DNA from: Isosphaera sp. | Lineage (GTDB): Bacteria > Planctomycetota > Planctomycetia > Gemmatales > Gemmataceae | Assembly (NCBI GenBank): GCA_013822345.1 | Contig: PNKH01000033.1 | Span: forward strand, 1-64,000 | Reading direction: 5' to 3' | Length of the DNA: 64,000 bases | Shown: piece by piece, positions 1-64,000 of the stretch | Layout of the letters: every line of letters starts with the position of its first letter | How positions within the stretch are numbered: position 1 is the stretch's first letter | Program-made: the position numbers and the translations under genes | The notes under the pieces: model-generated | Seen by the model: the letters and a program-made list of their open reading frames with translations, nothing else | Databases searched by the model: none | Told to the model about the DNA's origin: nothing

Positions 1-2
1 GC

Positions 3-120
3 TAACCACAGAGGACACAGGGGACACAGAGGAAGAAGGCAGAGAGGATGCAGGGTTTGAAGAACTGCCCTGTCTCGGTCTTCTTGTTTTCCTCTGTGCC
101 CCCTGTGTCCTCTGTGGTTA
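3..120. repeat. Inverted repeat, family J (TAACCACAGAGG)
   Basis: Arms of 32 bp (3-34 and 89-120) match at 31 positions and flank a loop of about 54 bp. The outer three bases of the right arm, read on the minus strand, are TAA and form the stop codon of the MATE gene. Transcripts would fold into a long hairpin, so it may act as a 3' end stabiliser or terminator. Confidence 0.9.
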
Positions 121-1719
121 GTTCTTCTCCTCCGCGACGCCGGGTTCGATCACCCGCATGGTCTTCCACCGGCCGCCGCGGAACCGGTACCAGAAGCAGG
201 CCGCCATCCCCAGGATGTGAGCCGTCGCGAACACCCAGCACAGGTACACGTTCCCGCCGAGCCACACCGTCAGGGCGGTCGGGATCACCATCAGCGGCCA
301 CGCCAGGGCGAACGTCAGCTTGGTGACATACTTCGTGTCCCCGGCCCCGCGCAGGGCGAACGCGAACGACAGGTTCACCGCGTCGGCGAGCGAGAAGAAC
401 GCGACGAACAGCATCAGCGTCGGGACCACCGCCGCGATCGCCGCGAACTCCTCCGCCTTCGCCGGGTCGTCCGGCCGGAACGGCTCGATCAGCAGCGTCG
501 GGATGGCGACGTAGGCGAGGGCCACGAGACACATGTACCCGAACGACCACTTCAGGCCGGTGTAGGTGCTCTTCTCGGCCAGGTCCGGGCGGTTCTCCCC
601 GAGCCGCTGCCCGACGAGAATGCAGATCGCCTGGCCGAGGCCCATCATCGGCAGGAACGCGATCATGTTCAGCCGGACGGTCAGGGTGGTCGCCCCGGCC
701 GCCGCGACGCCGAGTTGCACCACCAGCTGCGTGAACAGGTGGAAGACGAGCACGTCGAGGAACACCTGCACCCCGGCCGGGCCGCCGAACGTCATCAGCC
801 GGCGGAACAGCTCCCGCTCCGGCCGCCACGCGGCGGTGTTGAACTCCGCCCGGTAGCGCCGCCGGAGCATCAGCCCGAGCGCGAGCAGCGCCGCCGCCCA
901 CGACCCGGCGACCGTCGCCCACCCCGCCCCCTCGATCCCGAGCGCCGGCATCCCGGGGACGCCGGGGATCCCGTACTTCGCCACCCCCGCCTCGCCGAAG
1001 ATCAGGACGCACGCCAGGCCGATGTTCACCACCGTCCCGAACGCCTCGACCCCGAGCACCGTCCACGTGTTCCCACGGCCGGAGAAGAACCCGTTCGCGG
1101 CGGCCATCACGAGCATCGGCAGTGCCGCGAAGCTGAGGCAGCGGAGGTAGGTGACTTCCAGTGGGGCGAGTTCGGCCGGCGGGGAGCCGAGCGAGATGAG
1201 CCACGGGGCGAGCGGGAAGACGACGAGGAAGACCAGGCCCGCGATGGCGGCGAAGTGGATCCCCTGCCAGACCGCGACGCCGACCCGGTGCGGGCGGTTG
1301 GCCCCGGTGTACTGGGCGACGAACGTGGACGTGTACCCGGCGGTCACCTGGAGGATGCCGAAGAACAGCCAGTACCACATGACCGCCGGGAACGACGCGG
1401 TCATCTCGAGCGGGTCGTGCAGCGACAGGAGCACGGTGTCGACGAACACCTGGACCGTCATGAAGCTCTGGCTGACGACCAGCGGCAGGGCGAGCTTGAG
1501 CAGCTCCTTCGACCCGCCGGCCCCGGGCGCCGCGGGCGGGGGCGGGGCGGCCGGGTCGGCGGGGTCCGGGCCTGGCGGCAGGGCGTGCCACTCGGCCGAC
1601 CCGGCGCCGGCCGCCTCGGCGGCCCCGACCGGCTCGGCGTACGGGCCGGCGGGCATGCCGTGGTCCGGCTCCGGGAGCGTGGTCGGGTCGGCCGCCCCCG
1701 CCTTCGACTCATCACTCAT
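118..1719 (-). CDS. MATE family efflux transporter
   Basis: A 533-residue multidrug/toxin extrusion (MATE) membrane transporter, expected to export cationic compounds using a sodium or proton gradient. Residues 1-70 are a Pro/Ala-rich hydrophilic extension; about 12 hydrophobic segments follow, starting near residue 72 (KLALPLVVSQSFMTVQVFVD). The family is normally 440-480 residues, so the N-terminal extension explains the extra length. The ATG at 1719 lies in a short tandem repeat (ATGAGTGATGAGT) and the TAA stop is the terminal triplet of the 3-120 palindrome. It lies 13 bp downstream of the DUF1080 gene on the same strand and could be cotranscribed. Substrate unknown. Confidence 0.9.
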   Translation of the reverse strand: MSDESKAGAADPTTLPEPDHGMPAGPYAEPVGAAEAAGAGSAEWHALPPGPDPADPAAPPPPAAPGAGGSKELLKLALPLVVSQSFMTVQVFVDTVLLSLHDPLEMTASFPAVMWYWLFFGILQVTAGYTSTFVAQYTGANRPHRVGVAVWQGIHFAAIAGLVFLVVFPLAPWLISLGSPPAELAPLEVTYLRCLSFAALPMLVMAAANGFFSGRGNTWTVLGVEAFGTVVNIGLACVLIFGEAGVAKYGIPGVPGMPALGIEGAGWATVAGSWAAALLALGLMLRRRYRAEFNTAAWRPERELFRRLMTFGGPAGVQVFLDVLVFHLFTQLVVQLGVAAAGATTLTVRLNMIAFLPMMGLGQAICILVGQRLGENRPDLAEKSTYTGLKWSFGYMCLVALAYVAIPTLLIEPFRPDDPAKAEEFAAIAAVVPTLMLFVAFFSLADAVNLSFAFALRGAGDTKYVTKLTFALAWPLMVIPTALTVWLGGNVYLCWVFATAHILGMAACFWYRFRGGRWKTMRVIEPGVAEEKN

Positions 1720-1738
1720 TACTCATCACTCATTACTT
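1707..1738. repeat. Short tandem repeat, family T (ATGAGTGATGAGTA)
   Basis: On the minus strand a unit of the form AATGAGTGATGAGT is repeated about twice. It contains the TAA stop of the upstream DUF1080 gene (1733-1735) and the ATG start of the downstream MATE gene (1717-1719), so it forms the whole junction between the two genes. Confidence 0.8.
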
Positions 1739-2458
1739 GGAAGTGGGGAGGAGCCAGACGTTCCGGTACTGGACCGGGTGGCCGTGGTCCTGGAGGAGGA
1801 TCGGGCCGGGCTTGGACGGGTCCCCGCCCATCCCGGCCCGGGTGTTGTCCGTCGTGATCTCCGCGTTCTCGTGGACGAGAACCCCGTTATGACGCACCGT
1901 CATCCGGGCGGGTTCGGTCTTCTTCCCGTTTTCGAACCTCGGCGCCTTGAACTCGATGTCGAACGTCTGCCACACGGTCGGGGCCTTGCACGCGTTCACC
2001 TTCGGCGGGTGGATGTCGTAGATGGCGGCGCAGTCGTTCTTCCCGCTCTTCAGCCCGTAGCTGTCGAGGACTTGTACCTCGTACCGGCCCTGGACGTACA
2101 CCCCGGAGTTGCCGCGCCCCTGCCCCGCCCCGGCCGGCTCGTACGGCACCCGGAACTCGACGTGCAGGGTGAAGTCCCCGCCGAACGCGTCCTTGGTGAT
2201 GATGTCGCCGTGGCCCTTCACGCCCTCCATCGCCCCGTCCTTCAGCGTCCACTTCACCTCGTCCTTGCCGTTCTTCTTCGCCCACTTCGAGAAGTCCTTG
2301 CCGTCGAACAGGACCACCGCCCCCAGCGGCGGCTTGACCGACTCGGCGTCCTTCAGGTCCTCGGGCTTGGCGATCTTGAGCTTGTCGTCGAGCTTCCACG
2401 GGTCGTCGGCGGCGACGGCGGCGGACGCGAACAGGACGGCGGCGAGAGAGAGGCGCAT
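1733..2458 (-). CDS. Secreted DUF1080 protein (3-keto-disaccharide hydrolase-like)
   Basis: A 241-residue exported protein with a signal peptide at residues 1-17 (ends AVAADD). The DUF1080 domain runs from about residue 45, with LFDGKDFSKW near 50-59 and the motif GNSGVYVQGRYEVQVLD near 117-131 that is typical of the family. DUF1080 proteins have a concanavalin-like fold, and characterised members act on 3-keto-glycosides made by Gfo/Idh/MocA-type oxidoreductases. Two such Tat-exported oxidoreductases are in this window but not adjacent. The gene is divergent from the c-heme gene at 2607. The substrate is inferred from the family only. Confidence 0.88.
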   Translation of the reverse strand: MRLSLAAVLFASAAVAADDPWKLDDKLKIAKPEDLKDAESVKPPLGAVVLFDGKDFSKWAKKNGKDEVKWTLKDGAMEGVKGHGDIITKDAFGGDFTLHVEFRVPYEPAGAGQGRGNSGVYVQGRYEVQVLDSYGLKSGKNDCAAIYDIHPPKVNACKAPTVWQTFDIEFKAPRFENGKKTEPARMTVRHNGVLVHENAEITTDNTRAGMGGDPSKPGPILLQDHGHPVQYRNVWLLPTSK

Positions 2459-2492
2459 GGGAGGGCTCCGGGGGTGGGATGCGGACGCGGAG

Positions 2493-2498
2493 ATTGTA
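2493..2498 (-). promoter_or_regulatory. -10-like TACAAT for the DUF1080 gene
   Basis: TACAAT on the minus strand lies 35 bp upstream of the ATG at 2458 in otherwise very GC-rich DNA. No clear -35 box is seen. Confidence 0.45.
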
Positions 2499-2576
2499 TC
2501 GGCGGGCCGGGAACGTCAGCGGCCGGAGGACCGTGGCCGAAACCCCCGGTCGCCGGCGCACCCGGCCCGCCGGAGG

Positions 2577-2582
2577 TATACT
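2577..2582 (+). promoter_or_regulatory. -10-like TATACT for the c-heme gene
   Basis: TATACT in the context GGTATACTGG lies 24 bp upstream of the ATG at 2607. With the minus-strand TACAAT at 2493 it forms a divergent promoter region of about 150 bp. Confidence 0.45.
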
Positions 2583-2606
2583 GGCCTCAGCCCGCCGGAG
2601 ACCCAT

Positions 2607-5450
2607 ATGTTCCGTCTCGCGCTGCTCGCCGCCATCTCGGTTGCCGCACCGGCCGCCGCCCAGACCCACGACGTGGGGCTGAACGGCCACGTCTTCACCC
2701 TGCCGAAGGGGTTCACGATCGAGCTGGCCGCGGGCGCCGACCTCGCCCCCCGGCCGGTCGCCGCCGCGTTCGACGAGAAGGGCCGGCTGTACGTCACCGA
2801 CTCGTCCGGGTCGAACGAGAAGGTGCAGGAGCAGCTGGCGAAGAAGCCGCACCGGGTGCTCCGGCTGGAGGACACGAACGGGGACGGCACGTTCGACCGG
2901 CAGACGGTGTTCGTGAGGAACGTGATGATGCCGCAGGGGGCGATGTGGCTCGGCGGGTCGCTGTACGTCGCCGCCCCGCCGCACATCCTGAAGTTCACCG
3001 ACACCGACGACGACGGCGTCGCGGACAAGGAGGAGGTCTGGTTCGACGGGAAGACGCTGACCGGCTGCGCGAACGACCTGCACGGCCCGTACCCGGGGCC
3101 GGACGGCATGATCTACTGGACGAAGGGGGCGTTCGCCGAGCAGACGTACACGGTCAACGGGAAGAAGTTCACCACCCGGGCGGCGCACATCTTCCGGGCG
3201 ACGCCGGACGGCAAGAACCTCGAGCCGGTGATGACCGGCGGGATGGACAACCCGGTCGACCTGGTGTTCACCCCGTCCGGCGACATCATCTTCAGCACGA
3301 CCTTCTTCCAGCACCCGGCCGGCGGCCGGCGCGACGGCCTCATCCACGCGGTCTACGGCGGCGTCTACGGGAAGGATCACCCGCCGGCCCGGGAGCACCC
3401 GCTGACCGGGCCGGACCTGCTGCCGCCGCTGACGCACCTCGGGCCGGCGGCGCCGTGCGGGCTGCACCGGTACGAGTCCGACCAGTTCGGCAAGGAGTAC
3501 GCGGACAACCTGTTCTGCAGCCAGTTCAACCTGCGGAAGGTGAGCCGGCACGTCCTCGTCCCGAAGGGGTCGACGTACGAGACCCGGGACTCGGACTTCG
3601 TCGTGTCGGACAACCTCGACTTCCACCCGACGGACGTGATCGAGGACGCCGACGGGAGCCTGCTGATCGTGGACACCGGCGGGTGGTACAAGCTCTGCTG
3701 CCCGACGTCGCAGCTGGTGAAGCCGGACGTGACCGGGGCGATCTACCGCGTCCGGCGGGACGGGGCCCACAAGGTGCGGGCGAAGCCGAAGGCGCCGGCG
3801 CTGCCGCCGCTGCGCGAGGTCGCCCTGAAGCGGGACCCGAAGGGCCTGGCCGCGGCCGCCGCCGCCCTCCGCGGTGCGGACCCGCACGCCCGCCGGCTCG
3901 CCGCCGAGGCACTCGGGCGGGTCGGTGACCCGAAGGCGGTGCCCGCCCTCCTCGACGCCCTCGCGGACGTGACGAACGACCGGTTCCTCGACCACGCCCT
4001 GACGTACGCCCTGATCGAGATCGGCGACCCGGCGGGGACGCGCGCCGGGCTGACCCGGCCGACGCTGCGGGTGCGGGCGGCGTGCCTGGCCGCCCTCGAC
4101 CAGATGCCCGACGGCAAGCTCACCCCCGACGACGTGCTCCCGCACCTCCACGAGGCGAACGCCGCCCTCCGTGAGACGGCGTGGTGGGTCGCCGGCCGGC
4201 ACCCGGAGTGGGGCGACCACCTCGCCGGGTACTTCAAGGAGCGGCTCGGGCGGGCCGGGAAGATGACGCCGGAGCAGCGCGACGACCTCGCCGACCGGCT
4301 CGTCAAGTTCGTCCGGGCCGAGGCGGTGCAGAAGGTGGTCGCCGACGCGGTCGCCGACCCGGCGGCGGCCGCGGTCGCCCTGCGGGTGATGGCCCGGTCC
4401 GGGCTGAAGGCGATGCCGACGGCGTGGCGGGCCGGGCTGCTCGCGGCCGCCCCCGACCTCGCCGACCGCGACGCGTACCGGGCCGCCCTCGCCGTGTACC
4501 GGGCGGTGCCGGCGCCGGAGAAGGACTTCGACGACTTCGTCGCCGCCGCCCCGCGGGCGAAGCTCTGGCCGGCCGGGGTGGTGCCGGACGAGTTCAAGCT
4601 CGCCACCCTCGCGGCCCGGCCGGCCGCCCGCCCGCTGTCCGCCGAGTCGGTCGGGTACCTGCTCGGCAAGCTCCGCCGCGACGAGGACGCCGCCGACCGG
4701 GCGGCCGCCGCCGACGCCCTGTCCCGCGCCGCCCTCGCCGCCGACCAACTCACCGCGCTCGCCGCCGCCCTGAAGACGGCCAACCCGCTCGAGCTGCCGA
4801 AGCTCGTCGCGGTGTTCGCCCAGTCCGCGGACGAGGCGGTCGGCCTGGCGCTGGTGGCGGCGCTGCGCGACCCGGCGGTGCGGCCGCAGGTCCGGGCCGA
4901 GATGGCGAAGCCGGTCCTGGACAAGTACCCGAAGGCGGTGCGGGCCGAGGCCGAGAAGCTGTACGCCGACCTGGCCGAGGCGCGGAAAGACGAGCGGGCG
5001 AAGTTGGAAAAGGTGCTCGCCGACCTGAAGCCGGGCGACGTGCGGCGCGGGCAGGTGGTGTTCAACTCGACGAAGGCGAGCTGCGTGGCGTGCCACAAGG
5101 TCGGGTACGTCGGCGGGACGGCCGGCCCGGACCTGACGAAGATCGGCGGGGTGCGGACCGAGCGCGACCTGCTGGAGGCGATCCTGTACCCGAGCGCGAG
5201 CTTCGTCCGGAGCTACGAGCCGGTGCGGGTGGTGACCACCGACGACCGGGTGCTGAACGGCGTCCTGAAGTCGGAGTCGGCGGACGAGGTGGTGATCGCC
5301 GTGGCGGCCGACCGGGACGAGCGCGTCCCCCGCGCCGACATCGCGAGCATGGCCCCGAGCGCCGTGTCGCTGATGCCCGGCGGGTTGGACCAGCAGTTGA
5401 CGCCGCAGGAACTGGCCGACCTACTGGCGTTCCTGAAGGCGTGTAAATAG
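2607..5450 (+). CDS. PVC-type c-heme protein with propeller and HEAT-like repeats
   Basis: A 947-residue periplasmic protein. A signal peptide covers about residues 1-20 (ends APAAAQ). Residues 25-400 form the membrane-bound dehydrogenase-like propeller (FTLPKGFTIELAAGADLA; LHGPYPGPDGMIYWTKGAF). An alanine-rich HEAT-like region follows, and the C-terminal cytochrome c-type domain carries one heme-binding CVACH at about 826-830 and then GGTAGPDLTKIGG. This layout is the planctomycete family with TIGR02604/TIGR02603-type domains, assumed to oxidise sugars or sugar acids in the periplasm. The ATG at 2607 was chosen because it starts the signal peptide; the frame is open further upstream but antisense to the DUF1080 gene. 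Confidence 0.9.
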   Translation: MFRLALLAAISVAAPAAAQTHDVGLNGHVFTLPKGFTIELAAGADLAPRPVAAAFDEKGRLYVTDSSGSNEKVQEQLAKKPHRVLRLEDTNGDGTFDRQTVFVRNVMMPQGAMWLGGSLYVAAPPHILKFTDTDDDGVADKEEVWFDGKTLTGCANDLHGPYPGPDGMIYWTKGAFAEQTYTVNGKKFTTRAAHIFRATPDGKNLEPVMTGGMDNPVDLVFTPSGDIIFSTTFFQHPAGGRRDGLIHAVYGGVYGKDHPPAREHPLTGPDLLPPLTHLGPAAPCGLHRYESDQFGKEYADNLFCSQFNLRKVSRHVLVPKGSTYETRDSDFVVSDNLDFHPTDVIEDADGSLLIVDTGGWYKLCCPTSQLVKPDVTGAIYRVRRDGAHKVRAKPKAPALPPLREVALKRDPKGLAAAAAALRGADPHARRLAAEALGRVGDPKAVPALLDALADVTNDRFLDHALTYALIEIGDPAGTRAGLTRPTLRVRAACLAALDQMPDGKLTPDDVLPHLHEANAALRETAWWVAGRHPEWGDHLAGYFKERLGRAGKMTPEQRDDLADRLVKFVRAEAVQKVVADAVADPAAAAVALRVMARSGLKAMPTAWRAGLLAAAPDLADRDAYRAALAVYRAVPAPEKDFDDFVAAAPRAKLWPAGVVPDEFKLATLAARPAARPLSAESVGYLLGKLRRDEDAADRAAAADALSRAALAADQLTALAAALKTANPLELPKLVAVFAQSADEAVGLALVAALRDPAVRPQVRAEMAKPVLDKYPKAVRAEAEKLYADLAEARKDERAKLEKVLADLKPGDVRRGQVVFNSTKASCVACHKVGYVGGTAGPDLTKIGGVRTERDLLEAILYPSASFVRSYEPVRVVTTDDRVLNGVLKSESADEVVIAVAADRDERVPRADIASMAPSAVSLMPGGLDQQLTPQELADLLAFLKACK

Positions 5451-5452
5451 TG

Positions 5453-5658
5453 CCGGGCGAACCCGGAGCGTGAGCGACGGGGTGTCGTGCCAGCGCCCGA
5501 CTAGCAACCCAGGCCGGTGGCCGGGGCGGAGGGAGGTCGCCCCTTCGGGGCTTGCTGAGGGAGGGCCGAAGGCCCGCCCTCCCTCAGCCCAGGCCACCGG
5601 CCTGGGGTCTTGCGCCGAGGCAACCCTACCCCTTCGCTCACGCTCCGGGTTCGCCCGG
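5453..5658. repeat. Nested inverted repeat, family E (CCGGGCGAACCCGGAGCGTG)
   Basis: Outer arms at 5453-5482 and 5629-5658 match 29 of 30 bases. An inner pair of arms, around GGCCGGTGGCCGGGGCGGAG and its complement near 5580-5602, makes it a double hairpin. It starts 2 bp after the stop of the c-heme gene. A 33-base half copy recurs at 37248-37280. Confidence 0.85.
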
Positions 5659-5672
5659 ACACTTCCGCCGCG

Positions 5673-5678
5673 TAAAAT
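5673..5678 (+). promoter_or_regulatory. -10-like TAAAAT for the propeller gene
   Basis: TAAAAT followed by GGGG, directly after the palindrome and 54 bp before the ATG at 5733. Confidence 0.35.
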
Positions 5679-5732
5679 GGGGGCGTTCACCTCGTCACGG
5701 CTCCCCTTCCACTTCCCCGTCCGGAGTCCGTC

Positions 5733-7079
5733 GTGAAGCTCGACCCCCTCAAGCGCGGCCACATGCCCGACCTCGCCCCGGCCGAGGCGTTCGCCCCCGC
5801 CGGCACCCACGTCCGCGGGTGGAAGGTCAAGATCCCCGGCGGCCGGCCGCTCGCCACCCCGGCGGTCGAGAACGGGAACGTCTACCTCGGCGGCGGGTTC
5901 GGGAGCTACGAGTTCTACGCCTTCCGGGCCGACACCGGCGACCTCGCCTGGCGGTACCAGACGGAGGACGACGGGCCGACCGCGGCCGTCGTCGCCGACG
6001 GCCGCGTCGTGTTCAACACCGAGAGCTGCGAGCTGGAGGTGCTGACCGAGGCCGGCGAGCGGGTGTGGAAGCTGTGGCTCGGCGACCCGCTGCTGAGCAT
6101 GCCGGCGGTCGCCGACGGCCGCGTCTTCATCGCCTTCCCGGACTCGCGCGGCGACCGCCGGCACTACCTCGCGGCGTTCGACCTGCACGCCGGCCGGGAG
6201 CTGTGGCGGCAGCCGATCGCCGGCGAACTCATCACCTGCCCGGTGCTCGCCGACGGGCACGTCTACGCCACCTGCCTGGACGGCACGATGGGGTGCTTCG
6301 ACCAGGCCACCGGCGCCCCGCTCTGGACCGAGCAGAAGAACGCCACCTCGAGCCCGTCGGTGTGGAACGGGCGGTGCTACTTCAGCGAGCGGACGGAGGA
6401 GGAGCGGCGGACCGGGGCGGGGGTCGAGACGCAGCGGCGGGAGCGGCTGTCGCGGAAGCTGTCCGGGATGGGGACGCCGACCGAGTCGTACCTCAACACC
6501 ACCTGCGACGCCGACTACCTCGACCACGCGAAGCGGGCCGCCGGGTCGGCGGCGTACCGGGCGCACGAGATGCACGACGCGGCCGTCGGGTTCGCGGGGT
6601 TCAAGGGGGACATGAAGGAGTACCAGTCGGCGGCCAACCTGGGGACCGGGCACGTGTCGGGGGTGTGGGCGTACCAGGGGTCGAAGCCGTTCCTGGCCGG
6701 CGGGCGGATGTACACCGGGCACGGGGCGTCGGTCCACTGCGTCGAGCCGGAGTCGCACGAGGTGCTGTGGAAGAAGCCGGTGCGGAAGGAGGAGGGCCAG
6801 GTGCTGGACGCCGCCACCACCCCGCCGGCGGTGGTGAACGGGAAGCTGTTCCTCGGGACGTCCGACGGCCGGCTCCTGTGCCTGAGCGCCGCGACCGGGG
6901 ACGAACTGTGGGCGGTGACCCTGGGCGAGCCGGTGCTGTTCCAGCCGGCGGTGGTCGGCGGGCGGGTGTTCGTCGGGACCGGCGGCGGGACGCTGTTCGG
7001 GCTGGAGACCGGGGACCCGGCCGACGACGGGTGGCGGATGTGGGGCGCCACCCCGGCCCACAACGGCCGGCCGGAGTAA
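5733..7079 (+). CDS. PQQ-like beta-propeller repeat protein
   Basis: A 448-residue protein of repeated PQQ-type blades. Recognisable blade ends are DTGDLAWRYQ, DLHAGRELWRQP, DQATGAPLWTEQ, SHEVLWKKPV and AATGDELWAV, each spaced 40-60 residues with the preceding VVNGKLFLGTSDGRLLCL pattern. No signal peptide is visible, unlike the second propeller gene at 26537-27769, so it may be cytoplasmic. There are no enzyme-specific catalytic residues to support an alcohol-dehydrogenase call; a scaffold or BamB-like binding role is equally possible. Confidence 0.82.
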   Translation: MKLDPLKRGHMPDLAPAEAFAPAGTHVRGWKVKIPGGRPLATPAVENGNVYLGGGFGSYEFYAFRADTGDLAWRYQTEDDGPTAAVVADGRVVFNTESCELEVLTEAGERVWKLWLGDPLLSMPAVADGRVFIAFPDSRGDRRHYLAAFDLHAGRELWRQPIAGELITCPVLADGHVYATCLDGTMGCFDQATGAPLWTEQKNATSSPSVWNGRCYFSERTEEERRTGAGVETQRRERLSRKLSGMGTPTESYLNTTCDADYLDHAKRAAGSAAYRAHEMHDAAVGFAGFKGDMKEYQSAANLGTGHVSGVWAYQGSKPFLAGGRMYTGHGASVHCVEPESHEVLWKKPVRKEEGQVLDAATTPPAVVNGKLFLGTSDGRLLCLSAATGDELWAVTLGEPVLFQPAVVGGRVFVGTGGGTLFGLETGDPADDGWRMWGATPAHNGRPE

Positions 7080-7086
7080 AGGCGGG

Positions 7087-7205
7087 AAGCGATCGCACGC
7101 GGATGAAGGGGATGAAAGGCAGGATCAAGAGGATCAGACCGAAGCCTGATTTCGTCCGATCCTCTGCATCCGGTTGTCATCCTCTTCATCCGCGTGCGAT
7201 CGCTT
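7087..7205. repeat. Inverted repeat, family K (AAGCGATCGCACGCGGATGA)
   Basis: The left arm starts at 7087 and the right arm ends at 7205, with near-identical outer 20 bp and looser inner arms rich in GGATGAAG/CTTCATCC. It separates two convergent genes. The right arm encodes the last residues and the TGA stop of the MFS gene. Confidence 0.85.
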
Positions 7206-8514
7206 CGTTCGGCCGCCACAGCAGCAATAGCGCGACCAGGCCGGCCAGCGGCGCGAGGCCGGCGAGGACGAACCCGACGTCGTAGCTGCCGGCCGGGTCG
7301 TACTTGCTCACCGCGTCGATGTGCCGGCCCATCGCCTTCTGCACCGCCCCGACCACGAACCAGCCCGCCGCCGCGAGGATTCCCGACAGGAACGCCATGT
7401 GCCGGCCGGGGAGTTCCTGCGCCAGCGCGTAGTAGCACGGGTGGAGGCCGAGGATGCCGGCCCCGGCGAGGACGATGCACCCGACCCCGAGCCACCCCCC
7501 GCCGACGACCGGGGCCAGCCCCGCGGCCGCCGTGATCAGCGCGAAGACGGTGTAGCCCGTGACGCGGGCCGAGTGCACCGTGCGCCCGCCGGCGACCAGC
7601 CACCGCACCAGCACCCCGAACGCGAAGCACCCGAGTTCCGCCGAGATGTAGTAGAGCGGGACGATCAGGTCGGCGGCGTCGTCCGAGAACCCCTGCGATT
7701 TCTTCAGGTACCGCGGGAACCACTCGCGGATGAACTGCCAGCTCACGCTGATCCCGAGGATGATGACGAACAGGGTGAGGTAGACGCGGACGAACGGCCC
7801 CCACCGGAACCCCGGGCGGGGTGGCAGGAAGTCGTCCTCGTCGGCCGGCGGCGCCGGGGGGTGGTCGAGGTCGCCGCGGCGGACCAGCGCCAGCCACACC
7901 GGCACCCACAGCAGCCCGGCCGCGCCGATCGTCCAGAACACCACCTCCCACCCGCCGCCGAGCTTCCGCACCACCAGGACGTAGACCGGCACCAGGACGG
8001 CGCCGAGCGACGCCCCACTCTGGAGGAGGCCGTTGCCGAGCGGCCGGTCCTTCGCGGTGAGGATCTGCCGGGCGGTCAGGAGCGCGCACGGCCAGTGCCC
8101 GGCCTCGAAGAAGCCGAGGACCGTGCGGCACAGGAGGAGCCAGTAGAACGGCCCGCTCCCCGGCTCACCGTCCCGCTCGAAGTGCGTCGTCACCCCGGGG
8201 TTCGCGAGCAGCGGGGTGGCCAGCCCGGCGGCCGACCAGCCCACGAGGACGACCGGGTACAGGAGCCGGGGGCCGGTGCGGTCGGCGACGAACCCGAAGA
8301 AGACCGACCCGACGGCGAACGCCAGGGCGAAGTTGCCGGCCACCTCGCCGTACCGGGCGTCGGTCAGCCCGTACGGCCCCTCCAACTCGGTGCCGATCTG
8401 CGGGAGGACCTGGCGGTCCATGTAGTTCAGCAGGGTGGCGAGCATCAGCACGCCGCAGACCCACCACCGCCAGGGGGACTGCGGGTCGCGGGGGGTGAGG
8501 GGCGGGTGGGTCAC
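7186..8514 (-). CDS. MFS transporter (anion:cation symporter-like)
   Basis: A 442-residue major facilitator with about 12 hydrophobic segments. LLNYMDRQVLPQI near the first helix is typical of the sugar-acid/organic-anion symporter branch (ACS family), whose members import hexuronates and related acids. The GTG start at 8514 gives a short N-terminus before the first helix; an ORF extension upstream overlaps the creatininase gene and is not supported. It lies 23 bp downstream of that gene on the same strand and is probably cotranscribed, suggesting uptake of the hydrolase's substrate or a related compound. The C-terminal residues EAIARG and the stop are encoded by a palindromic repeat arm. Confidence 0.87.
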   Translation of the reverse strand: MTHPPLTPRDPQSPWRWWVCGVLMLATLLNYMDRQVLPQIGTELEGPYGLTDARYGEVAGNFALAFAVGSVFFGFVADRTGPRLLYPVVLVGWSAAGLATPLLANPGVTTHFERDGEPGSGPFYWLLLCRTVLGFFEAGHWPCALLTARQILTAKDRPLGNGLLQSGASLGAVLVPVYVLVVRKLGGGWEVVFWTIGAAGLLWVPVWLALVRRGDLDHPPAPPADEDDFLPPRPGFRWGPFVRVYLTLFVIILGISVSWQFIREWFPRYLKKSQGFSDDAADLIVPLYYISAELGCFAFGVLVRWLVAGGRTVHSARVTGYTVFALITAAAGLAPVVGGGWLGVGCIVLAGAGILGLHPCYYALAQELPGRHMAFLSGILAAAGWFVVGAVQKAMGRHIDAVSKYDPAGSYDVGFVLAGLAPLAGLVALLLLWRPNEAIARG

Positions 8515-8537
8515 GGGTGGGGTCGCCTTCCGTCGGG

Positions 8538-9302
8538 TCAGTAGTCCCACGCCGCGCCGTCCCAGGTGACGGTGCGGTCCAGGTACGCGGCGACGCCGGC
8601 GGCGAAGAACGCGAACAGCGCCTCGCCCTTCTCGGCGGTCGCCGCGGCCGGGTTGCCGATGTGCCCCGGCTCGCTCCGGTCCGGCATCACCCACGCCCGG
8701 TACCCCGGGCCGAACGCCTTCCCGTGCGGCACCTCCGGCACCGCCGCCAGGTCGCCGACGACGAGGTGCGGGGCGAGTCGGAGGATCATCGACGTCTCCC
8801 ACTCGCAGGCGTGGCCCATCTGCTTCTGCACCAGCCCCGGGACGGCTTGGCCCGGGCTGCCGGCCGCGTCCCAGTAGGTGAGGGACAGGAGCAGGAGGTC
8901 GCGGCGGTCGCGGTGCTCCTGCTTCAGCTCGAAGAGGGCCTGTTGGAGCGGGACGGCGTTCCCGCCGTGCCCGTTGACGAACACGACGCGGGTGAACCCG
9001 TGCGCGAGGAAGCAGCCGGCGAGGTCCTTGAGGAGGTCGAGGTAGGCGCGGGCCGACGCGGACAGGGTGCCGGGGAAGTCGAGGTGGTGGTGCGAGTTCC
9101 CGAGCCACTGGAGCGGGGCGAACAGGCACCGGGCGGCGACCGGCGCCTGCTTCACCCGGCGGACCACCTCGCCGAGGAGGAGCGAGTCGGTGAACACCGG
9201 CATGTGCCGGCCGTGCTGCTCGAGGGCGGCGACCGGGAAGACGACCGGGGTGGTCTTCGGGAGGGCGGCGACGGCGGGCCAGGCGAGGTCGGCGAGGTCC
9301 AT
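8538..9302 (-). CDS. Creatininase/creatinine amidohydrolase-family metal hydrolase
   Basis: A 254-residue protein with the family signature ALEQHGRHMP at about residues 26-35 (metal-binding Glu and His), D39 shortly after, and VNGHGGN at 109-115. Other members are creatinine amidohydrolase, mycofactocin-system peptidase MftE and formamide hydrolases acting on cyclic or N-formyl amides, so the substrate cannot be assigned. The start at 9302 (MDLADLAWP) was chosen because the upstream extension reads through a palindromic repeat. It heads a two-gene unit with the MFS transporter. Confidence 0.87.
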   Translation of the reverse strand: MDLADLAWPAVAALPKTTPVVFPVAALEQHGRHMPVFTDSLLLGEVVRRVKQAPVAARCLFAPLQWLGNSHHHLDFPGTLSASARAYLDLLKDLAGCFLAHGFTRVVFVNGHGGNAVPLQQALFELKQEHRDRRDLLLLSLTYWDAAGSPGQAVPGLVQKQMGHACEWETSMILRLAPHLVVGDLAAVPEVPHGKAFGPGYRAWVMPDRSEPGHIGNPAAATAEKGEALFAFFAAGVAAYLDRTVTWDGAAWDY

Positions 9303-9332
9303 GACGGGGCGTCCGGTGGTGGGGTGGGGGAC

Positions 9333-9338
9333 AGTGTA
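9333..9338 (-). promoter_or_regulatory. -10-like TACACT for creatininase/MFS unit
   Basis: TACACT on the minus strand, 31 bp upstream of the ATG at 9302, lies between the gene and the palindrome at 9387. Confidence 0.4.
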
Positions 9339-9386
9339 CCCGGTCGGGGTCGGTCCCGCGACCCGTCGCCCCGGTTGGTAGCGCCC

Positions 9387-9455
9387 CAGTTTGGGAGGGC
9401 GAGGCTCCCGCCGAGCCTCAGCCCGGCTCGGCGGGAGCCTCGCCCTCCCAAACTG
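9387..9455. repeat. Inverted repeat, family A (GGGAGGGCGAGGCTCC)
   Basis: Perfect 31-bp arms (9387-9417 and 9425-9455) with a 7-bp loop. Related copies occur at 10755-10814 and 36872-36933. Confidence 0.95.
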
Positions 9456-9625
9456 AGACACAACCCACCGGTTCCGCGCGGGGCGGATGCGCGGCATCTG
9501 CGCCTTACTGCCGCCTCCACGCCCGCCCTTACCACCTCGGCAAGCTGGAGCACCCGGGCGACCCCGGCCGATCGGGCAAGGGCCGTCGTCCGCACCGGAC
9601 GCGGGCCGGGCGGAGGTGGGGGCCG
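9456..9625. other. Gene-free interval
   Basis: Between the creatininase start and the gene at 9626 there are 323 bp. Apart from the palindrome at 9387-9455 and the -10 at 9333 I see no coding sequence. A GGAGG Shine-Dalgarno sequence lies at about 9612. Confidence 0.5.
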
Positions 9626-10174
9626 ATGCGCCGATTCCGCAGACTGTTCGCGATCACCGGGCTGTGCGGGTGGGCCGCCCTGGCGGCCGTCCTCGGGGCC
9701 GCCCCGCCGTCCGCGGCGGCCCCGCCGTCCCAGCCGATGCGCGACTTGGTCCGGGCCGACCGCCCGACCCTCGACGCCCTGTACGCCGGCGGGTCCGTCG
9801 GCGACATCCCCACCGGGTTCCTGCCCGGCCGGGCGATCCCCGACCCCGGTTCCCGCACCACGGCCGCGAAGTCCCGGCTGATCCACGCAGTCTGGCAGGG
9901 GAAGATCTTCCACGGCGACGGGACCGGGCACAACAAGGTCTTCGGCCGGCAGGCGGTGCCGGTCCGGGTGTACCACGGGGAGAGCTGGCGGGACGGCGGG
10001 CCGGCGGTGATCGTCGACTACGAGGGGACATCCCGGCTGTTCGGGAACGTGCGGGACGAGTTCCGGGAGGTGGGGCCGGGGCTGTACCTCGGGCTGACCT
10101 GGGTGCGGAAGCCGACCGGCCCCGAGCTGACGACGATGTTCACCCTGCAGGACCGCGGCCCGGCCCGCCGCTGA
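9626..10174 (+). CDS. Secreted hypothetical protein
   Basis: A 182-residue protein of unknown function. A signal peptide is seen at about 1-32 (RRFRRLF start, hydrophobic WAALAAVLGAA, ends SAAAPP). The mature part has motifs GFLPGRAIPD, KSRLIHAVWQGKIFHGDG, RVYHGESWRDGGPAVIVDY and FREVGPGLYLGLTW. These resemble a lipid- or heme-associated family in which a small nutrient-binding beta fold ends in GLYLG, but I cannot name it. The ATG has a GGAGG ribosome-binding site 10 bp upstream. Confidence 0.7.
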   Translation: MRRFRRLFAITGLCGWAALAAVLGAAPPSAAAPPSQPMRDLVRADRPTLDALYAGGSVGDIPTGFLPGRAIPDPGSRTTAAKSRLIHAVWQGKIFHGDGTGHNKVFGRQAVPVRVYHGESWRDGGPAVIVDYEGTSRLFGNVRDEFREVGPGLYLGLTWVRKPTGPELTTMFTLQDRGPARR

Positions 10175-10202
10175 CGCGGTTCCGCCGGGGCGGCGGGGGG
10201 GG

Positions 10203-10208
10203 TATGAT
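10203..10208 (+). promoter_or_regulatory. -10-like TATGAT
   Basis: TATGAT, preceded by a run of Gs, lies 34 bp before the ATG at 10243. Confidence 0.4.
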
Positions 10209-10242
10209 GCGAGGAACGCCCCGTCCTCGCGAGGACCCGCCG

Positions 10243-10482
10243 ATGGTCGTCCCGACCCCGCCACCGATCACCGCCGATGAGTTGGCCGCCCTGCGGGCCG
10301 AGGTGGACTCGCTCCGGGCGCAGGTGGAAGTGCTGACCCGGCAGAAGGCCAACTACATCTCCCAACTGGAACGGCTCCTCAAGACCTCCGTCCCGATCCC
10401 ACCCACCGAGGAAGAGATTCTCACGGCCGTGGACAACTCCGACGAGTTGCGCCGGTTGATCGCCGACCTCGAATCCCGGTAG
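10243..10482 (+). CDS. Small coiled-coil protein, possible antitoxin
   Basis: A 79-residue acidic protein with a heptad region at about 10-40 (ELAALRAEVDSLRAQVEVL) and an acidic C-terminus (TEEEILTAVDNSDELRRLI). Another in-frame ATG at 10204 would add 13 residues, but 10243 gives a conventional leader from the TATGAT box. It ends 9 bp before a gene that looks like a RelE/ParE-type toxin, so the pair could be a toxin-antitoxin module. There is no recognisable DNA-binding domain, so the function remains inference. Confidence 0.55.
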   Translation: MVVPTPPPITADELAALRAEVDSLRAQVEVLTRQKANYISQLERLLKTSVPIPPTEEEILTAVDNSDELRRLIADLESR

Positions 10483-10491
10483 GGGGCGGAC

Positions 10492-10980
10492 GTGGCCGTC
10501 GTCGTCTACCCGGCCGCCCTCTATCCGCAGCTCCGGGCCTGGGGTGAGGTTGCGATCGGCCTCGGGCTGGGCGCCGCCTTTACCAGGGCTCTTCGGGAAA
10601 TGGACGGCCGCCTCCGCGCCGGCCCGGAGGCGTGGGGCGACCCGCTCTGGGATGTCCGCGGCCTCCGGCTGACGGTCTACCACCGGTACGGACCGGTCCT
10701 GGTGGTTCGGTACGCCGTCTGCTCGGTTGAAACCCTCCGGTCGGAGGCGGTTTTCGGGAGGGCGAGGCTCCTGCCGAGCCTTAGCTTCGGCTCGGCGGGA
10801 GCCTCGCCCTCCCGGCCCACCGCCCTTCCCCCCAGGATTTCAACGGAGTCGGAGATGGAGGCGATTCCACCCGGACGGATGAAATGGGGTTGTAGCATGG
10901 ATGATGGCCGGTGTCGTGCCGTGGTCGTTGATTGCTTGGTGCCGTCGTGCCCGAGACAGAGTCGGACCCGGACGCCGTGA
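10492..10980 (+). CDS. RelE/ParE-like hypothetical with repeat-encoded tail
   Basis: The GTG start gives a 162-residue product. Residues 1-87 have the size and ending of a RelE/ParE-type toxin (LREMDGRLRAGPEAWGDPLW, then LRLTVYHRYGPVLVVRYAV). From about residue 88 the frame runs into the family A palindrome (FGRARLLPS...GSAGASPSR) and then into the left flank of the IS110 element. The tail therefore looks like a readthrough product after loss of the native stop. It follows a candidate antitoxin by 9 bp. It could be an inactive remnant. Confidence 0.45.
   Translation: MAVVVYPAALYPQLRAWGEVAIGLGLGAAFTRALREMDGRLRAGPEAWGDPLWDVRGLRLTVYHRYGPVLVVRYAVCSVETLRSEAVFGRARLLPSLSFGSAGASPSRPTALPPRISTESEMEAIPPGRMKWGCSMDDGRCRAVVVDCLVPSCPRQSRTRTP
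10755..10814. repeat. Inverted repeat, family A
   Basis: 26-bp arms (10755-10780, 10789-10814) with one mismatch and an 8-bp loop, read in frame within the tail of the preceding ORF. Confidence 0.93.
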
Positions 10981-11074
10981 GGCACCCCGATCTGGGCCGA
11001 GCGCCCCGTGCCCGCGTGGGAGACTCCACACACCGCCGGCGTCCGCACGCCACCGGCCGACCGGAGGAGTTCAC
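10870..11074 (+). ncRNA. Possible IS110 bridge RNA region
   Basis: This is the 5' non-coding end of the IS110 element. Known IS110-group elements express a structured RNA from this end that specifies target and donor DNA. I did not identify its loops; the assignment rests on position and family only. Confidence 0.35.
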
Positions 11075-12328
11075 GTGGATACCTCGCTCTCGGTCGTCCT
11101 CCCCATCTGCTGTGGCATCGACGTCCACAAGAACACGCTGACCGCCTGCCTGCTCACAACGGGTGCCTCGGGCGAGGTGGTCCAGGACGTCAGGACGTTC
11201 CGCACCGTGACTGCCCAGCTCCAGGAACTGGCCCGCTGGCTCCGCGGCGCCGAGTGCCCGACCGTTGCCCTGGAGAGTACCGGCGTCTACTGGAGGCCGG
11301 TGTTCAACGTCCTGGAGCCGGCCGGACTGGAGGTCGTGCTGGCCAACGCCCAGCACGTCAGGAACGTGCCCGGTCGCAAGACCGACGTCAAGGACGCCGA
11401 GTGGCTCGCGACCCTGTTCCGGGTCGGGTTGCTGCGGGGCAGTTTCGTCCCGCCCAAGGAGATCCGCGAGTTGCGTGACCTGACCCGCTACCGCACGCAG
11501 GTCATCCGCCAGCGGGCTCAGGAGTGCAACCGCATCCAGAAGCTCCTGGAGGACTGCAACATCAAGCTGGCCGGGGTCGCCACCGACATCCTGGGCAAGA
11601 GCGGCCGAGACATGCTGGAGTCTCTGGGCCAAGGGATCGACGACCCCAAGCGACTGGCCGATCTGGCCCGGGGGAAGTTGCGGGCCAAGATCCCCGCGCT
11701 GGAAGAGGCCTTGCGGGGCGTGCTGAGCGGGACCCAACGCTGGTTGTTGCGGGAGCAGTTGCACAAGGTCGCGGAGCTGGACGAGGCCATCGAGCGGTTG
11801 GACGTCAAGGTGGCGGAGTCGTGCCTCCCTTTCGCGGAGGCTCTGGCCATCCTGGACCAGATCCCGGGTGTGAATGCCCGGATCGCTCAGATCATCGTGG
11901 CGGAGATCGGTCTGGACATGACTCGGTTCAAGACGGCATCGAACCTGGCGAGTTGGGCGGGGATGTGCCCGGGTAACCGACGGAGCGCCGGCAAGTCGCA
12001 GGGCGGTAAGACCCGCAAGGGCAACGGGTGGCTGCGTCAGGCGCTGGTGGAGGCGGGTTGGGCCGCGAGTCGGAGCAAGGGGACGAGTCTGTCGGCGACG
12101 TACCACCGCCTGGCGGGTCGTCGCGGCGGGAAGCGGGCGTGCCTGGCGGTCGGCCATCGGATCTTGCGGATGGTGCACAACCTGTTGTCGAGTCATCGGC
12201 CGTACCAGGAAGGTGGCATCGACTACTACCGCCCGACGGACACGGACCGTCTCAAGGACAAGCTGGTCCAACGGCTCCGCACGCTGGGCTACGCCGTAAC
12301 CATCGCGGCCGCCGAGACGGCCGCGTAA
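11075..12328 (+). CDS. IS110 family transposase/recombinase
   Basis: A 417-residue DEDD-type recombinase. The N-terminal RuvC-like domain has GIDVHK (D16), ALESTGVYW (E67) and [11 protein letters not shown] (D104, D107). The C-terminal transposase-20 domain has [15 protein letters not shown] and the serine-containing motif [14 protein letters not shown]. The GTG start at 11075 has GGAGGAG at 11063-11069; the upstream frame is open but is non-coding IS sequence. All catalytic residues are present and the frame is intact, so it may be active. Confidence 0.95.
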
Positions 12329-12352
12329 AAACTGAACCCCAGACCCCCGCAG

Positions 12353-12457
12353 ATGTATTTCGTGGGAGCATACGCCGTCCACATCGACGGTACGCCGGTG
12401 TTCGTGCTGGACACCTGGCCGACGCCCGGGTCGCCGTTGGCGGACGCGATCGGTTAG
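12353..12457 (+). pseudogene. Orphan 34-codon fragment downstream of the IS
   Basis: A short open frame (MYFVGAYAVHIDGTPVFVLD, then WPTPGSPLADAIG, stop) directly beyond the IS end. It reads like the C-terminus of a gene whose 5' part is missing, possibly removed by the IS. Its stop overlaps the convergent stop of the HAD gene. Confidence 0.3.
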
Positions 12458-13056
12458 CCCGGCCGCACCCACGGGCGTACGTCCACCCCGGCCATCCCCG
12501 CCCGCCGGGCCGCCTCCAGCCCGATGTCCGTGTCCTCGAACACCACGCACCCGCCGGCCGCCACCCCGAGCCGCCGGGCCGCCTCCAGGAACACGTCCGG
12601 CTCCGGCTTGTGACGGGCCGTGTCCTCCGCCGTCACCAGCGCGTCGAACCAGTCCCGCACCCCGATCCGGTCGAGCGTCCGGGTGATCGTGTCCCGGTAG
12701 CCCCCGCTCGCCACCGCGACCGGCAGCTTCCCCCGGTACGCCGCCGCGACCGCCAGCACCGGGCCGACCGGCGCCACCGCGTCGAGGTGCGTCAGGAACC
12801 CGTCCTCCTTGGTCCGCACCATCGCGTCCACGTCCGTCACGGCCACCCCGGCGTCGGCCGCTAGCACCCGGATGATCTGGGCCGTCGGCATCCCGCCCAT
12901 CGCATAAAAACGCGGCTCCGGGAACGGGATGCCGAACGGGTCGAGCATCGCGAGCCACGCCCGGTAGTGGGCCGGCATGGTGTCGGCGAGGGTCCCGTCA
13001 CAGTCGAAGATCAGCCCGGCGGTGCCGGGTGGGGCGGTCCAGACGAGGTTCTGCAT
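12454..13056 (-). CDS. HAD-superfamily phosphatase (beta-phosphoglucomutase-like)
   Basis: A 200-residue HAD subfamily IA hydrolase. Motif I is FDCDGTLADT (nucleophile D18, acid/base D20), motif II is VASGGY, motif III is the lysine in RHKPEPDVFLEAARRLG, and motif IV is VFEDTDIGLEAA. The helical cap between D20 and about residue 80 fits small phosphosugar phosphatases or beta-phosphoglucomutases. It lacks cues to choose a substrate. The start at 13056 (MQNLVW) gives the usual length; a further 12 upstream codons are possible. It is divergent from the Uma2 gene with 58 bp between starts. Confidence 0.88.
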   Translation of the reverse strand: MQNLVWTAPPGTAGLIFDCDGTLADTMPAHYRAWLAMLDPFGIPFPEPRFYAMGGMPTAQIIRVLAADAGVAVTDVDAMVRTKEDGFLTHLDAVAPVGPVLAVAAAYRGKLPVAVASGGYRDTITRTLDRIGVRDWFDALVTAEDTARHKPEPDVFLEAARRLGVAAGGCVVFEDTDIGLEAARRAGMAGVDVRPWVRPG

Positions 13057-13101
13057 GCCGGTTGCTGTATTCGGGTGTTGGTGGGACATCAACCGTGCGG
13101 G

Positions 13102-13107
13102 TAGGAT
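13102..13107 (+). promoter_or_regulatory. -10-like TAGGAT, leaderless arrangement
   Basis: TAGGAT ends 7 bp before the ATG at 13115, so transcription would start at or next to the start codon. Confidence 0.4.
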
Positions 13108-13114
13108 CTGCGGT

Positions 13115-13663
13115 ATGGAGACACTCGAGCACGTCGTCACCCGGCGCGACCCGCCGGCGGTGGACCGGTATCTGATCCGGGGTCACCTGTGGGAGCGGCC
13201 GGCGCGGCCCCGGGGGCGGTCGGAGGCCACCTGCCTGGCCCGCGCCGCGGCCCTCGTCTCGGGGTGGGTGTCGCGGCAACCCTGGCCGCGCGGGGAGGTG
13301 CTGATCGACTTCGCCTACCTGCTGCGGGAGGAGCCGCGCACCCTCGTCGACGTGGCCCTCAGCTTCGTCCCGGCCGCGGCCGCCCGGGCGATCCCGGCGA
13401 AGGCCTGGTGGACGGCCGCGCGGCCGGACCTGGTGGTCGAGGTGTTCAACGACCGGGAGTCCCGCGGGGCGGTCACCGAGCGGGCCCGGGAGTACGCCGC
13501 GTGCGGGGTCCGGGAGCTGTGGGTGATCGACCCCACCCCCGGGGACTGCTGGGTGGACATGGTCCGGGCCGGCGGGGAGCCGGCCCGCCTCTCCCCCCGC
13601 CAGTCCCTCGCGTCCGGCGTCCTGACCGGGTTCTCCTGCCCGGTCGCCGACCTCTTCCGCTGA
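13115..13663 (+). CDS. Uma2 family (DUF820) PD-(D/E)XK nuclease-like protein
   Basis: A 182-residue Uma2/DUF820 protein, a family expanded in cyanobacteria and planctomycetes with a restriction-endonuclease-like fold. The core motif is RPDLVVEVFNDRES near 110-123 and the family ending is EYAACGVRELWVIDP near 135-149. The ATG at 13115 has no Shine-Dalgarno sequence but a -10 box immediately upstream. The true role is unknown; many members are linked to mobile DNA. Confidence 0.8.
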   Translation: METLEHVVTRRDPPAVDRYLIRGHLWERPARPRGRSEATCLARAAALVSGWVSRQPWPRGEVLIDFAYLLREEPRTLVDVALSFVPAAAARAIPAKAWWTAARPDLVVEVFNDRESRGAVTERAREYAACGVRELWVIDPTPGDCWVDMVRAGGEPARLSPRQSLASGVLTGFSCPVADLFR

Positions 13664-13671
13664 CCCGGCCC

Positions 13672-13677
13672 TACAAT
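13672..13677 (+). promoter_or_regulatory. -10-like TACAAT, leaderless arrangement
   Basis: TACAAT lies 6 bp before the ATG at 13684. Transcription would begin at the ATG of the sigma factor gene. No -35 element is recognisable. Confidence 0.5.
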
Positions 13678-13683
13678 TCCGAC

Positions 13684-14325
13684 ATGTGGCCGAACCGCGA
13701 CGACACCGACCGCCTCCTCGCCGACGCCCGGGCCGGCGACCCGGGGGCCGTCGACCGCCTCCTGACCGAGTTCCGCGAGCCCCTCCGCCGGGTCATCGGC
13801 CTCCGCCTCGACCCGGCCGTCGCCCGCCGGGTCGACGCCTCGGACATCGTCCAGGACGTCCTCCTGGAGGCGAACCAGCGGCTGACCGAGTACCTGAAGT
13901 CCCCGGACATGCCGTTCCACCTGTGGCTCCGGCACCTGGCCCAGGACCGGATCATCGACACCCACCGCCGGCACCGGCTGGCCCAGCGGCGGAGCGTCGA
14001 CCGGGAGCAGCCGATCGCCCGCCCGGGGTGGGCGGACGAGTCCGGGGCGTCGCTCGTCGCCCAGCTCATCGACACCGAGCGGACGCCCACCTCCGAAGCC
14101 ATCCGCCAGGAGTTGCAGCGCCGCCTGGCGGACGCCGTCGATCAGTTGTCCGAGGACGACCGGGAGATCGTCCTGATGCGGCACCACGAGGTGCTGTCGA
14201 ACCAGGAGGTGGCGCGGGCCCTCGGGCTGACCGAGGCGGCCGCGTCGATGCGGTACCTGCGGGCGCTGCGGCGGCTCCGCACCGTCCTCGTCCCCGACGG
14301 CGGCGACCCGCCCGAATCGCTGTAG
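13684..14325 (+). CDS. ECF-type RNA polymerase sigma factor (planctomycete type)
   Basis: A 213-residue sigma-70 family protein. Region 2 is seen at about 20-95 (VDASDIVQDVLLEANQRL; LWLRHLAQDRIIDTHRRHR) and region 4 at about 140-205 (QLSEDDREIVLMRHHEVLSN; GLTEAAASMRYLRALRRLR). No anti-sigma factor is adjacent. Instead it leads an operon with a small helper-like protein (9-bp gap) and a membrane Ser/Thr kinase, a pairing known from planctomycetes in which the kinase is thought to control the sigma factor. Confidence 0.92.
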   Translation: MWPNRDDTDRLLADARAGDPGAVDRLLTEFREPLRRVIGLRLDPAVARRVDASDIVQDVLLEANQRLTEYLKSPDMPFHLWLRHLAQDRIIDTHRRHRLAQRRSVDREQPIARPGWADESGASLVAQLIDTERTPTSEAIRQELQRRLADAVDQLSEDDREIVLMRHHEVLSNQEVARALGLTEAAASMRYLRALRRLRTVLVPDGGDPPESL

Positions 14326-14334
14326 GAACGACCC

Positions 14335-14838
14335 GTGCTCGCGTTCGAGTCCGCCGACCAGCTCCTCGCCGAGCCGCCCGCCCGGCGGTTCCTCCACGTC
14401 GTCATCCTGAACGCCGTCCGCGACCTGGCCACCCGGCTCGAAGTCCGGTTCGGCGAGGACGGCGGGCTGCTGTACTACCGCGTCGAGGACCGCGACTGGG
14501 AACTCGCCCCGCCGCCGGACGACGTCTACCCGCTGCTGAAAGACGCGGTCCGCGAGGCGTCGCGGCTGGTGTCGCCGGAGCGGCCGGACCTGTCGGTGGT
14601 GTACGGGGTGCCGGGGGCGCGGTACGAGCCGCTGGAGTGCGGGTGGCTGACCTACCAGCTCGGCGGGGAGTGCCTCGACCTGCTGGTCCGGATCGACCCG
14701 CGGGAGCCGTTCGGGTCGATCCGGTTCGACCTCGACCCGGCCGGTGCCGCCGCGTTCGCCGCCGCCGCCGGGCAGGCGCTCGCCGAGTACGCCGCCGCGC
14801 TGACCGCCGGGGAGATCGAACTGTCCGGGGAGCAATGA
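14335..14838 (+). CDS. Hypothetical protein, GspE/PilB-helper-like
   Basis: A 167-residue protein with a GTG start. The central LLYYRVEDRDWELAPPPDDV and the pattern FLHVVILNAVRDLATRLEVR resemble the small domain that accompanies type II/IV secretion ATPase-like proteins in Gemmata. No catalytic motif is present. It lies between the sigma factor and the kinase and overlaps the kinase start by 4 bp (ATGA), so translation is probably coupled. A role as adaptor in the sigma/kinase signalling unit is inference. Confidence 0.72.
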   Translation: MLAFESADQLLAEPPARRFLHVVILNAVRDLATRLEVRFGEDGGLLYYRVEDRDWELAPPPDDVYPLLKDAVREASRLVSPERPDLSVVYGVPGARYEPLECGWLTYQLGGECLDLLVRIDPREPFGSIRFDLDPAGAAAFAAAAGQALAEYAAALTAGEIELSGEQ

Positions 14839-16547
14839 CCGACGACCGCGACGCGCGGCTGGCCGCCGCGCTCGAGACGCTGGACGCGGACGCCCGGGCC
14901 GGCCGGCCGGCGGACGTGGACGCCGCCGCCCGCGCCCACCCGGACCTGGCCGCCGAGCTGCGCGAGCTGTGGGCCGTCGCCCAGTTCGCCCACCTCGCCC
15001 GCCGGCCGCCCGCCCTCCCCCTCACCGTGTCGTACGCCGGCGACGCCGCGACCACGACCACCACCGCCCCGCCCCCGCCGCGGGCGTTCGGCGACTTCGA
15101 GCTGATCGAGGAACTCGGCCGCGGCGGGATGGGGGTCGTGTACAAGGCCCGGCAGCGGAGCCTGGACCGGGTCGTCGCCCTGAAGATGGTCCGCGAGGCG
15201 CACCTGGCGACCGACGCCGACCGCGCCCGGTTCCGCACCGAGGCCGAGTCCGCCGCCCGGCTCGAGCACCCGAACATCGTGACCGTCTACGAGGTCGGGA
15301 CGGCCGACGGGCAGGCGTACCTGTGCATGGAGTACGTCGGCGGGCCGACACTGGCCGAGCGGGTCCGGGCCGGCGGCCCGCTCCCGCCGCGGGAGGCCGC
15401 CCGGCTCGTCGCCGTCATCGCCCGGGCGGTCGACCACGCCCACGCCCAGGGGATCCTCCACCGCGACCTGAAGCCGAGCAACATCCTGTTGCAAGTGGGC
15501 AGTGGGCAGTGGGCAGTGGGCAGTGAAGACAAGACGGCGGTGTCCTCTCTGCCCACTGCCCACTGCCCACTGCCCACTCCGAAGGTGTCCGACTTCGGCC
15601 TCGCCAAGAAGATCGACGGGTCGCTCAGCCTGACCCGGACCGGGGCGGTGGTCGGCACCCCGTCGTACATGTCCCCGGAGCAGGCCGCCGGGCGCAAGGA
15701 CCTGACCCCGGCCGCCGACGTGTACTCGCTCGGGGCGGTGCTGTACGAGCTGCTCACCGGCCGCCCGCCGTTCCAGGCCGCCCACCCGGTCGACACCCTG
15801 TTGCTGGTGCTCGAGCAGGAGCCAGTCCGGCCGCGCGACCTGAACCCGCTCGTCGACCGGGAGCTGGAGCTGATCTGCCTGAAGTGCCTCCAGAAACCGG
15901 CCGAGCTGCGGTACCCGACCGCCGCCGCGCTGGCCGCCGACCTGGAGGCGTACGCCGCCGGCGAGACGGTGACGGCCGCCCCGAGCGGGCTGCGGTTCTT
16001 CCTGTCGCGGCTGTTCCGGGAGACGCACCACGCGGACGTCTTGGAGAACTGGGGCAAGCTGTGGATGTGGCACAGCCTGATGATCTTCTCGCTGTGTCTC
16101 GTCACCCAGGTGATGCAGTGGTCCGGCCTCGACGACCACGTCTGGTACCTCGGGTTCTGGTCGGTCGGGCTGGTGACCTGGGGCGCGGTGATGTGGCAGC
16201 TGCGGAAGGCGGCCGGGCCGGTCCTGTTCGTCGAGCGGCAGATCGCCCACGCGTGGGCGGCGGGGGTGTGCGCCAGCATTGGGATGTTTGCGATCGAGTG
16301 GCTCGGCGGGCTCCCGGCGCTGACCCTGTCGCCGGCGGTGGCGGTGGCGGCCGGGATGGTGATGGTGTTCAAGGCCGGGATCCTGTCCGGCCGGTTCTAC
16401 GGGTGGGCGGCCCTGAACTTCGCCGCGGCGGTGGTGATGCCGCTGGTCCCGCGGGTCGGGATCCTGCTGTTCGGGGCGGTGTCGGCGCTGTCGTTCTTCG
16501 TCCCCGGGCTGAAGTACTACCGCCAGCGGAAGGCCCGGTCGGGGTGA
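14835..16547 (+). CDS. Membrane Ser/Thr protein kinase with in-frame palindromic insert
   Basis: A 570-residue protein. Residues 1-82 are an Ala-rich cytoplasmic segment. The kinase domain at about 88-375 has the glycine loop LGRGGMGVVY, K117, HRDLKPSN (catalytic D211), DFG at 253-255 and GTPSYMSPEQ. Residues 405-570 hold about six hydrophobic helices. Between NILL (219) and KVSDFG (250) there are 30 residues where kinases have about 6; codons 221-248 are an 85-bp inverted repeat. The insert lies before the activation loop, where extra residues may be tolerated. All key residues are intact. It is the last gene of the sigma factor operon. Confidence 0.93.
   Translation: MTDDRDARLAAALETLDADARAGRPADVDAAARAHPDLAAELRELWAVAQFAHLARRPPALPLTVSYAGDAATTTTTAPPPPRAFGDFELIEELGRGGMGVVYKARQRSLDRVVALKMVREAHLATDADRARFRTEAESAARLEHPNIVTVYEVGTADGQAYLCMEYVGGPTLAERVRAGGPLPPREAARLVAVIARAVDHAHAQGILHRDLKPSNILLQVGSGQWAVGSEDKTAVSSLPTAHCPLPTPKVSDFGLAKKIDGSLSLTRTGAVVGTPSYMSPEQAAGRKDLTPAADVYSLGAVLYELLTGRPPFQAAHPVDTLLLVLEQEPVRPRDLNPLVDRELELICLKCLQKPAELRYPTAAALAADLEAYAAGETVTAAPSGLRFFLSRLFRETHHADVLENWGKLWMWHSLMIFSLCLVTQVMQWSGLDDHVWYLGFWSVGLVTWGAVMWQLRKAAGPVLFVERQIAHAWAAGVCASIGMFAIEWLGGLPALTLSPAVAVAAGMVMVFKAGILSGRFYGWAALNFAAAVVMPLVPRVGILLFGAVSALSFFVPGLKYYRQRKARSG
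15494..15578. repeat. Intragenic inverted repeat, family L (AGTGGGCAGTGGGCAG)
   Basis: The left arm has four GTGGGCA units and the right arm four TGCCCAC units. The outer 30 bp pair perfectly and a further 7 bp largely pair. The loop is about 11 bp. It is read in frame within the kinase gene as residues such as VGSGQWAVGS and PTAHCPLPTP. Confidence 0.95.
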
Positions 16548-16588
16548 CCGGGCGCCCGCCGGGGGTTGCGCCCACCCCGCCCGTTGTC

Positions 16589-16749
16589 GCCCGCCAGGGG
16601 TTGCGCTCCGGGCCGTTGGCCCTGCGCTCCACCCCTGGCTACCGGCCGACATCCCTCCGGGACTCCCGCATGGAGCCGCGGAGCGGCGCCTGAGGGTAGC
16701 CAGGGGTGGAGCGCAGGGCCAACGGCCCGGAGCGCAACCCCTGGCGGGC
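16589..16749. repeat. Inverted repeat, family H (CCAGGGGTTGCGCTCCGGGC)
   Basis: Perfect 55-bp arms (16589-16643 and 16695-16749) around a 51-bp loop. A diverged copy is at 27870-28019. It is among the longest perfect palindromes in the window. Confidence 0.95.
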
Positions 16750-16774
16750 CGACGGAGACATGGGAGTACCAGGA

Positions 16775-17683
16775 ATGACCCGCAGGAGGCGCCGCGTGCT
16801 CTGGTTCCTCGCCATCCTCGGGGTGCTGCTGTTGGTGCCGCCGGCGCTGTTCGCGCTGAACGGTCTGGTCCTCGCCCACGGCACCACCCCGCACGTGCGG
16901 CACCTGCCGGACGTCACCCCGCAGCCGCGGCGGGCGGAGCGGGAGGTGACCGTCGTCGCGTACAACGTGGCGAAGGGGTTCGCCCACCGCGGCGGGCTGC
17001 GGTTCGACCCGAAGGACAAGGTCGCCGAGAAGCTGCGGCGGATGGCGGCCGTCGTCCGGGCCGAGAACCCGGACCTCGTGTTCCTGTCGGAGGCGCTGAC
17101 CGCGTGCGGGCCGTGCGAGATCGACCAGGTCGAGCTGATCGCCCGGGAGGTCGGACTGCCGCACGTCGCGACCGGCGAGAACTACAACGTCGGGTTCCCC
17201 GGGTACCGCGTCGCCGGCGGGAACGCGGTGCTGTCGCGGTTCCCCCTCACCCCGGTCGCGAACTTCGACCTCGCCGGCCGGCGGCCCTTCTGGGTGACGC
17301 AGAACAACCGCCGCGCCCTGGCGGTGTCGGCCGAGTTCGACGGGAAGCCGGTGCTGCTCGTCGCCCTGCACAACGACTCGTTCGACATGCGGAACAACGC
17401 GGCCCAGATGCGGCAGATCCTCGATTGGGTCGGCGACCGGCCGGCGGTGCTGGCGGGCGACTTCAACAACCGGCCGAGGGACGCGTCGGTGCGGCTGGTG
17501 CGGGAGTCGGGGCGATACGTCGGCGAGTGGGACGGCGACCCGACGTTTTTCGAGGGCGACCGGAAGGAGCGGATCGACTACGTGTTCGCGCCGGCGGGGT
17601 GGGAGTTGGTGGAGTCGCGGGTGGTCCCGGACGACACGTCCGACCACCGCCCGCTGGTGTGCCGGTTCCGCCTCCCGGGGTGA
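16775..17683 (+). CDS. Membrane-anchored endonuclease/exonuclease/phosphatase-fold protein
   Basis: A 302-residue protein. Arg-rich MTRRRRR is followed by a signal-anchor at about 8-31 and then the EEP domain: VAYNVAKG (metal/phosphate Asn), LVFLSEAL (Glu), HNDSFD, LAGDFNNRP and the terminal SDHRPLV. Family members are Mg-dependent phosphodiesterases such as DNases, sphingomyelinases and inositol phosphatases; the substrate here is unknown and the domain faces the periplasm. The ATG at 16775 (GGGAG 8 bp upstream) is preferred over 16760. Confidence 0.88.
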   Translation: MTRRRRRVLWFLAILGVLLLVPPALFALNGLVLAHGTTPHVRHLPDVTPQPRRAEREVTVVAYNVAKGFAHRGGLRFDPKDKVAEKLRRMAAVVRAENPDLVFLSEALTACGPCEIDQVELIAREVGLPHVATGENYNVGFPGYRVAGGNAVLSRFPLTPVANFDLAGRRPFWVTQNNRRALAVSAEFDGKPVLLVALHNDSFDMRNNAAQMRQILDWVGDRPAVLAGDFNNRPRDASVRLVRESGRYVGEWDGDPTFFEGDRKERIDYVFAPAGWELVESRVVPDDTSDHRPLVCRFRLPG

Positions 17684-17687
17684 CGCC

Positions 17688-18383
17688 GTGACCATGACCG
17701 AGGCGGTGTGGCTGACCGAAACCGACCCGGGCCAGCTCCTGGCGTTCGTCGCCGGTACGGCGGCCCCCCGCCGGCTCCGGCTGTTCGGGTGCGGGTGCTG
17801 CCGGCGGTACTGGGACGTCTTGGCGGGTGGGGAGGCCGGGCCGGCGCTGGAGGTGGCGGAGCGGTTCGCCGACGGCCTCGCCACCGACGACGAGCGCTCG
17901 GCCGCCCGGAAGGCGGCCCAGTCGGCCGCTCAGGTCCGCGGCACCGTGGGGCGGCCGACGGCACCGAAGTGGGAGCGCCGGCTCGCCTCTTCGGTGTACT
18001 GGGCGTGCGCCCGGCAGGGGGTCGAGGCGGTGAACGCCGGGGGACTCGTTCGGGAAGCGCTGGTCTGGCGCGCCGGCGGGTACGGGGCCCGCTGGGCAGC
18101 AGAAGCTGAGAACGGGGAGGAGATGGCGGCGCAATGCCGGTTGCTCCGCGACATCGTCGGCAACCCGTTCCGCCCGGTGACGGCCGACCCGGCGTGGGTC
18201 ACGTCCACCGTCGTGCAGCTCGCCGCCGGCGTCTACGCCGAGCGGGCCTTCGACCGGCTGCCGATCCTCGCCGACGCCCTCCAGGACGCCGGGTGCGACC
18301 ACCCCGACGTGTTGGCCCACTGCCGCGGGTTGGGGCCGCACGTCCGCGGGTGCTGGGTCGTCGACCTGGTCCTCGGGAAGTAG
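17688..18383 (+). CDS. Gemmataceae-type hypothetical protein
   Basis: A 231-residue protein with a GTG start (ATG two codons later). It has a Cys/Arg patch LRLFGCGCCRRYWDVL, then AERFADGLAT, and a strongly conserved C-terminal block RAFDRLPILADALQDAGC, HCRGLGPHVRGCWVVDLVLG. I recognise this ending from large paralogous families in Gemmata genomes with no known function. It follows the EEP gene by 4 bp. Its TAG stop (18381-18383) is supplied by the end of a family B palindrome. Confidence 0.85.
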   Translation: MTMTEAVWLTETDPGQLLAFVAGTAAPRRLRLFGCGCCRRYWDVLAGGEAGPALEVAERFADGLATDDERSAARKAAQSAAQVRGTVGRPTAPKWERRLASSVYWACARQGVEAVNAGGLVREALVWRAGGYGARWAAEAENGEEMAAQCRLLRDIVGNPFRPVTADPAWVTSTVVQLAAGVYAERAFDRLPILADALQDAGCDHPDVLAHCRGLGPHVRGCWVVDLVLGK

Positions 18384-18472
18384 GGTGGGCCGAGCCGGCG
18401 CCCCGCCGGCGAGTCCCACCTTCGCTCGGGGGGGGGGACTCGCCGGCGGGGCGCCGGCTCGGCCCACCCTAC
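18380..18472. repeat. Inverted repeat, family B (GTAGGGTGGGCCGAG)
   Basis: 38-bp arms at 18380-18417 and 18435-18472 with a G-rich loop. The left outer end carries the TAG stop of the preceding gene. It lies between convergent genes. Confidence 0.95.
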
Positions 18473-18491
18473 GAAATGGCCCACACCCGCG

Positions 18492-20033
18492 TCACGGCCG
18501 GGCGAACTGCGCCCACAGGGCGTCGGCGGCCCGCCGCGACTCGCCCCACGCGGCCCACGCCGCCGCGTCCGGCACCCCCGGGGCGTCGAGCATCCCCAAC
18601 AGCAGCCCGAACGACCGGCCCCGCGCCGCCGCGAACTCCCGCACCGCCGGCCACGGCAGGTCCGCCGAGTCCTCCGCCGGCCCGTCAGCCAGGGCGTCCG
18701 CCACCGCCTTCGCCCCCGCCACCCACCCGCGGGCCCGGGCCACCGCCCGCTCCCGCGGCTCCCCGGTCAGCATCAGGGCGTACCCGGCCTCCTTCTCCAC
18801 CGCCCGGACCGCGGCCGGGGACAGGACGGCGAGGCGGCCGCGCACGTCCGCCTGCCGGAGGTCCCGGTCCCGGGCGGCCCGCCGCTCGGCCGCCTGCCGG
18901 TAGTCGGCCCACGCCTCGCCCCGCGTCATCGCCAGCACCAGCCCGCCGACGCACCCGACCGGCAGGGCCACCAGGCAGACGAGGGCGACCGCCCGGCGGG
19001 CCCGGTCCCCGGTCCGCAGTGCGTTCAGTAGCCCGGCGGCGACGAACCCGGCCACCCCGCCGCCGAAGTGGCCCTCCCAGCTCAGCCCGGGGAGGAAGCT
19101 CAGCCCGGCGTTCAGCAGCAGCACCACCCACAGCCGGCGGGACCAGTCCCGGGCGGTGTCCTCCGGGAGCCGGTTCCGGAACAGCAGCACCCAGGCCAGG
19201 AGCGAGGTGAGCACCCCCCAGATCGCCCCGGACGCCCCGGCCAGGAGCACCTCCGGCCGGTTCGCCATCGCCAGGCACGCCCCGCCCAGCCCGGACACGG
19301 CGTAGATCACCGCCAGCCGCTTCCGCCCCCACAGCAGCTCGGCCAGCGGCCCCATCATCGCCAGCGCGAACAGGTTGGCCAACAGGTGCACCCCGCCGAA
19401 GTGGACGAAGCACGAGCTGGCCAGCCGCCACCACTCCCCGGCCGCCAGGTCGGCCCCGGTCACCGCCCCGAGCCGGTGCAGCACCGCCGGGCTCCCGCCC
19501 GCCAGGTACTGCCAGACCGACTGCCCGCCGCGGACCGTCGCCACCACCCCGACGAAGAACCACAGGACGTTGGCCACCAAGAGGACCGGGACGACCAGCG
19601 GGGGGCGGGGGTCGAGGTCGAGCCGGGCGGCCGGGGAGTCGTCGGCGGGCGGCGGGGGGTCGGGGTCGGGCGGCACGGGGTCCGTTCCGGTGGCGGTGTC
19701 GGGGGGTGGGACGCCGATCCCGGTCGCGGCCGCCGCCTCCCCGGCGGGGGTCAGGGCGTACCCCTGGCCCTCCCCCCGGACCCAGTCCACGACCCGGACC
19801 AGACCGGCCAGCCGGAGCCGGTTCAGCGGGTCGTCCAGGGCGTCCCGGTCGGTCCGGGTGGCGGCGGCGTGGCCGGACGGGAACCACGGCTGCCCGCCGG
19901 CGGTGGCCACCCAGGCCAGGACGGCCGCCGGGGTCGGGGGCGAGAGCGACAGGACCACGTCGGCGACCGGGACCGCCGGGGCGGTCGCGTCGCTGGTCGA
20001 GGGGGTGGAGGCGACCTGGTCGTTCGCGCTCAT
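18492..20033 (-). CDS. Rhomboid family intramembrane serine protease
   Basis: A 513-residue protein. Residues 1-160 are a soluble Ala/Pro-rich region with a winged-helix-like stretch (DDPLNRLRLAGLVRVVDWVR). The rhomboid domain follows: HFGGVHLLANLFAL, catalytic serine near residue 268 in GASGAIWG, and catalytic histidine near 322 in GHFGGGVAGFV. A C-terminal soluble tail of about 150 residues follows a further helix. Rhomboids cleave transmembrane substrates within the membrane; the substrate is unknown. It is divergent from psuG. Confidence 0.92.
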   Translation of the reverse strand: MSANDQVASTPSTSDATAPAVPVADVVLSLSPPTPAAVLAWVATAGGQPWFPSGHAAATRTDRDALDDPLNRLRLAGLVRVVDWVRGEGQGYALTPAGEAAAATGIGVPPPDTATGTDPVPPDPDPPPPADDSPAARLDLDPRPPLVVPVLLVANVLWFFVGVVATVRGGQSVWQYLAGGSPAVLHRLGAVTGADLAAGEWWRLASSCFVHFGGVHLLANLFALAMMGPLAELLWGRKRLAVIYAVSGLGGACLAMANRPEVLLAGASGAIWGVLTSLLAWVLLFRNRLPEDTARDWSRRLWVVLLLNAGLSFLPGLSWEGHFGGGVAGFVAAGLLNALRTGDRARRAVALVCLVALPVGCVGGLVLAMTRGEAWADYRQAAERRAARDRDLRQADVRGRLAVLSPAAVRAVEKEAGYALMLTGEPRERAVARARGWVAGAKAVADALADGPAEDSADLPWPAVREFAAARGRSFGLLLGMLDAPGVPDAAAWAAWGESRRAADALWAQFARP

Positions 20034-20110
20034 AGCGGCATCATGATCCGGAGAGGGACGGCTGTCGACATGACCGTCCCGATTTTCGCCGACTTCGACC
20101 CGGGGGCGGA

Positions 20111-21022
20111 ATGGTTGCGCCGTGGCTCACCCCGTCCGCCGAGGTCCGGGCCGCCCTCGCCGCGGGCCGGCCGGTGGTGGCCCTGGAGTCCACCCTGATC
20201 GCCCACGGGCTGCCGTGGCCGGACAACCTCGCCACCGCCCGCGGGGCGGAGGCGGCCGTCCGGGCGGCCGGGGCGGTGCCGGCGACGGTCGCCATTCGTG
20301 ACGGAACCCCGACGGTCGGGCTGGCGGACGACCAACTGGCCGAGCTCGCCCGCGCCCCGGGCGTTCGCAAGGCCAGCCGGCGCGACCTCGGGGCGGCCGT
20401 CGGGCTGGGGCGGTCGGCGGCCACCACCGTGTCGGCGACGATGGCCCTGGCCCGCGCCGCCGGGGTCCGGGTGTTCGCCACCGGCGGGATCGGGGGCGCC
20501 CACCGGGACGCCGACCCGTTCGACATCTCCGCCGACCTGGCCGAACTCGCCCGCACCCCGGTCCTGGTCGTCTGCGCCGGGGCGAAGAGCATCCTCCACC
20601 TGCCGCGAACGCTCGAGGTGCTGGAGACGTTGGGGGTGCCCGTCCTCGGGTACCGGACCGACGCCTTCCCGGCATTCTACGTCGCCGGGTCGGACCTCGA
20701 GGTGTCCTGTCGGGTGGAAACCCCGGCCGAGGCGGCGGCGGTGTTCGCCGCCCACGTCCGGATGGGCGGGGGCGGGGCGGTGCTGGCGCAACCCTGTCCG
20801 GCGGACGTGGCGGTGCCGGCGGACGAGTTCCGCGGGTGGCTGGCGGCGGCCGAGGCGGACGCCCGGTCGGCCGGGGTGACCGGGGCGAAGCTGACCCCGT
20901 TCCTGCTGGCCCGGCTGGCGGAGCTGAGCGGCGGCCGGACGCTGGCCGCGAACCGGGCGCTGATCGTGGCGAACGCCCGGCTCGCGGCCGAGGTGGCGGT
21001 CGCCCTGGCGGCCGGGCCGTGA
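20111..21022 (+). CDS. psuG: Pseudouridine-5'-phosphate glycosidase
   Basis: A 303-residue protein that reversibly cleaves pseudouridine 5'-phosphate into uracil and ribose 5-phosphate. Family motifs are VVALESTLIAHGLPWPDN, KASRRDLGAA, TTVSATM, VFATGGIGGAHRD, DISADL, SILHLPRTLEVLETLGVPV and FYVAGSDLEV. Length matches the family. No pseudouridine kinase (PsuK) gene is adjacent, so the kinase would be elsewhere or the enzyme serves another nucleotide. The start ATG at 20111 lies 77 bp from the divergent rhomboid start. Confidence 0.95.
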   Translation: MVAPWLTPSAEVRAALAAGRPVVALESTLIAHGLPWPDNLATARGAEAAVRAAGAVPATVAIRDGTPTVGLADDQLAELARAPGVRKASRRDLGAAVGLGRSAATTVSATMALARAAGVRVFATGGIGGAHRDADPFDISADLAELARTPVLVVCAGAKSILHLPRTLEVLETLGVPVLGYRTDAFPAFYVAGSDLEVSCRVETPAEAAAVFAAHVRMGGGGAVLAQPCPADVAVPADEFRGWLAAAEADARSAGVTGAKLTPFLLARLAELSGGRTLAANRALIVANARLAAEVAVALAAGP

Positions 21023-21029
21023 CCCGGCG

Positions 21030-21812
21030 TCACTTCGGGAGTACGCGGCCCGGCAGTTCGACGGTCTCCCCGCCGCTGGCGGTGCAGAGGGCCTTCACCG
21101 TGTCGGCCGGGGTGTCGGCGGGCAGGAAGTAGACAGACCCGTCGCAGAACAGGACGTTCGCCCCACCGCGGGCCACCCCGCCGAGCTTCGGCACCGGGTG
21201 GCCGGGGCCGACCGGCAGCTCGTCCGGCCGGGTCCACACCACCGCCTCCTCGGCCTCGACCACCAACAGGGTGTGGGACGTGCCGTCGGGCGCCCCCGCG
21301 GGCAGCGGGAGGGAGTACAGCGCGTGCCCGGGCTCGGGTCTCGGCGGGTCCGCCGGGTGGCGCCCCCGCGGCTCGAGCGCCCCCTGCGGCCCGACCAGCC
21401 CGCGGTAGTGGGTGTACCCGGGCGGCCCCTTCCCGTCGGGCCGGGCGTACACGGCCGGCATGCGGTCGATCAGCTTGCGGTTGTGCGGGCTGTCCCACGG
21501 CTCGGTCATCTCGAACGCGTCGTACAACTCCCGGTGCCCGAGCACCCGGAGCAGTTGCACCCGCCAGCTCAGCCCCGGGGCCTTCGCGTCCGGGCCGAGG
21601 AGGCCCGCCGGCAGGCCGTTGCCCACCTGAATGTACCCGTCGAGCGCCGCCGCGATCTCCTTCAACTTCTTCTGGCTCACCTCCGGCGAGGCACTCGGTT
21701 CGGGCGGGGCGATCGGTTCATCGGGCAGGGCGTCCCGCCTGCCGCAGGCCGGCAGCAGGAGCAGCAGGGCCGCGACCAGACCGATCACAGCGGCGGGGCG
21801 GGAACCGGGCAT
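21030..21812 (-). CDS. DUF1559-type lipoprotein, paralogue 3
   Basis: A 260-residue protein. The signal peptide ends in a lipobox (LLLPAC, Cys about 23). The body has the DUF1559 pattern LSWRVQLLRVLG, EPWDSPHN, YTHYRGLVGPQG, VVWTRPDELPVG and the ending ANVLFCDGSVYFLPA (the DG motif). The family usually begins with a type IV pilin-like methylation motif; here that is replaced by a lipoprotein signal. It is the last of three tandem paralogues with gaps of 18-24 bp. Confidence 0.85.
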   Translation of the reverse strand: MPGSRPAAVIGLVAALLLLLPACGRRDALPDEPIAPPEPSASPEVSQKKLKEIAAALDGYIQVGNGLPAGLLGPDAKAPGLSWRVQLLRVLGHRELYDAFEMTEPWDSPHNRKLIDRMPAVYARPDGKGPPGYTHYRGLVGPQGALEPRGRHPADPPRPEPGHALYSLPLPAGAPDGTSHTLLVVEAEEAVVWTRPDELPVGPGHPVPKLGGVARGGANVLFCDGSVYFLPADTPADTVKALCTASGGETVELPGRVLPK

Positions 21813-21830
21813 GCGGCCTCCGGGGGTCGG

Positions 21831-22580
21831 TCAGGGGATGGTTTGCACGTCGCCCGGCTCGCCGCCGGCGGCGGTACACAGGGCCTTCAGGTTCGCCTCC
21901 GGGATGTTCGCCGGCAGGGTGCGGACCGTCCGGTCGCAGAACAGGACGTTCGCCCGGCCGCCGACCGCCCGGAGCTTCGGGGCGGGGTGGTCGCCGCCGA
22001 CCGGCAGGTCGTCCGGCCGGGTCCACACCACCGCCTCCTCGGCCTCGACCACCACGACGGTGTTCGCCGTGCCGTCGGTGATCCCGTGCAGCGAGGCGCC
22101 GGACAGCGGGTCGCCGGGCTTGTGCCGGTCCGGCCGGACGTGCGCGCCGAACACCCCCTGCGGCCCGACCAGGCCGCGGTAGTGGGTGCGGCCGTCCGCC
22201 GGGGTCCCGGGCGTGGCGTACACCGCCGGCATCCGCGGGATGAGGGTCGCGTTGTGCGGGCTGTCCCACGCCTCGTCGAGCTTGAACCGGCGGAACAGCT
22301 CGTCCTCCCCAAGGTGCGGCAGCAGCTGCACCCGCCAGCTCAGGCCCGGGGCCTTCCGGTCCGGGCCGCAGAACCCGGCCGGGAGGCGGTAGTCGGCCTT
22401 GAAGTCCCAGGCGGCGTTCCCCGGCGGGGCCCCGGCGTGGGCGTACACGGCCTTCCCGATCCGTTCGAGGTTGGCCCGGCTCGCCTCGGGGGTGCGGTCG
22501 TCGGTGTTGCGGCACGCCGGCAGGGCGAGCAGGAGCGCCGCGACCGGGGCGGTCAGGGCGCGGCGGCGGCGGACCGGCAT
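21831..22580 (-). CDS. DUF1559-type lipoprotein, paralogue 2
   Basis: A 249-residue lipoprotein (lipobox LALPAC, Cys about 23) with LSWRVQLLPHLGEDELF, EAWDSPHN, THYRGLVGPQG and VVWTRPDDLPVG as in its downstream neighbour. The usual CDG near the C-terminus is CDR (ANVLFCDRTV), so the conserved glycine is lost. It is the middle gene of the three-gene unit. Function unknown; probably anchored in a membrane facing the periplasm. Confidence 0.85.
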   Translation of the reverse strand: MPVRRRRALTAPVAALLLALPACRNTDDRTPEASRANLERIGKAVYAHAGAPPGNAAWDFKADYRLPAGFCGPDRKAPGLSWRVQLLPHLGEDELFRRFKLDEAWDSPHNATLIPRMPAVYATPGTPADGRTHYRGLVGPQGVFGAHVRPDRHKPGDPLSGASLHGITDGTANTVVVVEAEEAVVWTRPDDLPVGGDHPAPKLRAVGGRANVLFCDRTVRTLPANIPEANLKALCTAAGGEPGDVQTIP

Positions 22581-22604
22581 GCGGGCTCCAGCATGGGTGG
22601 CGGG

Positions 22605-23453
22605 TCACGGCAGCTGGATGGCCCGCCCGTCGTTGGTCTGGATCAGGTCGCACAGGGTGTTCGGCGGCAGCCCGATCGGGAGGAACTTCACGCTGCCGTC
22701 GCAGAACGCGGCGTTGAACCCGGCGGCGAACACCCCGCCCATCTTCGGCGGCTTCCCCGGGGCGAACGCCAGCTCGTCCGGCTTCGTCCAGATCACCGGG
22801 TCGTACGCCTCGGCGACGAGCAGGGTGTTCGACGACCCGTCGGGGATGGCGAACAGCACCCGCCCGCGGACCGGCGCCCCCGGGAAGGCCTGGCCGCCGG
22901 GCGGCATCACGGTGTCCGGCCCCGTGAACGACCGGTAGAAGGTGTACCCGTTGGCGTCCACCCGCGGCGGGGAGTACACCTTCGGCATCTTCGGGATCAG
23001 CTTCTTGTTGTGCTCGCTGTTCCACGGCTCGTCGAGCTTGAACTCCTTGTACAGCGCGTCCTGCCCGAGGTACGGGAGGAGCGCGACCCGCCAGCTCAGC
23101 CCGAGCTTCTTGTCCTTGTCCGCGATCCCGACCGGGGTGTACATGAAGGCGTCCTGGAAGGCGAGGAACCCGATGGCGATCTCCTTCAGGTTGTTCTCGC
23201 TGGCGAGGCGGAACGGGGCCCCGGCGGCGGTCGCGTAGATCGGCCGGTTCGGGAACGGGAACGTCGGCAGGCCGGGCTCGACCGGCGGGGGCGGGTCCTG
23301 GTCCTTCGGGTCTTTCGGGTCCTTGCCCTTGTTCGGGTTCGGGGCCGGGGTCGGCGGCGGGGCGGTGTCGGGGTTGGGGGCCGGCTTGTCCTTGTTGCAC
23401 GCCGGCAGGGCGATCAGCACGGCGAGCGCGGCGGCGAGGGGGCGGGAGAACAT
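22605..23453 (-). CDS. DUF1559-type lipoprotein, paralogue 1
   Basis: A 282-residue lipoprotein (lipobox IALPAC, Cys about 19) with a Pro/Lys/Asp-rich linker at 20-65, then LSWRVALLPYLGQDALYKEF, EPWNSEHN, YTFYRSFTGPD, VIWTKPDELAF and FNAAFCDGSVKFLP. It is the first gene of the tandem set and the most diverged. The linker suggests the domain is held away from the membrane. Confidence 0.85.
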   Translation of the reverse strand: MFSRPLAAALAVLIALPACNKDKPAPNPDTAPPPTPAPNPNKGKDPKDPKDQDPPPPVEPGLPTFPFPNRPIYATAAGAPFRLASENNLKEIAIGFLAFQDAFMYTPVGIADKDKKLGLSWRVALLPYLGQDALYKEFKLDEPWNSEHNKKLIPKMPKVYSPPRVDANGYTFYRSFTGPDTVMPPGGQAFPGAPVRGRVLFAIPDGSSNTLLVAEAYDPVIWTKPDELAFAPGKPPKMGGVFAAGFNAAFCDGSVKFLPIGLPPNTLCDLIQTNDGRAIQLP

Positions 23454-23520
23454 CGGGGCCTCCGGGGTGGAAATGCCGACAGGGTATCACGGCCCCGGCG
23501 GGATGGGTAGCGCCCGCCCA

Positions 23521-23593
23521 GTCTTCTCGTGGCACAACCGTCCTCGGTTGTGCCAGGGTATGCACAACCGAGGACGGTTGTGCCACGGAAGAC
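23521..23593. repeat. Inverted repeat, family P (GTGGCACAACCGTCCTCGG)
   Basis: Arms of about 32 bp (23521-23553 and 23562-23593) differ by a one-base indel. It lies 6 bp beyond the stop of the GDPD gene on the minus strand. Confidence 0.93.
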
Positions 23594-23599
23594 CGGACG

Positions 23600-24433
23600 T
23601 CACTTCTTCCCGTCCGGCCGCCACCCCGCCCGGCACTCGAGCGGAAAGTCGGTCAGGACCGCGTCGACGCCGGCGGCCCGGGCCTTCGCCCAGTTCCCCG
23701 GCTCCTTCCCCATCACCAGCGGGCCGACCAGGAATACCCGCTTCCCCGCGGCGTGAACCTTCTTCACCTCGTCGGCGGTCGGGATGAAGCGGACGTACAC
23801 CCAGTCGGCGGTCGTGTCCGCGAGGGCGTCCCCGAGCCCGTCGGCCGCCGGGCACAGGGCGGCGCACGCGGCCGCCGGGTTCGCCTCCTTCAGCTTCTCC
23901 CGCACCTTCACGTTCTCGATCGCCAGGCCGATGAACACGACCTGCTTCAGGACGCCGGCCTTCTCCGCGAGCTTCACCGCGTCCGCCTCGCAGTCGGGTT
24001 CCTTCAGGTCGACGGCGACGAGGGTGGAGGTGGCTTTCCGCTCCTTGAGCAGCGAGAAGAGTTCTTCGAGGGCCGGCACCCGCTCGCCGGCGAACGCCGG
24101 GTCGAACCGCCTCCCGGCGTCGAGCCGGCGGAGTTCGCGGAGGGACAGGTCGGCGAGCTTCCCCTTGCCGTCGGTGGTGCGGTCGACGGTCGGGTCGTGG
24201 AGGCAGACGAGCTGGCCGTCGCGGGTGCGGCGGACGTCGAGCTCGATCCCGACCCGCAAGTCGACGCAGGCGTTGAAGCCGGCGAGGGTTTCCTCGGGGG
24301 CGTGGGTCGGGAGCCCGCGGTGGCCGACGAGGACCGGGTCGGCGGCGGGGGCGGGGACGGACAAGAGGAGGGCGGCGAGGGCGAGGCGGAAGGGAAGGGC
24401 TGGGGGGTGACCGTTTGCGTGGCTTCCCCTCAC
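23600..24433 (-). CDS. Secreted glycerophosphodiester phosphodiesterase
   Basis: A 277-residue GDPD-family enzyme that hydrolyses glycerophosphodiesters to glycerol 3-phosphate and an alcohol. Motifs are VGHRGLPTHAPEET, ELDVRRTRDGQLVCLHDPTV (second histidine) and DRTTDGKG; the barrel continues to LVAVDLKEPD and DAVLTDFP. A signal peptide (LALAALLLSVPAPAA) precedes the domain. The start is uncertain: the best candidate is the GTG at 24433, which lies inside the arm of a palindromic repeat; no ATG is available closer to the signal peptide. Confidence 0.85.
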   Translation of the reverse strand: MRGSHANGHPPALPFRLALAALLLSVPAPAADPVLVGHRGLPTHAPEETLAGFNACVDLRVGIELDVRRTRDGQLVCLHDPTVDRTTDGKGKLADLSLRELRRLDAGRRFDPAFAGERVPALEELFSLLKERKATSTLVAVDLKEPDCEADAVKLAEKAGVLKQVVFIGLAIENVKVREKLKEANPAAACAALCPAADGLGDALADTTADWVYVRFIPTADEVKKVHAAGKRVFLVGPLVMGKEPGNWAKARAAGVDAVLTDFPLECRAGWRPDGKK

Positions 24434-24602
24434 CCGCCGCCGGCGAAGCGCCGGCGGCGACCTCTCCCCAGCGGGGAGAGGTGGGGGTGGTGCGGCCACC
24501 CCACAGCCACCCGACCCGGATAGCTGCCGAGGAGGCCAGCCACCCCCACCTCTCCCCGCTGGGGAGAGGTCGCCGCGGAGCGGCGGGTGAGGGGGAGCCA
24601 CC
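24420..24602. repeat. Inverted repeat, family I (CCCCTCACCCGCCG)
   Basis: Long arms of about 70 bp containing CGACCTCTCCCCAGCGGGGA on the left and its counterpart on the right. The left arm reaches into the predicted N-terminus of the GDPD gene. Shorter relatives are at 57910-57966 and 31221-31313. Confidence 0.85.
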
Positions 24603-24678
24603 TGCCGCGGAGTCCGGCCGGCCCCACCCCTCCCCGTCAGGCCCCGAGCCGTGGTGGCGAAGTCCCACACGTCGCACC

Positions 24679-25095
24679 TCACATCTTGATGACCTTCAGC
24701 CGCCGGGTGATCTCCTCGACCGGGATCACCTCGCCCTTCCCGGAGCCGGGGCAGACGGAGCAGGTGTGCTCCCAGTCCGCGGGGGTGGCGACGTTGCTGT
24801 CCCAGAACGGCCAGGTGCGGCACTGCGGCGGGCGGACCGGGTAGATCGTGCAGCCCTTGTCCGCGTCCCAGAACGTGCAGTCGCCGTTCGCCCGCTCACG
24901 GAGGGTGATCCGGCCGCGGGCCTTCCGGGCGTACAGTTCGCGCACCTCGCGCAGCGGCTGGCCGAGGAACCGGGCGATCGCCGCCAGCTCGTCCTCGGTC
25001 ACCCACACGTACCCGGGGTCGCCGGTGCAGCACGTGCCGCACCGGGTGCACTCGAACGCCAGCCCGTCCCGGTACCACGGCTCGTCGGCGGCCAC
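24679..25095 (-). CDS. YkgJ-type cysteine-cluster protein
   Basis: A 138-residue protein of the YkgJ/UPF0153 family, thought to bind zinc or an iron-sulphur cluster. Cysteines are in the family pattern: FECTRCGTCCTGDPG near 15-29, GDCTFWDADKGCTIYPVRPP near 71-90 and CRTWPFW. Two more follow in TCSVCPG. The GTG start at 25095 (MAADEP) is the only reasonable one. Function is unknown. Confidence 0.87.
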   Translation of the reverse strand: MAADEPWYRDGLAFECTRCGTCCTGDPGYVWVTEDELAAIARFLGQPLREVRELYARKARGRITLRERANGDCTFWDADKGCTIYPVRPPQCRTWPFWDSNVATPADWEHTCSVCPGSGKGEVIPVEEITRRLKVIKM

Positions 25096-25141
25096 GGCTC
25101 ACCCCCTCCGGGGGTATGTTACCGGCCGGACCCTCCCGGGT

Positions 25142-25215
25142 CTTGGCGAGCGCCGGGGCGTGAGCCCGACGTGGCCTCCAACGCACGTCGGGCTCACGCC
25201 CCGACGCTCGCCAAG
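25142..25215. repeat. Inverted repeat, family O (CTTGGCGAGCG)
   Basis: 32-bp arms (25142-25173, 25184-25215) match 31 of 32. The right end abuts the TGA stop of the glycosyltransferase gene with no spacer. Confidence 0.94.
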
Positions 25216-26226
25216 TCAGCACCGGACCGGCACCAGGTTCGCCAGGAACTGCCGGGTGCAGTTCTCCCACGTGTACCCCGCCCCGGCCGCCGCACACGCC
25301 GCCCGGTCGCCGGTCGCCAGAGCCCGCCCCACCGCCGCCCCGAGGTCGTCGTCCAGCGCCCCGAGCTTGGGGTCGGCGACGATGTCGATCGGCCCGGTGA
25401 CCGGGTACGCGGCGACCGGCAGCCCGCTCGCCAGCGCCTCGATCAGCACCACCCCGAACGTGTCCGTCCGGCTCGGGAACACGAACAGGTCCGCCGCCGC
25501 GTACACCTCGCCCAACGCCTGCCCCTTGCGATACCCGAGGAACACCGCCTCCGGGTACTGCTTCTCCAAACTTGCCCGCGCCGGCCCGTCCCCGACCACC
25601 AGCTTCGTCCCGGCCGTCTTCAGCCGCAGGAAGTCGTCGATCCCTTTCTCGTGCGACACCCGGCCGACGTACAAGAGCACCGGCCGCGGGCGCCCGGCGT
25701 CGGCCCGCGGCCGCGGGTGGAAGACATCCAGGTCGACGCCGCGCGACCACCGCCGGACCGGCGGGCGGAACCCGCGCCCGATCAGCTCGCGCTCCAGGCT
25801 CGGGGTCGCCACCATCATCCCCGCCGACGCCCCGTGGAACCACCGGAGGAAGCGGTAGGTGATTCCTTCCGGCACCCACGCCAGCCGCTTCAGGTACTCG
25901 GGGAAGCGGGTGTGGTACGATGTGGTGAACCGCCACCGCATTCGCCGGCAGAACCGGCGAACCAGGAGGCCGAGGACGCCCTCCGTGGAGACGTGGACGT
26001 GGTCCGGGCGGAACCGGGCCACCCGCTCGTAGACGCGGCCCGGCCGGGGGTAGCAGACTGGGATCTCGGGGTAGAACGGGGTCGGGACCGACGGGTACGC
26101 GGTCGGCTCGACCACCTCGACGGCGTGGCCCCACCCGCGGAGGACGCGGGCGGTGGTGTCGAGGGTGCGGACCACCCCGCTGACCTGCGGGTGCCAGGCG
26201 TCGGTGGCGATCAGGACGCGGGCCAT
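25216..26226 (-). CDS. Glycosyltransferase family 4 (mannosyltransferase-like)
   Basis: A 336-residue GT-B enzyme. The N-domain start is VLIATDAWHPQVSGVVRTLD, then STEGVLGLLVRRF and TSYHTRFPEYL. The C-domain has RWSRGVDLDVFHP, LLYVGRVSHEKGIDDFL, VVGDGPARASLE, and the donor-binding PSRTDTFGVVLIEALASGLP. The closest remembered relatives are GDP-mannose-dependent alpha-mannosyltransferases acting on lipids. The start is 14 bp from the divergent gene at 26241. Confidence 0.9.
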   Translation of the reverse strand: MARVLIATDAWHPQVSGVVRTLDTTARVLRGWGHAVEVVEPTAYPSVPTPFYPEIPVCYPRPGRVYERVARFRPDHVHVSTEGVLGLLVRRFCRRMRWRFTTSYHTRFPEYLKRLAWVPEGITYRFLRWFHGASAGMMVATPSLERELIGRGFRPPVRRWSRGVDLDVFHPRPRADAGRPRPVLLYVGRVSHEKGIDDFLRLKTAGTKLVVGDGPARASLEKQYPEAVFLGYRKGQALGEVYAAADLFVFPSRTDTFGVVLIEALASGLPVAAYPVTGPIDIVADPKLGALDDDLGAAVGRALATGDRAACAAAGAGYTWENCTRQFLANLVPVRC

Positions 26227-26240
26227 TCGAGGAGGATACC

Positions 26241-26450
26241 GTGCCGGACCCGGATAAGCGACAGCTCCGCGAGTTGAAGCGGGCGATCAAGAAGCGCGGG
26301 AACAAGCACCGCCGGCAGGAGCTGAAGCGGACCCTGGCCGAGAACCCGGACGCGGCCGCCGACGCCGAGGGGAACCTCGGCAAGCACCGGTCCGACCGGC
26401 TGAACAAGCTCGACAACGACGCCACTCGGCGGAAGCCGGACGCCGAGTAG
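26241..26450 (+). CDS. Small basic hypothetical protein
   Basis: A 69-residue, Lys/Arg-rich protein (KRQLRELKRAIKKRGNKHRR), with an acidic middle and SDRLNKLDNDATRRKPDAE at the end. It has a GTG start preceded by AGGAGG. I recognise a conserved planctomycete small protein but no function; the charge suggests nucleic-acid or ribosome binding. Its start is 14 bp from the divergent glycosyltransferase start, so its promoter must lie within that gene. Its TAG stop is provided by a family B palindrome. Confidence 0.7.
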   Translation: MPDPDKRQLRELKRAIKKRGNKHRRQELKRTLAENPDAAADAEGNLGKHRSDRLNKLDNDATRRKPDAE

Positions 26451-26540
26451 GGTGGGCCGAGCCGGCGCTTCGCCGGCGAGTCCCACCGGGCGACGGCGGT
26501 GGTGGGACTCGGCCGCAGAGCCGGCCTCGGCCCACCCTAC
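26447..26540. repeat. Inverted repeat, family B
   Basis: Arms at 26447-26487 and 26501-26540, with some mismatches inside. Both outer ends are GTAGGGTGGGCC read outwards-in, and each supplies the TAG stop of one of the two convergent genes (26448-26450 plus strand, 26537-26539 minus strand). Confidence 0.95.
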
Positions 26541-27769
26541 TTCAGCTTCACGCACACCAGCTTCGAGCCGTCCCGCGCGAACAGCCGGCCGTCCGCCACC
26601 GCAGGGGCCGCCCGCACCGGCTTCGCCAGCACCGCCCCCCGCCCCCGCTCCTTGTACCCGTCCGGCGAGGCGTCGAACCGGACCAGGTCGCCGCCCTCGG
26701 TCAGCGCCAAGAGCCCGCCGTCGACCGCCACCAGCGACGCCACCCCGAACTTCGGCACCCCCCACTTCACCGCCCCGGTCTTCCACTCGACGCACCGCAG
26801 CTCCGCCGTCCCCACGTCCGCCCGGCCGTGAACCCCGTACAGGTAGTCGCCGACCCGGACCGGCGTCCCGTACTGACTCGACAGCGTCTTGTCGTTCCCC
26901 ACCGACGCCCGGTTCGGGTTCGGCCACACCTCGGCCAGGTCGCCGCCCTTCGCCTTCACCAGCACCGCCCCGGTCGCGTAGGACACGGTCAGGAAGATCT
27001 CGTCCTTCCACACGAGTGGCGTCGCCCCCTGGACGCTGGCGTCGATCCGCGGCCGCCACTCCAGCTCGTACAGCACCTTCCCGTCGGCCGGGGACAGCAC
27101 CCGCAGCCCGTACCGGGTGAGGAACACCGCCGCCGGCTTCCCGTCGATCTCGGCGGCGGTCGGGGAGGAGTAACTCGCCGCGTCGTCGGTCGCCTTCCAC
27201 ACCTCCTTCCCGGTTGCCGGGTCGAACGCCACGACGCCCGCCCCCTTCCCGCCGACGTTCACCAGCAGCTTCCCGTCGAGCAGCAGCGGCGAGCACGCGA
27301 CGCCGAAGAACCCCTTCGACGCCTTGTAGTCGGCGAGCAGGTTCCGGCCCCACAGCTTCTTCCCGGTGGCGAGTTCCCAGGCGTGGAAGTCGCCGTTCGC
27401 CCCGAGGGTGAAGACCCGCCCGTCGGCGACGAGCGGGGTCGCCCGGGGGCCGTTGTCGAAGTCGAAGTCGTCGCGGTACTTCGTCGGGTAGGTGGACGCC
27501 CAGTGTTCCTTCCCGGTGGCCGGGTCGAGGGCCGCGACCACCTCCTCGTCCGCGACCCGGTGGAACAGGATGAGCTTCCCGCCGGCGACGACCGGCCCGG
27601 CCCACCCCTTCCCGACGTCCTTCTGCCAGGCGACCGGCGGGCCGGCCTTCGGCCAGTCCCAGGCGAGCTTCGTCTCGGGCGAGTGGCCGTCGCGGGTCGG
27701 ACCGAGGAACTGCGGCCAGTCGGCGGCCAGCAGGAGCGGCACGGCGAGGGGGACGAGGAGGCGGGTCAT
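26537..27769 (-). CDS. Secreted PQQ-like beta-propeller protein
   Basis: A 410-residue protein with a signal peptide (TRLLVPLAVPLLLAADWP). It has the planctomycete propeller signature WPQFLGPTRDGHSPET and blades ending ALDPATGKEHWAS, ELATGKKLWGRN, DPATGKEVWKAT, SPADGKVLYELE and EWKTGAVKWGV. Likely a periplasmic sugar-binding or assembly-factor-like protein; no enzyme residues are evident. The start ATG at 27769 begins the signal peptide. The stop is in a family B palindrome. Confidence 0.87.
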   Translation of the reverse strand: MTRLLVPLAVPLLLAADWPQFLGPTRDGHSPETKLAWDWPKAGPPVAWQKDVGKGWAGPVVAGGKLILFHRVADEEVVAALDPATGKEHWASTYPTKYRDDFDFDNGPRATPLVADGRVFTLGANGDFHAWELATGKKLWGRNLLADYKASKGFFGVACSPLLLDGKLLVNVGGKGAGVVAFDPATGKEVWKATDDAASYSSPTAAEIDGKPAAVFLTRYGLRVLSPADGKVLYELEWRPRIDASVQGATPLVWKDEIFLTVSYATGAVLVKAKGGDLAEVWPNPNRASVGNDKTLSSQYGTPVRVGDYLYGVHGRADVGTAELRCVEWKTGAVKWGVPKFGVASLVAVDGGLLALTEGGDLVRFDASPDGYKERGRGAVLAKPVRAAPAVADGRLFARDGSKLVCVKLK

Positions 27770-27869
27770 GGGTCGCTCCCGGGTTGGTGGCGGCGCGGCG
27801 GCCGTTCCGCCGACGCCCGACGGGGTTGGGGGCCGGTCCGTCCGTGTCCGCCGCCAGGGGTTGCGCGGA

Positions 27870-28019
27870 CGCCGCCGGGGGTTGCGCTGCGCTCCACCCC
27901 CGGCTACACTCGGTCGTCCCTCCGGGACTACACCGGTTGGAACCCCGGAGGGGTGACCGACGGTAGCCGGGGGTGGAGCGACGGGCCGCCAGGCCCGGAG
28001 CGCAACCCCCGGCGGCCGA
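27870..28019. repeat. Inverted repeat, family H, diverged
   Basis: Left arm from about 27870 (CCGCCGGGGGTTGCGCTGCG), right arm to about 28019 (GGAGCGCAACCCCCGGCGGC), with CGGCTAC/GGTAGCCG inner ends. It fills most of the 387-bp gap between the propeller start and the GNAT gene; otherwise only the -10 at 28096 is visible. Confidence 0.85.
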
Positions 28020-28095
28020 CGGAGACGACCCCGGCGGGCGGCCGGGTCGGAGGCCCCCCGCGCCCGGCGTTCTTGCGGCCCGGCACCGGGGGTCA

Positions 28096-28101
28096 TAGTA
28101 T
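28096..28101 (+). promoter_or_regulatory. -10-like TAGTAT
   Basis: TAGTAT in CATAGTATTGG, 55 bp before the GTG at 28157. Confidence 0.35.
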
Positions 28102-28156
28102 TGGCCTGATCCGACCACCGCCGCCGTCCTCCCCCGGCGGGCCGCCGGAGCCGGCC

Positions 28157-29149
28157 GTGCTTACGTTCCGCCGCTTCCGCAACACCGACCCGCCGGCGCT
28201 CGCGGACGTGTGGAACGAGTCCCACCAGGCCCGCAGCGCCTACCCCCTCCGCACCCCCTCCCTCCTCGAGCGGTGGGTGTTCTCCAAGCCGTACTTCGAC
28301 CCGGACGGGCTGATCGTCGCCGCCGACCCGGCCGACGGCGACAAGGTTCTCGGGTACGTCCTCGCCGGGTTCGGGCCGAACGACGAGCTGTCCGCCCTCG
28401 ACCCGACCAACGGCGTCATCTGCTCCCTCGCCGTCCGCCCGGACGCCCGCCGCCGCGGCCTCGGCCGCGACCTGGTGCGGAAGGCCGAGGAGTACCTGAC
28501 CGCCCGCGGGTCGACCGTCCTGTGGGCCGGCCCGCGGTGGCCGTACTGCCCGTACGGGTTCGGCCTGTACGGCGGGACCGGGTGCCCCGGGTTCCTCGCG
28601 TCCGACACCGCCGCCGACCCGTTCTTCCGCGGCCTCGGGTACGAGCCGGGCGGGACGACGCTGGTGTTCCAGAAGAAGTTGGACGCCCCGCTGGCGGTCG
28701 CCGACAACCGGTTCGCGTTCCTCCGCCGGCGGTACGAGACGCAGGTGGTGCGGGCGGCCGGGGTGCCGTCGTGGTGGCACGACTGCGTCTGGGGGACGCT
28801 CGAGCCGGTCGAGTTCCGGGCGGCGGACAAGCTGGCGAACAACTTCCCGGCCGCCCGGGCGGTGGTGTGGGAGCTGGAGGGGTACGGGTGGCGGTGGGGG
28901 TTCCCGTCGGCCGGGGTGCTGGACGTGCAGGTGCGGGAGGACCTGCGGCGGCAGGGGATGGCGAAGCTGCTCCTGGCCCAGGTGCTGCGGTTCCTCCAGG
29001 ACCAGTTCTTCGGCATCTGCGAGATCCAGGCCCCGGCCGACCGCCCCGACCTGGTCGGGCTGTGCCGGTCGGTGACGATGGAGCAGGTGGACGTCGGGAC
29101 GGCGTACGTCAAGCGGGTCGGGGGGCCGGCGTCGGCGGGACGGGAGTAG
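28157..29149 (+). CDS. GNAT-family acetyltransferase, two domains
   Basis: A 330-residue protein with two GNAT domains. The first is complete in outline with CSLAVRPDARRRGLGRDLVR (acetyl-CoA loop RRGLG) near 93-112. The second has VLDVQVREDLRRQGMAKLLL (RRQGM) near 255-274. The GTG at 28157 has no strong ribosome-binding site. The substrate is not inferable; tandem GNAT proteins include mycothiol synthase and aminoglycoside acetyltransferases. The TAG stop is the outer end of a family B palindrome. Confidence 0.86.
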   Translation: MLTFRRFRNTDPPALADVWNESHQARSAYPLRTPSLLERWVFSKPYFDPDGLIVAADPADGDKVLGYVLAGFGPNDELSALDPTNGVICSLAVRPDARRRGLGRDLVRKAEEYLTARGSTVLWAGPRWPYCPYGFGLYGGTGCPGFLASDTAADPFFRGLGYEPGGTTLVFQKKLDAPLAVADNRFAFLRRRYETQVVRAAGVPSWWHDCVWGTLEPVEFRAADKLANNFPAARAVVWELEGYGWRWGFPSAGVLDVQVREDLRRQGMAKLLLAQVLRFLQDQFFGICEIQAPADRPDLVGLCRSVTMEQVDVGTAYVKRVGGPASAGRE

Positions 29150-29243
29150 GGTGGGCCGAGGCCGGCGCTTCGCCGGCCTCGGCCCGCCGGAGCGGCGCGG
29201 TGGTGGGACTCGCCGGCGAAGCGCCGGCCTCGGCCCACCCTAC
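29146..29243. repeat. Inverted repeat, family B
   Basis: Perfect 31-bp arms (29146-29176, 29213-29243). TAG at 29147-29149 is the stop of the GNAT gene. Confidence 0.95.
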
Positions 29244-29270
29244 TCCCACCCGAAATCCGGCTCGCCCCGG

Positions 29271-31145
29271 TCACGGCGAGTCCCACGTCAGGGTGACCCG
29301 CGGGGTCGGGCCGGGGACCACCAGCCGGACGTGGTGGGTCGGGTCCCGCCCGGTCGGGTCCTTCAGCACCTCCACCCGGACGTAGCTCGGGAACACCCGC
29401 AGCCCGTCGACCCAGTGCAGGCTCAGCTCCACGTACCCGGCCGGGTTCGGCGCCACCCGGGTCAGCACCACCCGGCCCGGGCCGGCCGACTCCCACGCCG
29501 CCGCCCCGGTCAGGACGAACGACCGCGGCCGGTCCAGGGCGAACACCACCACCTCCCGCCCGCCCTCGGCCAGCCGGGCCACCTCCTTCGCCGGCGGGTA
29601 CGCCGCCCACCGCCCGGCCGCCTCCGGGCTCCGGGTCACCACCCACCCGACGTTGTACCAGTCGCAGAACGCCCGCAGCTCCGGGTCCGTCCACTCCCCC
29701 CACCCGCGGCCGCCGAGCTGCCGGCAGCACATCGCGCAGTACCCGTGCTCCACCCCCGACTCCGGGTCCAGCCCGCCCAGGTAGTGCCGGCCGGTGAGCA
29801 CCGGCAGCAGGGCCGACCAGTTCCACCCCGGCCGCCGGTCCCCCGGGGTCGCCGTCTCGTCCCACAGCACCCGGGCCTCGGTGGTGGTGTGCCGGCGCAG
29901 CACCGCCACCAACTCCCGCTGCTCGGCCGTCAGCCCGACCGGGAGCGGGTCGGCGGCCACCCCGGCCGCCCGGGCGAGCGGCCGGCCCCGGCCGTCGGCC
30001 CACCCGGCGGCGAGGAGCCAGGCGGTGAGGACGACGGTCGCCGCCGTTGCCAGCTTCACCCGCCCGAGCACCGCCCACGCGGCGAGCGCCGCCGGCGGGA
30101 CGAGGAACGCGGCGGCCAGCAGCCCGAGCCGGTCCGGGACGTCCGGGGCGACGACCGGCCACGCCCCGGCGACCCGGGCGGCGGCGGCCGCCAGCCCGGC
30201 CGCGAGCAGGACCAGCCCGGCCGCCGCCCGCCGCCCGGCCCGCCACCCGACGACCCCCCCGGCCACCCCGGCGAGGACCAGCGCCGCCCCGCCCGGCAGC
30301 CCGCCGAGCGGGTCGGCGAGGGCGGCCGCCCAGTCCGGCGGCGGGACGGCGTCCGCGGCCGACTGGCGGACCCACCAGTACTTCCCCCAGTCGACCAGCC
30401 ACCACACGTTCGGGGCGACCCCGGCGAACGTCACCCCGGCCAGCCCGAGGTGGAACGCCGGCCCGTGCCGCGGGGCGAACACGAGGTAGTAGGCGAGCAC
30501 CACCGGCGTCAGCCCGACCCACAGGAACGGGTGGGCGTACCACCCGACCAGGGCGGCCGCGGCCAGGACCAGCCAGGCGTCGACCCCGAGCGTCGCCGCG
30601 AACCGGGCCAGCCACGGGACGAACACCACCGCCGCCAGCCCGGCGGCCAGGCCGTCGAACTGCCCCTCGGCGATCATCCGGGCGGCCGGCCCGGACCACC
30701 CGAGGACAATACCCGCGGCCCCGGCCAGGACCGCCGCCCCGGCCGGCAGCCCGGCCCCGCGGGCGGCCGCCGCGAAGCAGACCGGCACCAGGGCCAGGAC
30801 GGCGAACAGCCCGACCTTGTACGCCCCCGGCCGGTAGGTGCCGCCGCCGAGGACGAGGAACAGCTCGGCCGGCCGGCTCCCGCCGTCGAAGACGGGGGTC
30901 TTCGGGTACCCGGCCTGGAAGTGGGGGTCGTAGCAGGTGGTGGCGGCCCGGGCGCAGAACGACTCGGCCCCGAGGGCGCCGTGGTACAGGTGGAGCGGGT
31001 GCCGGCCGGACATCAGCGGGCGGTCGTCGGTGACCGCCGCCCACGCCCGGTCCGGGCCGAACAGGGCCAGCGCCAGCCCGGCCTGGGCGAGGACCAGCCC
31101 GGCCAGGCCGAGCAGCCAGACCGGGCGGTCGCGGAACCCGTCCAT
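29271..31145 (-). CDS. Large polytopic membrane protein, glycosyltransferase-like
   Basis: A 624-residue protein with about 10-12 hydrophobic segments in the first 430 residues and a soluble C-terminal domain of about 190 residues. The first extracytoplasmic loop contains two cysteines (AESFCARAATTCYD). The topology (many helices, acidic first loop, C-terminal beta domain, GWYAHPFLWVGL) is like lipid-linked sugar transferases (GT39/GT83 type), but no DD or DE motif is clear. The ATG at 31145 starts at the first helix. Function not assigned. Confidence 0.75.
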   Translation of the reverse strand: MDGFRDRPVWLLGLAGLVLAQAGLALALFGPDRAWAAVTDDRPLMSGRHPLHLYHGALGAESFCARAATTCYDPHFQAGYPKTPVFDGGSRPAELFLVLGGGTYRPGAYKVGLFAVLALVPVCFAAAARGAGLPAGAAVLAGAAGIVLGWSGPAARMIAEGQFDGLAAGLAAVVFVPWLARFAATLGVDAWLVLAAAALVGWYAHPFLWVGLTPVVLAYYLVFAPRHGPAFHLGLAGVTFAGVAPNVWWLVDWGKYWWVRQSAADAVPPPDWAAALADPLGGLPGGAALVLAGVAGGVVGWRAGRRAAAGLVLLAAGLAAAAARVAGAWPVVAPDVPDRLGLLAAAFLVPPAALAAWAVLGRVKLATAATVVLTAWLLAAGWADGRGRPLARAAGVAADPLPVGLTAEQRELVAVLRRHTTTEARVLWDETATPGDRRPGWNWSALLPVLTGRHYLGGLDPESGVEHGYCAMCCRQLGGRGWGEWTDPELRAFCDWYNVGWVVTRSPEAAGRWAAYPPAKEVARLAEGGREVVVFALDRPRSFVLTGAAAWESAGPGRVVLTRVAPNPAGYVELSLHWVDGLRVFPSYVRVEVLKDPTGRDPTHHVRLVVPGPTPRVTLTWDSP

Positions 31146-31220
31146 GCAGCCTCCCCGCGGTCCGAGGGCGGCCGACCATACGCCGGGACCGGCGGCGGGG
31201 GCAAGGCCGGCTTCGCCCGG

Positions 31221-31313
31221 GAGAGGGGGTGAAGGGGTGAACGGGTGAGGGGGTGACCGAGACAACCCCGGTCTCGGTCACCCCCTCACCCGTTCACCCC
31301 TTCACCCCCTCCC
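31221..31313. repeat. Inverted repeat, family I variant (GGGGTGAACGGGTGAG)
   Basis: 43-bp arms (31221-31263 and 31271-31313) with one mismatch and a 7-bp loop, between two divergent genes. Confidence 0.95.
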
Positions 31314-31354
31314 TTCCGAACCCAATCCCCATCCCCCATCCCCGCCCGCACTGG

Positions 31355-31360
31355 TAGAAT
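31355..31360 (+). promoter_or_regulatory. -10-like TAGAAT of the mcs operon
   Basis: TAGAAT in the context GGTAGAATGGCCG lies 44 bp before the ATG at 31405. The same context (GGTAGAATGC) occurs upstream of the TrmL gene. Confidence 0.5.
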
Positions 31361-31404
31361 GGCCGTACCGCGGGGCCGGGCCCGGCGGGGCGGGGGTCCG
31401 GCCG

Positions 31405-31866
31405 ATGAAGTGTCAGCGCTGCCCGAAGCAGGCCACGTTGCACATCACCGAGGTGCTGCCGGAGGAGCGCTTCGAGGAAGTCCACCTGTGCGAGGACTGC
31501 GCCAAGAAGTACCTGTACGAGCCGCAGCAGAAGAAGCACGGCAAGCTCGCCGCGGCCGACGAGGACGCCCCGGCCGGGGCCCGGTGCCCGGCCTGCGGGA
31601 TCACCTTCCTGGAGTTCCGGAACCACGGCCGGTTCGGCTGCCCGCACGACTACGACGCCTTCCGGGCGGACCTCCTGCCGCTGCTGGAGGGCGTCCACGG
31701 GGAGACCCGGCACGCCGGCAAGGCCCCGCGCCGCGGCCCCCGGGCCAAGCCCGCCCAGTCCGAGCTGACCCACCTCCGCCAGCAGCTCCACACCCTGGTG
31801 ACCGAGGAGAAGTACGAGGAGGCGGCCCGGGTCCGCGACCGCATCCGGCAGTTGGAAGAGGGCTGA
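31405..31866 (+). CDS. mcsA: McsA-like protein (zinc-finger, UVR motif), copy 1
   Basis: A 153-residue protein with CxxC pairs KCQRC, LCEDC and CPAC near the N-terminus, the block RFGCPHDYDAFRADLLPLLE, and a C-terminal UVR motif (LVTEEKYEEAARVRDRIRQ). In Firmicutes, McsA activates the arginine kinase McsB and the ClpC system. It begins an operon with a second McsA-like gene (23 bp later), McsB and VanZ. UVR proteins also occur with Clp ATPases without McsB, but here McsB follows directly. Confidence 0.88.
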   Translation: MKCQRCPKQATLHITEVLPEERFEEVHLCEDCAKKYLYEPQQKKHGKLAAADEDAPAGARCPACGITFLEFRNHGRFGCPHDYDAFRADLLPLLEGVHGETRHAGKAPRRGPRAKPAQSELTHLRQQLHTLVTEEKYEEAARVRDRIRQLEEG

Positions 31867-31889
31867 CGGGCCGCGACCGGGGGACCGGG

Positions 31890-32375
31890 ATGACGTGCAT
31901 GTTCTGCGAGCGCCCGGCCACCGTCCACCTGACCGACCTAGTGGACGGGAAGAAGCGGGAGGCGCACCTGTGCGACGGGTGCGCCCGGGACCGCGGGCTG
32001 ATCCCCGCCGGGCCGGGGCCGCAGCTCGACCTGACCGCCCTGCTCGGGCTCCTCGGGGCCGCCCGCCCGGCGGTCTCGGCCGACCCGGCCTGCCCGGCCT
32101 GCGGCCTCACCTACGGGGCGTTCAAGGCGGCCGGCCGGTTCGGCTGCCCGCACGACTACGACGCCTTCCGGGCCGCCCTCGACCCGCTCCTGGAGCGGGT
32201 CCACCGGGCCACCGCCCACGCCGGCAAGGTGCCGGCCGCCGCCCGGGCGGCCGAGGCCGACAGCCTCCGCGGCCGGCTGCGGGACGCGGTCGCGGCCGAG
32301 CAGTACGAAGAGGCGGCCCGGCTCCGCGACCGGATCCGCGCGCTGGAGGCGCAAGCCGAAGGGACCCCCGGATGA
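31890..32375 (+). CDS. McsA-like protein, copy 2
   Basis: A 161-residue paralogue of the preceding protein. It has MFCERPATVHLT, LCDGCARD, CPACGLTYGAF, the same RFGCPHDYDAFRAALDPLLE block and a UVR-type C-terminus (AAEQYEEAARLRDRIRAL). The first zinc pair reads CMFC, and the linker is Leu/Ala-rich. The stop overlaps the McsB start by 4 bp. Two McsA-like proteins in one operon could give alternative or heteromeric activators for one kinase. Confidence 0.86.
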   Translation: MTCMFCERPATVHLTDLVDGKKREAHLCDGCARDRGLIPAGPGPQLDLTALLGLLGAARPAVSADPACPACGLTYGAFKAAGRFGCPHDYDAFRAALDPLLERVHRATAHAGKVPAAARAAEADSLRGRLRDAVAAEQYEEAARLRDRIRALEAQAEGTPG

Positions 32376-33442
32376 ACCTCGACAGCCTCCTCCCGAACCT
32401 CGGCGAGTGGCTCCGCGGGACCGGCCCGGAGTCGGACGCGGTCGTGTCCACCCGCATCCGCCTGGCCCGCAACCTCGCCGACTACCCGTTCACCGGCCGG
32501 GGGTCGAACGCCCAGAAGGCCGAGACGGTGGCACGGGCCAAGGAGGCGGTCGCCAAGGCCGACCTCCCGTACCGCCTCGACTACCACGACGTCCCCGGGC
32601 TCCCGGCCCTCGACCGCCAGTTCCTGGTCGAGCGGCAGCTCATCAGCCGGGAACTGGCCGCGGTCGTCGAGGGCCCCCGCGGGGTGGCGTTCGACGCCCA
32701 GGAGTCGGTCAGCGTGATGGTGAACGAGGAGGACCACCTGCGGCTGCAGGTCCTCCGCAGCGGGTTCGCCCTCGAAGAAGCCTGGGCCGACATCGACCGC
32801 CTCGACGACGCCCTGGAGGCCCGGCTCCCGTACGCCTTCCACCCGCAGTTCGGGTACCTGACGGCCTGCCCGACGAACGTCGGGACCGGGCTGCGGGCGA
32901 GCGTCATGCTCCACCTCCCGGCGCTCGGGCTGACGAAGCAGATCGACAAGGTGTTCCGGGCGCTGCAGAAGATCAACCTGGCGGTCCGCGGGCTGCACGG
33001 GGAGGGGAGCCGGGCGTTCGGCGACCTGTACCAGATCTCCAACCAGGTGACCCTCGGGAAGAGCGAGGCGAAGATCCTGGGCGAGATCCGCGAGGTGATC
33101 CTGACCATCCTGCAGTACGAGCGGCAGGCCCGGACGGTGCTCCTGAAGGAGCGGCGGCAGGCGGAGCAGGACCGGGTGGCGCGGGCCCTCGGCACCCTCG
33201 GCAGCGCGACCATGATCACCGCCGAGGAGACGATGGAGCTGCTGTCGGTGGTCCGCCTCGGCATCCACCTCCGGCTGATCGACGACGTGCCGGCGACGGC
33301 GGTGAACCAGCTGTTCATCCAGACGCAGGCGGCGCACCTGCAGAAGCTGGTCGGCCACCCGCTCGACGGGGAGGAGCGGAACGCCGCCCGGGCGAAGTAC
33401 CTAAAGACCCGGCTGCGCGAGCTCGGGTCGAGCCGCCAGTAG
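32372..33442 (+). CDS. mcsB: Protein-arginine kinase McsB
   Basis: A 356-residue ATP:guanido phosphotransferase of the McsB type, which phosphorylates arginines in proteins. Motifs are STRIRLARN at 26-34, the active-site block CPTNVGTGLRASVMLHLP (Cys166, matching the conserved catalytic cysteine), and RGLHGEGS, QISNQVTLGKSE. Length matches McsB. It follows two McsA-like genes with a 4-bp overlap. No ClpC or CtsR gene is present here. Confidence 0.95.
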   Translation: MNLDSLLPNLGEWLRGTGPESDAVVSTRIRLARNLADYPFTGRGSNAQKAETVARAKEAVAKADLPYRLDYHDVPGLPALDRQFLVERQLISRELAAVVEGPRGVAFDAQESVSVMVNEEDHLRLQVLRSGFALEEAWADIDRLDDALEARLPYAFHPQFGYLTACPTNVGTGLRASVMLHLPALGLTKQIDKVFRALQKINLAVRGLHGEGSRAFGDLYQISNQVTLGKSEAKILGEIREVILTILQYERQARTVLLKERRQAEQDRVARALGTLGSATMITAEETMELLSVVRLGIHLRLIDDVPATAVNQLFIQTQAAHLQKLVGHPLDGEERNAARAKYLKTRLRELGSSRQ

Positions 33443-33456
33443 GAGCCGCCCGCCGG

Positions 33457-33867
33457 ATGCGAACCGTCCTCCCCTTCGTCGTCTTCTTCCTGTTCCTCGG
33501 GCTGTGGACGTGGAAGCTGCTCCACCCGGTCCCGGTCCCGGAGGAGGTCGGGCGGGCGATCCCGGGGCACCTGAAGTTCGCCTTCGCGAAGGGCCTGCAC
33601 GTCGGGGCGTACGCCTTCCTGACCGTCCTGACCGCGTTCCTCCCGGTCCGCCGGCCGTACTTCTGGGTGGCGGTGCTGACGCTCGTCGTCCACGGGGCCG
33701 GGACCGAGGTCGGGCAGCTGTACGTCCCGAACCGGCACGGGAGCGTCCGGGACGTGGTCCTGAACTGGGCCGGCATCCTGGTCGGGCTGGCCGGGCTGCG
33801 CGTGACCGGCATCGGATACCGGCCGCCGGTCACCCCGCCTTCCGCGCCTCCCAGTCTTCCGGGGTGA
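33457..33867 (+). CDS. VanZ-like membrane protein
   Basis: A 136-residue VanZ-family protein with three or four hydrophobic segments (PFVVFFLFLGLWTWKLL, then GAYAFLTVLTAFLPV, ending LNWAGILVGLAGL) and the family pattern KGLHVGAYAFL and VRDVVLNWAGI. Function uncertain in non-resistance settings. It ends the mcs operon 14 bp after McsB and its 3' end overlaps the convergent FtsK gene by 38 bp. Confidence 0.82.
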   Translation: MRTVLPFVVFFLFLGLWTWKLLHPVPVPEEVGRAIPGHLKFAFAKGLHVGAYAFLTVLTAFLPVRRPYFWVAVLTLVVHGAGTEVGQLYVPNRHGSVRDVVLNWAGILVGLAGLRVTGIGYRPPVTPPSAPPSLPG

Positions 33868-36124
33868 CCAGCACCTGCCGGGCGTTGCTCCCGTTGTACG
33901 CCCCGACGATCCCGTCCTCGGCCATGAAGTCGATGAACCGGGACGCCTTCCCGTACCCGATCCCGAGCGCCCGCTGCAGCAGCGACGTGCTCCCGCGCTG
34001 CTCCCGGACGACGATCTCCACCGCCTGCTCGTAGAGCGGGTCGCGGTCGCGCAGGCCCCCGCCCCCCTCCCCGCCGCCACCTTCCGCCTGGTCGCGGGTC
34101 TTCAGGTTCAGCAGCTCGCTGTCGTAGTTCGGGGTGTCGGTGGCGACCGCGGCCACCACCCGCTCGATCTCCCGGTCGTCGACGTAGGCCCCCTGCGCCC
34201 GCGTCGTCACCCCCTGCTGCAGCAGGAGCATGTCGCCGGTCCCGAGCAGCTTCTCGGCCCCCTTCTCGTCCAGCACCACGGCGCTGTCCGACCGGCTGTT
34301 CACCTGGAAGCAGATGCGGGCCGGCAGGTTCGACTTGATCAGCCCCGTGATCACGTCGACCGTCGGCTTCTGGGTGGCGAGGACCAGGTGGATGCCGGCC
34401 GCCCGCGACTTCTGGGCGAGCAGGATGATGCGGCTCTCGATCTCCTTCTTCATCTGCATGATGAGGTCGGCCACCTCGTCGATCACGATCACGATGTACG
34501 GCATGGTGCGGGGGATGCTCTTCAGCTCGTCCTCGCCGTCCGGGTGGACGCGGCGGACGATCTCCTCGAACGGCAACTCGTTGTAGGCGGACACCTTTCT
34601 CACACGCGCCCGGTGGAGCCACTCGTACCGCTCCTCCATCTTGTCCACCGCCCACGCCAGGATCGCCTCGGCCTTCTTCCCGTCCTTGACGACCGGCGTC
34701 ATCAGGTGCGGGATGTGGGCGTAGTCGGACAGCTCGACCTTCTTCGGGTCGATCAGGATCATCCGGCACTCGTCCGGCCGGCGGGTCAGGAGCAGGCTGA
34801 CGATGAGCGTGTTCAGGCAGACCGACTTGCCGGTCCCGGTCCGGCCGGCGATCAGCAGGTGCGGCATGTCCGCCAGGTCGTAGGCGAGCGGGCGGCCCTC
34901 GACGTCCTTGCCGACGAACAGCGGGAGCTTGAACTTGGCGACCCGCGGGGCGGCGGCGGTGGCCGCGACCACCTCCTTCAGCCGGACCGTCTGGCGGATC
35001 TCGTTCGGCACCTCGATGCCGACGGTGTTGCGGCCCGGGAGCGGGGCGACGACGCGCACGCTCGGCACCCGCAGGTTCAGGGCCAGGTCGTCGGCGAGGG
35101 TGGTGACCTTGTTGATGCGCAGCCCCGTCTCCAGTGAGACCTCGTACTGAGTAATCACCGGCCCGGTATGGATGCCGACGACCTTCACCGTGATGCCGAA
35201 GTCGAGGCACGTCTTCTCTAACAGTACGGCTACCTCCCGTAGCTTCTGCTCGTGGTCCTCGACCGGGAACGGGTCCGGGTCGGTGAGGAGCGACAGCGGC
35301 GGGAGTTCGTAGTCGGCGTCCGGGGCGGCGGGCGGCGGCGCGGCCCGCACCGGCGGGACCGGGGTCGGGCCGGCGTGGACGTGGATCGGGATGTCGTCCG
35401 GGTGGGCGGCCTCCGCCCCCGGCTCGTCGGGCTCGGCGAACGGCAGCGACGGGGTGGCGGCCGGGCCGGGGGCGGGCGGCGGGGTCGGCTTGCGGGCCGG
35501 GACGGCGGCGGTCACGGCCCGCGCCGCCGCCCCGAGGCCGGTCACCACCGCCCCGCTGCCGTCGGCGACCCGGTCGTTCCCCCACACCGCCGCCCGCCAG
35601 GTCGCACGCACCACTGCCCACGCCGCCCGCGCGACCCCGGTCACCAGCCGGTCGGCGGCGAGCAGCAGCCCCAGCAGCACGGCGAACCCGAACGCGGCCT
35701 GGGCGGCCAGCGGGTCGAGGGCGTCTTCGAGGCCGAACCGCAGGTACGCCCCGACGCTCCCGCCGCGCCCGGCGGCCGACGGCCCCCGCCCGGCCGCGAA
35801 CCAGTCGGCCGCGACCGCGGCGCACGCCGTCACCACGACCCACCCCAGCGTGCGGACCGCGAGCCGGCCGGGCGAGCGGTTCACCACGAGCAGGCCGGCG
35901 AGGACGAGCCACCCGCCGAGGAACACGACCGCCGCCCACCCGAGCGGGTCGACGAGCCACCCGGCGAGGTCGTCGCCGGCCGACCCGAGGAGGTTGTCGG
36001 TGCCGGCGAGCGGGCGGTACGACGCCACGGCCGCCGCCGCCAGGCCCCACGCGGCGAACAGGGCGAGGGCGACCGCGTCGAGGCGGAACCGGGGCGGGGG
36101 CGGCTGGCGGGGCTTGGCCGGCAT
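33830..36124 (-). CDS. ftsK: DNA translocase FtsK/SpoIIIE
   Basis: A 764-residue chromosome translocase acting at the division septum. Residues 15-190 have about four hydrophobic helices. A Pro/Ala-rich linker spans about 210-310. The motor has HTGPVITQYEVSL, Walker A AGRTGTGKSVCLN (Lys433), MILIDPKKVELSDYAHIPHL, Walker B YIVIVIDEVADLI, and LVLATQKPTVDVITGLIKSN. The C-terminal winged-helix gamma domain (ALGIGYGKASRFIDFMAEDG) is present. The ATG at 36124 (MPAKPRQ) was chosen; an upstream extension crosses a palindrome. Confidence 0.96.
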   Translation of the reverse strand: MPAKPRQPPPPRFRLDAVALALFAAWGLAAAAVASYRPLAGTDNLLGSAGDDLAGWLVDPLGWAAVVFLGGWLVLAGLLVVNRSPGRLAVRTLGWVVVTACAAVAADWFAAGRGPSAAGRGGSVGAYLRFGLEDALDPLAAQAAFGFAVLLGLLLAADRLVTGVARAAWAVVRATWRAAVWGNDRVADGSGAVVTGLGAAARAVTAAVPARKPTPPPAPGPAATPSLPFAEPDEPGAEAAHPDDIPIHVHAGPTPVPPVRAAPPPAAPDADYELPPLSLLTDPDPFPVEDHEQKLREVAVLLEKTCLDFGITVKVVGIHTGPVITQYEVSLETGLRINKVTTLADDLALNLRVPSVRVVAPLPGRNTVGIEVPNEIRQTVRLKEVVAATAAAPRVAKFKLPLFVGKDVEGRPLAYDLADMPHLLIAGRTGTGKSVCLNTLIVSLLLTRRPDECRMILIDPKKVELSDYAHIPHLMTPVVKDGKKAEAILAWAVDKMEERYEWLHRARVRKVSAYNELPFEEIVRRVHPDGEDELKSIPRTMPYIVIVIDEVADLIMQMKKEIESRIILLAQKSRAAGIHLVLATQKPTVDVITGLIKSNLPARICFQVNSRSDSAVVLDEKGAEKLLGTGDMLLLQQGVTTRAQGAYVDDREIERVVAAVATDTPNYDSELLNLKTRDQAEGGGGEGGGGLRDRDPLYEQAVEIVVREQRGSTSLLQRALGIGYGKASRFIDFMAEDGIVGAYNGSNARQVLVTPEDWEARKAG

Positions 36125-36139
36125 GGGGGAGTGACCTGG

Positions 36140-36194
36140 GTGGGCGAGGCACTCCTGCCTCGCGGCCGGTGCGAGGCGGGAGTGCCTCGCCCAC
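36140..36194. repeat. Inverted repeat, family F (GTGGGCGAGGCACTCCTGCC)
   Basis: 24-bp arms (36140-36163, 36171-36194) with one mismatch and a 7-bp loop. A related element is at 40693-40756. Confidence 0.93.
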
Positions 36195-36281
36195 GGGGAT
36201 TCTTCCCGGTCGGACGTGAGTGCTGAACCGGGGTTCGATGGCCGGGCCACCGCTTTCCGCCCGCGGCCGCCGCGCCGCCGG

Positions 36282-36287
36282 TAGAAT
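36282..36287 (+). promoter_or_regulatory. -10-like TAGAAT for trmL
   Basis: TAGAAT in GGTAGAATGCGGCCG. The gene's GGAGGGG site (36306-36312) and the ATG at 36317 follow. The context resembles that at 31355. Confidence 0.5.
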
Positions 36288-36316
36288 GCGGCCGACCGTC
36301 ACGACCGGAGGGGCGG

Positions 36317-36769
36317 ATGCTGCACGTCGCGCTCTGGGAGCCGGAGATCCCGCCGAACACCGGGAACGTCGCCCGGCTGTGCGCCGCCACCGGCGCCCGG
36401 TTGCACCTGGTCGGCCGGCTCGGGTTCCGCCTCGACGACCGGTCGCTGCGGCGGGCCGGGATCGACTACTGGGACGCGGTCGACGTGGTCCGGCACGCGA
36501 CGTTCGAGGAGTTCGCGGCGGCGGTCGGCGGGCGGGTGTGGTGCGTCGAGACGCCGGCGGACCGGCCGTACACCCGGGCCGCGTTCGCCGACGGGGACTG
36601 CCTGCTGTTCGGCGGCGAGTCGAAGGGGCTGCCGGCCGGGGTGCGGGCGAAGTACGCGGACACGCTCCTGGGCATCCCGATGCCTGGCGGGCGGGTGCGG
36701 AGCCTGAACCTGGCGACGGCGGTCGGGGTGGTGCTGTACGAGTGCCTGCGCCAGCTGCACGACTGGTAG
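36317..36769 (+). CDS. trmL: tRNA (cytidine(34)-2'-O)-methyltransferase
   Basis: A 150-residue SPOUT methyltransferase (TrmL/YibK type) that methylates the wobble ribose of tRNA-Leu. Motifs are VALWEPEIPPNTGNVARLC, GFRLDDRSLRRAGIDYWD, LLFGGESKGLP and IPMPGGRVRSLNLATAVGVV (the knotted SAM site). Length matches the family. It has a good Shine-Dalgarno sequence and its own promoter. Confidence 0.95.
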   Translation: MLHVALWEPEIPPNTGNVARLCAATGARLHLVGRLGFRLDDRSLRRAGIDYWDAVDVVRHATFEEFAAAVGGRVWCVETPADRPYTRAAFADGDCLLFGGESKGLPAGVRAKYADTLLGIPMPGGRVRSLNLATAVGVVLYECLRQLHDW

Positions 36770-36871
36770 AACCGGCACGGCCGCCCGCCGCGGGGCGGTC
36801 GTTCGCACCCCCTTCCCGCCGACCCCGCCGCCGCGGTGCCGACGAACATGGACGGTTCCGGACGCGGTGCC

Positions 36872-36933
36872 CGGGAGGGCGAGGCTCCTGCCGAGCCGGA
36901 GCCACGCGGCTCGGCAGGAGCCTCGCCCTCCCG
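36872..36933. repeat. Inverted repeat, family A
   Basis: Perfect 26-bp arms (36872-36897, 36908-36933) with a 10-bp loop. Confidence 0.95.
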
Positions 36934-36969
36934 AACCCTCGGCACCGGAGTCGTCGCGGGGGTGGTCGA

Positions 36970-37269
36970 ATGTCGCAGGCGGTCGTCGCGTGTCCGGCGG
37001 TGGAAGACGTGGCCGGGCTGGTCCACCGGACGCTGTGCGGGCGGGACGGCCTCGACCCGGCCCAGACCCCGCTGTTCCGCACCCCGCTGCGGAAGGCCGG
37101 GCGGGCGTGCGGGGTGGTGTTCCACGTCGAGGGGCCGCGGCAACTCCGCACCAGCGCGGTGTGGGCGGCCGACGCCGACCGGGTGATCTTCTACGACTCG
37201 GCCGGGGCGCGGTTCGGCGAGGTGCGGCTGAGCGAGAGCCCCACGTTGCCGGGCGAACCCGGAGCGTGA
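36970..37269 (+). CDS. Short hypothetical protein with repeat-encoded C-terminus
   Basis: A 99-residue protein (MSQAVVACPAVEDVAGLVHR; GVVFHVEGPRQLRTSAVW; VIFYDSAGARFGEVRL). No family recognised. The last residues LPGEPGA and the TGA stop are encoded by a half copy of the family E repeat, so the native C-terminus may have been replaced. The coding bias looks real over the first 90 residues. Confidence 0.6.
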   Translation: MSQAVVACPAVEDVAGLVHRTLCGRDGLDPAQTPLFRTPLRKAGRACGVVFHVEGPRQLRTSAVWAADADRVIFYDSAGARFGEVRLSESPTLPGEPGA

Positions 37270-37280
37270 GCGACGGGGTG
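37248..37280. repeat. Family E half element
   Basis: 33 bases identical to the left arm of the element at 5453 plus one base on each side (5452-5484), without a matching right arm. It provides the stop codon of the preceding ORF. Confidence 0.8.
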
Positions 37281-37295
37281 GGTTTGTCTGTGTCC

Positions 37296-37356
37296 GGTGG
37301 CACCGGCATTCCTGCCGGTGCGCCGATGGAGCACCGGCAGGAATGCCGGTGCCACC
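37296..37356. repeat. Inverted repeat, family G (GGTGGCACCGGCATTCCTGC)
   Basis: Perfect 26-bp arms (37296-37321, 37331-37356) with a 9-bp loop, lying 8 bp from the stop of the minus-strand thioredoxin-fold gene. Confidence 0.95.
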
Positions 37357-37364
37357 AATTCGGG

Positions 37365-37979
37365 TCAGTCGTCCTTCTTCGGGTCGAACTTGATCTTGCA
37401 CCCGGCGGCGGCGGCCGTCTCGGCGGTCTCCGGCCTGGTCCCGGCGAGGGCGGCCCTCACCGCCGCCACCAGGTAGTCGACCTTCGGCCCGTTCGGCGGG
37501 GGCCGGTCGTCCATCGCCCCGGTGTACACCACCTTCCGGTCCTTGCCCAGGACGAAGAACTCGGGGGTGAACAGGGCCCCGTACTTCCGGGCGACCTCCT
37601 GCGTCGGGTCGTACAGGTACGGGAAGTTGAACTTCTCGGCCGCCCGCTTCCTCATCGCCGGCAGGGCGTCGTCCTTGCCGGTGTTCACGTTGATCGCGAC
37701 GAGCGCCACCTTCGAGTCCTTGCCGCAGTGGTCCTTGACGAACGTGATGATCCGGTCCTCGTAGTCCTTCGCCACCGGGCAGCTGTTGCAGGTGAACACC
37801 ACCACCACCACGTCCTTGTCCTTCAGGTCGGCGAGGGCGTGCTTCTTCCCGTCGGTCCCTTCCAGGTCGGCCCACGCCGGGGCCGGGTCGCCGGGGGCGA
37901 GCACCTTGTTGTACTTCCCGGGGCCGGCCGCAGCGGGCGGCGCCAGCAGGGCGAGCGCGAGGAGCGAAAGGCGTGTCAT
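37365..37979 (-). CDS. Exported thioredoxin-fold (redoxin/AhpC-TSA) protein
   Basis: A 204-residue protein with a signal peptide (ALALLAPPAAAG). The redoxin fold has APGDPAPAWADLEGTDGK, VVVVFTCNSCPVAKDYEDR (CxxC at 64/67), VALVAINVN and GALFTPEFFVLGKDRKVVYT. It belongs to the single-domain thioredoxin-like proteins common in planctomycete envelopes, probably reducing or oxidising secreted thiols. It is not ResA by sequence. The C-terminal tail is Ala/Lys-rich. Confidence 0.87.
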   Translation of the reverse strand: MTRLSLLALALLAPPAAAGPGKYNKVLAPGDPAPAWADLEGTDGKKHALADLKDKDVVVVVFTCNSCPVAKDYEDRIITFVKDHCGKDSKVALVAINVNTGKDDALPAMRKRAAEKFNFPYLYDPTQEVARKYGALFTPEFFVLGKDRKVVYTGAMDDRPPPNGPKVDYLVAAVRAALAGTRPETAETAAAAGCKIKFDPKKDD

Positions 37980-38077
37980 GTGTCGACCTCAGGCGGCGGG
38001 CGCGTCGAAGACGCGCCGCGAATCGGGGGGCGTGGTCATTGTCCGACGGACCACGGCCCGCCGTCCACTGCCCGCTC

Positions 38078-39955
38078 TCAATGAGGCACCATCCGGGTGA
38101 ACGGCCAGACGAACGCCTGCAGCGCCGTCAGCGCCCCGACCACCGCGGCCAGGAACACGCTGTGCCAGATCACCGCCTTGAAGATGTCCGCCTCCTTGCC
38201 GATCTGGTTCGTCCCGGCGGTCGCCACGCAGATGCTCTGGGCGTCGATCATCTTCCCCATCACCCCGCCGGTGCTGTTCGCGGTGCAGATCAGCACCTGG
38301 GCCTGGTCCAGGGTGAGGTTGCTCATCGCCCCGTCGTGGTGGGCGTTCCACACCTCCGTCGCGGTGATCTTCTGCAGGCTCCCGAACAGGGCATTGCTCC
38401 CGGCGTCGGTCCCGGTCAGGAACACCCCGAGCCACCCGAGCATGGCCGCGAAGAACGGGTACAGCACCCCGGTCTCGGCGAACGCCACCCCGAGCGTCGC
38501 GTCCATCCCGGCGTACTTCGTCACGTAGCTCAGCCCGAGCATCAGGGCGATCGTCGGGATCGGGATCCGCATCTGGTAGAACGTCTTCCCGAACACCCGC
38601 CCGACCCGCGCCGGGGACAGCCGGAGGAGGGCCATCGACACCAGCGCGGCGAGGAACACCGGGGTGCCCGGGGCGGTCAGCCAGATGAACCGGAACTCGG
38701 CCGCCTCGCGCTCCCGCAGCCGGGTCCCGCGCTCCCCCTCGCGCACGTCCAACCCCTTCGCCGCCGCGTCCGGCGGGGCCAGTTTCTGCAGGTCGTACGC
38801 CCGCTCCACCTCGTTGTGCAGGGTCGGCACCTTCTCGGCGTAGAAGGAGTTCGCCAACCCGAGGTCGATCGGCCCCTTCTTCTCCGCGTCCTTGAGCAGC
38901 CCGGACAGGGCCAGCAGGACGGCCATGATGACCCACGGCGACCACGCCAGGATCACCCGCCCGGGGGTGAGCGGCTTCTCCGCCTCCGCCGGGGCCGGGT
39001 TCTCGAGCATCAGGGCCGCCTCCTCCCGCGCCTCCTCGGAGACCGGGTCGTGCGGGACGGCCGCCGGCGGGGGGGCGGTCGGCTTCTCGGGGGCGAACTT
39101 CCACTCGTCCCGCGGCTTCCAGACGAACTTGAGGAACAGGGCGAGGGTGATCATCGAGAAGATCGCCCCGCCGATGTCGGTGAGCGGCCAGACCGGGGGC
39201 AGGCCGAAGTGGTAGTGGGCGGTGGCGAAGAAGAACTGGAAGACGGCGAACGACCCGCCGCCGACGGCCAGCGCCGGCCAGACGGCGAGCGTCTCCCGCC
39301 AGGTGCACATGGTCTTCACCATGTACAGCGGGATGAGGCAGGAGAGGATCGGGAGCTGGTGCCCGCACACGACACTGATCTTGTCCCCCGGGATGCCGCT
39401 GGCGCTCTCCAGGGTGAGGATCGGGACGCCGAGCCCGCCGTAGCAGACCGGGGAGGTGTTGGCGATCAGGCAGATGACGGCGGCCTTGAACGGGGGGACG
39501 CCGAGGCCGACGAGCATGGCCCCGCAGATGGCGACCGGGGACCCGGCCCCGGCCGCCCCCTCCATGAACGCCCCGAAGCAGAACCCGATCAGCACCGCCT
39601 GCACCCGGGCGTCCCCGGAGAGCGCCCCGATCGACCGGCGGATGACCGCGAACTGCCCGGCCTCGACCGTCACGTTGTACAGGAGCATGGCGGCGAACAC
39701 GGTCCACCCGATCGGGAGGAGTCCGAACACCGCCCCGTGGACGAACGACCAGCCCGCCATCTCGAGCGGCATCTTGTACACGAGCCACGCGAGCAGGATG
39801 GCGACGACCGCCCCGGCCGCCCCGGCCTTGCTCGCCAGCCACCGCCGGCCGACCAGCAGGTAGAACAGGACGACGACCGGCAGCGCGGCGACGACGGTCG
39901 AGAGGACCCGGAACCCGAGCGGGTTCAGGTCCTGGACGTACACGGCGAACGGCAT
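38078..39955 (-). CDS. L-lactate permease (LctP family)
   Basis: A 625-residue membrane carrier of the LctP/GlcA family that imports L-lactate or glycolate with protons. Family blocks are GFCFGAFMEGAAGAGSPVAI, LIANTSPVCYGGLGVP, VVCGHQLPILSC, LGWLGVFLTGTDAGSNALFG and LICTANSTGGVMGKMID. Two hydrophilic stretches, at about 280-330 and 370-420, make it longer than many LctP proteins. No lactate dehydrogenase is adjacent. Start ATG at 39955 with TAGCAT 36 bp upstream. Confidence 0.93.
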   Translation of the reverse strand: MPFAVYVQDLNPLGFRVLSTVVAALPVVVLFYLLVGRRWLASKAGAAGAVVAILLAWLVYKMPLEMAGWSFVHGAVFGLLPIGWTVFAAMLLYNVTVEAGQFAVIRRSIGALSGDARVQAVLIGFCFGAFMEGAAGAGSPVAICGAMLVGLGVPPFKAAVICLIANTSPVCYGGLGVPILTLESASGIPGDKISVVCGHQLPILSCLIPLYMVKTMCTWRETLAVWPALAVGGGSFAVFQFFFATAHYHFGLPPVWPLTDIGGAIFSMITLALFLKFVWKPRDEWKFAPEKPTAPPPAAVPHDPVSEEAREEAALMLENPAPAEAEKPLTPGRVILAWSPWVIMAVLLALSGLLKDAEKKGPIDLGLANSFYAEKVPTLHNEVERAYDLQKLAPPDAAAKGLDVREGERGTRLREREAAEFRFIWLTAPGTPVFLAALVSMALLRLSPARVGRVFGKTFYQMRIPIPTIALMLGLSYVTKYAGMDATLGVAFAETGVLYPFFAAMLGWLGVFLTGTDAGSNALFGSLQKITATEVWNAHHDGAMSNLTLDQAQVLICTANSTGGVMGKMIDAQSICVATAGTNQIGKEADIFKAVIWHSVFLAAVVGALTALQAFVWPFTRMVPH

Positions 39956-39991
39956 GGGAGGGACCTTCTCGTCCGGGGTGGTCAGCCGGAC

Positions 39992-39997
39992 ATGCTA
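39992..39997 (-). promoter_or_regulatory. -10-like TAGCAT for the lactate permease
   Basis: Minus-strand TAGCAT, 36 bp upstream of the start at 39955. Beyond it to 40241 no coding sequence is seen. Confidence 0.4.
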
Positions 39998-40241
39998 CCC
40001 GGTCGGCGGCCGCGGTGCCACGGCCCGGGCGCGCGGTTCCGCGGCCGGGCGCGGGGCGGGTGTGCGGGTGGGGGCTCCCGGGGTTCTATCCGGGTCCGGG
40101 GATTCGGGTAGGTTTCGTGAAGTGCGGGGGGTGCGGGCGCCGAGAGAAGGTGCGGGGCCGGCGCAACCGAGGGCGTCCGGGCCGATTCGTCACACCGTTC
40201 ACCCGGCGGGACCTCTCCCGCCCGGATCGGGGGGAAGCACC

Positions 40242-40679
40242 ATGACCCGTTCGTACCGGTTGTTCGGCCCGGTCCTGCTGGCACTGGCGGTGGCGTGGGG
40301 CTGCGCCCCGAGCCCGGGCGGGTCGGACCGGTCGCGGGAGGCGAAGGCCCAGCGGCTGGAGGAGGACTTCCGGGCGGCGGCGGCGGCGCGGGACGACCTG
40401 CGGGCGAAGCTGGCCGAGGCGGAGAAGCGGGCGGCCCGGCTGCAGGAGCAGGTCGACCAGGCCCGGGCCGGGCAGGCGTCGGCCGCCGGGGAGCGGGACG
40501 GGCTGCGGGCCGACCTGAGGGCCCGGACGGCCGAGCGGGACGCGCTGGCGGCGCAGTACGACGGGTTCCGGAGGAACCTGAAGGCGCTGCTCGGGCAGGC
40601 CGAGGGGGTGCCGTCCGAGGCGCCGGCGCCGGCGACCGTCGGAGCGAGCACGTCGCCGCCGGCGGCGCTCAGCAACTGA
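40242..40679 (+). CDS. Coiled-coil lipoprotein-like protein
   Basis: A 145-residue protein with a signal sequence and a possible lipobox (LAVAWGC, Cys21; the residue at -2 is Trp, atypical). Residues 30-110 form a continuous heptad coiled coil rich in Ala/Arg/Glu (DLRAKLAEAEKRAARLQEQV). It resembles small envelope spacers such as Lpp in architecture but is not homologous. The C-terminus is Ala/Pro-rich. The start was chosen because upstream extensions lack a signal sequence. Confidence 0.7.
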   Translation: MTRSYRLFGPVLLALAVAWGCAPSPGGSDRSREAKAQRLEEDFRAAAAARDDLRAKLAEAEKRAARLQEQVDQARAGQASAAGERDGLRADLRARTAERDALAAQYDGFRRNLKALLGQAEGVPSEAPAPATVGASTSPPAALSN

Positions 40680-40692
40680 CGCGAGCCGTTCG

Positions 40693-40756
40693 CCCGTGGG
40701 CGGGGCACTCCTGCCCCGCTGATCCGGATGCGGGGCAGGAGTGCCCCGCCCACGGG
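40693..40756. repeat. Inverted repeat, family F (CCCGTGGGCGGGGCACTCC)
   Basis: Perfect 27-bp arms (40693-40719, 40730-40756), between convergent genes. Confidence 0.95.
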
Positions 40757-40776
40757 ACCGGGAGACGCCCGCCCCG

Positions 40777-41022
40777 CTACTCGTCGTCCTCGTCCCGGGC
40801 CCGGACCTTCTTCCCCTTCCGGTCCACCTCGCACCCGCACTCCGGACACTTCCACCCGCCGTACACCGTCCGCCGGCCGGTCGGCGGCTTGCCGAACTTC
40901 GGCAGCTTGTGCCCGCACTCCGGGCACACCCGCCGCGGGCCGAAGACCCCGATCAGCAGCACCGCCAGCCCGCCGGCGACCCCGCCGATGAGCGCCGACC
41001 GCAGGACCGAGTCCCAGTCCAT
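40777..41022 (-). CDS. Small membrane zinc-ribbon protein
   Basis: An 81-residue protein with one hydrophobic helix (SALIGGVAGGLAVLLIGVFG, about 9-28) followed by two CPECG knuckles at 33-37 and 59-63. The C-terminus is strongly charged (KKVRARDEDDE). It probably binds one zinc with the four cysteines on the cytoplasmic side. Unknown function. Confidence 0.75.
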   Translation of the reverse strand: MDWDSVLRSALIGGVAGGLAVLLIGVFGPRRVCPECGHKLPKFGKPPTGRRTVYGGWKCPECGCEVDRKGKKVRARDEDDE

Positions 41023-41038
41023 CGCCCGCCCTCCTGCG

Positions 41039-41095
41039 TGGAGCGCGGCCGTCCCGGCCGCTGCTTCCGGCGGCGGCCGGGACGGCCGCGCTCCA
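41039..41095. repeat. Inverted repeat, family N (GGAGCGCGGCCGTCCCGGCC)
   Basis: 23-bp arms (41039-41061, 41073-41095) with an 11-bp loop, ending 5 bp from the stop of the oxidoreductase gene. Confidence 0.94.
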
Positions 41096-41100
41096 GGGGA

Positions 41101-42633
41101 TCACGCCGCCGGGTCGGCGCCGCCCACCCACGGGCCGGCCAGCCTCTGGTGCGGCGGCGGGCTCAGCGTGCTCCCGGCGTCCCCGGCCGACCACCCGAAC
41201 ACCTGGTTCGGCTTCCCGCGCCCCCGGCTCCGCCCCTCCCACCGCTCCGCCCACGACGAGTCCGCCGCCGACACCTCGCGCCGGTCCCGGTCCCAGAACA
41301 GCGCCCGCCCGGTCCGGTAACTCCGGGCCGCCATCGCGGCCACCGCCACCGCCGCCGCCCCGAGGTCCGGCGGGCAGAACGTCGACTGCCGGCGGCCCCG
41401 GACGCAGTCCAGGAAGTTCTCCCACAGCGCCTCGGTCTCGTTCCTCGGCGGCTCGACCGCGATCACCTCCGACGGGGTCGGCGGGGCCTCCAGCCGCGGC
41501 GGGAACGTCGCCCCGCGGGTCGGGTCGTCGCGGAACACCTGGAACCCGCCCTTCACGAACTTCACCGCCCCGAGCCGGCCGCGGATCACCTCCTCCACCG
41601 GGTACCCGGTCACCGTCGCCCCGGTCAGCACCACCTGGCACCCCTCCTCGTAGTCGGCGACCACCGTCCCGACGTCCGGCACGTCCCGCCCGTCGTACTC
41701 CAGGTACACCCCGCCGCCGGCGGTCACCCGGGCCGGGAACTTCACCCCCATCGCCGCCGACAGGTGGGCCACCGGGTGCGTCAGCAGGTCGGCGAACGGC
41801 CCGCCGCCGAACGCCCACAGGGCGCGCCACTGGGCGAACGCCGCCCGGTCGAACGGCAGCTCCGCCGGTGCCGGGCCGAGCCGCTGCCCGGCCAGTTCGA
41901 ACCGGTGGCCGAGGAACAGGTCCCAGTCGACGGTCTTCGGCGTCATCTCCTTGGCGAGGCGGTAGAACCGCCACTGGCCGCGGGCGTCGTTCCGGAACAC
42001 CCCGCCCTGGGCGTGCGCGACGTGGCCGATCCCGCCCTGGCGGATGAAGTCGAACGCCCGCACCCACACCGCGTCGGCCATCGACTGCACCCCGACCGTG
42101 ACCACCCGCCCGGTCCGCCGCCAGGCGTCGAGGACGGCGACCGCCTCCTCGGGGGTGCGGGTCATCGGCTTCTCGACGTACACGTCCTTGCCCGCATTCA
42201 GGGCGTCGACCGTCATCCGGCCGTGCCAGTGGTCGGGGGTGGCGACGCACACCGCGTCCACGTCCTTGCGGTCGAGGACGGCCCGGTAGTCCTTGGTGAC
42301 GCGGGCCTTGTCCGCCGGGTCGAGGCCGCACTTCCGGGCCGACGGGTGTAGCCCCTGGGCGTACCGCCGGCGCGTCGTCTTCCCGCCGAACGTCACGTCG
42401 TACTCGTCCTCCAGCCCGTCCCACACGTCGCACACCGCGACCGGCTGGACCGGGGTGCCGTTGGCGGCGAGGCGGTTGACGAGGTCGATGTGGGCCTGGG
42501 CGCGTCCGCCGCACCCGAGGAACCCGACCCGGACGCGGTCGGTGCTGCCGGGGACGCGGGCGTAGCTGGCGGCCGACAGCGACAGGGCCGCGGCCGAGCC
42601 GAAGAACTTGCGGCGGTCGAGGGGGGAAGGCAT
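41101..42633 (-). CDS. Tat-exported Gfo/Idh/MocA family oxidoreductase (1)
   Basis: A 510-residue protein with a twin-arginine signal (DRRKFFGSAAALSLSAA). The NAD(P)-binding motif is RVGFLGCGGRAQ near 34-45, followed by ATPDHWHGRMTVDALNAGKD and EKPMTRTPEEAVAVLDAW (the conserved EKP). The C-domain has HLSAAMGVKFP and YLEYDGRDVPD. Family members oxidise sugars or glycosides; export through Tat implies cofactor-loaded folding in the cytoplasm. A toxin/antitoxin-like pair is 31 bp upstream on the same strand. Confidence 0.92.
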   Translation of the reverse strand: MPSPLDRRKFFGSAAALSLSAASYARVPGSTDRVRVGFLGCGGRAQAHIDLVNRLAANGTPVQPVAVCDVWDGLEDEYDVTFGGKTTRRRYAQGLHPSARKCGLDPADKARVTKDYRAVLDRKDVDAVCVATPDHWHGRMTVDALNAGKDVYVEKPMTRTPEEAVAVLDAWRRTGRVVTVGVQSMADAVWVRAFDFIRQGGIGHVAHAQGGVFRNDARGQWRFYRLAKEMTPKTVDWDLFLGHRFELAGQRLGPAPAELPFDRAAFAQWRALWAFGGGPFADLLTHPVAHLSAAMGVKFPARVTAGGGVYLEYDGRDVPDVGTVVADYEEGCQVVLTGATVTGYPVEEVIRGRLGAVKFVKGGFQVFRDDPTRGATFPPRLEAPPTPSEVIAVEPPRNETEALWENFLDCVRGRRQSTFCPPDLGAAAVAVAAMAARSYRTGRALFWDRDRREVSAADSSWAERWEGRSRGRGKPNQVFGWSAGDAGSTLSPPPHQRLAGPWVGGADPAA

Positions 42634-42664
42634 GGCGGGGGTCTCGGCGGGCGGGGGCCGGGCG

Positions 42665-42925
42665 TTATCGGCCGTACGGGCGGACGTCGGAGACGCGGAC
42701 GGTGCGGGCGACCGGGTCGACGTGGAACATGACCGCGAGCCCGGCCGGGAAGGCGATCCGGAAGCCCCGCTCGCGCGACTCGCCGACGACCAGGGGGTCG
42801 GCCCGGAGCCGGGCGTTCAGCGCCTCGACGGCCCGGGCCATCCGCTCCCGGAGGGCGGGGTCGGCGGCGACGTAGACCTCGGCCAGCCGGTCGAGCAGGA
42901 CCGCCGGCCAGGTCAGCGCCCACAT
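42665..42925 (-). CDS. ParE/RelE-like protein (putative toxin)
   Basis: An 86-residue protein of the size and pattern of ParE/RelE toxins: WPAVLLDRLAEVYVAADPAL, ALNARLRADPLVVGESRERG, FRIAFPAGLAVMFHVDPVAR, VRVSDVRP. Catalytic residues are not clear. It overlaps the upstream small gene by 13 bp, a toxin-antitoxin layout. Function is inferred. Confidence 0.55.
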   Translation of the reverse strand: MWALTWPAVLLDRLAEVYVAADPALRERMARAVEALNARLRADPLVVGESRERGFRIAFPAGLAVMFHVDPVARTVRVSDVRPYGR

Positions 42926-43161
42926 GCGTCGATCTCCCGCAACCGGGCCGTCACCTCTTCCGGGGTGACCCACTTCGTGCCCGGGTCGTTCAGCAGCCGC
43001 TCCATCTCCTCGACCGTCGGCTCGTCCCCGGCGGCCGGCCGTTCGACCGCCAGCGGGACGAACTTGCCGAGCAGGAACCCGTCCGGGCCGTACACGTACC
43101 CGGTCTCGCGGGCGGCGGCCAGGGCGGCGGCGGCCGCCGGGTCGGTGATGCCGATCGACAT
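42913..43161 (-). CDS. Small protein upstream of ParE-like gene (putative antitoxin)
   Basis: An 82-residue protein. The C-terminal half (EEMERLLNDPGTKWVTPEEV, then LREIDACGR) is the type that binds toxins. No DNA-binding fold is obvious in the N-terminal part (YVYGPDGFLLGKFVPLAV). The overlap with the next gene suggests translational coupling. Confidence 0.5.
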   Translation of the reverse strand: MSIGITDPAAAAALAAARETGYVYGPDGFLLGKFVPLAVERPAAGDEPTVEEMERLLNDPGTKWVTPEEVTARLREIDACGR

Positions 43162-43187
43162 GGGGGTGACCTCCGGGGACCGGGGCT

Positions 43188-43193
43188 ATTGTA
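43188..43193 (-). promoter_or_regulatory. -10-like TACAAT for the toxin-antitoxin-like pair
   Basis: Minus-strand TACAAT 26 bp upstream of the ATG at 43161. Confidence 0.5.
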
Positions 43194-43269
43194 CCGCGCC
43201 GGCCGGCGGCCCGCACCCGGAGGCCGGCGCCGGCGGGACCGCCATCATAGCCGCCCGCAGCGGGGTCCG

Positions 43270-43275
43270 TATCAT
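43270..43275 (+). promoter_or_regulatory. -10-like TATCAT for carA
   Basis: TATCAT 50 bp upstream of the ATG at 43326, divergent from the minus-strand TACAAT at 43188. The leader is C-rich and has no Shine-Dalgarno sequence. Confidence 0.4.
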
Positions 43276-43325
43276 TCTTCTGGTTTGCCCGCCACCCGGA
43301 ACCCCGAGACCCCACCACCCCCGAC

Positions 43326-44432
43326 ATGCAAGCCAAGCTGGCTCTCGAAGACGGCACCGTGTACACCGGGCGGGCGTTCGGCGCCCCCGGCGAGACCCCC
43401 GGCGAGGTCGTGTTCAACACCTCCATGACCGGCTACCAGGAGGTCCTCACCGACCCGTCCTACGCCGGCCAGATCGTCACCATGACCTACCCGCTCATCG
43501 GGAACTACGGCACCACCCCCGACGACCGCGAGTCCGGCCGGGTCCGCGTCGCCGGGTTCGTCGTCCGCGAGTTGACCCGCGTCCCGAGCAATTTCCGCAG
43601 CGACCGCGACCTCGACTCCTACCTCCAGGACGCCGGCGTCACCGGGATCGAGGGGATCGACACCCGGGCGCTGGTCCGCCGGCTCCGCGTCCGCGGGGCG
43701 ATGAGCGGCGTCCTCTCGACCACCGACCCCGACGACGCCTCGCTCGTCGCCAAGGCCCGCGCCTTCCCCGGGATGGAGGGCCGCGACCTCGTCCGCGAGG
43801 TGGTCCCGCCGGCCCCGTTCCCGTGGACCGAGAAGTTCGGCCGGTTCGCCGAGCACGTCCTGCCGGACCGCCCGCCGGAGAAGCACGTCGTCGCGGTCGA
43901 CTACGGGATGAAGTGGAACATCCTGCGGAGCCTGGCCCAGGTCGGGTGCCGGGTGACGGTCGTCCCCGGGACGGCGACCGCCGACCAGATCCTCGCCCAC
44001 GACCCGGACGGGGTGTTCCTGTCGAACGGGCCCGGCGACCCGGCGGCGGTCGGGTACGCGGTCGAGGCGGTGAAGGGGGTGGTCGGGAGGAAGCCGGTGT
44101 TCGGCATCTGCCTCGGGCACCAGCTGCTCGGGCTGGCGTTCGGGGCGAAGACGTTCAAGCTGAAGTTCGGCCACCGCGGGGCGAACCAGCCGGTCCGGGA
44201 CGAGCGGACCGGGAAGGTCGAGATCACCACGCAGAACCACGGGTTCGCGGTCGACCCGTCCACACTGCCGGCGGCGGTGGAGCCGACGCACGTCAACCTG
44301 AACGACCACACCCTGGAGGGGATGCGGCACCGGTCGCTGCCGGTGTTCAGCGTCCAGTACCACCCGGAGGCGGCCGCCGGGCCACACGACTCCGGGTACC
44401 TGTTCGAGGAGTTCCGGCGGATGATGGGGTGA
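43326..44432 (+). CDS. carA: Carbamoyl-phosphate synthase small subunit
   Basis: A 368-residue glutaminase subunit that feeds ammonia to CarB for arginine and pyrimidine synthesis. N-domain: GRAFGAPGETPGEVVFNTSM, GYQEVLTDPSYAGQIV, YPLIGNYG. Class I glutaminase domain: LSNGPGDPAAV, FGICLGHQLLGLA (nucleophile Cys262), HRGANQPV, SVQYHPEAAAGPHDS. Length is standard. carB is not in this window, so the genes are separated here. Confidence 0.97.
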   Translation: MQAKLALEDGTVYTGRAFGAPGETPGEVVFNTSMTGYQEVLTDPSYAGQIVTMTYPLIGNYGTTPDDRESGRVRVAGFVVRELTRVPSNFRSDRDLDSYLQDAGVTGIEGIDTRALVRRLRVRGAMSGVLSTTDPDDASLVAKARAFPGMEGRDLVREVVPPAPFPWTEKFGRFAEHVLPDRPPEKHVVAVDYGMKWNILRSLAQVGCRVTVVPGTATADQILAHDPDGVFLSNGPGDPAAVGYAVEAVKGVVGRKPVFGICLGHQLLGLAFGAKTFKLKFGHRGANQPVRDERTGKVEITTQNHGFAVDPSTLPAAVEPTHVNLNDHTLEGMRHRSLPVFSVQYHPEAAAGPHDSGYLFEEFRRMMG

Positions 44433-44441
44433 CGCGGCATC

Positions 44442-44502
44442 CGTCCGAGCCCGAGCGCCAGCGAGGTGAGCGCCGACCCTCGCTGGCGCTCGGGCTCGGA
44501 CG
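44442..44502. repeat. Inverted repeat, family C (CGTCCGAGCCCGAGCGCCAG)
   Basis: Perfect 25-bp arms (44442-44466, 44478-44502), 9 bp after the carA stop. Relatives are at 54139 and 63885. Confidence 0.95.
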
Positions 44503-44521
44503 GGCGCCGCGCCCCTGGCCG

Positions 44522-46171
44522 CTACGGCTCGACCCCCCCGACCGCCGCGGCGACGAACAGCCGCGGCAGGTGGCGGACGTTCACCACCAACTTCACCTTC
44601 AGCTCGGCCCCGCCCTCGACCGTGATCCGCAGCGGGGTCGCCGGCTTGTCGTCCGTCCCGAGGAACTTCGCCACCATCGCCGCGGCCTGCTCGTCGAACG
44701 CGGCCACCAGCTTGTGCAGCCGGGCCGTGTTCAGCGTCACGTCGAGCACCGGGGCCGGGCCCGGCTTGGCCTCCAGGGCCGCCTTCACCGCGTCCAGCCC
44801 CCCCGGCCCGAACCCGACGAACGCCGCGTCCTTGGCGAACGCCACGTACCCCGGCGGGTCGTTCCCGAACGCCTTCGCCAGCACCTCCCGGGCGTCGTCC
44901 GGGAAGAGCCGGGCGAACGGCACCTTGTGCACCCCGACCCCGCCGACCTTGGCCGCGTCGAACTCGAACCCCTTGCCGAGCTCCGGGTCCTTGGCCGCCG
45001 CCCGCAGTGCCTTCTCGACCGCCGCCGGGCCGTCCAGCGACAGCCCGGCGACGACGGTGAACTTCCCGTTCTTGTCCGGCCCGAGCAGGGCGATCGCCGC
45101 GTCCTGCTCCCCGGCCTTGGCCGCCCGGGCGAGCCCCTTCAGCCCTTCCGCCAGGACGTCCTTCAGCTTGTCCGGGATCGGGGCGTCCTTCAGCTCCTCG
45201 GCCGAGTCCTCGTAGCTCGCGGCGGACAGGTCCCGCAGCTCGGGGGCGAACGTCGGGGCCTGGTACAACAGCCCGGCGGTCGCGTCCTTCGGGACCAGCC
45301 CGGCGAACCGGTTGGTGCCGGCCGGGCGGGCCGCGAACTCCTTGGCCAGGGCCGTCCCCGGCCTCGGCACCACCGCCAGCTCGGTCGCCGTCTCCCCGGT
45401 CGCCGGGTCGAACGCGAACGACACCCGGATCTCGGCCGCCTCCTTCCGGGCCCGCTCGGCGTACCGGCGGATCATCTTCGGCCCCTGCTCGAACAGGGCG
45501 GCGACGGACTTGCCCGCCCCCGGGGCGCCGCCGGCGAAGTTCTTGAGCCGGGCCGCCCCGTTGTCCAGCTCGTCCAGGGCGAACGCCAGGAGCTTCGGCG
45601 GGACCCGGTCCGGGTACAGGCTGGCGGACACCAGCGCCGGGCCGGGAACGAGCAGGTCGCCGGGCGCGACCAGGTCCTTGGCCGGGGTCGGGTCGCCGTC
45701 GTTCAGGGTCAGGTACGCCCACCCGCCGGGGGCGAACTGGAGGTGCGACCCCTTCGGGCCGGGGACGCCGAGGCTGTACACCCCCGGCTTGTCCTTCACC
45801 GCCTCGGCCGGCAGCTTCAGCCGCCCGAGGAAGTCGACGAACTCCTTCTCCCCGGTGACCGGGACGACGACCGCCAGGACCGACTCCTCGACCTTCTCCT
45901 TCAGCACGACGTAGGCGGCGAGCGGGCGGTTCAGGTCGACCCCCTCGAACCCCTTCTCCCCGAGCAGGTCCTTGACCGATTCGTCGAACTGCTTGGCCAC
46001 CCGGTCGCCCTCGCCCGGCCCGACCGCCTGGCGGACGACCTCCCGGGCGTCGGCCAGGAGCCGGGACGGCGGCTGGGTGCGGACCACCACCGCCGGCTTC
46101 GGCGGGTCGGCGAGGGCGGGGGCCGCGGCCGCCGCCAGGGCGGCCAGGGCGAGGACCTGTCGAGCGCGCAT
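44522..46171 (-). CDS. Secreted hypothetical planctomycete protein
   Basis: A 549-residue exported protein (signal peptide MRARQVLALAALAAAAAPAL). Composition is Ala/Lys/Asp-rich with repeated elements such as DRVPPKLLAFALDELDNGAA, LVPKDATAGLLYQAPTFAPE and ALEAKPGPAPVLDVTLN. It resembles the secreted DUF-type proteins with repeated beta-alpha units seen in Gemmataceae but I cannot name a family. The ATG at 46171 was chosen for the signal peptide. It is divergent from hemF and their promoters appear to share a -35 box. Confidence 0.72.
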   Translation of the reverse strand: MRARQVLALAALAAAAAPALADPPKPAVVVRTQPPSRLLADAREVVRQAVGPGEGDRVAKQFDESVKDLLGEKGFEGVDLNRPLAAYVVLKEKVEESVLAVVVPVTGEKEFVDFLGRLKLPAEAVKDKPGVYSLGVPGPKGSHLQFAPGGWAYLTLNDGDPTPAKDLVAPGDLLVPGPALVSASLYPDRVPPKLLAFALDELDNGAARLKNFAGGAPGAGKSVAALFEQGPKMIRRYAERARKEAAEIRVSFAFDPATGETATELAVVPRPGTALAKEFAARPAGTNRFAGLVPKDATAGLLYQAPTFAPELRDLSAASYEDSAEELKDAPIPDKLKDVLAEGLKGLARAAKAGEQDAAIALLGPDKNGKFTVVAGLSLDGPAAVEKALRAAAKDPELGKGFEFDAAKVGGVGVHKVPFARLFPDDAREVLAKAFGNDPPGYVAFAKDAAFVGFGPGGLDAVKAALEAKPGPAPVLDVTLNTARLHKLVAAFDEQAAAMVAKFLGTDDKPATPLRITVEGGAELKVKLVVNVRHLPRLFVAAAVGGVEP

Positions 46172-46254
46172 GGGGAACTCCGGGGTTCGTCGGGGCGCGG
46201 GCGGGGTCGCCCGCACGGGTATTCGCCGCCGCCGGCCGCTTCTTCTCCGGCGAC

Positions 46255-46282
46255 AGGATACGCCACCGGCCGGCGGTTGCAA
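46255..46282 (-). promoter_or_regulatory. Promoter of the secreted protein gene (TATCCT, TTGCAA)
   Basis: On the minus strand, a -35-like TTGCAA at 46277-46282 and a -10-like TATCCT at 46255-46260 are 16 bp apart. TTGCAA is its own reverse complement and also serves the hemF side. Confidence 0.5.
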
Positions 46283-46305
46283 ACGGCCGGCCGCCCCGAT
46301 AGGTT
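46277..46305 (+). promoter_or_regulatory. Promoter of hemF (TTGCAA-17-TAGGTT)
   Basis: TTGCAA at 46277-46282 and TAGGTT at 46300-46305 with 17-bp spacing; the ATG is 18 bp downstream. It is the only promoter in this window with both boxes and canonical spacing. Confidence 0.55.
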
Positions 46306-46323
46306 TGGGCGGGGGGACACGCC

Positions 46324-47208
46324 ATGCACGCCCGCGCCGCCGCGTACTTCCGGGAACTGCAGGACCGCATCTGCGCCGCGCTGGAGGCGGCCGACGGCGG
46401 GGGCCGGTTCCGGGAGGACACCTGGGACCGGCCGGGCGGCGGCGGCGGGCGGTCGCGGGTGCTGGAGAACGGGGCGGTGGTCGAGAAGGGCGGGGTGAAC
46501 TTCTCGGAGGTGTACGGGGAGTTGACGCCCGAGTTCGCGAAGCAGCTGCCGGGCGACGGGCTGACGTTCACCGCCGCCGGGGTGTCGCTGGTGATCCACC
46601 CGCGGAGCCCGCTGATCCCGACGGTCCACGCCAACTTCCGGTACCTGACGCACGGGTCGAAGGCGTGGTTCGGCGGCGGGGCGGACCTCACCCCGTACTA
46701 CCCGTTCCGGGAGGACGTGGTGCACTTCCACCGGGTGTGGAAGCGGGTGTGCGACGCCCACGCCGGGGTGGCGGACCACGCCCGGATGAAGCGGGACTGC
46801 GACGAGTACTTCCACCTGAAGCACCGCGGGGAGGCCCGCGGGGTGGGCGGCATCTTCTTCGACTACCACGACGCGACCGAGGCGACGTTCGCGTTCGTGC
46901 GGGCCGCCGGCGACGCGTTCGTGGAGTCGTACCTGCCGGTCGTGGAGCGGCGGAAGGGGCTGGCGTACACGCCGGAGCAGCGGGTGTTCCAGGAGTACCG
47001 GCGGGGGCGGTACGTGGAGTTCAACCTGGTGTACGACCGGGGGACGGTGTTCGGGCTGAAGACGGACGGGCGGACGGAGAGTATTCTGATGAGTCTGCCG
47101 CCGGTGGTGCGGTACGTGTACGACTACCGGCCGGAGCCGGGGTCGCCGGAGGCGGAGCTGACCGACTACTGGCTGAAGCCGCGGGACTGGGCGGCGGAAG
47201 GGGCGTGA
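46324..47208 (+). CDS. hemF: Oxygen-dependent coproporphyrinogen III oxidase
   Basis: A 294-residue enzyme of heme synthesis that decarboxylates coproporphyrinogen III using O2. Family blocks are [107 protein letters not shown] and [20 protein letters not shown]. All are intact. It implies an aerobic lifestyle. Confidence 0.97.
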
Positions 47209-47218
47209 GGCCCCGGCC

Positions 47219-47422
47219 TCACCGGCCCGGCCGCTTGAAAACGGCGACTACGTCCTGCGTCCGCCCCTGCAACTTGTTCGTGTCGAAGACCGAGACGAGT
47301 TCCCACCCGTCCTCGCCCAGCTCGTTCAACTTGTCGTTGAACACCCGGCCGTCGAGGTTCACCCCGGTGCCGAACCAGTTCCCCTCGGCCGCGATCATGA
47401 CCGTCCGGTACTCCCACTTCAT
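47219..47422 (-). CDS. DUF4177 protein
   Basis: A 67-residue protein with the DUF4177 pattern MKWEYRTVMI, LNELGEDGWELVSVFD and a terminal VVAVFKRPGR. The family is small and uncharacterised. The start at 47422 gives the complete domain. The upstream ORF extension is antisense to the SDR gene and is not coding. Confidence 0.85.
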   Translation of the reverse strand: MKWEYRTVMIAAEGNWFGTGVNLDGRVFNDKLNELGEDGWELVSVFDTNKLQGRTQDVVAVFKRPGR

Positions 47423-47567
47423 CGCGTCCTCCGGGTGGCGGTAGGCGGGGCGGCCCGAGCGTAGCCGCCGCGGGCCGGGGACGCAAGTTCCGAGTCCGGC
47501 CCGGGCGGGTGCCCGGGCGGCCGCCGGCCCATACGACATCCGCACCCACCCCGGAGCGGAGTCCCCC

Positions 47568-48308
47568 ATGTCTACCCCGCGGAAGGTCGCCCTGGTCACC
47601 GGCAGCGCCACCGGCGTCGGCCGGGCGTGCGCCGTCCGGTTCGCCCGCCTCGGGTACGCCGTCGCCGTCAACTTCTCGCGGTCCGAGGCCGACGCCCGGG
47701 AGACGGTGAAGCTGGTCGAGGGGTGCGGGGCGCCAGCGCTGCTGTTCCGGGCGGACGTCGGCGACGAGGCGAAGGTGCGGGAGATGGTCGCGGCGACCGA
47801 GGCGGCGTTCGGCCGGCTCGACGTGCTGGTGAACAACGCCGGCACCACCCACTTCGTCCCGCACCCCGACCTCGACGCCCTCACCGACGCCGTCTGGGCG
47901 GACATCTTCCGGGTGAACGTGATGGGGGCGTTCTACGCCACCCGGGCGGCGATGCCGCTGCTGAAGGCGAGCAAGGGGAGCGTGGTGAACGTGACGAGCG
48001 TCGCCGGGCTGACCGGCCAGGGCAGCTCGATCCCGTACTGCGCGAGCAAGGCGGCGCTGAACTGCATGACGCAGTCCCTGGCCCGGGCGTTCGGCCCGGA
48101 CGTGCGGGTGAACGCGGTCGCCCCCGGCCCGATCCTGACCCGGTGGCTCGCCGGCCGGGAGGCCCACGTCCAGAAGTTCGTCGAGCAGGCGCCGCTCGGC
48201 CGGGCCGCCGACCCGGACGACGTCGCCGACGCGGTGGTCTACCTGGCAACCGGGACGACGCTGACCACCGGGCAGGTGCTGGTGGTGGACGGCGGGCGGA
48301 CGATGTGA
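47568..48308 (+). CDS. SDR family oxidoreductase (FabG-like)
   Basis: A 246-residue short-chain dehydrogenase. TGSATGVGRA (cofactor loop) near 11-20, NNAGTT, catalytic Tyr in IPYCASKAALN with its Lys four residues on, the family Ser in VTSVAGLTGQGSS, and AVAPGPILTRWL. Substrate unknown; 3-oxoacyl-ACP reductase or sugar alcohol dehydrogenase are both possible. Confidence 0.9.
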   Translation: MSTPRKVALVTGSATGVGRACAVRFARLGYAVAVNFSRSEADARETVKLVEGCGAPALLFRADVGDEAKVREMVAATEAAFGRLDVLVNNAGTTHFVPHPDLDALTDAVWADIFRVNVMGAFYATRAAMPLLKASKGSVVNVTSVAGLTGQGSSIPYCASKAALNCMTQSLARAFGPDVRVNAVAPGPILTRWLAGREAHVQKFVEQAPLGRAADPDDVADAVVYLATGTTLTTGQVLVVDGGRTM

Positions 48309-48311
48309 GGC

Positions 48312-48378
48312 CCGTCCGAGCCGGAAACGTCAGTGACGGGTCTTGCTTGACCGTCGCTCACGCGTCCGGCTCGGACGG
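48312..48378. repeat. Inverted repeat, family D (CCGTCCGAGCCGG)
   Basis: 28-bp arms (48312-48339, 48351-48378) match 24 of 28. It begins 3 bp after the SDR stop. A perfect relative is at 61986-62050. Confidence 0.9.
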
Positions 48379-48387
48379 AACCGCCGG

Positions 48388-49725
48388 TCACACCTCCCAC
48401 CCCTTGCGGTACTCGCGCCGCACCAGCTTGTTCGCCTCGGCCAGGTCGGCGGCCATCTTCTCCACGTCCCAGGCGATCTTCTTCCCCGGCCCGACCCGGC
48501 TCGCCATCACCCCGGTCAGCACGAACTCGGTGAAGGGGCCGGCGTAGTCGAAGCCGGAACTCGGCTCCGGCCCGCCCTTGCACGCCGCGAGGAGGTCGCC
48601 CTTCACCCCGCCCTTCGACCGCGGCAGCGTCTTCTCCGGGGCCGGGAACGCCTCGTGCGCCTTCTTCGGCACCAGCCGCGGGTTCCCGCCGTAGGTGTCG
48701 GTCGCCATGATCCCCTTGGTGCCGAGGTACACCGTCCCGCCGCCGAACTTCTCGCCGTGCTCCTTCTCCAGCTCCGCGATCTTGTCCGGCCACTTGCTGT
48801 CGTAGCTGTTCACCGTCACCGCCGGCATCTTCCCCCGCGGGCCGAACGTCCACCGGATGTGGTTGTTCTGCGGGAACATCTCGCCGCTCCCGGCGGTCTG
48901 GGCGACGCACTCGACCGCGAACGCCTTCGCCTCCGCGAGCCTCAGCGCCCAGAACGTGCCGTCGAGGATGTGGCAGCCCATGTCGCCGAGGGTGCCGGTG
49001 CCGAACGCGGTCCAGTTCCGCCACCCGAAGGTGTGCAGCCCGTCGTGGTAGTCGCGGGCCGGGGCCGGCCCGACCCACTCGTCCCAGTGGAGGCCGTCCG
49101 GCACCGGCTTGCTCTCCGGCCGGCCCTTCGTCCCGCCGAAGTTCCGGGTCATCAGGCTGTGCGTCTCGGTCACGTCCCCGATCGCCCCGGCCCAGACGTA
49201 CTCGCACAGCCGGCGGTACCCCTCGCCGGCGTGCCCCTGGTTCCCCATCGACGTGTGCACCTTGTGCTTCCGGGCCTCGGTGGTGAGGGTGCGGGCCTCG
49301 TGGATGCACCAGGTCAGCGGCTTCTCGCAGAACACGCTCTTGCCGAGCCGGATCGCCCGGGCCGCGGCCGGGGCGTGGTGGTGGTCGGGGGTGGCGATCA
49401 GGACCGCGTCGAGGTCCTTGCCGAGCTTGTCGAACATCGTGCGGTAGTCGTGGAAGACGGGCGGGTTCGGGACCTTGTCGGCCACCTTCTTGACCGCCTC
49501 GGCGATCTTCTTGTCGTCCACGTCGACCAGGGCGACGAGCCGCTCGCCGGCGGCCGTGCCGGGGTTGCCGCCGCCCTGCCCGCCGCACCCGATGACGGCG
49601 ATCCCGAGCTTCTCGTTCGGGGCCTTGTCGCGCAGGAACGTCGGGGCGGCGTAGGTCCGGGGGGCCGCGGCGACGGCGGCGGACGCGAGGAGGAACTTGC
49701 GGCGGGAGAGCGAGGCGCGGCCCAT
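48388..49725 (-). CDS. Tat-exported Gfo/Idh/MocA family oxidoreductase (2)
   Basis: A 445-residue protein with a twin-arginine signal (SRRKFLLASAAVAAAP). NAD-binding is at IAVIGCGGQGGGN, followed by ATPDHHHAPAAARAIRLGK and SVFCEKPLTW (EKP). The C-domain has TLGDMGCHILDGTFWAL, typical of the secreted GFO proteins of planctomycetes (alpha-N-acetylgalactosaminidase-like or inositol dehydrogenase-like). Sequence similarity to the enzyme at 41101 is limited beyond the core, so they are distant paralogues. Confidence 0.92.
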   Translation of the reverse strand: MGRASLSRRKFLLASAAVAAAPRTYAAPTFLRDKAPNEKLGIAVIGCGGQGGGNPGTAAGERLVALVDVDDKKIAEAVKKVADKVPNPPVFHDYRTMFDKLGKDLDAVLIATPDHHHAPAAARAIRLGKSVFCEKPLTWCIHEARTLTTEARKHKVHTSMGNQGHAGEGYRRLCEYVWAGAIGDVTETHSLMTRNFGGTKGRPESKPVPDGLHWDEWVGPAPARDYHDGLHTFGWRNWTAFGTGTLGDMGCHILDGTFWALRLAEAKAFAVECVAQTAGSGEMFPQNNHIRWTFGPRGKMPAVTVNSYDSKWPDKIAELEKEHGEKFGGGTVYLGTKGIMATDTYGGNPRLVPKKAHEAFPAPEKTLPRSKGGVKGDLLAACKGGPEPSSGFDYAGPFTEFVLTGVMASRVGPGKKIAWDVEKMAADLAEANKLVRREYRKGWEV

Positions 49726-49806
49726 GTGCGGCACCGGGGTGGGAGGGTGGGGGCCGGGTTGAGGGTATCCGCCGGCGGGCGGCGGTGCCACCGGGTGAGC
49801 CGCAGT

Positions 49807-49922
49807 TTTGTAGGGTGGGCCGGGACTTCGAGTCCCACCCCTGTCCGGATCGTCTCGTGGTGGGACCCGGAATACCCGGCTCCGGAAGAGGTGGGACTCG
49901 AAGACTCGGCCCACCGTACAAA
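49807..49922. repeat. Inverted repeat, family B variant
   Basis: 33-bp arms (49807-49839 and 49890-49922) with several mismatches: GTAGGGTGGGCCGGGACTTC on the left and its near-complement on the right. The right end is 3 bp from the stop of the minus-strand membrane protein. Confidence 0.88.
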
Positions 49923-49925
49923 CCC

Positions 49926-50408
49926 TCAACCCCGGGCGGCCTTGCGGGCCTCGAACGCCCGGCGGGCGAACCCCTTCAGGAAGGCGAGTTGCTCCTCGGT
50001 CGCGGCCCCGGCGGGGAGGGCCAGGCTCGACCCGTCGCGGTGCAGCACGACCCAGTCGGCCCCGGACCGGTACACCTGGATGACGCCGGCGTACGGGAGC
50101 CGGCGGGTGGCGCCGCCGGTGGTGATCGTCAGCCCGTCGGCGTCGGCGACGACTTCCACCGGCCGGCGGGCGTGGACCGCGAGGTCGACGAGGAGGGCGA
50201 ACAGGCCGGGGTAGAGGAGGGGCGGGAGGGCGAGGAGGAGGAGGAACCAGGGGGAGGTGACGGTGACGAGGTAGGCGACGCCGATGCCGAACCCGACCGA
50301 CCCGCACAGAGCCGGGAGCCACGGGAACAGCTCCTCGGCGCGGTGCCTGCGGGTGTGGTCGAACCGGAGGGTGAACGGGGGCACGCCGGGTCCCGCCGCG
50401 GGGGTCAC
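49926..50408 (-). CDS. Small membrane protein (YcxB/PH-like)
   Basis: A 160-residue protein with two hydrophobic segments (FPWLPALCGSVGFGIGVAYL and WFLLLLALPPLLYPGLFALL) followed by a cytoplasmic beta-rich tail (VEVVADADGLTITTGGATRR, VIQVYRSGADWVVLHRDGS). This is the YcxB-like arrangement; function unknown. GTG start with a 4-bp overlap (GTGA) with the upstream cupin gene, so it is translationally coupled to it. Confidence 0.72.
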   Translation of the reverse strand: MTPAAGPGVPPFTLRFDHTRRHRAEELFPWLPALCGSVGFGIGVAYLVTVTSPWFLLLLALPPLLYPGLFALLVDLAVHARRPVEVVADADGLTITTGGATRRLPYAGVIQVYRSGADWVVLHRDGSSLALPAGAATEEQLAFLKGFARRAFEARKAARG

Positions 50409-50749
50409 GTCTCGTCGCGGCCGTGCACCTGGGCCGGCGGGCTGGTGGCCTCGACCGCGGTGAACGGCTCGAGGATTTTGTACGTGTGCGGGGCGCCCTT
50501 GGGGACGGCCCACGAGTCGCCGGGCTCGAGGACGACGACCTGGTTGTTCTCGAGGTGCAGCTCGGCCCGCCCGCGGATCACGAACCCGACCGTCTCGTAG
50601 TCCCGGGCGGTCGGCGGCTTGATGTCGGCGGGCTGCTCGTCCTCCCAGAGCCGCATGGAGAGGTGGACGCCGGACGCGAGGTACTTCTGCCCCATCTGGC
50701 CCTTGGGGGAGAAGTGCGAGTTCACTTTGGTGATGCTGGTGTCGGCCAC
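50405..50749 (-). CDS. Cupin-domain protein
   Basis: A 114-residue single-domain cupin: YETVGFVIRGRAELHLENNQ with LEPGDSWAVPKGAPHTYKIL. The histidine that usually opens the first cupin motif is not obvious; the second motif has a His in GAPHTY. GTG start at 50749. Follows the zinc-finger gene. May bind a metal or small ligand. Confidence 0.82.
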   Translation of the reverse strand: MADTSITKVNSHFSPKGQMGQKYLASGVHLSMRLWEDEQPADIKPPTARDYETVGFVIRGRAELHLENNQVVVLEPGDSWAVPKGAPHTYKILEPFTAVEATSPPAQVHGRDET

Positions 50750-50813
50750 GGGTATGCCTCCGGACGGGTGACGGTCGCCCGCCGGTCCGGAGGTGCAGTT
50801 CCGGTGCCGACCC

Positions 50814-51155
50814 TCAGGCGTCGGCACCGCAGGCGTCGGCACCGCACGCCTCGCAGCGCTCCCGGTGGCTCGGGTTCATGGAGCCGCAGGTGTGGCACGA
50901 CCACAGGACGGGGTTGGGGTGGTCGCCGAAGTCGTAGGGGACGCGGGCGGCCGGGTCGAAGAACTGCCGGCACCCCTCGCACCGGTAGTATTCCGCGTGG
51001 ACGGCGATCGGGAACAGGGGGATGAAGAACGAGGTGAGGAAGGTCTTCCGCGCGATCTGCGCGGCGGGCTTCCGCGCCCGGCAGACGGGGCAGAACATGT
51101 ACCCCGTCGCCTCGTCGCAGTCGCGGGTCGTCCACCCGACGATGATGAAATCCAC
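50814..51155 (-). CDS. Zinc-ribbon protein with RanBP2-like finger
   Basis: A 113-residue protein. The N-terminal region has FCPVCRARKPA and YRCEGCRQFF (zinc ribbon) with a hydrophobic stretch TFLTSFFIPLFPIAV. The C-terminus has WSCHTCGSMNPSHRERCEAC, which fits the RanBP2-type zinc finger pattern W-x-C-x2-C-x3-N-x6-C-x2-C exactly. The last five residues GADAC are duplicated by a 15-bp tandem repeat. It lies between speA and the cupin. Binding partner unknown. Confidence 0.78.
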   Translation of the reverse strand: MDFIIVGWTTRDCDEATGYMFCPVCRARKPAAQIARKTFLTSFFIPLFPIAVHAEYYRCEGCRQFFDPAARVPYDFGDHPNPVLWSCHTCGSMNPSHRERCEACGADACGADA

Positions 51156-51179
51156 GGCCGGGACTCCGGGGTCGGGGCG

Positions 51180-53126
51180 TCACTCGATCGACTCCTCGAG
51201 GTACGTGTACCCCTCCAGCCCGGCCTCGTACAACTTCAGGTACTGCTTCGCCTCCCCGGCCGTGATCCGCCCCTGCCGGACCGCCCGCTCCACGTCCTTC
51301 CGCGCCCGGTCCGTCAGTTTCTCCGCCGAGTACTGCACGTAGTTCAGCACCTCCGTCACCGTGTCCCCCTTCACCACCGAGTCGATACTCGGCGTCCCGT
51401 CGTCGTCCAGGCTCACGTGCACCGCGTTCGTGTCCCCGAACAGGTTGTGCAGGTCCCCCAGGATCTCCTGGTACGCCCCCAGCAGGAACCCCCCGATGAA
51501 GTACGGCTCGCCCCCGTCGTACGGGTGCAGTTCCAGCGTCGTCCGCACGTCCCGCAGGTCGATGAACTGGTCCACCTTCCCGTCGCTGTCGCACGTGATG
51601 TCCCCGAGCACCGCCCGCCGGGTCGGCGCCTCCGTCAAGCGGTGGATCGGCATGATCGGGAACAGCTGGTCGATCGCCCACGAGTCCGGCATCGACTGGA
51701 ACACCGAGAAGTTGCAGAAGTAGGTGTCGCTGAGCATCGCGTCGAGGCCCTGCAGCTCCTCCGGCACGTAGTCCAGGTCCCGGACGATCCGCTGCAGCTT
51801 CCGCCCGAGCGCCCAGAACAGCCGCTCCGCCAGCGCCCGCAGCTCCACCGACAGGTGCCCCAGGCTGAACAGCGTCAGCGTCTTCTCCATGTGCTCGACG
51901 GCGTCGTGGTAGAACTCCAGGAAGTTCTTCTTCGTCAGGTCCTTGTAGGTGGCGAACAGGTCGCGGATCGGCTCCGGGGCGTCGTCCGGCAGCGTCTCCG
52001 GGGCCGTACACTTGTCGAAGTTCGAGGTGCCGAGCACGTCGAACACCAGGACCGAGTGGTACGCCACCACCGCCCGCCCGCTCTCCGAGATGATCGCCGG
52101 GTGCGGCACCCCGGCCTCGTCGCACACCTGCTTGATCCGGTACACCACGTCGTTGGCGTACTCCTGCAGGGTGTAGTTCGTGCTCGACTCGAAGTTCGTC
52201 TGCGACCCGTCGTAGTCGATCCCCAGCCCGCCGCCGACATCCAGGTACCGGAGCCCGGCCCCGAGCCGGTACAGCTCGACGTACACCCGGGCCGCCTCGG
52301 TCAGGGCGTCCTTCACCTTCCGGATGTCCGACACCTGGCTCCCCATGTGGAAGTGGGTCAGCTGCAGGCAGTCGTCCAGCCCCTTGCTCTTCAGGTACTC
52401 GTGCGCCTCCAGCACCTCGGTCAGGGTCAGCCCGAACTTCGACCGATACCCGGCGCTGCCGCGCCACCGCCCGCTCCCCCGGCTCGCCAGCTTCACCCGC
52501 ACCCCGAGCGGCTGACGCACCCCCAACTCCTCCATGTACTTCACCAGCAGCTCCAGCTCGGTGAACTTCTCCACCACCGGCAGGATGTTCTTCCCGACCT
52601 TCCGGGCGAACACGATCATCTTGATGAACTCGTCGTCCTTGAACCCGTTGCAGATGATCGGCGTCTCCCCGGTGCCGTTGGTGAGCGCCAGCACCGCCAG
52701 CAGCTCCGGCTTGCTCCCGGCCTCCAGCCCGAACCCGTGGGCCTTGCCGAAGTGCAACACCTCTTCGACGACGTGCCGCTGCTGGTTCACCTTGATCGGG
52801 TAGACGCAGTGGTACGCCCCGGTGTACCCGTACTCGTCCATCGACTTCCGGAACGCCCCGGCGATCTCCCCGATCCGGTGGCGGAGGATGTCGGTGAACC
52901 GGAGCAACAGCGGCGGCTGGACCCCGCGGCTGCGGATCTGGTCGACCAGCTCCTTCAGGTCGATCCCGCGGTCCGGGTCCTTGTCCGGGTGGACGGTGAC
53001 GTGCCCGAGCTTGTTGATCCCGAAGTACCCCTTGCCCCAGTTCTTGACCCCGTAGGTCTCGAACGCGTCGGCGAGCTTCCACGGCGTGTCCGAGTCGGCG
53101 GTCCGCCGGTCCAGGGTCTTGGCCAT
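51180..53126 (-). CDS. speA: Biosynthetic arginine decarboxylase
   Basis: A 648-residue PLP-dependent, fold III decarboxylase that converts arginine to agmatine for polyamine synthesis. VYPIKVNQQRHVVEEVL contains the PLP lysine (K112). FHMGSQVSDI, LDVGGGLGIDYDGS and ISESGRAVVAYHSVLVFDV are present, as is the C-terminal CDSDGKVDQFIDLRDVRTTL. Length matches SpeA. First gene of a probable four-gene minus-strand unit with zinc-finger, cupin and membrane proteins (gaps 24, 64 and an overlap). Confidence 0.96.
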   Translation of the reverse strand: MAKTLDRRTADSDTPWKLADAFETYGVKNWGKGYFGINKLGHVTVHPDKDPDRGIDLKELVDQIRSRGVQPPLLLRFTDILRHRIGEIAGAFRKSMDEYGYTGAYHCVYPIKVNQQRHVVEEVLHFGKAHGFGLEAGSKPELLAVLALTNGTGETPIICNGFKDDEFIKMIVFARKVGKNILPVVEKFTELELLVKYMEELGVRQPLGVRVKLASRGSGRWRGSAGYRSKFGLTLTEVLEAHEYLKSKGLDDCLQLTHFHMGSQVSDIRKVKDALTEAARVYVELYRLGAGLRYLDVGGGLGIDYDGSQTNFESSTNYTLQEYANDVVYRIKQVCDEAGVPHPAIISESGRAVVAYHSVLVFDVLGTSNFDKCTAPETLPDDAPEPIRDLFATYKDLTKKNFLEFYHDAVEHMEKTLTLFSLGHLSVELRALAERLFWALGRKLQRIVRDLDYVPEELQGLDAMLSDTYFCNFSVFQSMPDSWAIDQLFPIMPIHRLTEAPTRRAVLGDITCDSDGKVDQFIDLRDVRTTLELHPYDGGEPYFIGGFLLGAYQEILGDLHNLFGDTNAVHVSLDDDGTPSIDSVVKGDTVTEVLNYVQYSAEKLTDRARKDVERAVRQGRITAGEAKQYLKLYEAGLEGYTYLEESIE

Positions 53127-53174
53127 CAGGGGAGCCTTTCCCGCGAGGGGGAACGGGGTTGGGACAACGTCCAC

Positions 53175-53180
53175 ATGATA
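53175..53180 (-). promoter_or_regulatory. -10-like TATCAT for speA
   Basis: Minus-strand TATCAT, 48 bp upstream of the ATG at 53126. Confidence 0.45.
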
Positions 53181-53214
53181 CGGTGGCGCGGGGGGGGTGC
53201 AATGCCAGGGGTCG

Positions 53215-53308
53215 GAGGGTCCGGAGTCGGGAGTCGGGAAAGACAAACCACAGCTCCGGCCTTTCTGACCCCCGACCCCTGACCCCCGACCCCTGACCCC
53301 CGACTCCC
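53215..53308. repeat. Imperfect palindrome, family S (GGGTCGGGGGTCAGG-type)
   Basis: The left half has GGGGTCGGAGGGTCCGGAGT and GAGTCGGGAG; the right half is a tandem of GACCCCTGACCCCC. Pairing is imperfect because the right arm is expanded. Together with the two -10 boxes it fills the 315-bp gap between speA and the DUF4058 gene; no gene is seen there. Confidence 0.75.
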
Positions 53309-53348
53309 GCCCGCCGCCCCCGGCCTTCCGCCCCCCCGGCGGGTCGGG

Positions 53349-53354
53349 TACAAT
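53349..53354 (+). promoter_or_regulatory. -10-like TACAAT for the DUF4058 gene
   Basis: TACAAT in GGGTACAATGCCCCG, 87 bp before the ATG at 53442. Confidence 0.4.
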
Positions 53355-53441
53355 GCCCCGACACGGACGACGACCCCGGGCCGACCGGCCCGCCCCCACA
53401 CCACCCCCGGACCGGGACGCCTCGGAGCCGGAGACCTCCCC

Positions 53442-54131
53442 ATGCCCAGCCCGTTCCCCGGAATGGACCCGTACCTGGAACACCCGAGGCTGTGGCCGGC
53501 GTTCCAGCACCAGCTCCTCGCCTGCCTGTACCAGATCCTCCTCCCCGGCCTCGTCGACCGGTACCGGGCCCGCGTCGGCACCCGCACCTACGTGTCCGAG
53601 ATGCCGCTGTTCACCTCCGTCCTCCGGGAGGAGTACACCGAGGAGTTCGTCGAGGTCCGGAACCGGTCGGACAACAAGCTGGTGACGCTCCTGGAGGTGG
53701 TCGGGCCGGCGAACAAGACCACCCCGGCCGGGCGGCAGGCGTACCTGGACAAGCGCAAAGAAGCGGTCGCCCTGCGGGCCGGGGTCGTCGAGATCGACCT
53801 CGTCACCCAGGGGAGGCCGACCCTGACGTACTCCCGGGACGGGCTGCCGGAGTTCGACCACGCCGTCTCGGTCACCCGGGCGACCGCCCCGGACCGGTAC
53901 GAGATCTACACCGCGACGGTCCAGAAGCGGCTGCCGAAGTTCAAGCTCCCGCTCGCCCCCGACGACCGGGACGCCCTGCTCGACCTCCAGGCCGCCTTCG
54001 CCCGGGCCTACGACCTCGGCGGGTTCGCCACCCAGATCGACTACAAGGCCCCGCCCCCGGCCGACGTCGTCCTCTCCGACGCCCAGCGGGCGTGGGCCGA
54101 CGACCTCCTCCGCCAGGCGAAGCTGCGGTAG
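53442..54131 (+). CDS. DUF4058 family protein
   Basis: A 229-residue protein of the DUF4058 family common in planctomycetes and cyanobacteria. It starts with the hallmark MPSPFPGMDPYLEHPRLWPA. Other parts are VTLLEVVGPANKT and AYLDKRKEAVALRAGVVEID, which resemble a PD-(D/E)XK-like core (E and K near these positions). Function is unknown. A promoter at 53349 suggests it is a single gene. Confidence 0.88.
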   Translation: MPSPFPGMDPYLEHPRLWPAFQHQLLACLYQILLPGLVDRYRARVGTRTYVSEMPLFTSVLREEYTEEFVEVRNRSDNKLVTLLEVVGPANKTTPAGRQAYLDKRKEAVALRAGVVEIDLVTQGRPTLTYSRDGLPEFDHAVSVTRATAPDRYEIYTATVQKRLPKFKLPLAPDDRDALLDLQAAFARAYDLGGFATQIDYKAPPPADVVLSDAQRAWADDLLRQAKLR

Positions 54132-54138
54132 GTGTTCG

Positions 54139-54203
54139 GGTCCGAGCCCGAGCGCCAGCGAGGGTCCGGGGCTGACCCTCGCTGGCGCTCGGGCTCGGAC
54201 CCG
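54139..54203. repeat. Inverted repeat, family C
   Basis: Perfect 28-bp arms (54139-54166, 54176-54203), 7 bp after the DUF4058 stop. The rest of the 313-bp gap to the next gene has only the promoter at 54333. Confidence 0.95.
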
Positions 54204-54332
54204 ATGCCGCGCCGCCCGCCCGGTTCGCAGCCCCGCGCGAAACGTCCGCCCCCCGCCGAACCACCTCCCGCCGCGGCCCGCAGTGTGTGCTATTTTTCAC
54301 GGTCGCGCCTGTTTCCCGAACCGCCCCAATTT

Positions 54333-54338
54333 TACAAT
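54333..54338 (+). promoter_or_regulatory. -10-like TACAAT for the kinase fusion gene
   Basis: TACAAT in an unusually AT-rich patch (CAATTTTACAATCAC). The GTG at 54445 is 106 bp downstream, giving a long leader. Confidence 0.45.
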
Positions 54339-54444
54339 CACGCCGGACCGCACGACCGCCCACCGCGACGGACCGAGGTGCCGACCGGACCGCCGGTCGG
54401 GGTCGCCCCGCGACGGACCGCCCGGCCGAACGGAGCAGTGTGTC

Positions 54445-56679
54445 GTGGGCACGTCCGCCTCCCTCACCCCGCCGCCGACCGGCCGGGCCGCCCCCCACCC
54501 CCGCCCCCTCCTCGACCGCCTGCTCGGTGCCGGGGTGGTCCCGGCCGACGACTACCACGCCCTCTCCGGGGCCGCCCGGGACGCGGTCGACGCGGCGGCC
54601 GACGACGCGGTCCTCCTCGACGCCCTGGTCGCCGCCCGGCTCCTGACCGCGTACCAGGTCGCCCGGCTGCGGGCCGGCCGGCTGCACGGGCTGGTCCTCG
54701 GGAACTACCGGCTGCTGGACCGGCTCGGGGCCGGCGGGATGGGGGTGGTGTACCGGGCCGAGCACCGCCAGCTCCGCACCCCGGTCGCGGTCAAGGCCCT
54801 CCACCCGGACCCGGACCAGTCCCCGCGGACCCTCGCCCGGTTCTTCCAGGAGGCCCGGGCGGTCGGCCGGCTGCGGCACGAGAACATCGTCGCCGCGGTC
54901 GACGCCGGGGAGGAGCCGGCGGCCGGCCCGGACGCCCCGGCCGTCCCGTACTTCGTGATGGAGCTGGTCCCCGGGACGGACCTGGAGCGGGCGGCCGCCC
55001 CGGCCCCGCTGCCGGTCGCGTTCGCCTGCCACCTCGCCCACCAGGTCGCCGACGCCCTGATCGAGGCCCACCGGCACGGGCTGGTCCACCGCGACCTGAA
55101 GCCGAGCAACGTCCTGGTCACCCCGGACGGGCGGGCCAAGCTGCTCGACTTCGGGCTGGCCCGCCTCCCCGGGGAGGAGCGGCTGACGAGGACCGGGGCG
55201 CAGCTCGGGACGGTCGGGTACATGGCCCCGGAGCAGGGCCGGGACGCGCACGCCGCGGACGCCCGGGCGGACGTGTTCGGGCTCGGGGCGACGCTCTTCT
55301 ACGCCCTCACCGGGCGGGCCCCGTTCGACACCCTGCCGGTGTACGCCGCCGCCCCGCCGTCCGCCCGGGCCCTCCGCCCGGACGTGCCGGCCGGGCTGGA
55401 CGCGGTCCTGTCCCGGATGATGGCCCTCGACCCGGCCCACCGGTACCCGTCGGCCGAGGCGGTGATGCGGGCGCTGCTCCCGTACCTGTCGGCCCGCCCG
55501 CCCCGGCCCGGGGACCAGACCCCCGACCCGGACCGGCCGGCCGGCAAGCCCGCGGCCGCCCCGCGGCCGACCCTGGCCGGGGCCCCGAGCCGGGTGCTGG
55601 TGGTCGACGACCAGCCGGACATCCGCCGGCTCTGCCGGGTCGCCCTGGTCGCCGACGGGTTCGTCTGCGACGAGGCCGGGGCCGGGCCGGACGCGGTCGC
55701 CAAGGCGGCCGCCGCCCCGTACGACCTCGTTCTGCTCGACGTGGACCTGCCCGGGTTCGGCGGGGAGGAGGTGTTGCGCCGGCTCCGCCGCCAGCCGCCG
55801 AGCCCGCACCTGAAGGTGGTGATGTTCTCCGGCCAGGCGGACGGGGACGAGCTGTCGCGGATCCTGCTGGCCGGGGCGGACGACTTCCTGACCAAGCCGT
55901 TCAGCATGACGCAGCTGCGGGCCCGGGTGAAGTCGGCCCTGCGGCTGAAGGACGCCCAGGACCGGTCGGACGGGCTGAACCGCGACCTGATGACGCTGAC
56001 GGCGGAGCTGGAGCAGACGCTGGAGGACCGGGACGGGGAGCTGGTGCGGGCGCGGAACGGGCTGGTGCTGGCGCTGGCGAAGCTGGTCGAGCACCGGTCG
56101 GCGGAGACCGGGCAGCACCTGATGCGGCTGCAGCGGTACTGCCGGGTGCTGGCGGAGGAGGCGGCGGCCCGGCCGGCGTTCGCCCCGCTCTTGGACGCGA
56201 ACTTCGTCCACTGCCTGGAGGACGCGGCACCGCTCCACGACATCGGGAAGGCGGCGCTGCCGGACTACGTGCTGAACAAGCCGGGGCCGCTCGACCCGAA
56301 CGAGCGGGTGGTGATGCAGGCGCACACCACGATCGGGGCGGACACGCTGCGGGAGGTGGCCCGCCGGCACCCGTTCGCGACCGGGTTCCTGCACACCGCG
56401 ATCGACATCGCCCGGAGCCACCACGAGCGGTGGGACGGGGCCGGCTACCCGGACCGGCTGGCCGGGGACCGGATCCCGCTGGCGGCGCGACTGCTGGCGG
56501 TGGCGGACGTGTACGACGCCCTGCGGAGCCGGCGGGTGTACAAGCCGGGGCTGAGCCACACGACGGCGGTGCTGACGATGACCGAGGGCCCGCCCGGGCA
56601 CTTCGACCCGGCGCTGCTGGAGGTGTTCGGCGGGTGCGCCGACCAGTTCGACCGGATCTTCCGCGAGTTCGTCGACTGA
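54445..56679 (+). CDS. Ser/Thr kinase-receiver-HD-GYP fusion protein
   Basis: A 744-residue protein with three domains in one chain. Kinase (about 84-345): LGAGGMGVVY, K117, HRDLKPSN (D217), DFG at 235, YMAPEQ. Receiver (about 382-500): VLVVDDQPD (D388-389), phospho-acceptor D432 in LLDVDLPG, and K484 in FLTKPF. HD-GYP (about 540-744): LHDIGKAALPDYVL (H598, D599) and HHERWDGAGYPDRLAGDRIP (GYP at 667-669), the residues for cyclic-di-GMP hydrolysis. The GTG start at 54445 follows GGAG at 54432. No TM segment, so probably cytoplasmic. Confidence 0.95.
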   Translation: MGTSASLTPPPTGRAAPHPRPLLDRLLGAGVVPADDYHALSGAARDAVDAAADDAVLLDALVAARLLTAYQVARLRAGRLHGLVLGNYRLLDRLGAGGMGVVYRAEHRQLRTPVAVKALHPDPDQSPRTLARFFQEARAVGRLRHENIVAAVDAGEEPAAGPDAPAVPYFVMELVPGTDLERAAAPAPLPVAFACHLAHQVADALIEAHRHGLVHRDLKPSNVLVTPDGRAKLLDFGLARLPGEERLTRTGAQLGTVGYMAPEQGRDAHAADARADVFGLGATLFYALTGRAPFDTLPVYAAAPPSARALRPDVPAGLDAVLSRMMALDPAHRYPSAEAVMRALLPYLSARPPRPGDQTPDPDRPAGKPAAAPRPTLAGAPSRVLVVDDQPDIRRLCRVALVADGFVCDEAGAGPDAVAKAAAAPYDLVLLDVDLPGFGGEEVLRRLRRQPPSPHLKVVMFSGQADGDELSRILLAGADDFLTKPFSMTQLRARVKSALRLKDAQDRSDGLNRDLMTLTAELEQTLEDRDGELVRARNGLVLALAKLVEHRSAETGQHLMRLQRYCRVLAEEAAARPAFAPLLDANFVHCLEDAAPLHDIGKAALPDYVLNKPGPLDPNERVVMQAHTTIGADTLREVARRHPFATGFLHTAIDIARSHHERWDGAGYPDRLAGDRIPLAARLLAVADVYDALRSRRVYKPGLSHTTAVLTMTEGPPGHFDPALLEVFGGCADQFDRIFREFVD

Positions 56680-56684
56680 TCCGG

Positions 56685-56766
56685 GTTTAGCCGCGACCCG
56701 GAGTCCGCGGAGGGAGCGCGGGGTACGCGCCGCGCTCCCTCCGCGGACTCCGGGTCGCGGCTAAAC
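56685..56766. repeat. Inverted repeat, family Q (GTTTAGCCGCGACCCGGAGT)
   Basis: Perfect 36-bp arms (56685-56720, 56731-56766) with a 10-bp loop, between convergent genes. The right end is 2 bp from the minus-strand stop. Confidence 0.96.
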
Positions 56767-56768
56767 GG

Positions 56769-57797
56769 CTACTTCTTGAACAGCTCGAACGCCTCGGCCA
56801 CCTTGCCGGTCTTGGCGTCCCCGGTGTGGGCGTAGACCGCGTACCGCAGCTTCAGCTCGCCGCCCTTCTCGATCCGCACCAGGTCCGTCTTCCCCTTCTG
56901 CGACGGGAACCCGCTCAGCTCCCGGCCGAACGGGTTCGGGCCGTTCAGCCCGTACGCCCGGACGTGCCACCCGCCCTTCGCGTTGTCCGGCCCCTCGAAC
57001 ACCGCGATCCCCACCTTCTTCCCGTCCACCTCCCCGGAGTAGTCGATCCACGCCGTCGGCTGGCCCCAGATCGGCAGATTGTCCTTCTGCGGCGGGGCGA
57101 ACGCCTTCCCGTCGGCGGTGGTCACCGTCCCGCCGTCCGGCCCGCGGTTCGGCCGCAGGGCGTCGTGGGTGCGGATCGCGAACGACCCCTCCTTCGTGTC
57201 CCCGAAGCTGATCGGGCAGACGGTCGCCCGGAGGGTGATGTCGAAGGCGAACAGCCGGCCGTCCGGCAGGTCGCGGAAGGTGACCACCCGCGTCTCGTCC
57301 ATGATCTTCATCCCCTCGACCGTCCGCCACTCGTTCTGCGTCTCGACGCCCACCCCGCCCTTCCCCGCCTTCGGCTCGCCGACCTTCACGCACGTCATCT
57401 GGCCGTGCCGGCGGGTCCCGTCCTTGTCCTTCGCCTCGCTCCAGAAGTCGACCCCCTTGCCGTGCTTGTCCGTCGTCTTCGTCTTCAGTTCGACGCCCTC
57501 GGGGATGACGTCCCCGTGGCAGAACCAGACGGACTTGTGGTGGACGTGGTCGGTGGTGGCCTCGCCCGGGAGCCCCTTCTCGACCGGGTACCCGCGGGTG
57601 ACCGGCACCCCGCCGGGGGCGAGGACCGGGTACAGAAACGGCTTCGGGTACTTCGGGTCGGTGACGTACTTCGCCACCACCTCCTTCCCGGCCTTGAACT
57701 CCACGCCGTCCGGGGTGACGGTCGCGGTGAGGTCGTCCGCCCGGCCGGCGGCCGGGGCCGCGAGGAGGGCGAGGGTGAGGGCCGGGCGGCAGCGCAT
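56769..57797 (-). CDS. Secreted DUF6807 (PmoA-like) protein
   Basis: A 342-residue exported protein with a signal peptide (ALTLALLAAPAAGRA). The DUF6807/PmoA region has YPVLAPGGVPVTRGYPVEKG, GEATTDHVHHKSVWFCHGDV and LPIWGQPTAWIDYSGEVDGK. This beta-sandwich family is encoded near secreted oxidoreductases in planctomycetes; it is assumed to bind or modify sugars but is uncharacterised. The ATG at 57797 starts the signal peptide. Confidence 0.88.
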   Translation of the reverse strand: MRCRPALTLALLAAPAAGRADDLTATVTPDGVEFKAGKEVVAKYVTDPKYPKPFLYPVLAPGGVPVTRGYPVEKGLPGEATTDHVHHKSVWFCHGDVIPEGVELKTKTTDKHGKGVDFWSEAKDKDGTRRHGQMTCVKVGEPKAGKGGVGVETQNEWRTVEGMKIMDETRVVTFRDLPDGRLFAFDITLRATVCPISFGDTKEGSFAIRTHDALRPNRGPDGGTVTTADGKAFAPPQKDNLPIWGQPTAWIDYSGEVDGKKVGIAVFEGPDNAKGGWHVRAYGLNGPNPFGRELSGFPSQKGKTDLVRIEKGGELKLRYAVYAHTGDAKTGKVAEAFELFKK

Positions 57798-57909
57798 GGG
57801 AGGCTCCGGGGAGGGGGCGGGTGGGGGTAGTGTCCGCGGGCCGGCGGCGGGCGTCAAGGCGCCGGGCGGGACGCACCCGGGCCGGGGTCGGCGGCGGATG
57901 GTCTCCGCA

Positions 57910-57966
57910 GGTGGCGCCCCCTCACCCGGCCCGGCGCTTCGCCGGGCCGGGTGAGGGGGAGCCACC
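57910..57966. repeat. Inverted repeat, family I (CCCCTCACCCGGCC)
   Basis: 27-bp arms (57910-57936, 57940-57966) with one mismatch and a 3-bp loop, in the 259-bp region between divergent genes. Confidence 0.94.
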
Positions 57967-58056
57967 GACGGCGAAGTCCGGTGGCGAACCCCGTTCCGCC
58001 GCGGCCGGACGGAAACGCGCGGTAAGGTTGTCCGCCGCGCCCCGGAGGCCGACCCC

Positions 58057-59331
58057 GTGACCCCGCCCCCCGACCCCGCGAGCCGTCGCGCCGCCCTCGG
58101 GTGGGCGGCGGTCGGGCTGGCCGCACACCTGGCGCTGGCCGGCGGGGCGCTCGTCCGGGCCGGCGGCGACCCGGCGTACTTCGTCCACTTCGGGACCGAC
58201 TACCCGGCGTTCCCGCTCGCCCGGGCGGCGCTCGGCGACGACCTGCACGCCACCCGCGGGATGGGCCACGACGGCCAGGCGTTCTGGCTCCTCGCCCGGG
58301 ACCCCCTCCTCCGCGACACCGACGCGGTCCGCCACCTCGACTACCCGGTCTACCGGGCCCAACGGGTCGGCTACCCGGCGGTGGCGTCGGCGTGGCACCT
58401 CGGCGGCGAACGGGCGCTGCTCTGGGGGCTGCTGGCGGCGAACCTGGCGGCGGTGTTCGCCGGCGGGTACGCGGCCGCCCGGCTCGCGGCGGCGGTCGGG
58501 GGGCCGGCCCGGGCCGGGCTGGCGTTCGCGCTGAACCCCGGCGTCGCGGCAGGCACGCTGCTCGGCGTGTCCGACGTACTGATGCTCGCGGTGCTGCTCG
58601 GCTGTCTGCTCGCGGTCCGCCGCGGAAGGCCCGGGTGGGCGGTCGCGGCCGGGTGCCTCGCGGTGCTGACGAAGCAGGTCGCGCTCGCGGGGCTGGTCGG
58701 GGTCGCGGTCCTCGCTCCGGACGTGCCGCGGCGGACGCGGGTGCTCCTCGTACTCGTCCCGGCGGCGGCCGCCGCCGCGTGGGCGGTGTACGTCGACCAC
58801 CGCCTCGGGTCGGCCGGGCCGCTCGGCGGCGCCCCGGTGTTCACCGCCCCGTTCGCCGGGTATGCCGAGGCGTACCGAACGGTTTGGCTCCCGGCCGGCA
58901 ACTGGGGGCACGCCGTCGTCGCCGGCCTGGTGCTGGTCGCGGCCGGGGTGGCGCTGGGGCGGGTCGTGCGGCGGCGGACGCTGGTGCTGGCCGCGGCCGT
59001 GCCGTTCGCGTGCCTGGTCCCGTTCTTCCGCGCCGACGTGCTCGACCTCGCCCTGAACCCGCTCCGGGTCGCCGCCCCGCTCGTCACCCTGCTGCTGATC
59101 GACCTGGCCGCCGGCGGCCGGGGTCCTCGTAGGGTGCCGTCGAGGGTCGCGCTTCGCGACCCGACGACGCACCGCCCGGACGTCCGCGCGGCGGGTGGTG
59201 CGTCTTCGCCGGGCGAAGCGCCCGGCTCGACGGCACCCTACTACGACGGCGTCACTCGTCCGGGTCGACCTCCAGCGTCCCCGGGCGGAACCGGAACAGG
59301 GCCGCCGACACCGCCAGCTCCGTCCGGCTGA
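58057..59331 (+). CDS. Polytopic membrane protein with antisense tail
   Basis: A 424-residue protein with a GTG start (GGAGG upstream). Residues 1-357 carry 8-9 hydrophobic segments of a glycosyltransferase-like or mannosyltransferase-like integral membrane protein (HFGTDYPAFPLARAALGDDL; GMGHDGQAFWLLARDP). No catalytic motif is certain. After about residue 357 the frame continues through a palindromic repeat and into the antisense of the BNR gene, ending at 59331. The last 66 residues (for example RRVPSRVALRDPTTHRPDVR) probably do not belong to the native fold. Confidence 0.68.
   Translation: MTPPPDPASRRAALGWAAVGLAAHLALAGGALVRAGGDPAYFVHFGTDYPAFPLARAALGDDLHATRGMGHDGQAFWLLARDPLLRDTDAVRHLDYPVYRAQRVGYPAVASAWHLGGERALLWGLLAANLAAVFAGGYAAARLAAAVGGPARAGLAFALNPGVAAGTLLGVSDVLMLAVLLGCLLAVRRGRPGWAVAAGCLAVLTKQVALAGLVGVAVLAPDVPRRTRVLLVLVPAAAAAAWAVYVDHRLGSAGPLGGAPVFTAPFAGYAEAYRTVWLPAGNWGHAVVAGLVLVAAGVALGRVVRRRTLVLAAAVPFACLVPFFRADVLDLALNPLRVAAPLVTLLLIDLAAGGRGPRRVPSRVALRDPTTHRPDVRAAGGASSPGEAPGSTAPYYDGVTRPGRPPASPGGTGTGPPTPPAPSG
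59129..59242. repeat. Inverted repeat, family R (GTAGGGTGCCGTCGAGGG)
   Basis: Outer arms of about 15 bp are perfect (GTAGGGTGCCGTCGA), inner arms are looser and contain nested short hairpins. Here the TAG is not in frame with the membrane protein gene, so its ORF reads through. Confidence 0.85.
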
Positions 59332-60670
59332 CGAAGTGCGGGAACACCGCCACCACCCGCCCGCGGTACGCCGCGATCCCGTTGTAATCCCCCATGAACC
59401 CCCGGCCGATCAGGAACGGGTCGAGCTTGACCGGGAAGTTCGCGAACGTCCGCCCGCCGTCCACGCTCCGGGCCACCGTCACGGCCAGCCGGGTGTCGGC
59501 CGGGCCGGCGTTGTCCCGGCGGTCGAAGAACACCACGTTCACCGACCCGTCGGCCGGGTCCACCGCCATCCACGCGAACAACTGGTCCCGGCCGTTCTTC
59601 GGCGGGTCGTCGTTCACCCGGACCGGCCCGCCCCACGTCCTCCCGCCGTCCCGGCTCGCCGCCACGAACACGTCCGCGTCCCCGTTCCGCTTGTCAGCCC
59701 AGCACACGTACACCGACCCCCGGTACCGCCCCCGGCTCACGTCGCACCCGGTCACCGGCAGCCCGTTGTGCCGCACCAGCCCGGCCGCCGGGAAGTCCCA
59801 CCCGCCCGGCTGGTCGGCCACCTTCACGTCCTTGCCGAACGAGAACCCGCCGTCCTCCGACGTGTCGAACAGCACCCCGTCCGGCCCGGACCAGGCGACG
59901 TACACCTCGCCCTTCGGCCCGACGCACGGCACCGCCCCCTCGACCGTCGTGGAGTCGTCCCGGGCGCTGCCGGACTTGTCCGACACCCGGGCCGGCGGGG
60001 CGAACGTCTTCCCGCCGTCCCGGGACCGGGCGAGGTAGATCCGGGTCCGGTGCTCCGGGTCGCGGCTCCCGTACTTGTCGAACCGGGTCCAGGCGACGTA
60101 CACGTTCCCGCGGTGCGGCGACCCGCCCACGGCGTCCACCGCCACCCACGGCTTGTCCTCCAGCGGCTCGGCCGTGTTCAGGTGGTCGACGACCGCGACC
60201 GGCGGGTCCCACTTCGCCCCGTCGGCGGACCGGCGGACGAACAGCCCGCTCGCCGCCCGGAGCGGGGCGTCCTCCCGCAGCCCGACCGCCGACAGGTAGC
60301 AGTGGTACACCGTCCCGTCCGGGCCGAACGCGACCGAGTCGTCCCCCTGCGTGCGGCGGTCCGGGTTCGGGGCCGCGGCCGCGGTCCACGTCTTCCCCCC
60401 GTCGGTCGAGGTGTAGGTGTGGTTGTTCGTCGCGTACCGGCCCGGCTGGGGCCGCTGGAACGAGCTGACGACGACGTGGTCCGGGAACACCGGGTTGATG
60501 GCGACCGACACCTCGGCCGGCCCCTTCGCGTCCGGCGGGGTGACCCGGACCAGGCGGTGCGGGACCGGACCGACCCGCGGCCGCGGCGGCGGGGCCGTCT
60601 CCGGCCCGTCGGCCGCGGCCGACAGGGCGACGAGGCCGAGGGCGAACGCGGCGGCGGCCGGGCGGGTCAT
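59252..60670 (-). CDS. Secreted BNR/Asp-box repeat protein
   Basis: A 472-residue exported protein (signal FALGLVALSAAADG). Repeated Asp-box motifs include YTSTDGGKTWTAA, ARSRDGGKTFAPP, FDTSEDGGFSFG, AASRDGGRTWGGP and ARSVDGGRTFANF, the propeller pattern of sialidase-like folds. No clear catalytic arginine triad is seen, so a non-enzymatic or unknown glycosidase role is equally likely. The ATG at 60670 is 74 bp from the rsgA start on the other strand. Confidence 0.85.
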   Translation of the reverse strand: MTRPAAAAFALGLVALSAAADGPETAPPPRPRVGPVPHRLVRVTPPDAKGPAEVSVAINPVFPDHVVVSSFQRPQPGRYATNNHTYTSTDGGKTWTAAAAPNPDRRTQGDDSVAFGPDGTVYHCYLSAVGLREDAPLRAASGLFVRRSADGAKWDPPVAVVDHLNTAEPLEDKPWVAVDAVGGSPHRGNVYVAWTRFDKYGSRDPEHRTRIYLARSRDGGKTFAPPARVSDKSGSARDDSTTVEGAVPCVGPKGEVYVAWSGPDGVLFDTSEDGGFSFGKDVKVADQPGGWDFPAAGLVRHNGLPVTGCDVSRGRYRGSVYVCWADKRNGDADVFVAASRDGGRTWGGPVRVNDDPPKNGRDQLFAWMAVDPADGSVNVVFFDRRDNAGPADTRLAVTVARSVDGGRTFANFPVKLDPFLIGRGFMGDYNGIAAYRGRVVAVFPHFVSRTELAVSAALFRFRPGTLEVDPDE

Positions 60671-60709
60671 GGCGGTCGGGGGTTTGTGCCGGCGGGGGAA
60701 GACGTGTCG

Positions 60710-60715
60710 ATCGTA
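60710..60715 (-). promoter_or_regulatory. -10-like TACGAT for the BNR gene
   Basis: Minus-strand TACGAT, 39 bp upstream of 60670, in the divergent region with rsgA. Confidence 0.4.
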
Positions 60716-60732
60716 CCGGCCGGGCGACCGGT

Positions 60733-60738
60733 TAGAAT
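60733..60738 (+). promoter_or_regulatory. -10-like TAGAAT for rsgA, leaderless arrangement
   Basis: TAGAAT ends 6 bp before the ATG at 60745, so the transcript would start at the initiation codon. Confidence 0.5.
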
Positions 60739-60744
60739 ACCGGG

Positions 60745-61980
60745 ATGAGCCAGAAGAAGAAAAAGGTGCGGGTGGAGCTGCGGAAGAACCGGACCCGTCC
60801 GCCGCGGGACAACGACCTGACGCGGGCGTTCGCGGAGGACGCGGCCGGGTCGGGCGACGCCGCGTCGACCGAGCGGGTGCGGGCGAAAGGGGATGTGTCG
60901 CGCTATCGGACCGTGGTCCAGGACGACGGCGGGGCGGACGCCGGGATGCGGTCGGTGGACGCCGCGGAGTGTGTCCGCGGGCGGGTCCTGCGGGTCCACG
61001 GCCTGGCGTCGGTGGTCGAGGCGGACGACGGCCGAATCTTCCGTTGCGCCGTCCGCCGGCTGTTGAAGAGCCTCGCGTCGGACGAGCGGAACGTGCTCGC
61101 CACCGGGGACGTGGTGTGGCTGCGCCCCGCTGCCAGTGGCCCGTTGCCCGTTGCCCGTTGTTCAGACCCGGGTCTTGTGGACGCGGCCGGGGAACCGGGG
61201 AGCGACACCGAGCCGGCGGCCCAACAACTGGCCACTGGCAACGGGCCACTGGCCGCCGAAGGCGTGATCGAGCGCGTCGAGCCGCGGCACGGGGTGCTGA
61301 CCCGGGCGAGCCGGCGGCGGGAGCAGGTGCTGGTGGCGAACGTCGACCAGGTGGCGGTGGTGGTGTCGCTCGTCCAGCCGGACCTGAAGCCGCACCTGAT
61401 CGACCGGTACCTCGCGGCCGCCCAGATGGGCGGGCTGCGGCCGGTCGTCTGCCTGAACAAGATCGACCTCGCCGACCCGGCCGGGCTGCAGCCGCTGGTC
61501 GGGGCGTACGCCCAGCTCGGCATCCCCGCCCTCCTCGTCAGCGCCCGCACCGGGTTCGGCATCGACCGACTCCGCGAGCACCTGCGCGGCCGGGCGACCG
61601 TGTTCTCCGGCCAGTCCGGGGTCGGGAAGTCGTCGCTGCTGAACGCGGTGCAGCCGGGGCTCGGCCTGGCGGTGCGGTCGGTCAGCGAGGTGAACAACAA
61701 GGGCCGGCACACCACCACCTACGCCCAGCTGATCAGGCTGGAGACCGGCGGGTGGGTGGTGGACACCCCCGGCGTCCGGCAGTTGGAGCTGTGGGACGTG
61801 ACGCCCGGGGAGGTTGAGGGGTACTTCCCCGATTTCCGCCCGTTCGTGCCGCTGTGCGCCTTCCCGGACTGCACCCACACCCACGAGTCCGGGTGCGCGG
61901 TGAAGGCGGCCGTCGCCCGCCAGCAGGTCAGCCCCCGCCGGTACCACAGCTACCTCGGCCTGTTCCGCGGCCGGGAGTGA
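60745..61980 (+). CDS. rsgA: Ribosome small-subunit GTPase RsgA with palindromic insert
   Basis: A 411-residue circularly permuted GTPase that helps 30S subunit maturation. The OB-fold part is at about 70-128 (RGRVLRVHGLASVVEADDG). Permuted motifs are NKID (238-241), GQSGVGKSSLLN (289-300) and DTPG (340-343); the zinc site is CAFPDCTHTHESGC (C371, C376, H378, C384). Residues about 130-169 are encoded by an inverted repeat, where the family has only a short link between the OB fold and GVIERVEPR. Its N-terminus is lysine-rich. No ribosome-binding site; leaderless promoter. Confidence 0.95.
   Translation: MSQKKKKVRVELRKNRTRPPRDNDLTRAFAEDAAGSGDAASTERVRAKGDVSRYRTVVQDDGGADAGMRSVDAAECVRGRVLRVHGLASVVEADDGRIFRCAVRRLLKSLASDERNVLATGDVVWLRPAASGPLPVARCSDPGLVDAAGEPGSDTEPAAQQLATGNGPLAAEGVIERVEPRHGVLTRASRRREQVLVANVDQVAVVVSLVQPDLKPHLIDRYLAAAQMGGLRPVVCLNKIDLADPAGLQPLVGAYAQLGIPALLVSARTGFGIDRLREHLRGRATVFSGQSGVGKSSLLNAVQPGLGLAVRSVSEVNNKGRHTTTYAQLIRLETGGWVVDTPGVRQLELWDVTPGEVEGYFPDFRPFVPLCAFPDCTHTHESGCAVKAAVARQQVSPRRYHSYLGLFRGRE
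61132..61252. repeat. Intragenic inverted repeat, family M (CCAGTGGCCCGTTGCC)
   Basis: The left arm (61132-61162) and right arm (61222-61252) pair at about 26 of 31 positions; the first 16 bp are perfect. The loop is about 59 bp. It is read in frame within rsgA as residues such as ASGPLPVARC and ATGNGPLAAE. Confidence 0.9.
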
Positions 61981-61985
61981 CCGGT

Positions 61986-62050
61986 CCGTCCGAGCCGGAC
62001 GCGTGAGCGACGGAAGGCCGGACCGTCGCTCACGCGTCCGGCTCGGACGG
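61986..62050. repeat. Inverted repeat, family D
   Basis: Perfect 28-bp arms (61986-62013, 62023-62050), 5 bp after the rsgA stop. The remaining sequence to 62350 (300 bp) shows no gene; it is a G/C-rich leader. Confidence 0.96.
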
Positions 62051-62350
62051 GTCCGCCGTTCCGGCGGCGCCCGCGCGCGCCGGATGCGCCGGCCCCCCGA
62101 CCGGAGCGACCCCCCGTTCCGCGGCGGGCGGGCGCCCCCGGCACCACCCCCCGGCCCGCGCCACCCGGCGCATCTCGCCCCGCGCCGGCCGGATTTCGCG
62201 CCTTACCCAGCCCGGGGCGATTTCCCATCCGCCGGCGGCGCGGTCATGATTACGCGTGCACCCCGGCCCCCGCCGGAGTCAGCGGCGAACGGACGGCCGC
62301 TGGGGCGGGAGGGCGGGTGCCGAGGCCCGGTAATCGTGGGGGGTCACCCG

Positions 62351-63808
62351 ATGAGCGTTCGGCGGATCAAGGTGTGTCTGATGACGGCGACGGTGGCCGG
62401 CCTGCTCGGGCTGGTGGCCACCGACGCCTCCGCCTTCGGCGGGAAGAAGAAGGACGACTGCTGCGACCCGTGCGGCGGCGGGTCGGGCGGGGGCGGGTTG
62501 TTCGGCGGAGGGGGCGGGCTGTTCGGCGGCGGGCTGTTCGGCCGCGGGGCCGGCGGGGCGTCGTCCGGGGCGTTCTACGGCGGGGCCGGGGTCGGGGCCG
62601 GGAGCTGGGTCACCCAGCAGCAGACGGTCACCGAGATGGTCGCCACCACGGTCGACCAGACGGTGACGGTGATGCAGCAGCAGCAGCAGCAGCAGGCGTA
62701 CACCGCCTACCGGATGGAGACCGTCCCGGAGGTCCAGACCCGGCAGGTGACGGTCAACAAGATGGTGACCGAGACGGTGAACGAGACCCGGTGCGTGACC
62801 GAGCGGGTCCCGGTCCAGAAGACGATCACCGTCAACGAGCGGGTGCCGGTGCAGAAGGTGGTGACGGTGATGGAGCGGCGGCCGGTCCAGAAGACGATCA
62901 CCGTCAACGAGCGGGTGCCGGTGCAGAAGCAGGTGACGGTGATGGAGCGGGTGCCGGTCCAGAAGCAGGTGACGGTGAACGAGGTCCGGTACACGAACGT
63001 GATGGTCACCGAGATGGAGACCCGGACGGTCCGGAACAAGGTGTCCGTCCCGACCACCGTCGAGATGGGGCCGAGCTTCGCCGACCGGCTGAAGAAGATC
63101 TGCGACCCGTGCTACACCCCGTGCCCGCGGACCAGGACGGTGTGCAAGACCCACACCGAGTGCACCACCGAGTGCGTCCCGGTGACCAAGTGCAAGAAGG
63201 TCGCCGAGTGCGTCCCGGTGTGCAAGACGGTCTGCACCTACGAGTGCCGCCCGGTCACCAAGACGGTCTGCACCTACGAGTGCGTCCCGGTCCAGAAGAC
63301 GGTGTGCGTGCACGAGTGCGTCCCGGTCCAGAAGACGGTGTGCGTGCACGAGTGCGTCCCGGTCCAGAAGACGGTCTGCGTCTACGAGTGCGTGACCAAG
63401 CAGGTCACCTGCCCGGTCACCCGCACCCGGTGCGTCCCGACCTGCGAGACCGTCACCTGCACCGTCAACGTCCAGAAGTGCGTCCCGTACCAGGCCACCC
63501 GGTGCGTGACCGTGTGCGTCCCGGTCCAGCAGACGGTCAAGGTGTGCAAGATGGTCCCGACCCAGGTGACCAAGAACGTCCAGGTGTGGGTCCCGGCCCC
63601 GGCCTGCCACAACCCGTGCCCGAACCCGTGCGGCGACCCGTGCGCCAACCCGTGCCCGAACCCGTGTGACAGCGGCAAGGCGAAGGGCGGGCTGTTCGAC
63701 CGGCTGAAGGGGATGTTCGGCGGGATGAAGTGCAAGAAGCACAAGGACGACTGCTGCGGGGCGGCCGCCCCGGCCGTCGCCGGCGCCCACGCGGGCTGCT
63801 GCCACTGA
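62351..63808 (+). CDS. Cysteine-rich repeat protein (YTV-like cell-envelope protein)
   Basis: A 485-residue exported protein. Signal peptide about 1-28 (TATVAGLLGLVATDASA), then a Gly-rich segment, a poly-Gln run (about 98-104), a Val/Thr repeat region without Cys at about 110-235 (VPVQKTITVNERVPVQKQVT), a Cys-rich repeat region at about 250-420 built on VPVQKTVCVHEC, and CNPCPNPCG-like repeats, ending KGMFGGMKCKKHKDDCCG. The pattern resembles the planctomycete YTV proteins of the cell wall/envelope. Many cysteines suggest disulphide crosslinking. The ATG at 62351 follows GGGGGG. Confidence 0.85.
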   Translation: MSVRRIKVCLMTATVAGLLGLVATDASAFGGKKKDDCCDPCGGGSGGGGLFGGGGGLFGGGLFGRGAGGASSGAFYGGAGVGAGSWVTQQQTVTEMVATTVDQTVTVMQQQQQQQAYTAYRMETVPEVQTRQVTVNKMVTETVNETRCVTERVPVQKTITVNERVPVQKVVTVMERRPVQKTITVNERVPVQKQVTVMERVPVQKQVTVNEVRYTNVMVTEMETRTVRNKVSVPTTVEMGPSFADRLKKICDPCYTPCPRTRTVCKTHTECTTECVPVTKCKKVAECVPVCKTVCTYECRPVTKTVCTYECVPVQKTVCVHECVPVQKTVCVHECVPVQKTVCVYECVTKQVTCPVTRTRCVPTCETVTCTVNVQKCVPYQATRCVTVCVPVQQTVKVCKMVPTQVTKNVQVWVPAPACHNPCPNPCGDPCANPCPNPCDSGKAKGGLFDRLKGMFGGMKCKKHKDDCCGAAAPAVAGAHAGCCH

Positions 63809-63833
63809 GCCGCGAGCTGACGTGACCCGCCCG

Positions 63834-63872
63834 CCCGGCCCGGGGTTCCGCGAGGGACCCCGGGCCGGGTCG
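63834..63872. terminator. Hairpin after the YTV-like gene
   Basis: A 12-13-bp GC stem (GGCCCGGGGTTCC with GGGACCCCGGGCC) with a 4-base loop, 25-60 bp beyond the stop at 63808. There is no clear U-tract, so factor-independent termination is uncertain. Confidence 0.5.
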
Positions 63873-63884
63873 TTTCCGCGGATC

Positions 63885-63948
63885 GGGTCCGAGCCCGGGC
63901 GCCAGCGAGGGATGAGCCCGACCCTCGCTGGCGCCCGGGCTCGGACCC
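63885..63948. repeat. Inverted repeat, family C
   Basis: 27-bp arms (63885-63911, 63922-63948) with a 10-bp loop, between the YTV-like gene and the start of the next minus-strand gene. Confidence 0.95.
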
Positions 63949-63962
63949 CCGCCCCCTCCGCG

Positions 63963-64000
63963 TCACGGCTTCTTCGGGGCCGGCGGGCGGGTCTTCACGT
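63963..64000 (-). CDS. C-terminal end of a gene cut by the window edge
   Basis: The minus strand reads VKTRPPAPKKP then TGA. Length and codon use fit the tail of a Pro/Lys-rich protein, but too little is present to name it. Confidence 0.35.
   Translation of the reverse strand, partial: VKTRPPAPKKP

Follow-up and report, generated by a model that had tools for sequence, protein, structure and literature searches.

The window, by which we mean the whole stretch of 64,000 nucleotides analysed here, carries a gene for a Ser/Thr protein kinase whose open reading frame runs without interruption over its whole length (Table 1). The product matches the Pfam family Pkinase over residues 88-364 (1.8e-51), and its nearest relatives among solved structures are PknB; modelling predicts that a PknB-like catalytic domain precedes a C-terminal part that is helical and probably spans the membrane. 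An 85-bp inverted repeat (15494-15578) lies between the catalytic loop and the DFG motif of this domain. The window's other heptad-armed palindrome found by hairpin scan, composed of CCCGTTG units, is hosted in frame by the gene for the ribosome-associated GTPase RsgA.

Table 1. Positions of the two host genes and of the features within them, numbered along the window.
Feature	Position	Strand	Basis or remark
Ser/Thr protein kinase gene, 570 aa	14835..16547	+	ORF, Pfam, closest solved relatives PknB, structure model
Catalytic loop HRDLKPSN (H209-N216), intact	15459..15482	+	Sequence, invariant columns
Left arm, 4.6 perfect copies of AGTGGGC, translated VGSGQWAVGS	15494..15525	+	Sequence
Central core between the arms	15526..15548	+	Core and arm end together give the GAAGAC motif
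Right arm, 4.3 perfect copies of the complementary heptad, translated LPTAHCPLPT	15549..15578	+	Sequence
DFG motif (D253; 253-255), intact, frame unchanged	15591..15599	+	Sequence, invariant columns
RsgA ribosome-associated GTPase gene, host of an in-frame heptad palindrome	60745..61977	+	Pfam and sequence search
In-frame palindrome of CCCGTTG units in RsgA	61132..61253	+	Hairpin scan, in-frame reading

The preliminary description of this locus, made from the sequence alone, had reported the inverted repeat and its in-frame position between HRDLKPSN and DFG with catalytic residues and frame maintained, and these claims held, coordinates and anatomy being confirmed. The inverted-repeat score of the kinase loop was 32, far above that of 100 dinucleotide shuffles (7.0 ± 1.0, maximum 10). 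Arm pairing extends over 38 nt (95%) around a 9-nt loop, and an exact 13-mer occurs 6 times in the window, each time within the repeat (0.14 occurrences expected with one mismatch allowed). Folded as RNA, the palindrome reached -80.9 kcal/mol (z = -10.6). No Rfam family matched the element at the gathering score; the sub-threshold matches, nearly all to microRNA precursors, arise because of the hairpin shape, and assignment to a known RNA family was rejected. Residues H209, R210, D211, K213, N216 and D253 are retained and are invariant across 32 relatives. Compared to the 23-residue spacing between HRD and DFG in outgroups the net insertion is 24 residues, which corrects the "about 28" first proposed. 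In an AlphaFold2 model built from an alignment of 32 orthologues (the kinase being the only host modelled), the insert sits exactly between strands beta7 (217-220) and beta8 (248-251), the kinase fold is preserved, and pLDDT falls below 50 at residues 225-243; the alignment with PknB also has its gap at the beta7-beta8 turn. The model thus predicts that the insert is a disordered surface loop at a tolerant position.

The preliminary description had further stated that the same kind of element is otherwise intergenic in the window. This failed on two counts, since the AGTGGGC unit is absent elsewhere in the window and the CCCGTTG palindrome lies in frame in RsgA. We assessed the distribution of the unit by searching for its pattern and by sampling 464 kb of the window's genome, and the genome-wide counts are based on these two sources. 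The search for the unit in the genome, which had been proposed at the outset, showed it to be dispersed, with the AGTGGGC unit pair at about nine loci, mostly intergenic and some in frame. Intergenic copies have their arms in common and differ in their cores, often lie near gene ends, and in some cases hold a nested terminator-like hairpin in the core. At three intergenic loci (L105, L108 and L109) the AGTGGGC arms enclose a terminator-like core that is likely a transcription terminator. A second kinase-loop copy of this genome lies on contig C120, in a different kinase (54% identical) but at the very same loop. The repeat search alone returned kinase-hosted copies in the window, on C120 and at L116, a locus of another genus, and all three sit at the beta7-beta8 loop. 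None of the genomes without AGTGGGC repeats has AGTGGGC in a kinase loop.

The same element also occurs in proteins unrelated to kinases. A codon-usage scan of the family Gemmataceae and its relatives called 18 of 80 AGTGGGC elements in-gene, an automated upper estimate that includes three kinase loci that had been chosen as kinases. The in-frame hosts are polyphosphate kinase 1 (Ppk1), UbiD, GlnE, HemW, TilS, a ClpB-like ATPase, a GTPase, aconitase, an MMPL exporter and others, and the Ppk1 insertion is found at the same place in two species. Host names were read from translations, only the kinase and RsgA having been run against Pfam. The 464-kb sample contained 141 long hairpins, 9 of them in-gene by the codon-usage test, with hosts that include proteins reading as pyruvate carboxylase and PanE; two proteins of the sample carry an insert reading ANRDRQGAG...PLPDGRGS. 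For the heptad families we identified neither a transposase nor a target-site duplication.

To examine the frame of the loops we searched the loci at the DNA level without regard to frame. Long-loop kinases were found in 17 of 19 genomes of the genus, and 64 of 65 distinct long-loop matches were in frame, none with a stop; the single out-of-frame case is a chance internal GACTTCGG inside a longer in-frame loop. Of 79 long kinase loops, 33 were more palindromic than any of their 100 shuffles, and these palindromic loops were without exception in frame and stop-free (33/33). By arithmetic, a heptad gives one cyclic seven-residue peptide in any frame (VGSGQWA one way and LPTAHCP the other), and therefore the AGTGGGC element encodes the same peptides whatever frame it entered. 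GAAGAC is present in the core of 11 of the 33 palindromic loops, across different arm units (shuffles: mean 1.48, maximum 5), and as it occurs in two reading frames it is conserved as DNA and not as peptide. A group I or II intron or an intein would be removed from RNA or protein; here no Rfam family reached its gathering score, and the multiple-of-three, stop-free state of the loops argues for translation, which remains an inference in the absence of RNA, protein or expression data.

Alignment of orthologues, also proposed at the outset, revealed a long loop throughout the genus with content that is mostly unrelated palindromes. In the 17 congeners in which the region is intact, every orthologue has the long loop (17/17), most with a different palindrome. 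The spacing between HRD and DFG is 42-52 residues in the genus orthologues, which have 19-29 extra residues at the site, mostly from unrelated palindrome families; distant outgroups mostly have a short spacing of 23-27 residues, and 32 kinases of the window's own genome have the normal short loop. Besides AGTGGGC, the heptad units at the kinase loop are GCGGARC, GGCGGAA, GGATGAA, GTCGAAA and GCAGATT, with GGGGCGA and GCGGAAT in two further relatives, and two palindromes at congener loops are not heptad-based (GGCCGGTG and GCGGGGGGCG). Five congeners have a decayed or non-palindromic loop (G002, G006, G008, G012 and G017). The kinase-loop sequence of Gemmata sp. IIL30 (HG799470.1), a relative in the window's genus, matches that of G010, and a kinase in LR594585.1 has a palindromic loop reading AVGSGQWTVDRESRGSGSSLPTAHSPPPTHE. 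A sequencing or assembly artefact is excluded, since many genomes assembled independently have equivalent in-frame palindromes at this site, and the idea that this species recently acquired one insertion at an empty site was rejected because all intact congeneric orthologues have the long loop. The preliminary description had held that it would be refuted if orthologues had equally long but unrelated sequence at this place; this was literally met, yet the sequence is mostly other palindromic repeats, and therefore the genus has long had the expanded loop, the content of which has been repeatedly replaced. This replacement between species had been missed, and we rank it as the more important result.

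An orthologue tree built without the loop required at least 13 changes of unit family among the palindromic loops. An ordinary ancestral loop was for this reason rejected as a sufficient explanation, its length being common to the genus while its content changes family. Among close orthologous pairs in which the loops are palindromic, 62 of 75 had a loop identity below 0.6. In the pair G008 and G010, the flanking DNA is 97% and 96% identical and the loops are unrelated (44%) with no intermediate; G001, G004 and G015, with flanks 87-88% identical, have three different palindrome families. The converse was also seen, as two paralogous kinases of G007 (C465 and C301) have loops 88% identical, core included, on flanks of 67-68% identity, and the loops of the window kinase and its C120 counterpart (genome G000) are 82% identical on flanks of 66-67%. 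Diverged loops on near-identical flanks, together with shared loops on diverged flanks, demonstrate that the loop is inherited independently of its host gene. The loop behaves like a slot in which one DNA insert after another has been placed, unrelated repeats occupying the same spot in different species.

An alternative is that one ancient palindrome evolves in place, through heptad slippage and through template switching at the hairpin that rewrites one arm from the other. The narrow loop length, the recurrence of the GAAGAC core over unit families and the decayed remnants in some orthologues would be in favor of this possibility. However, it does not account for the dispersal of the same units in the genome and at other loci, for the wholly different G008 and G010 loops, or for the two families that are not heptad-based, and we regard it as unlikely.

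RsgA repeats the whole pattern of the kinase loop: one site, changing palindromes and some short sites. The RsgA site is palindromic, with different units, in 7 of 18 genomes of the genus (the window's genome included), and holds diverged inserts in most of the others; in G011 and G018 it is short, with 15 aa between the motifs, so that uninserted relatives exist. In G009, arms of AGTCAGG type enclose a second, different palindrome, which indicates nesting of elements. These observations bear on the proposal that gene conversion between paralogous kinases of one genome is the main means of loop exchange, with the conserved DNA for HRDLKPxNILL and PKVxDFG providing short homology and the loop between them being swapped. 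Gene conversion is supported by the G007 and G000 paralogues, which share the loop and its non-palindromic core on diverged flanks, and by a loop identity above 0.65 that is commoner within genomes (7/30 pairs) than between them (49/387). In contrast, it leaves unexplained the RsgA pattern, since almost all genomes yield only one full match to RsgA, as well as the in-frame copies in unrelated proteins and the same unit families in intergenic DNA; moreover, no excess identity just outside the loop relative to other paralogue pairs has been demonstrated. Kinase recombination as the only cause was rejected, as RsgA and other proteins behave alike. Gene conversion likely moves some of the loops, and the balance of evidence tips against it as the main route.

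Two further explanations were considered. The hairpin could be selected for a function at the RNA level, such as slowing of the ribosome between the halves of the catalytic domain or tuning of mRNA stability, in which case any palindrome would suffice and the families would be interchangeable. The very stable mRNA hairpin, the recurrence at one site in many species of palindromicity and not of sequence, and the recurrent hosts (kinases, RsgA and Ppk1) agree with this idea. Against it, the five congeners named above are not, or no longer, palindromic at the site, the short loop is normal in 32 kinases of the same genome, and the RsgA site is short in two congeners; we find such a function improbable. 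Site-specific integration would instead require a mobility machinery that recognises the sequence around the codons for NILL, making the loop a DNA target. In unrelated kinases the insertion point varies by no more than a few bases, TTG is the last Leu codon before the loop in 12 of 33 palindromic loops versus 6 of 46 other long loops, and two of the about nine copies of the genome are at the kinase loop. However, no common motif was visible by eye upstream of the intergenic copies inspected, and the sites in RsgA and other proteins differ in sequence, so this possibility appears remote.

Other palindrome families were also noticed. Directly downstream of the kinase, at window positions 16589-16749, lies a palindrome with 78-nt arms of the CCAGGGGTTGCGC... 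family. At G000:C75 (L296) a Y1_Tnp transposase gene lies between members of this family; the family therefore looks like a REP/RAYT pair. The Y1_Tnp genes at L300 (G000:C35) and L298 (G000:C14) adjoin palindrome families of their own, GTCGGAGCCCGAGCGC and GGCAGGCAGGAATGCC respectively, and the Y1_Tnp-adjoining families suggest the possibility of several REP/RAYT systems in one genome. The GTCGGAGCCCGAGCGC family resembles palindromes at window positions 44433-44511 and 54136-54204 and the nested one in the RsgA gene of G009. A family with 8-bp units (GGGGTGAA) is represented at window positions 31223-31311 and at L200, L210, L215 and L216; it is mostly intergenic, with one copy in frame in a protein reading as pyruvate carboxylase (L205 16166-16245). 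A non-heptad family (GGCGAACCGCGACCGTCAGGGAGCGGGTGTC), found at L213 7302-7379, L216 14270-14338 and L214 3206-3279, is in frame in at least two unrelated proteins, where it reads ANRDRQGAG...PLPDGRGS, and is read in another frame in an ABC ATPase. Judged by eye from its translation, an open reading frame at window positions 10901-12328 resembles an IS110-type transposase.

We compared the elements with known systems. Rickettsia palindromic elements (RPE; Ogata 2000, 2002) are short dispersed palindromic repeats of several families that lose identity over time; they sit in the reading frame of many unrelated protein genes, which survive the insertion (PMC10969869, PMC6649704). The elements described here share with them the dispersal of a palindromic repeat, also outside genes, the in-frame insertion in intact unrelated genes (Ppk1, UbiD, GlnE, HemW, TilS, aconitase, RsgA, pyruvate carboxylase, PanE and others) and, in the kinase model, the tolerant surface position. 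The initial suggestion of a protein-coding palindromic repeat akin to those of Rickettsia, in a planctomycete, is therefore supported, and the host phylum was right. The Gemmata elements differ in several respects: they measure about 70-120 bp, their arms consist in most cases of tandem 7-bp units, and they occur in Planctomycetota. Moreover, many unrelated families occupy a single protein site from species to species, a turnover for which the passages on RPEs in PMC10969869 and PMC6649704 gave no counterpart. Kinship in sequence with RPE families is unlikely, an inference drawn from the AGTGGGC heptad and the host phylum without comparison to any RPE sequence.

The STRR heptanucleotide repeats of filamentous cyanobacteria are tandem 7-bp repeats of unknown function, hairpin-capable and dispersed in intergenic DNA (PMC2670836). 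The Gemmata elements likewise consist of tandem 7-bp units able to form a hairpin. Their units, however, are paired in inverted orientation on either side of a core, and copies occur within genes of a planctomycete, in the reading frame of conserved proteins, whereas STRR belong to filamentous cyanobacteria and are mainly intergenic or in structural RNAs. Geobacter metallireducens has an element of four tandem heptanucleotides (GGGACCG) with 49 copies within and between genes (PMC2700814). It is one family, described as regulatory RNA elements, in contrast to the several families of Gemmata, and no protein-loop turnover was found for it in the bearing sections of that paper. REP/REPIN elements with RAYT (Y1_Tnp) are similar as small dispersed palindromes, and other palindrome families of the window's genome adjoin Y1_Tnp genes; the AGTGGGC unit, however, is absent from all five Y1_Tnp loci of this genome (0/5), so a RAYT-driven REP is not supported for this family, and direct reading revealed no GTAG or CGTC tag immediately flanking the arms of the kinase palindrome. 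In mitochondria of Nematomorpha, long perfect inverted repeats lie inside translated genes (PMC6649704), but those arms code for conserved residues and did not arise by insertion, while the Gemmata insert encodes an apparently dispensable loop. In the open-access literature searched, we found neither the AGTGGGC unit or its peptides in a bacterium nor any report of protein-coding palindromes in planctomycetes; subscription literature was outside the scope of the search.

The palindromicity of the elements, their dispersal, their in-frame and stop-free state, the identity of the site, their turnover independent of host-gene descent and their occurrence in unrelated proteins are shown by the data. 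The reading we favor, likely at a probability of about 0.7, is that mobile RPE-like repeats of several families repeatedly re-occupy tolerant protein loops. The insert would belong to a class of short palindromic repeats scattered over the genome, with tandem arrays of usually 7-bp units as arms and a variable core. Several such families, differing in unit, live in Gemmata genomes and would spread by an unidentified copying process. Copies landing in genes would survive only if in frame, stop-free and in a structurally tolerant loop, such as the beta7-beta8 turn of Ser/Thr kinases, which would have been re-occupied many times: an older element gives way to a newly arrived one, or to a loop copied over from a paralogous kinase, and the kinase itself is kept. 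After translation the insert would form a disordered loop on the protein surface, and a very stable hairpin would be present in the mRNA. Mobility by copying, a selfish or near-neutral nature and actual translation are inferred from comparison and not observed. Several points speak against this explanation. The heptad families have no identified transposase or target-site duplication, the five Y1_Tnp loci of this genome lack AGTGGGC, and RNA or protein data that would place the loop in the mature kinase are absent. In addition, two of the about nine AGTGGGC loci of this genome are kinase loops, though such loops are a tiny target. This share is above what mere tolerance predicts, suggesting that the site is preferred or that copies there are retained longer. 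A bolder reading remains possible, in which the kinase turn, together with one loop each in RsgA and Ppk1, would be dedicated exchange slots with active cassette swapping; the process might be site-directed insertion, or a loop-specific recombination that swaps palindromic cassettes at frame-compatible positions.

Protein-coding palindromes have been reported mainly from Rickettsia. They now appear in a different phylum, in large free-living genomes and in several families at once, with hosts that include conserved housekeeping proteins such as RsgA, TilS and Ppk1. For annotators and structure predictors the results are a caution, as these loops are not homologous between orthologues. The replacement of one family by another at the same codon, on flanks up to 97% identical, amounts to a natural replicate experiment that bears on how selfish repeats enter proteins, on which loops are tolerant and on whether random palindromic peptides gain function. 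If the bolder reading were true, the slots would constitute a system for rapid loop diversification in signalling kinases, and not the passive survival of selfish repeats.
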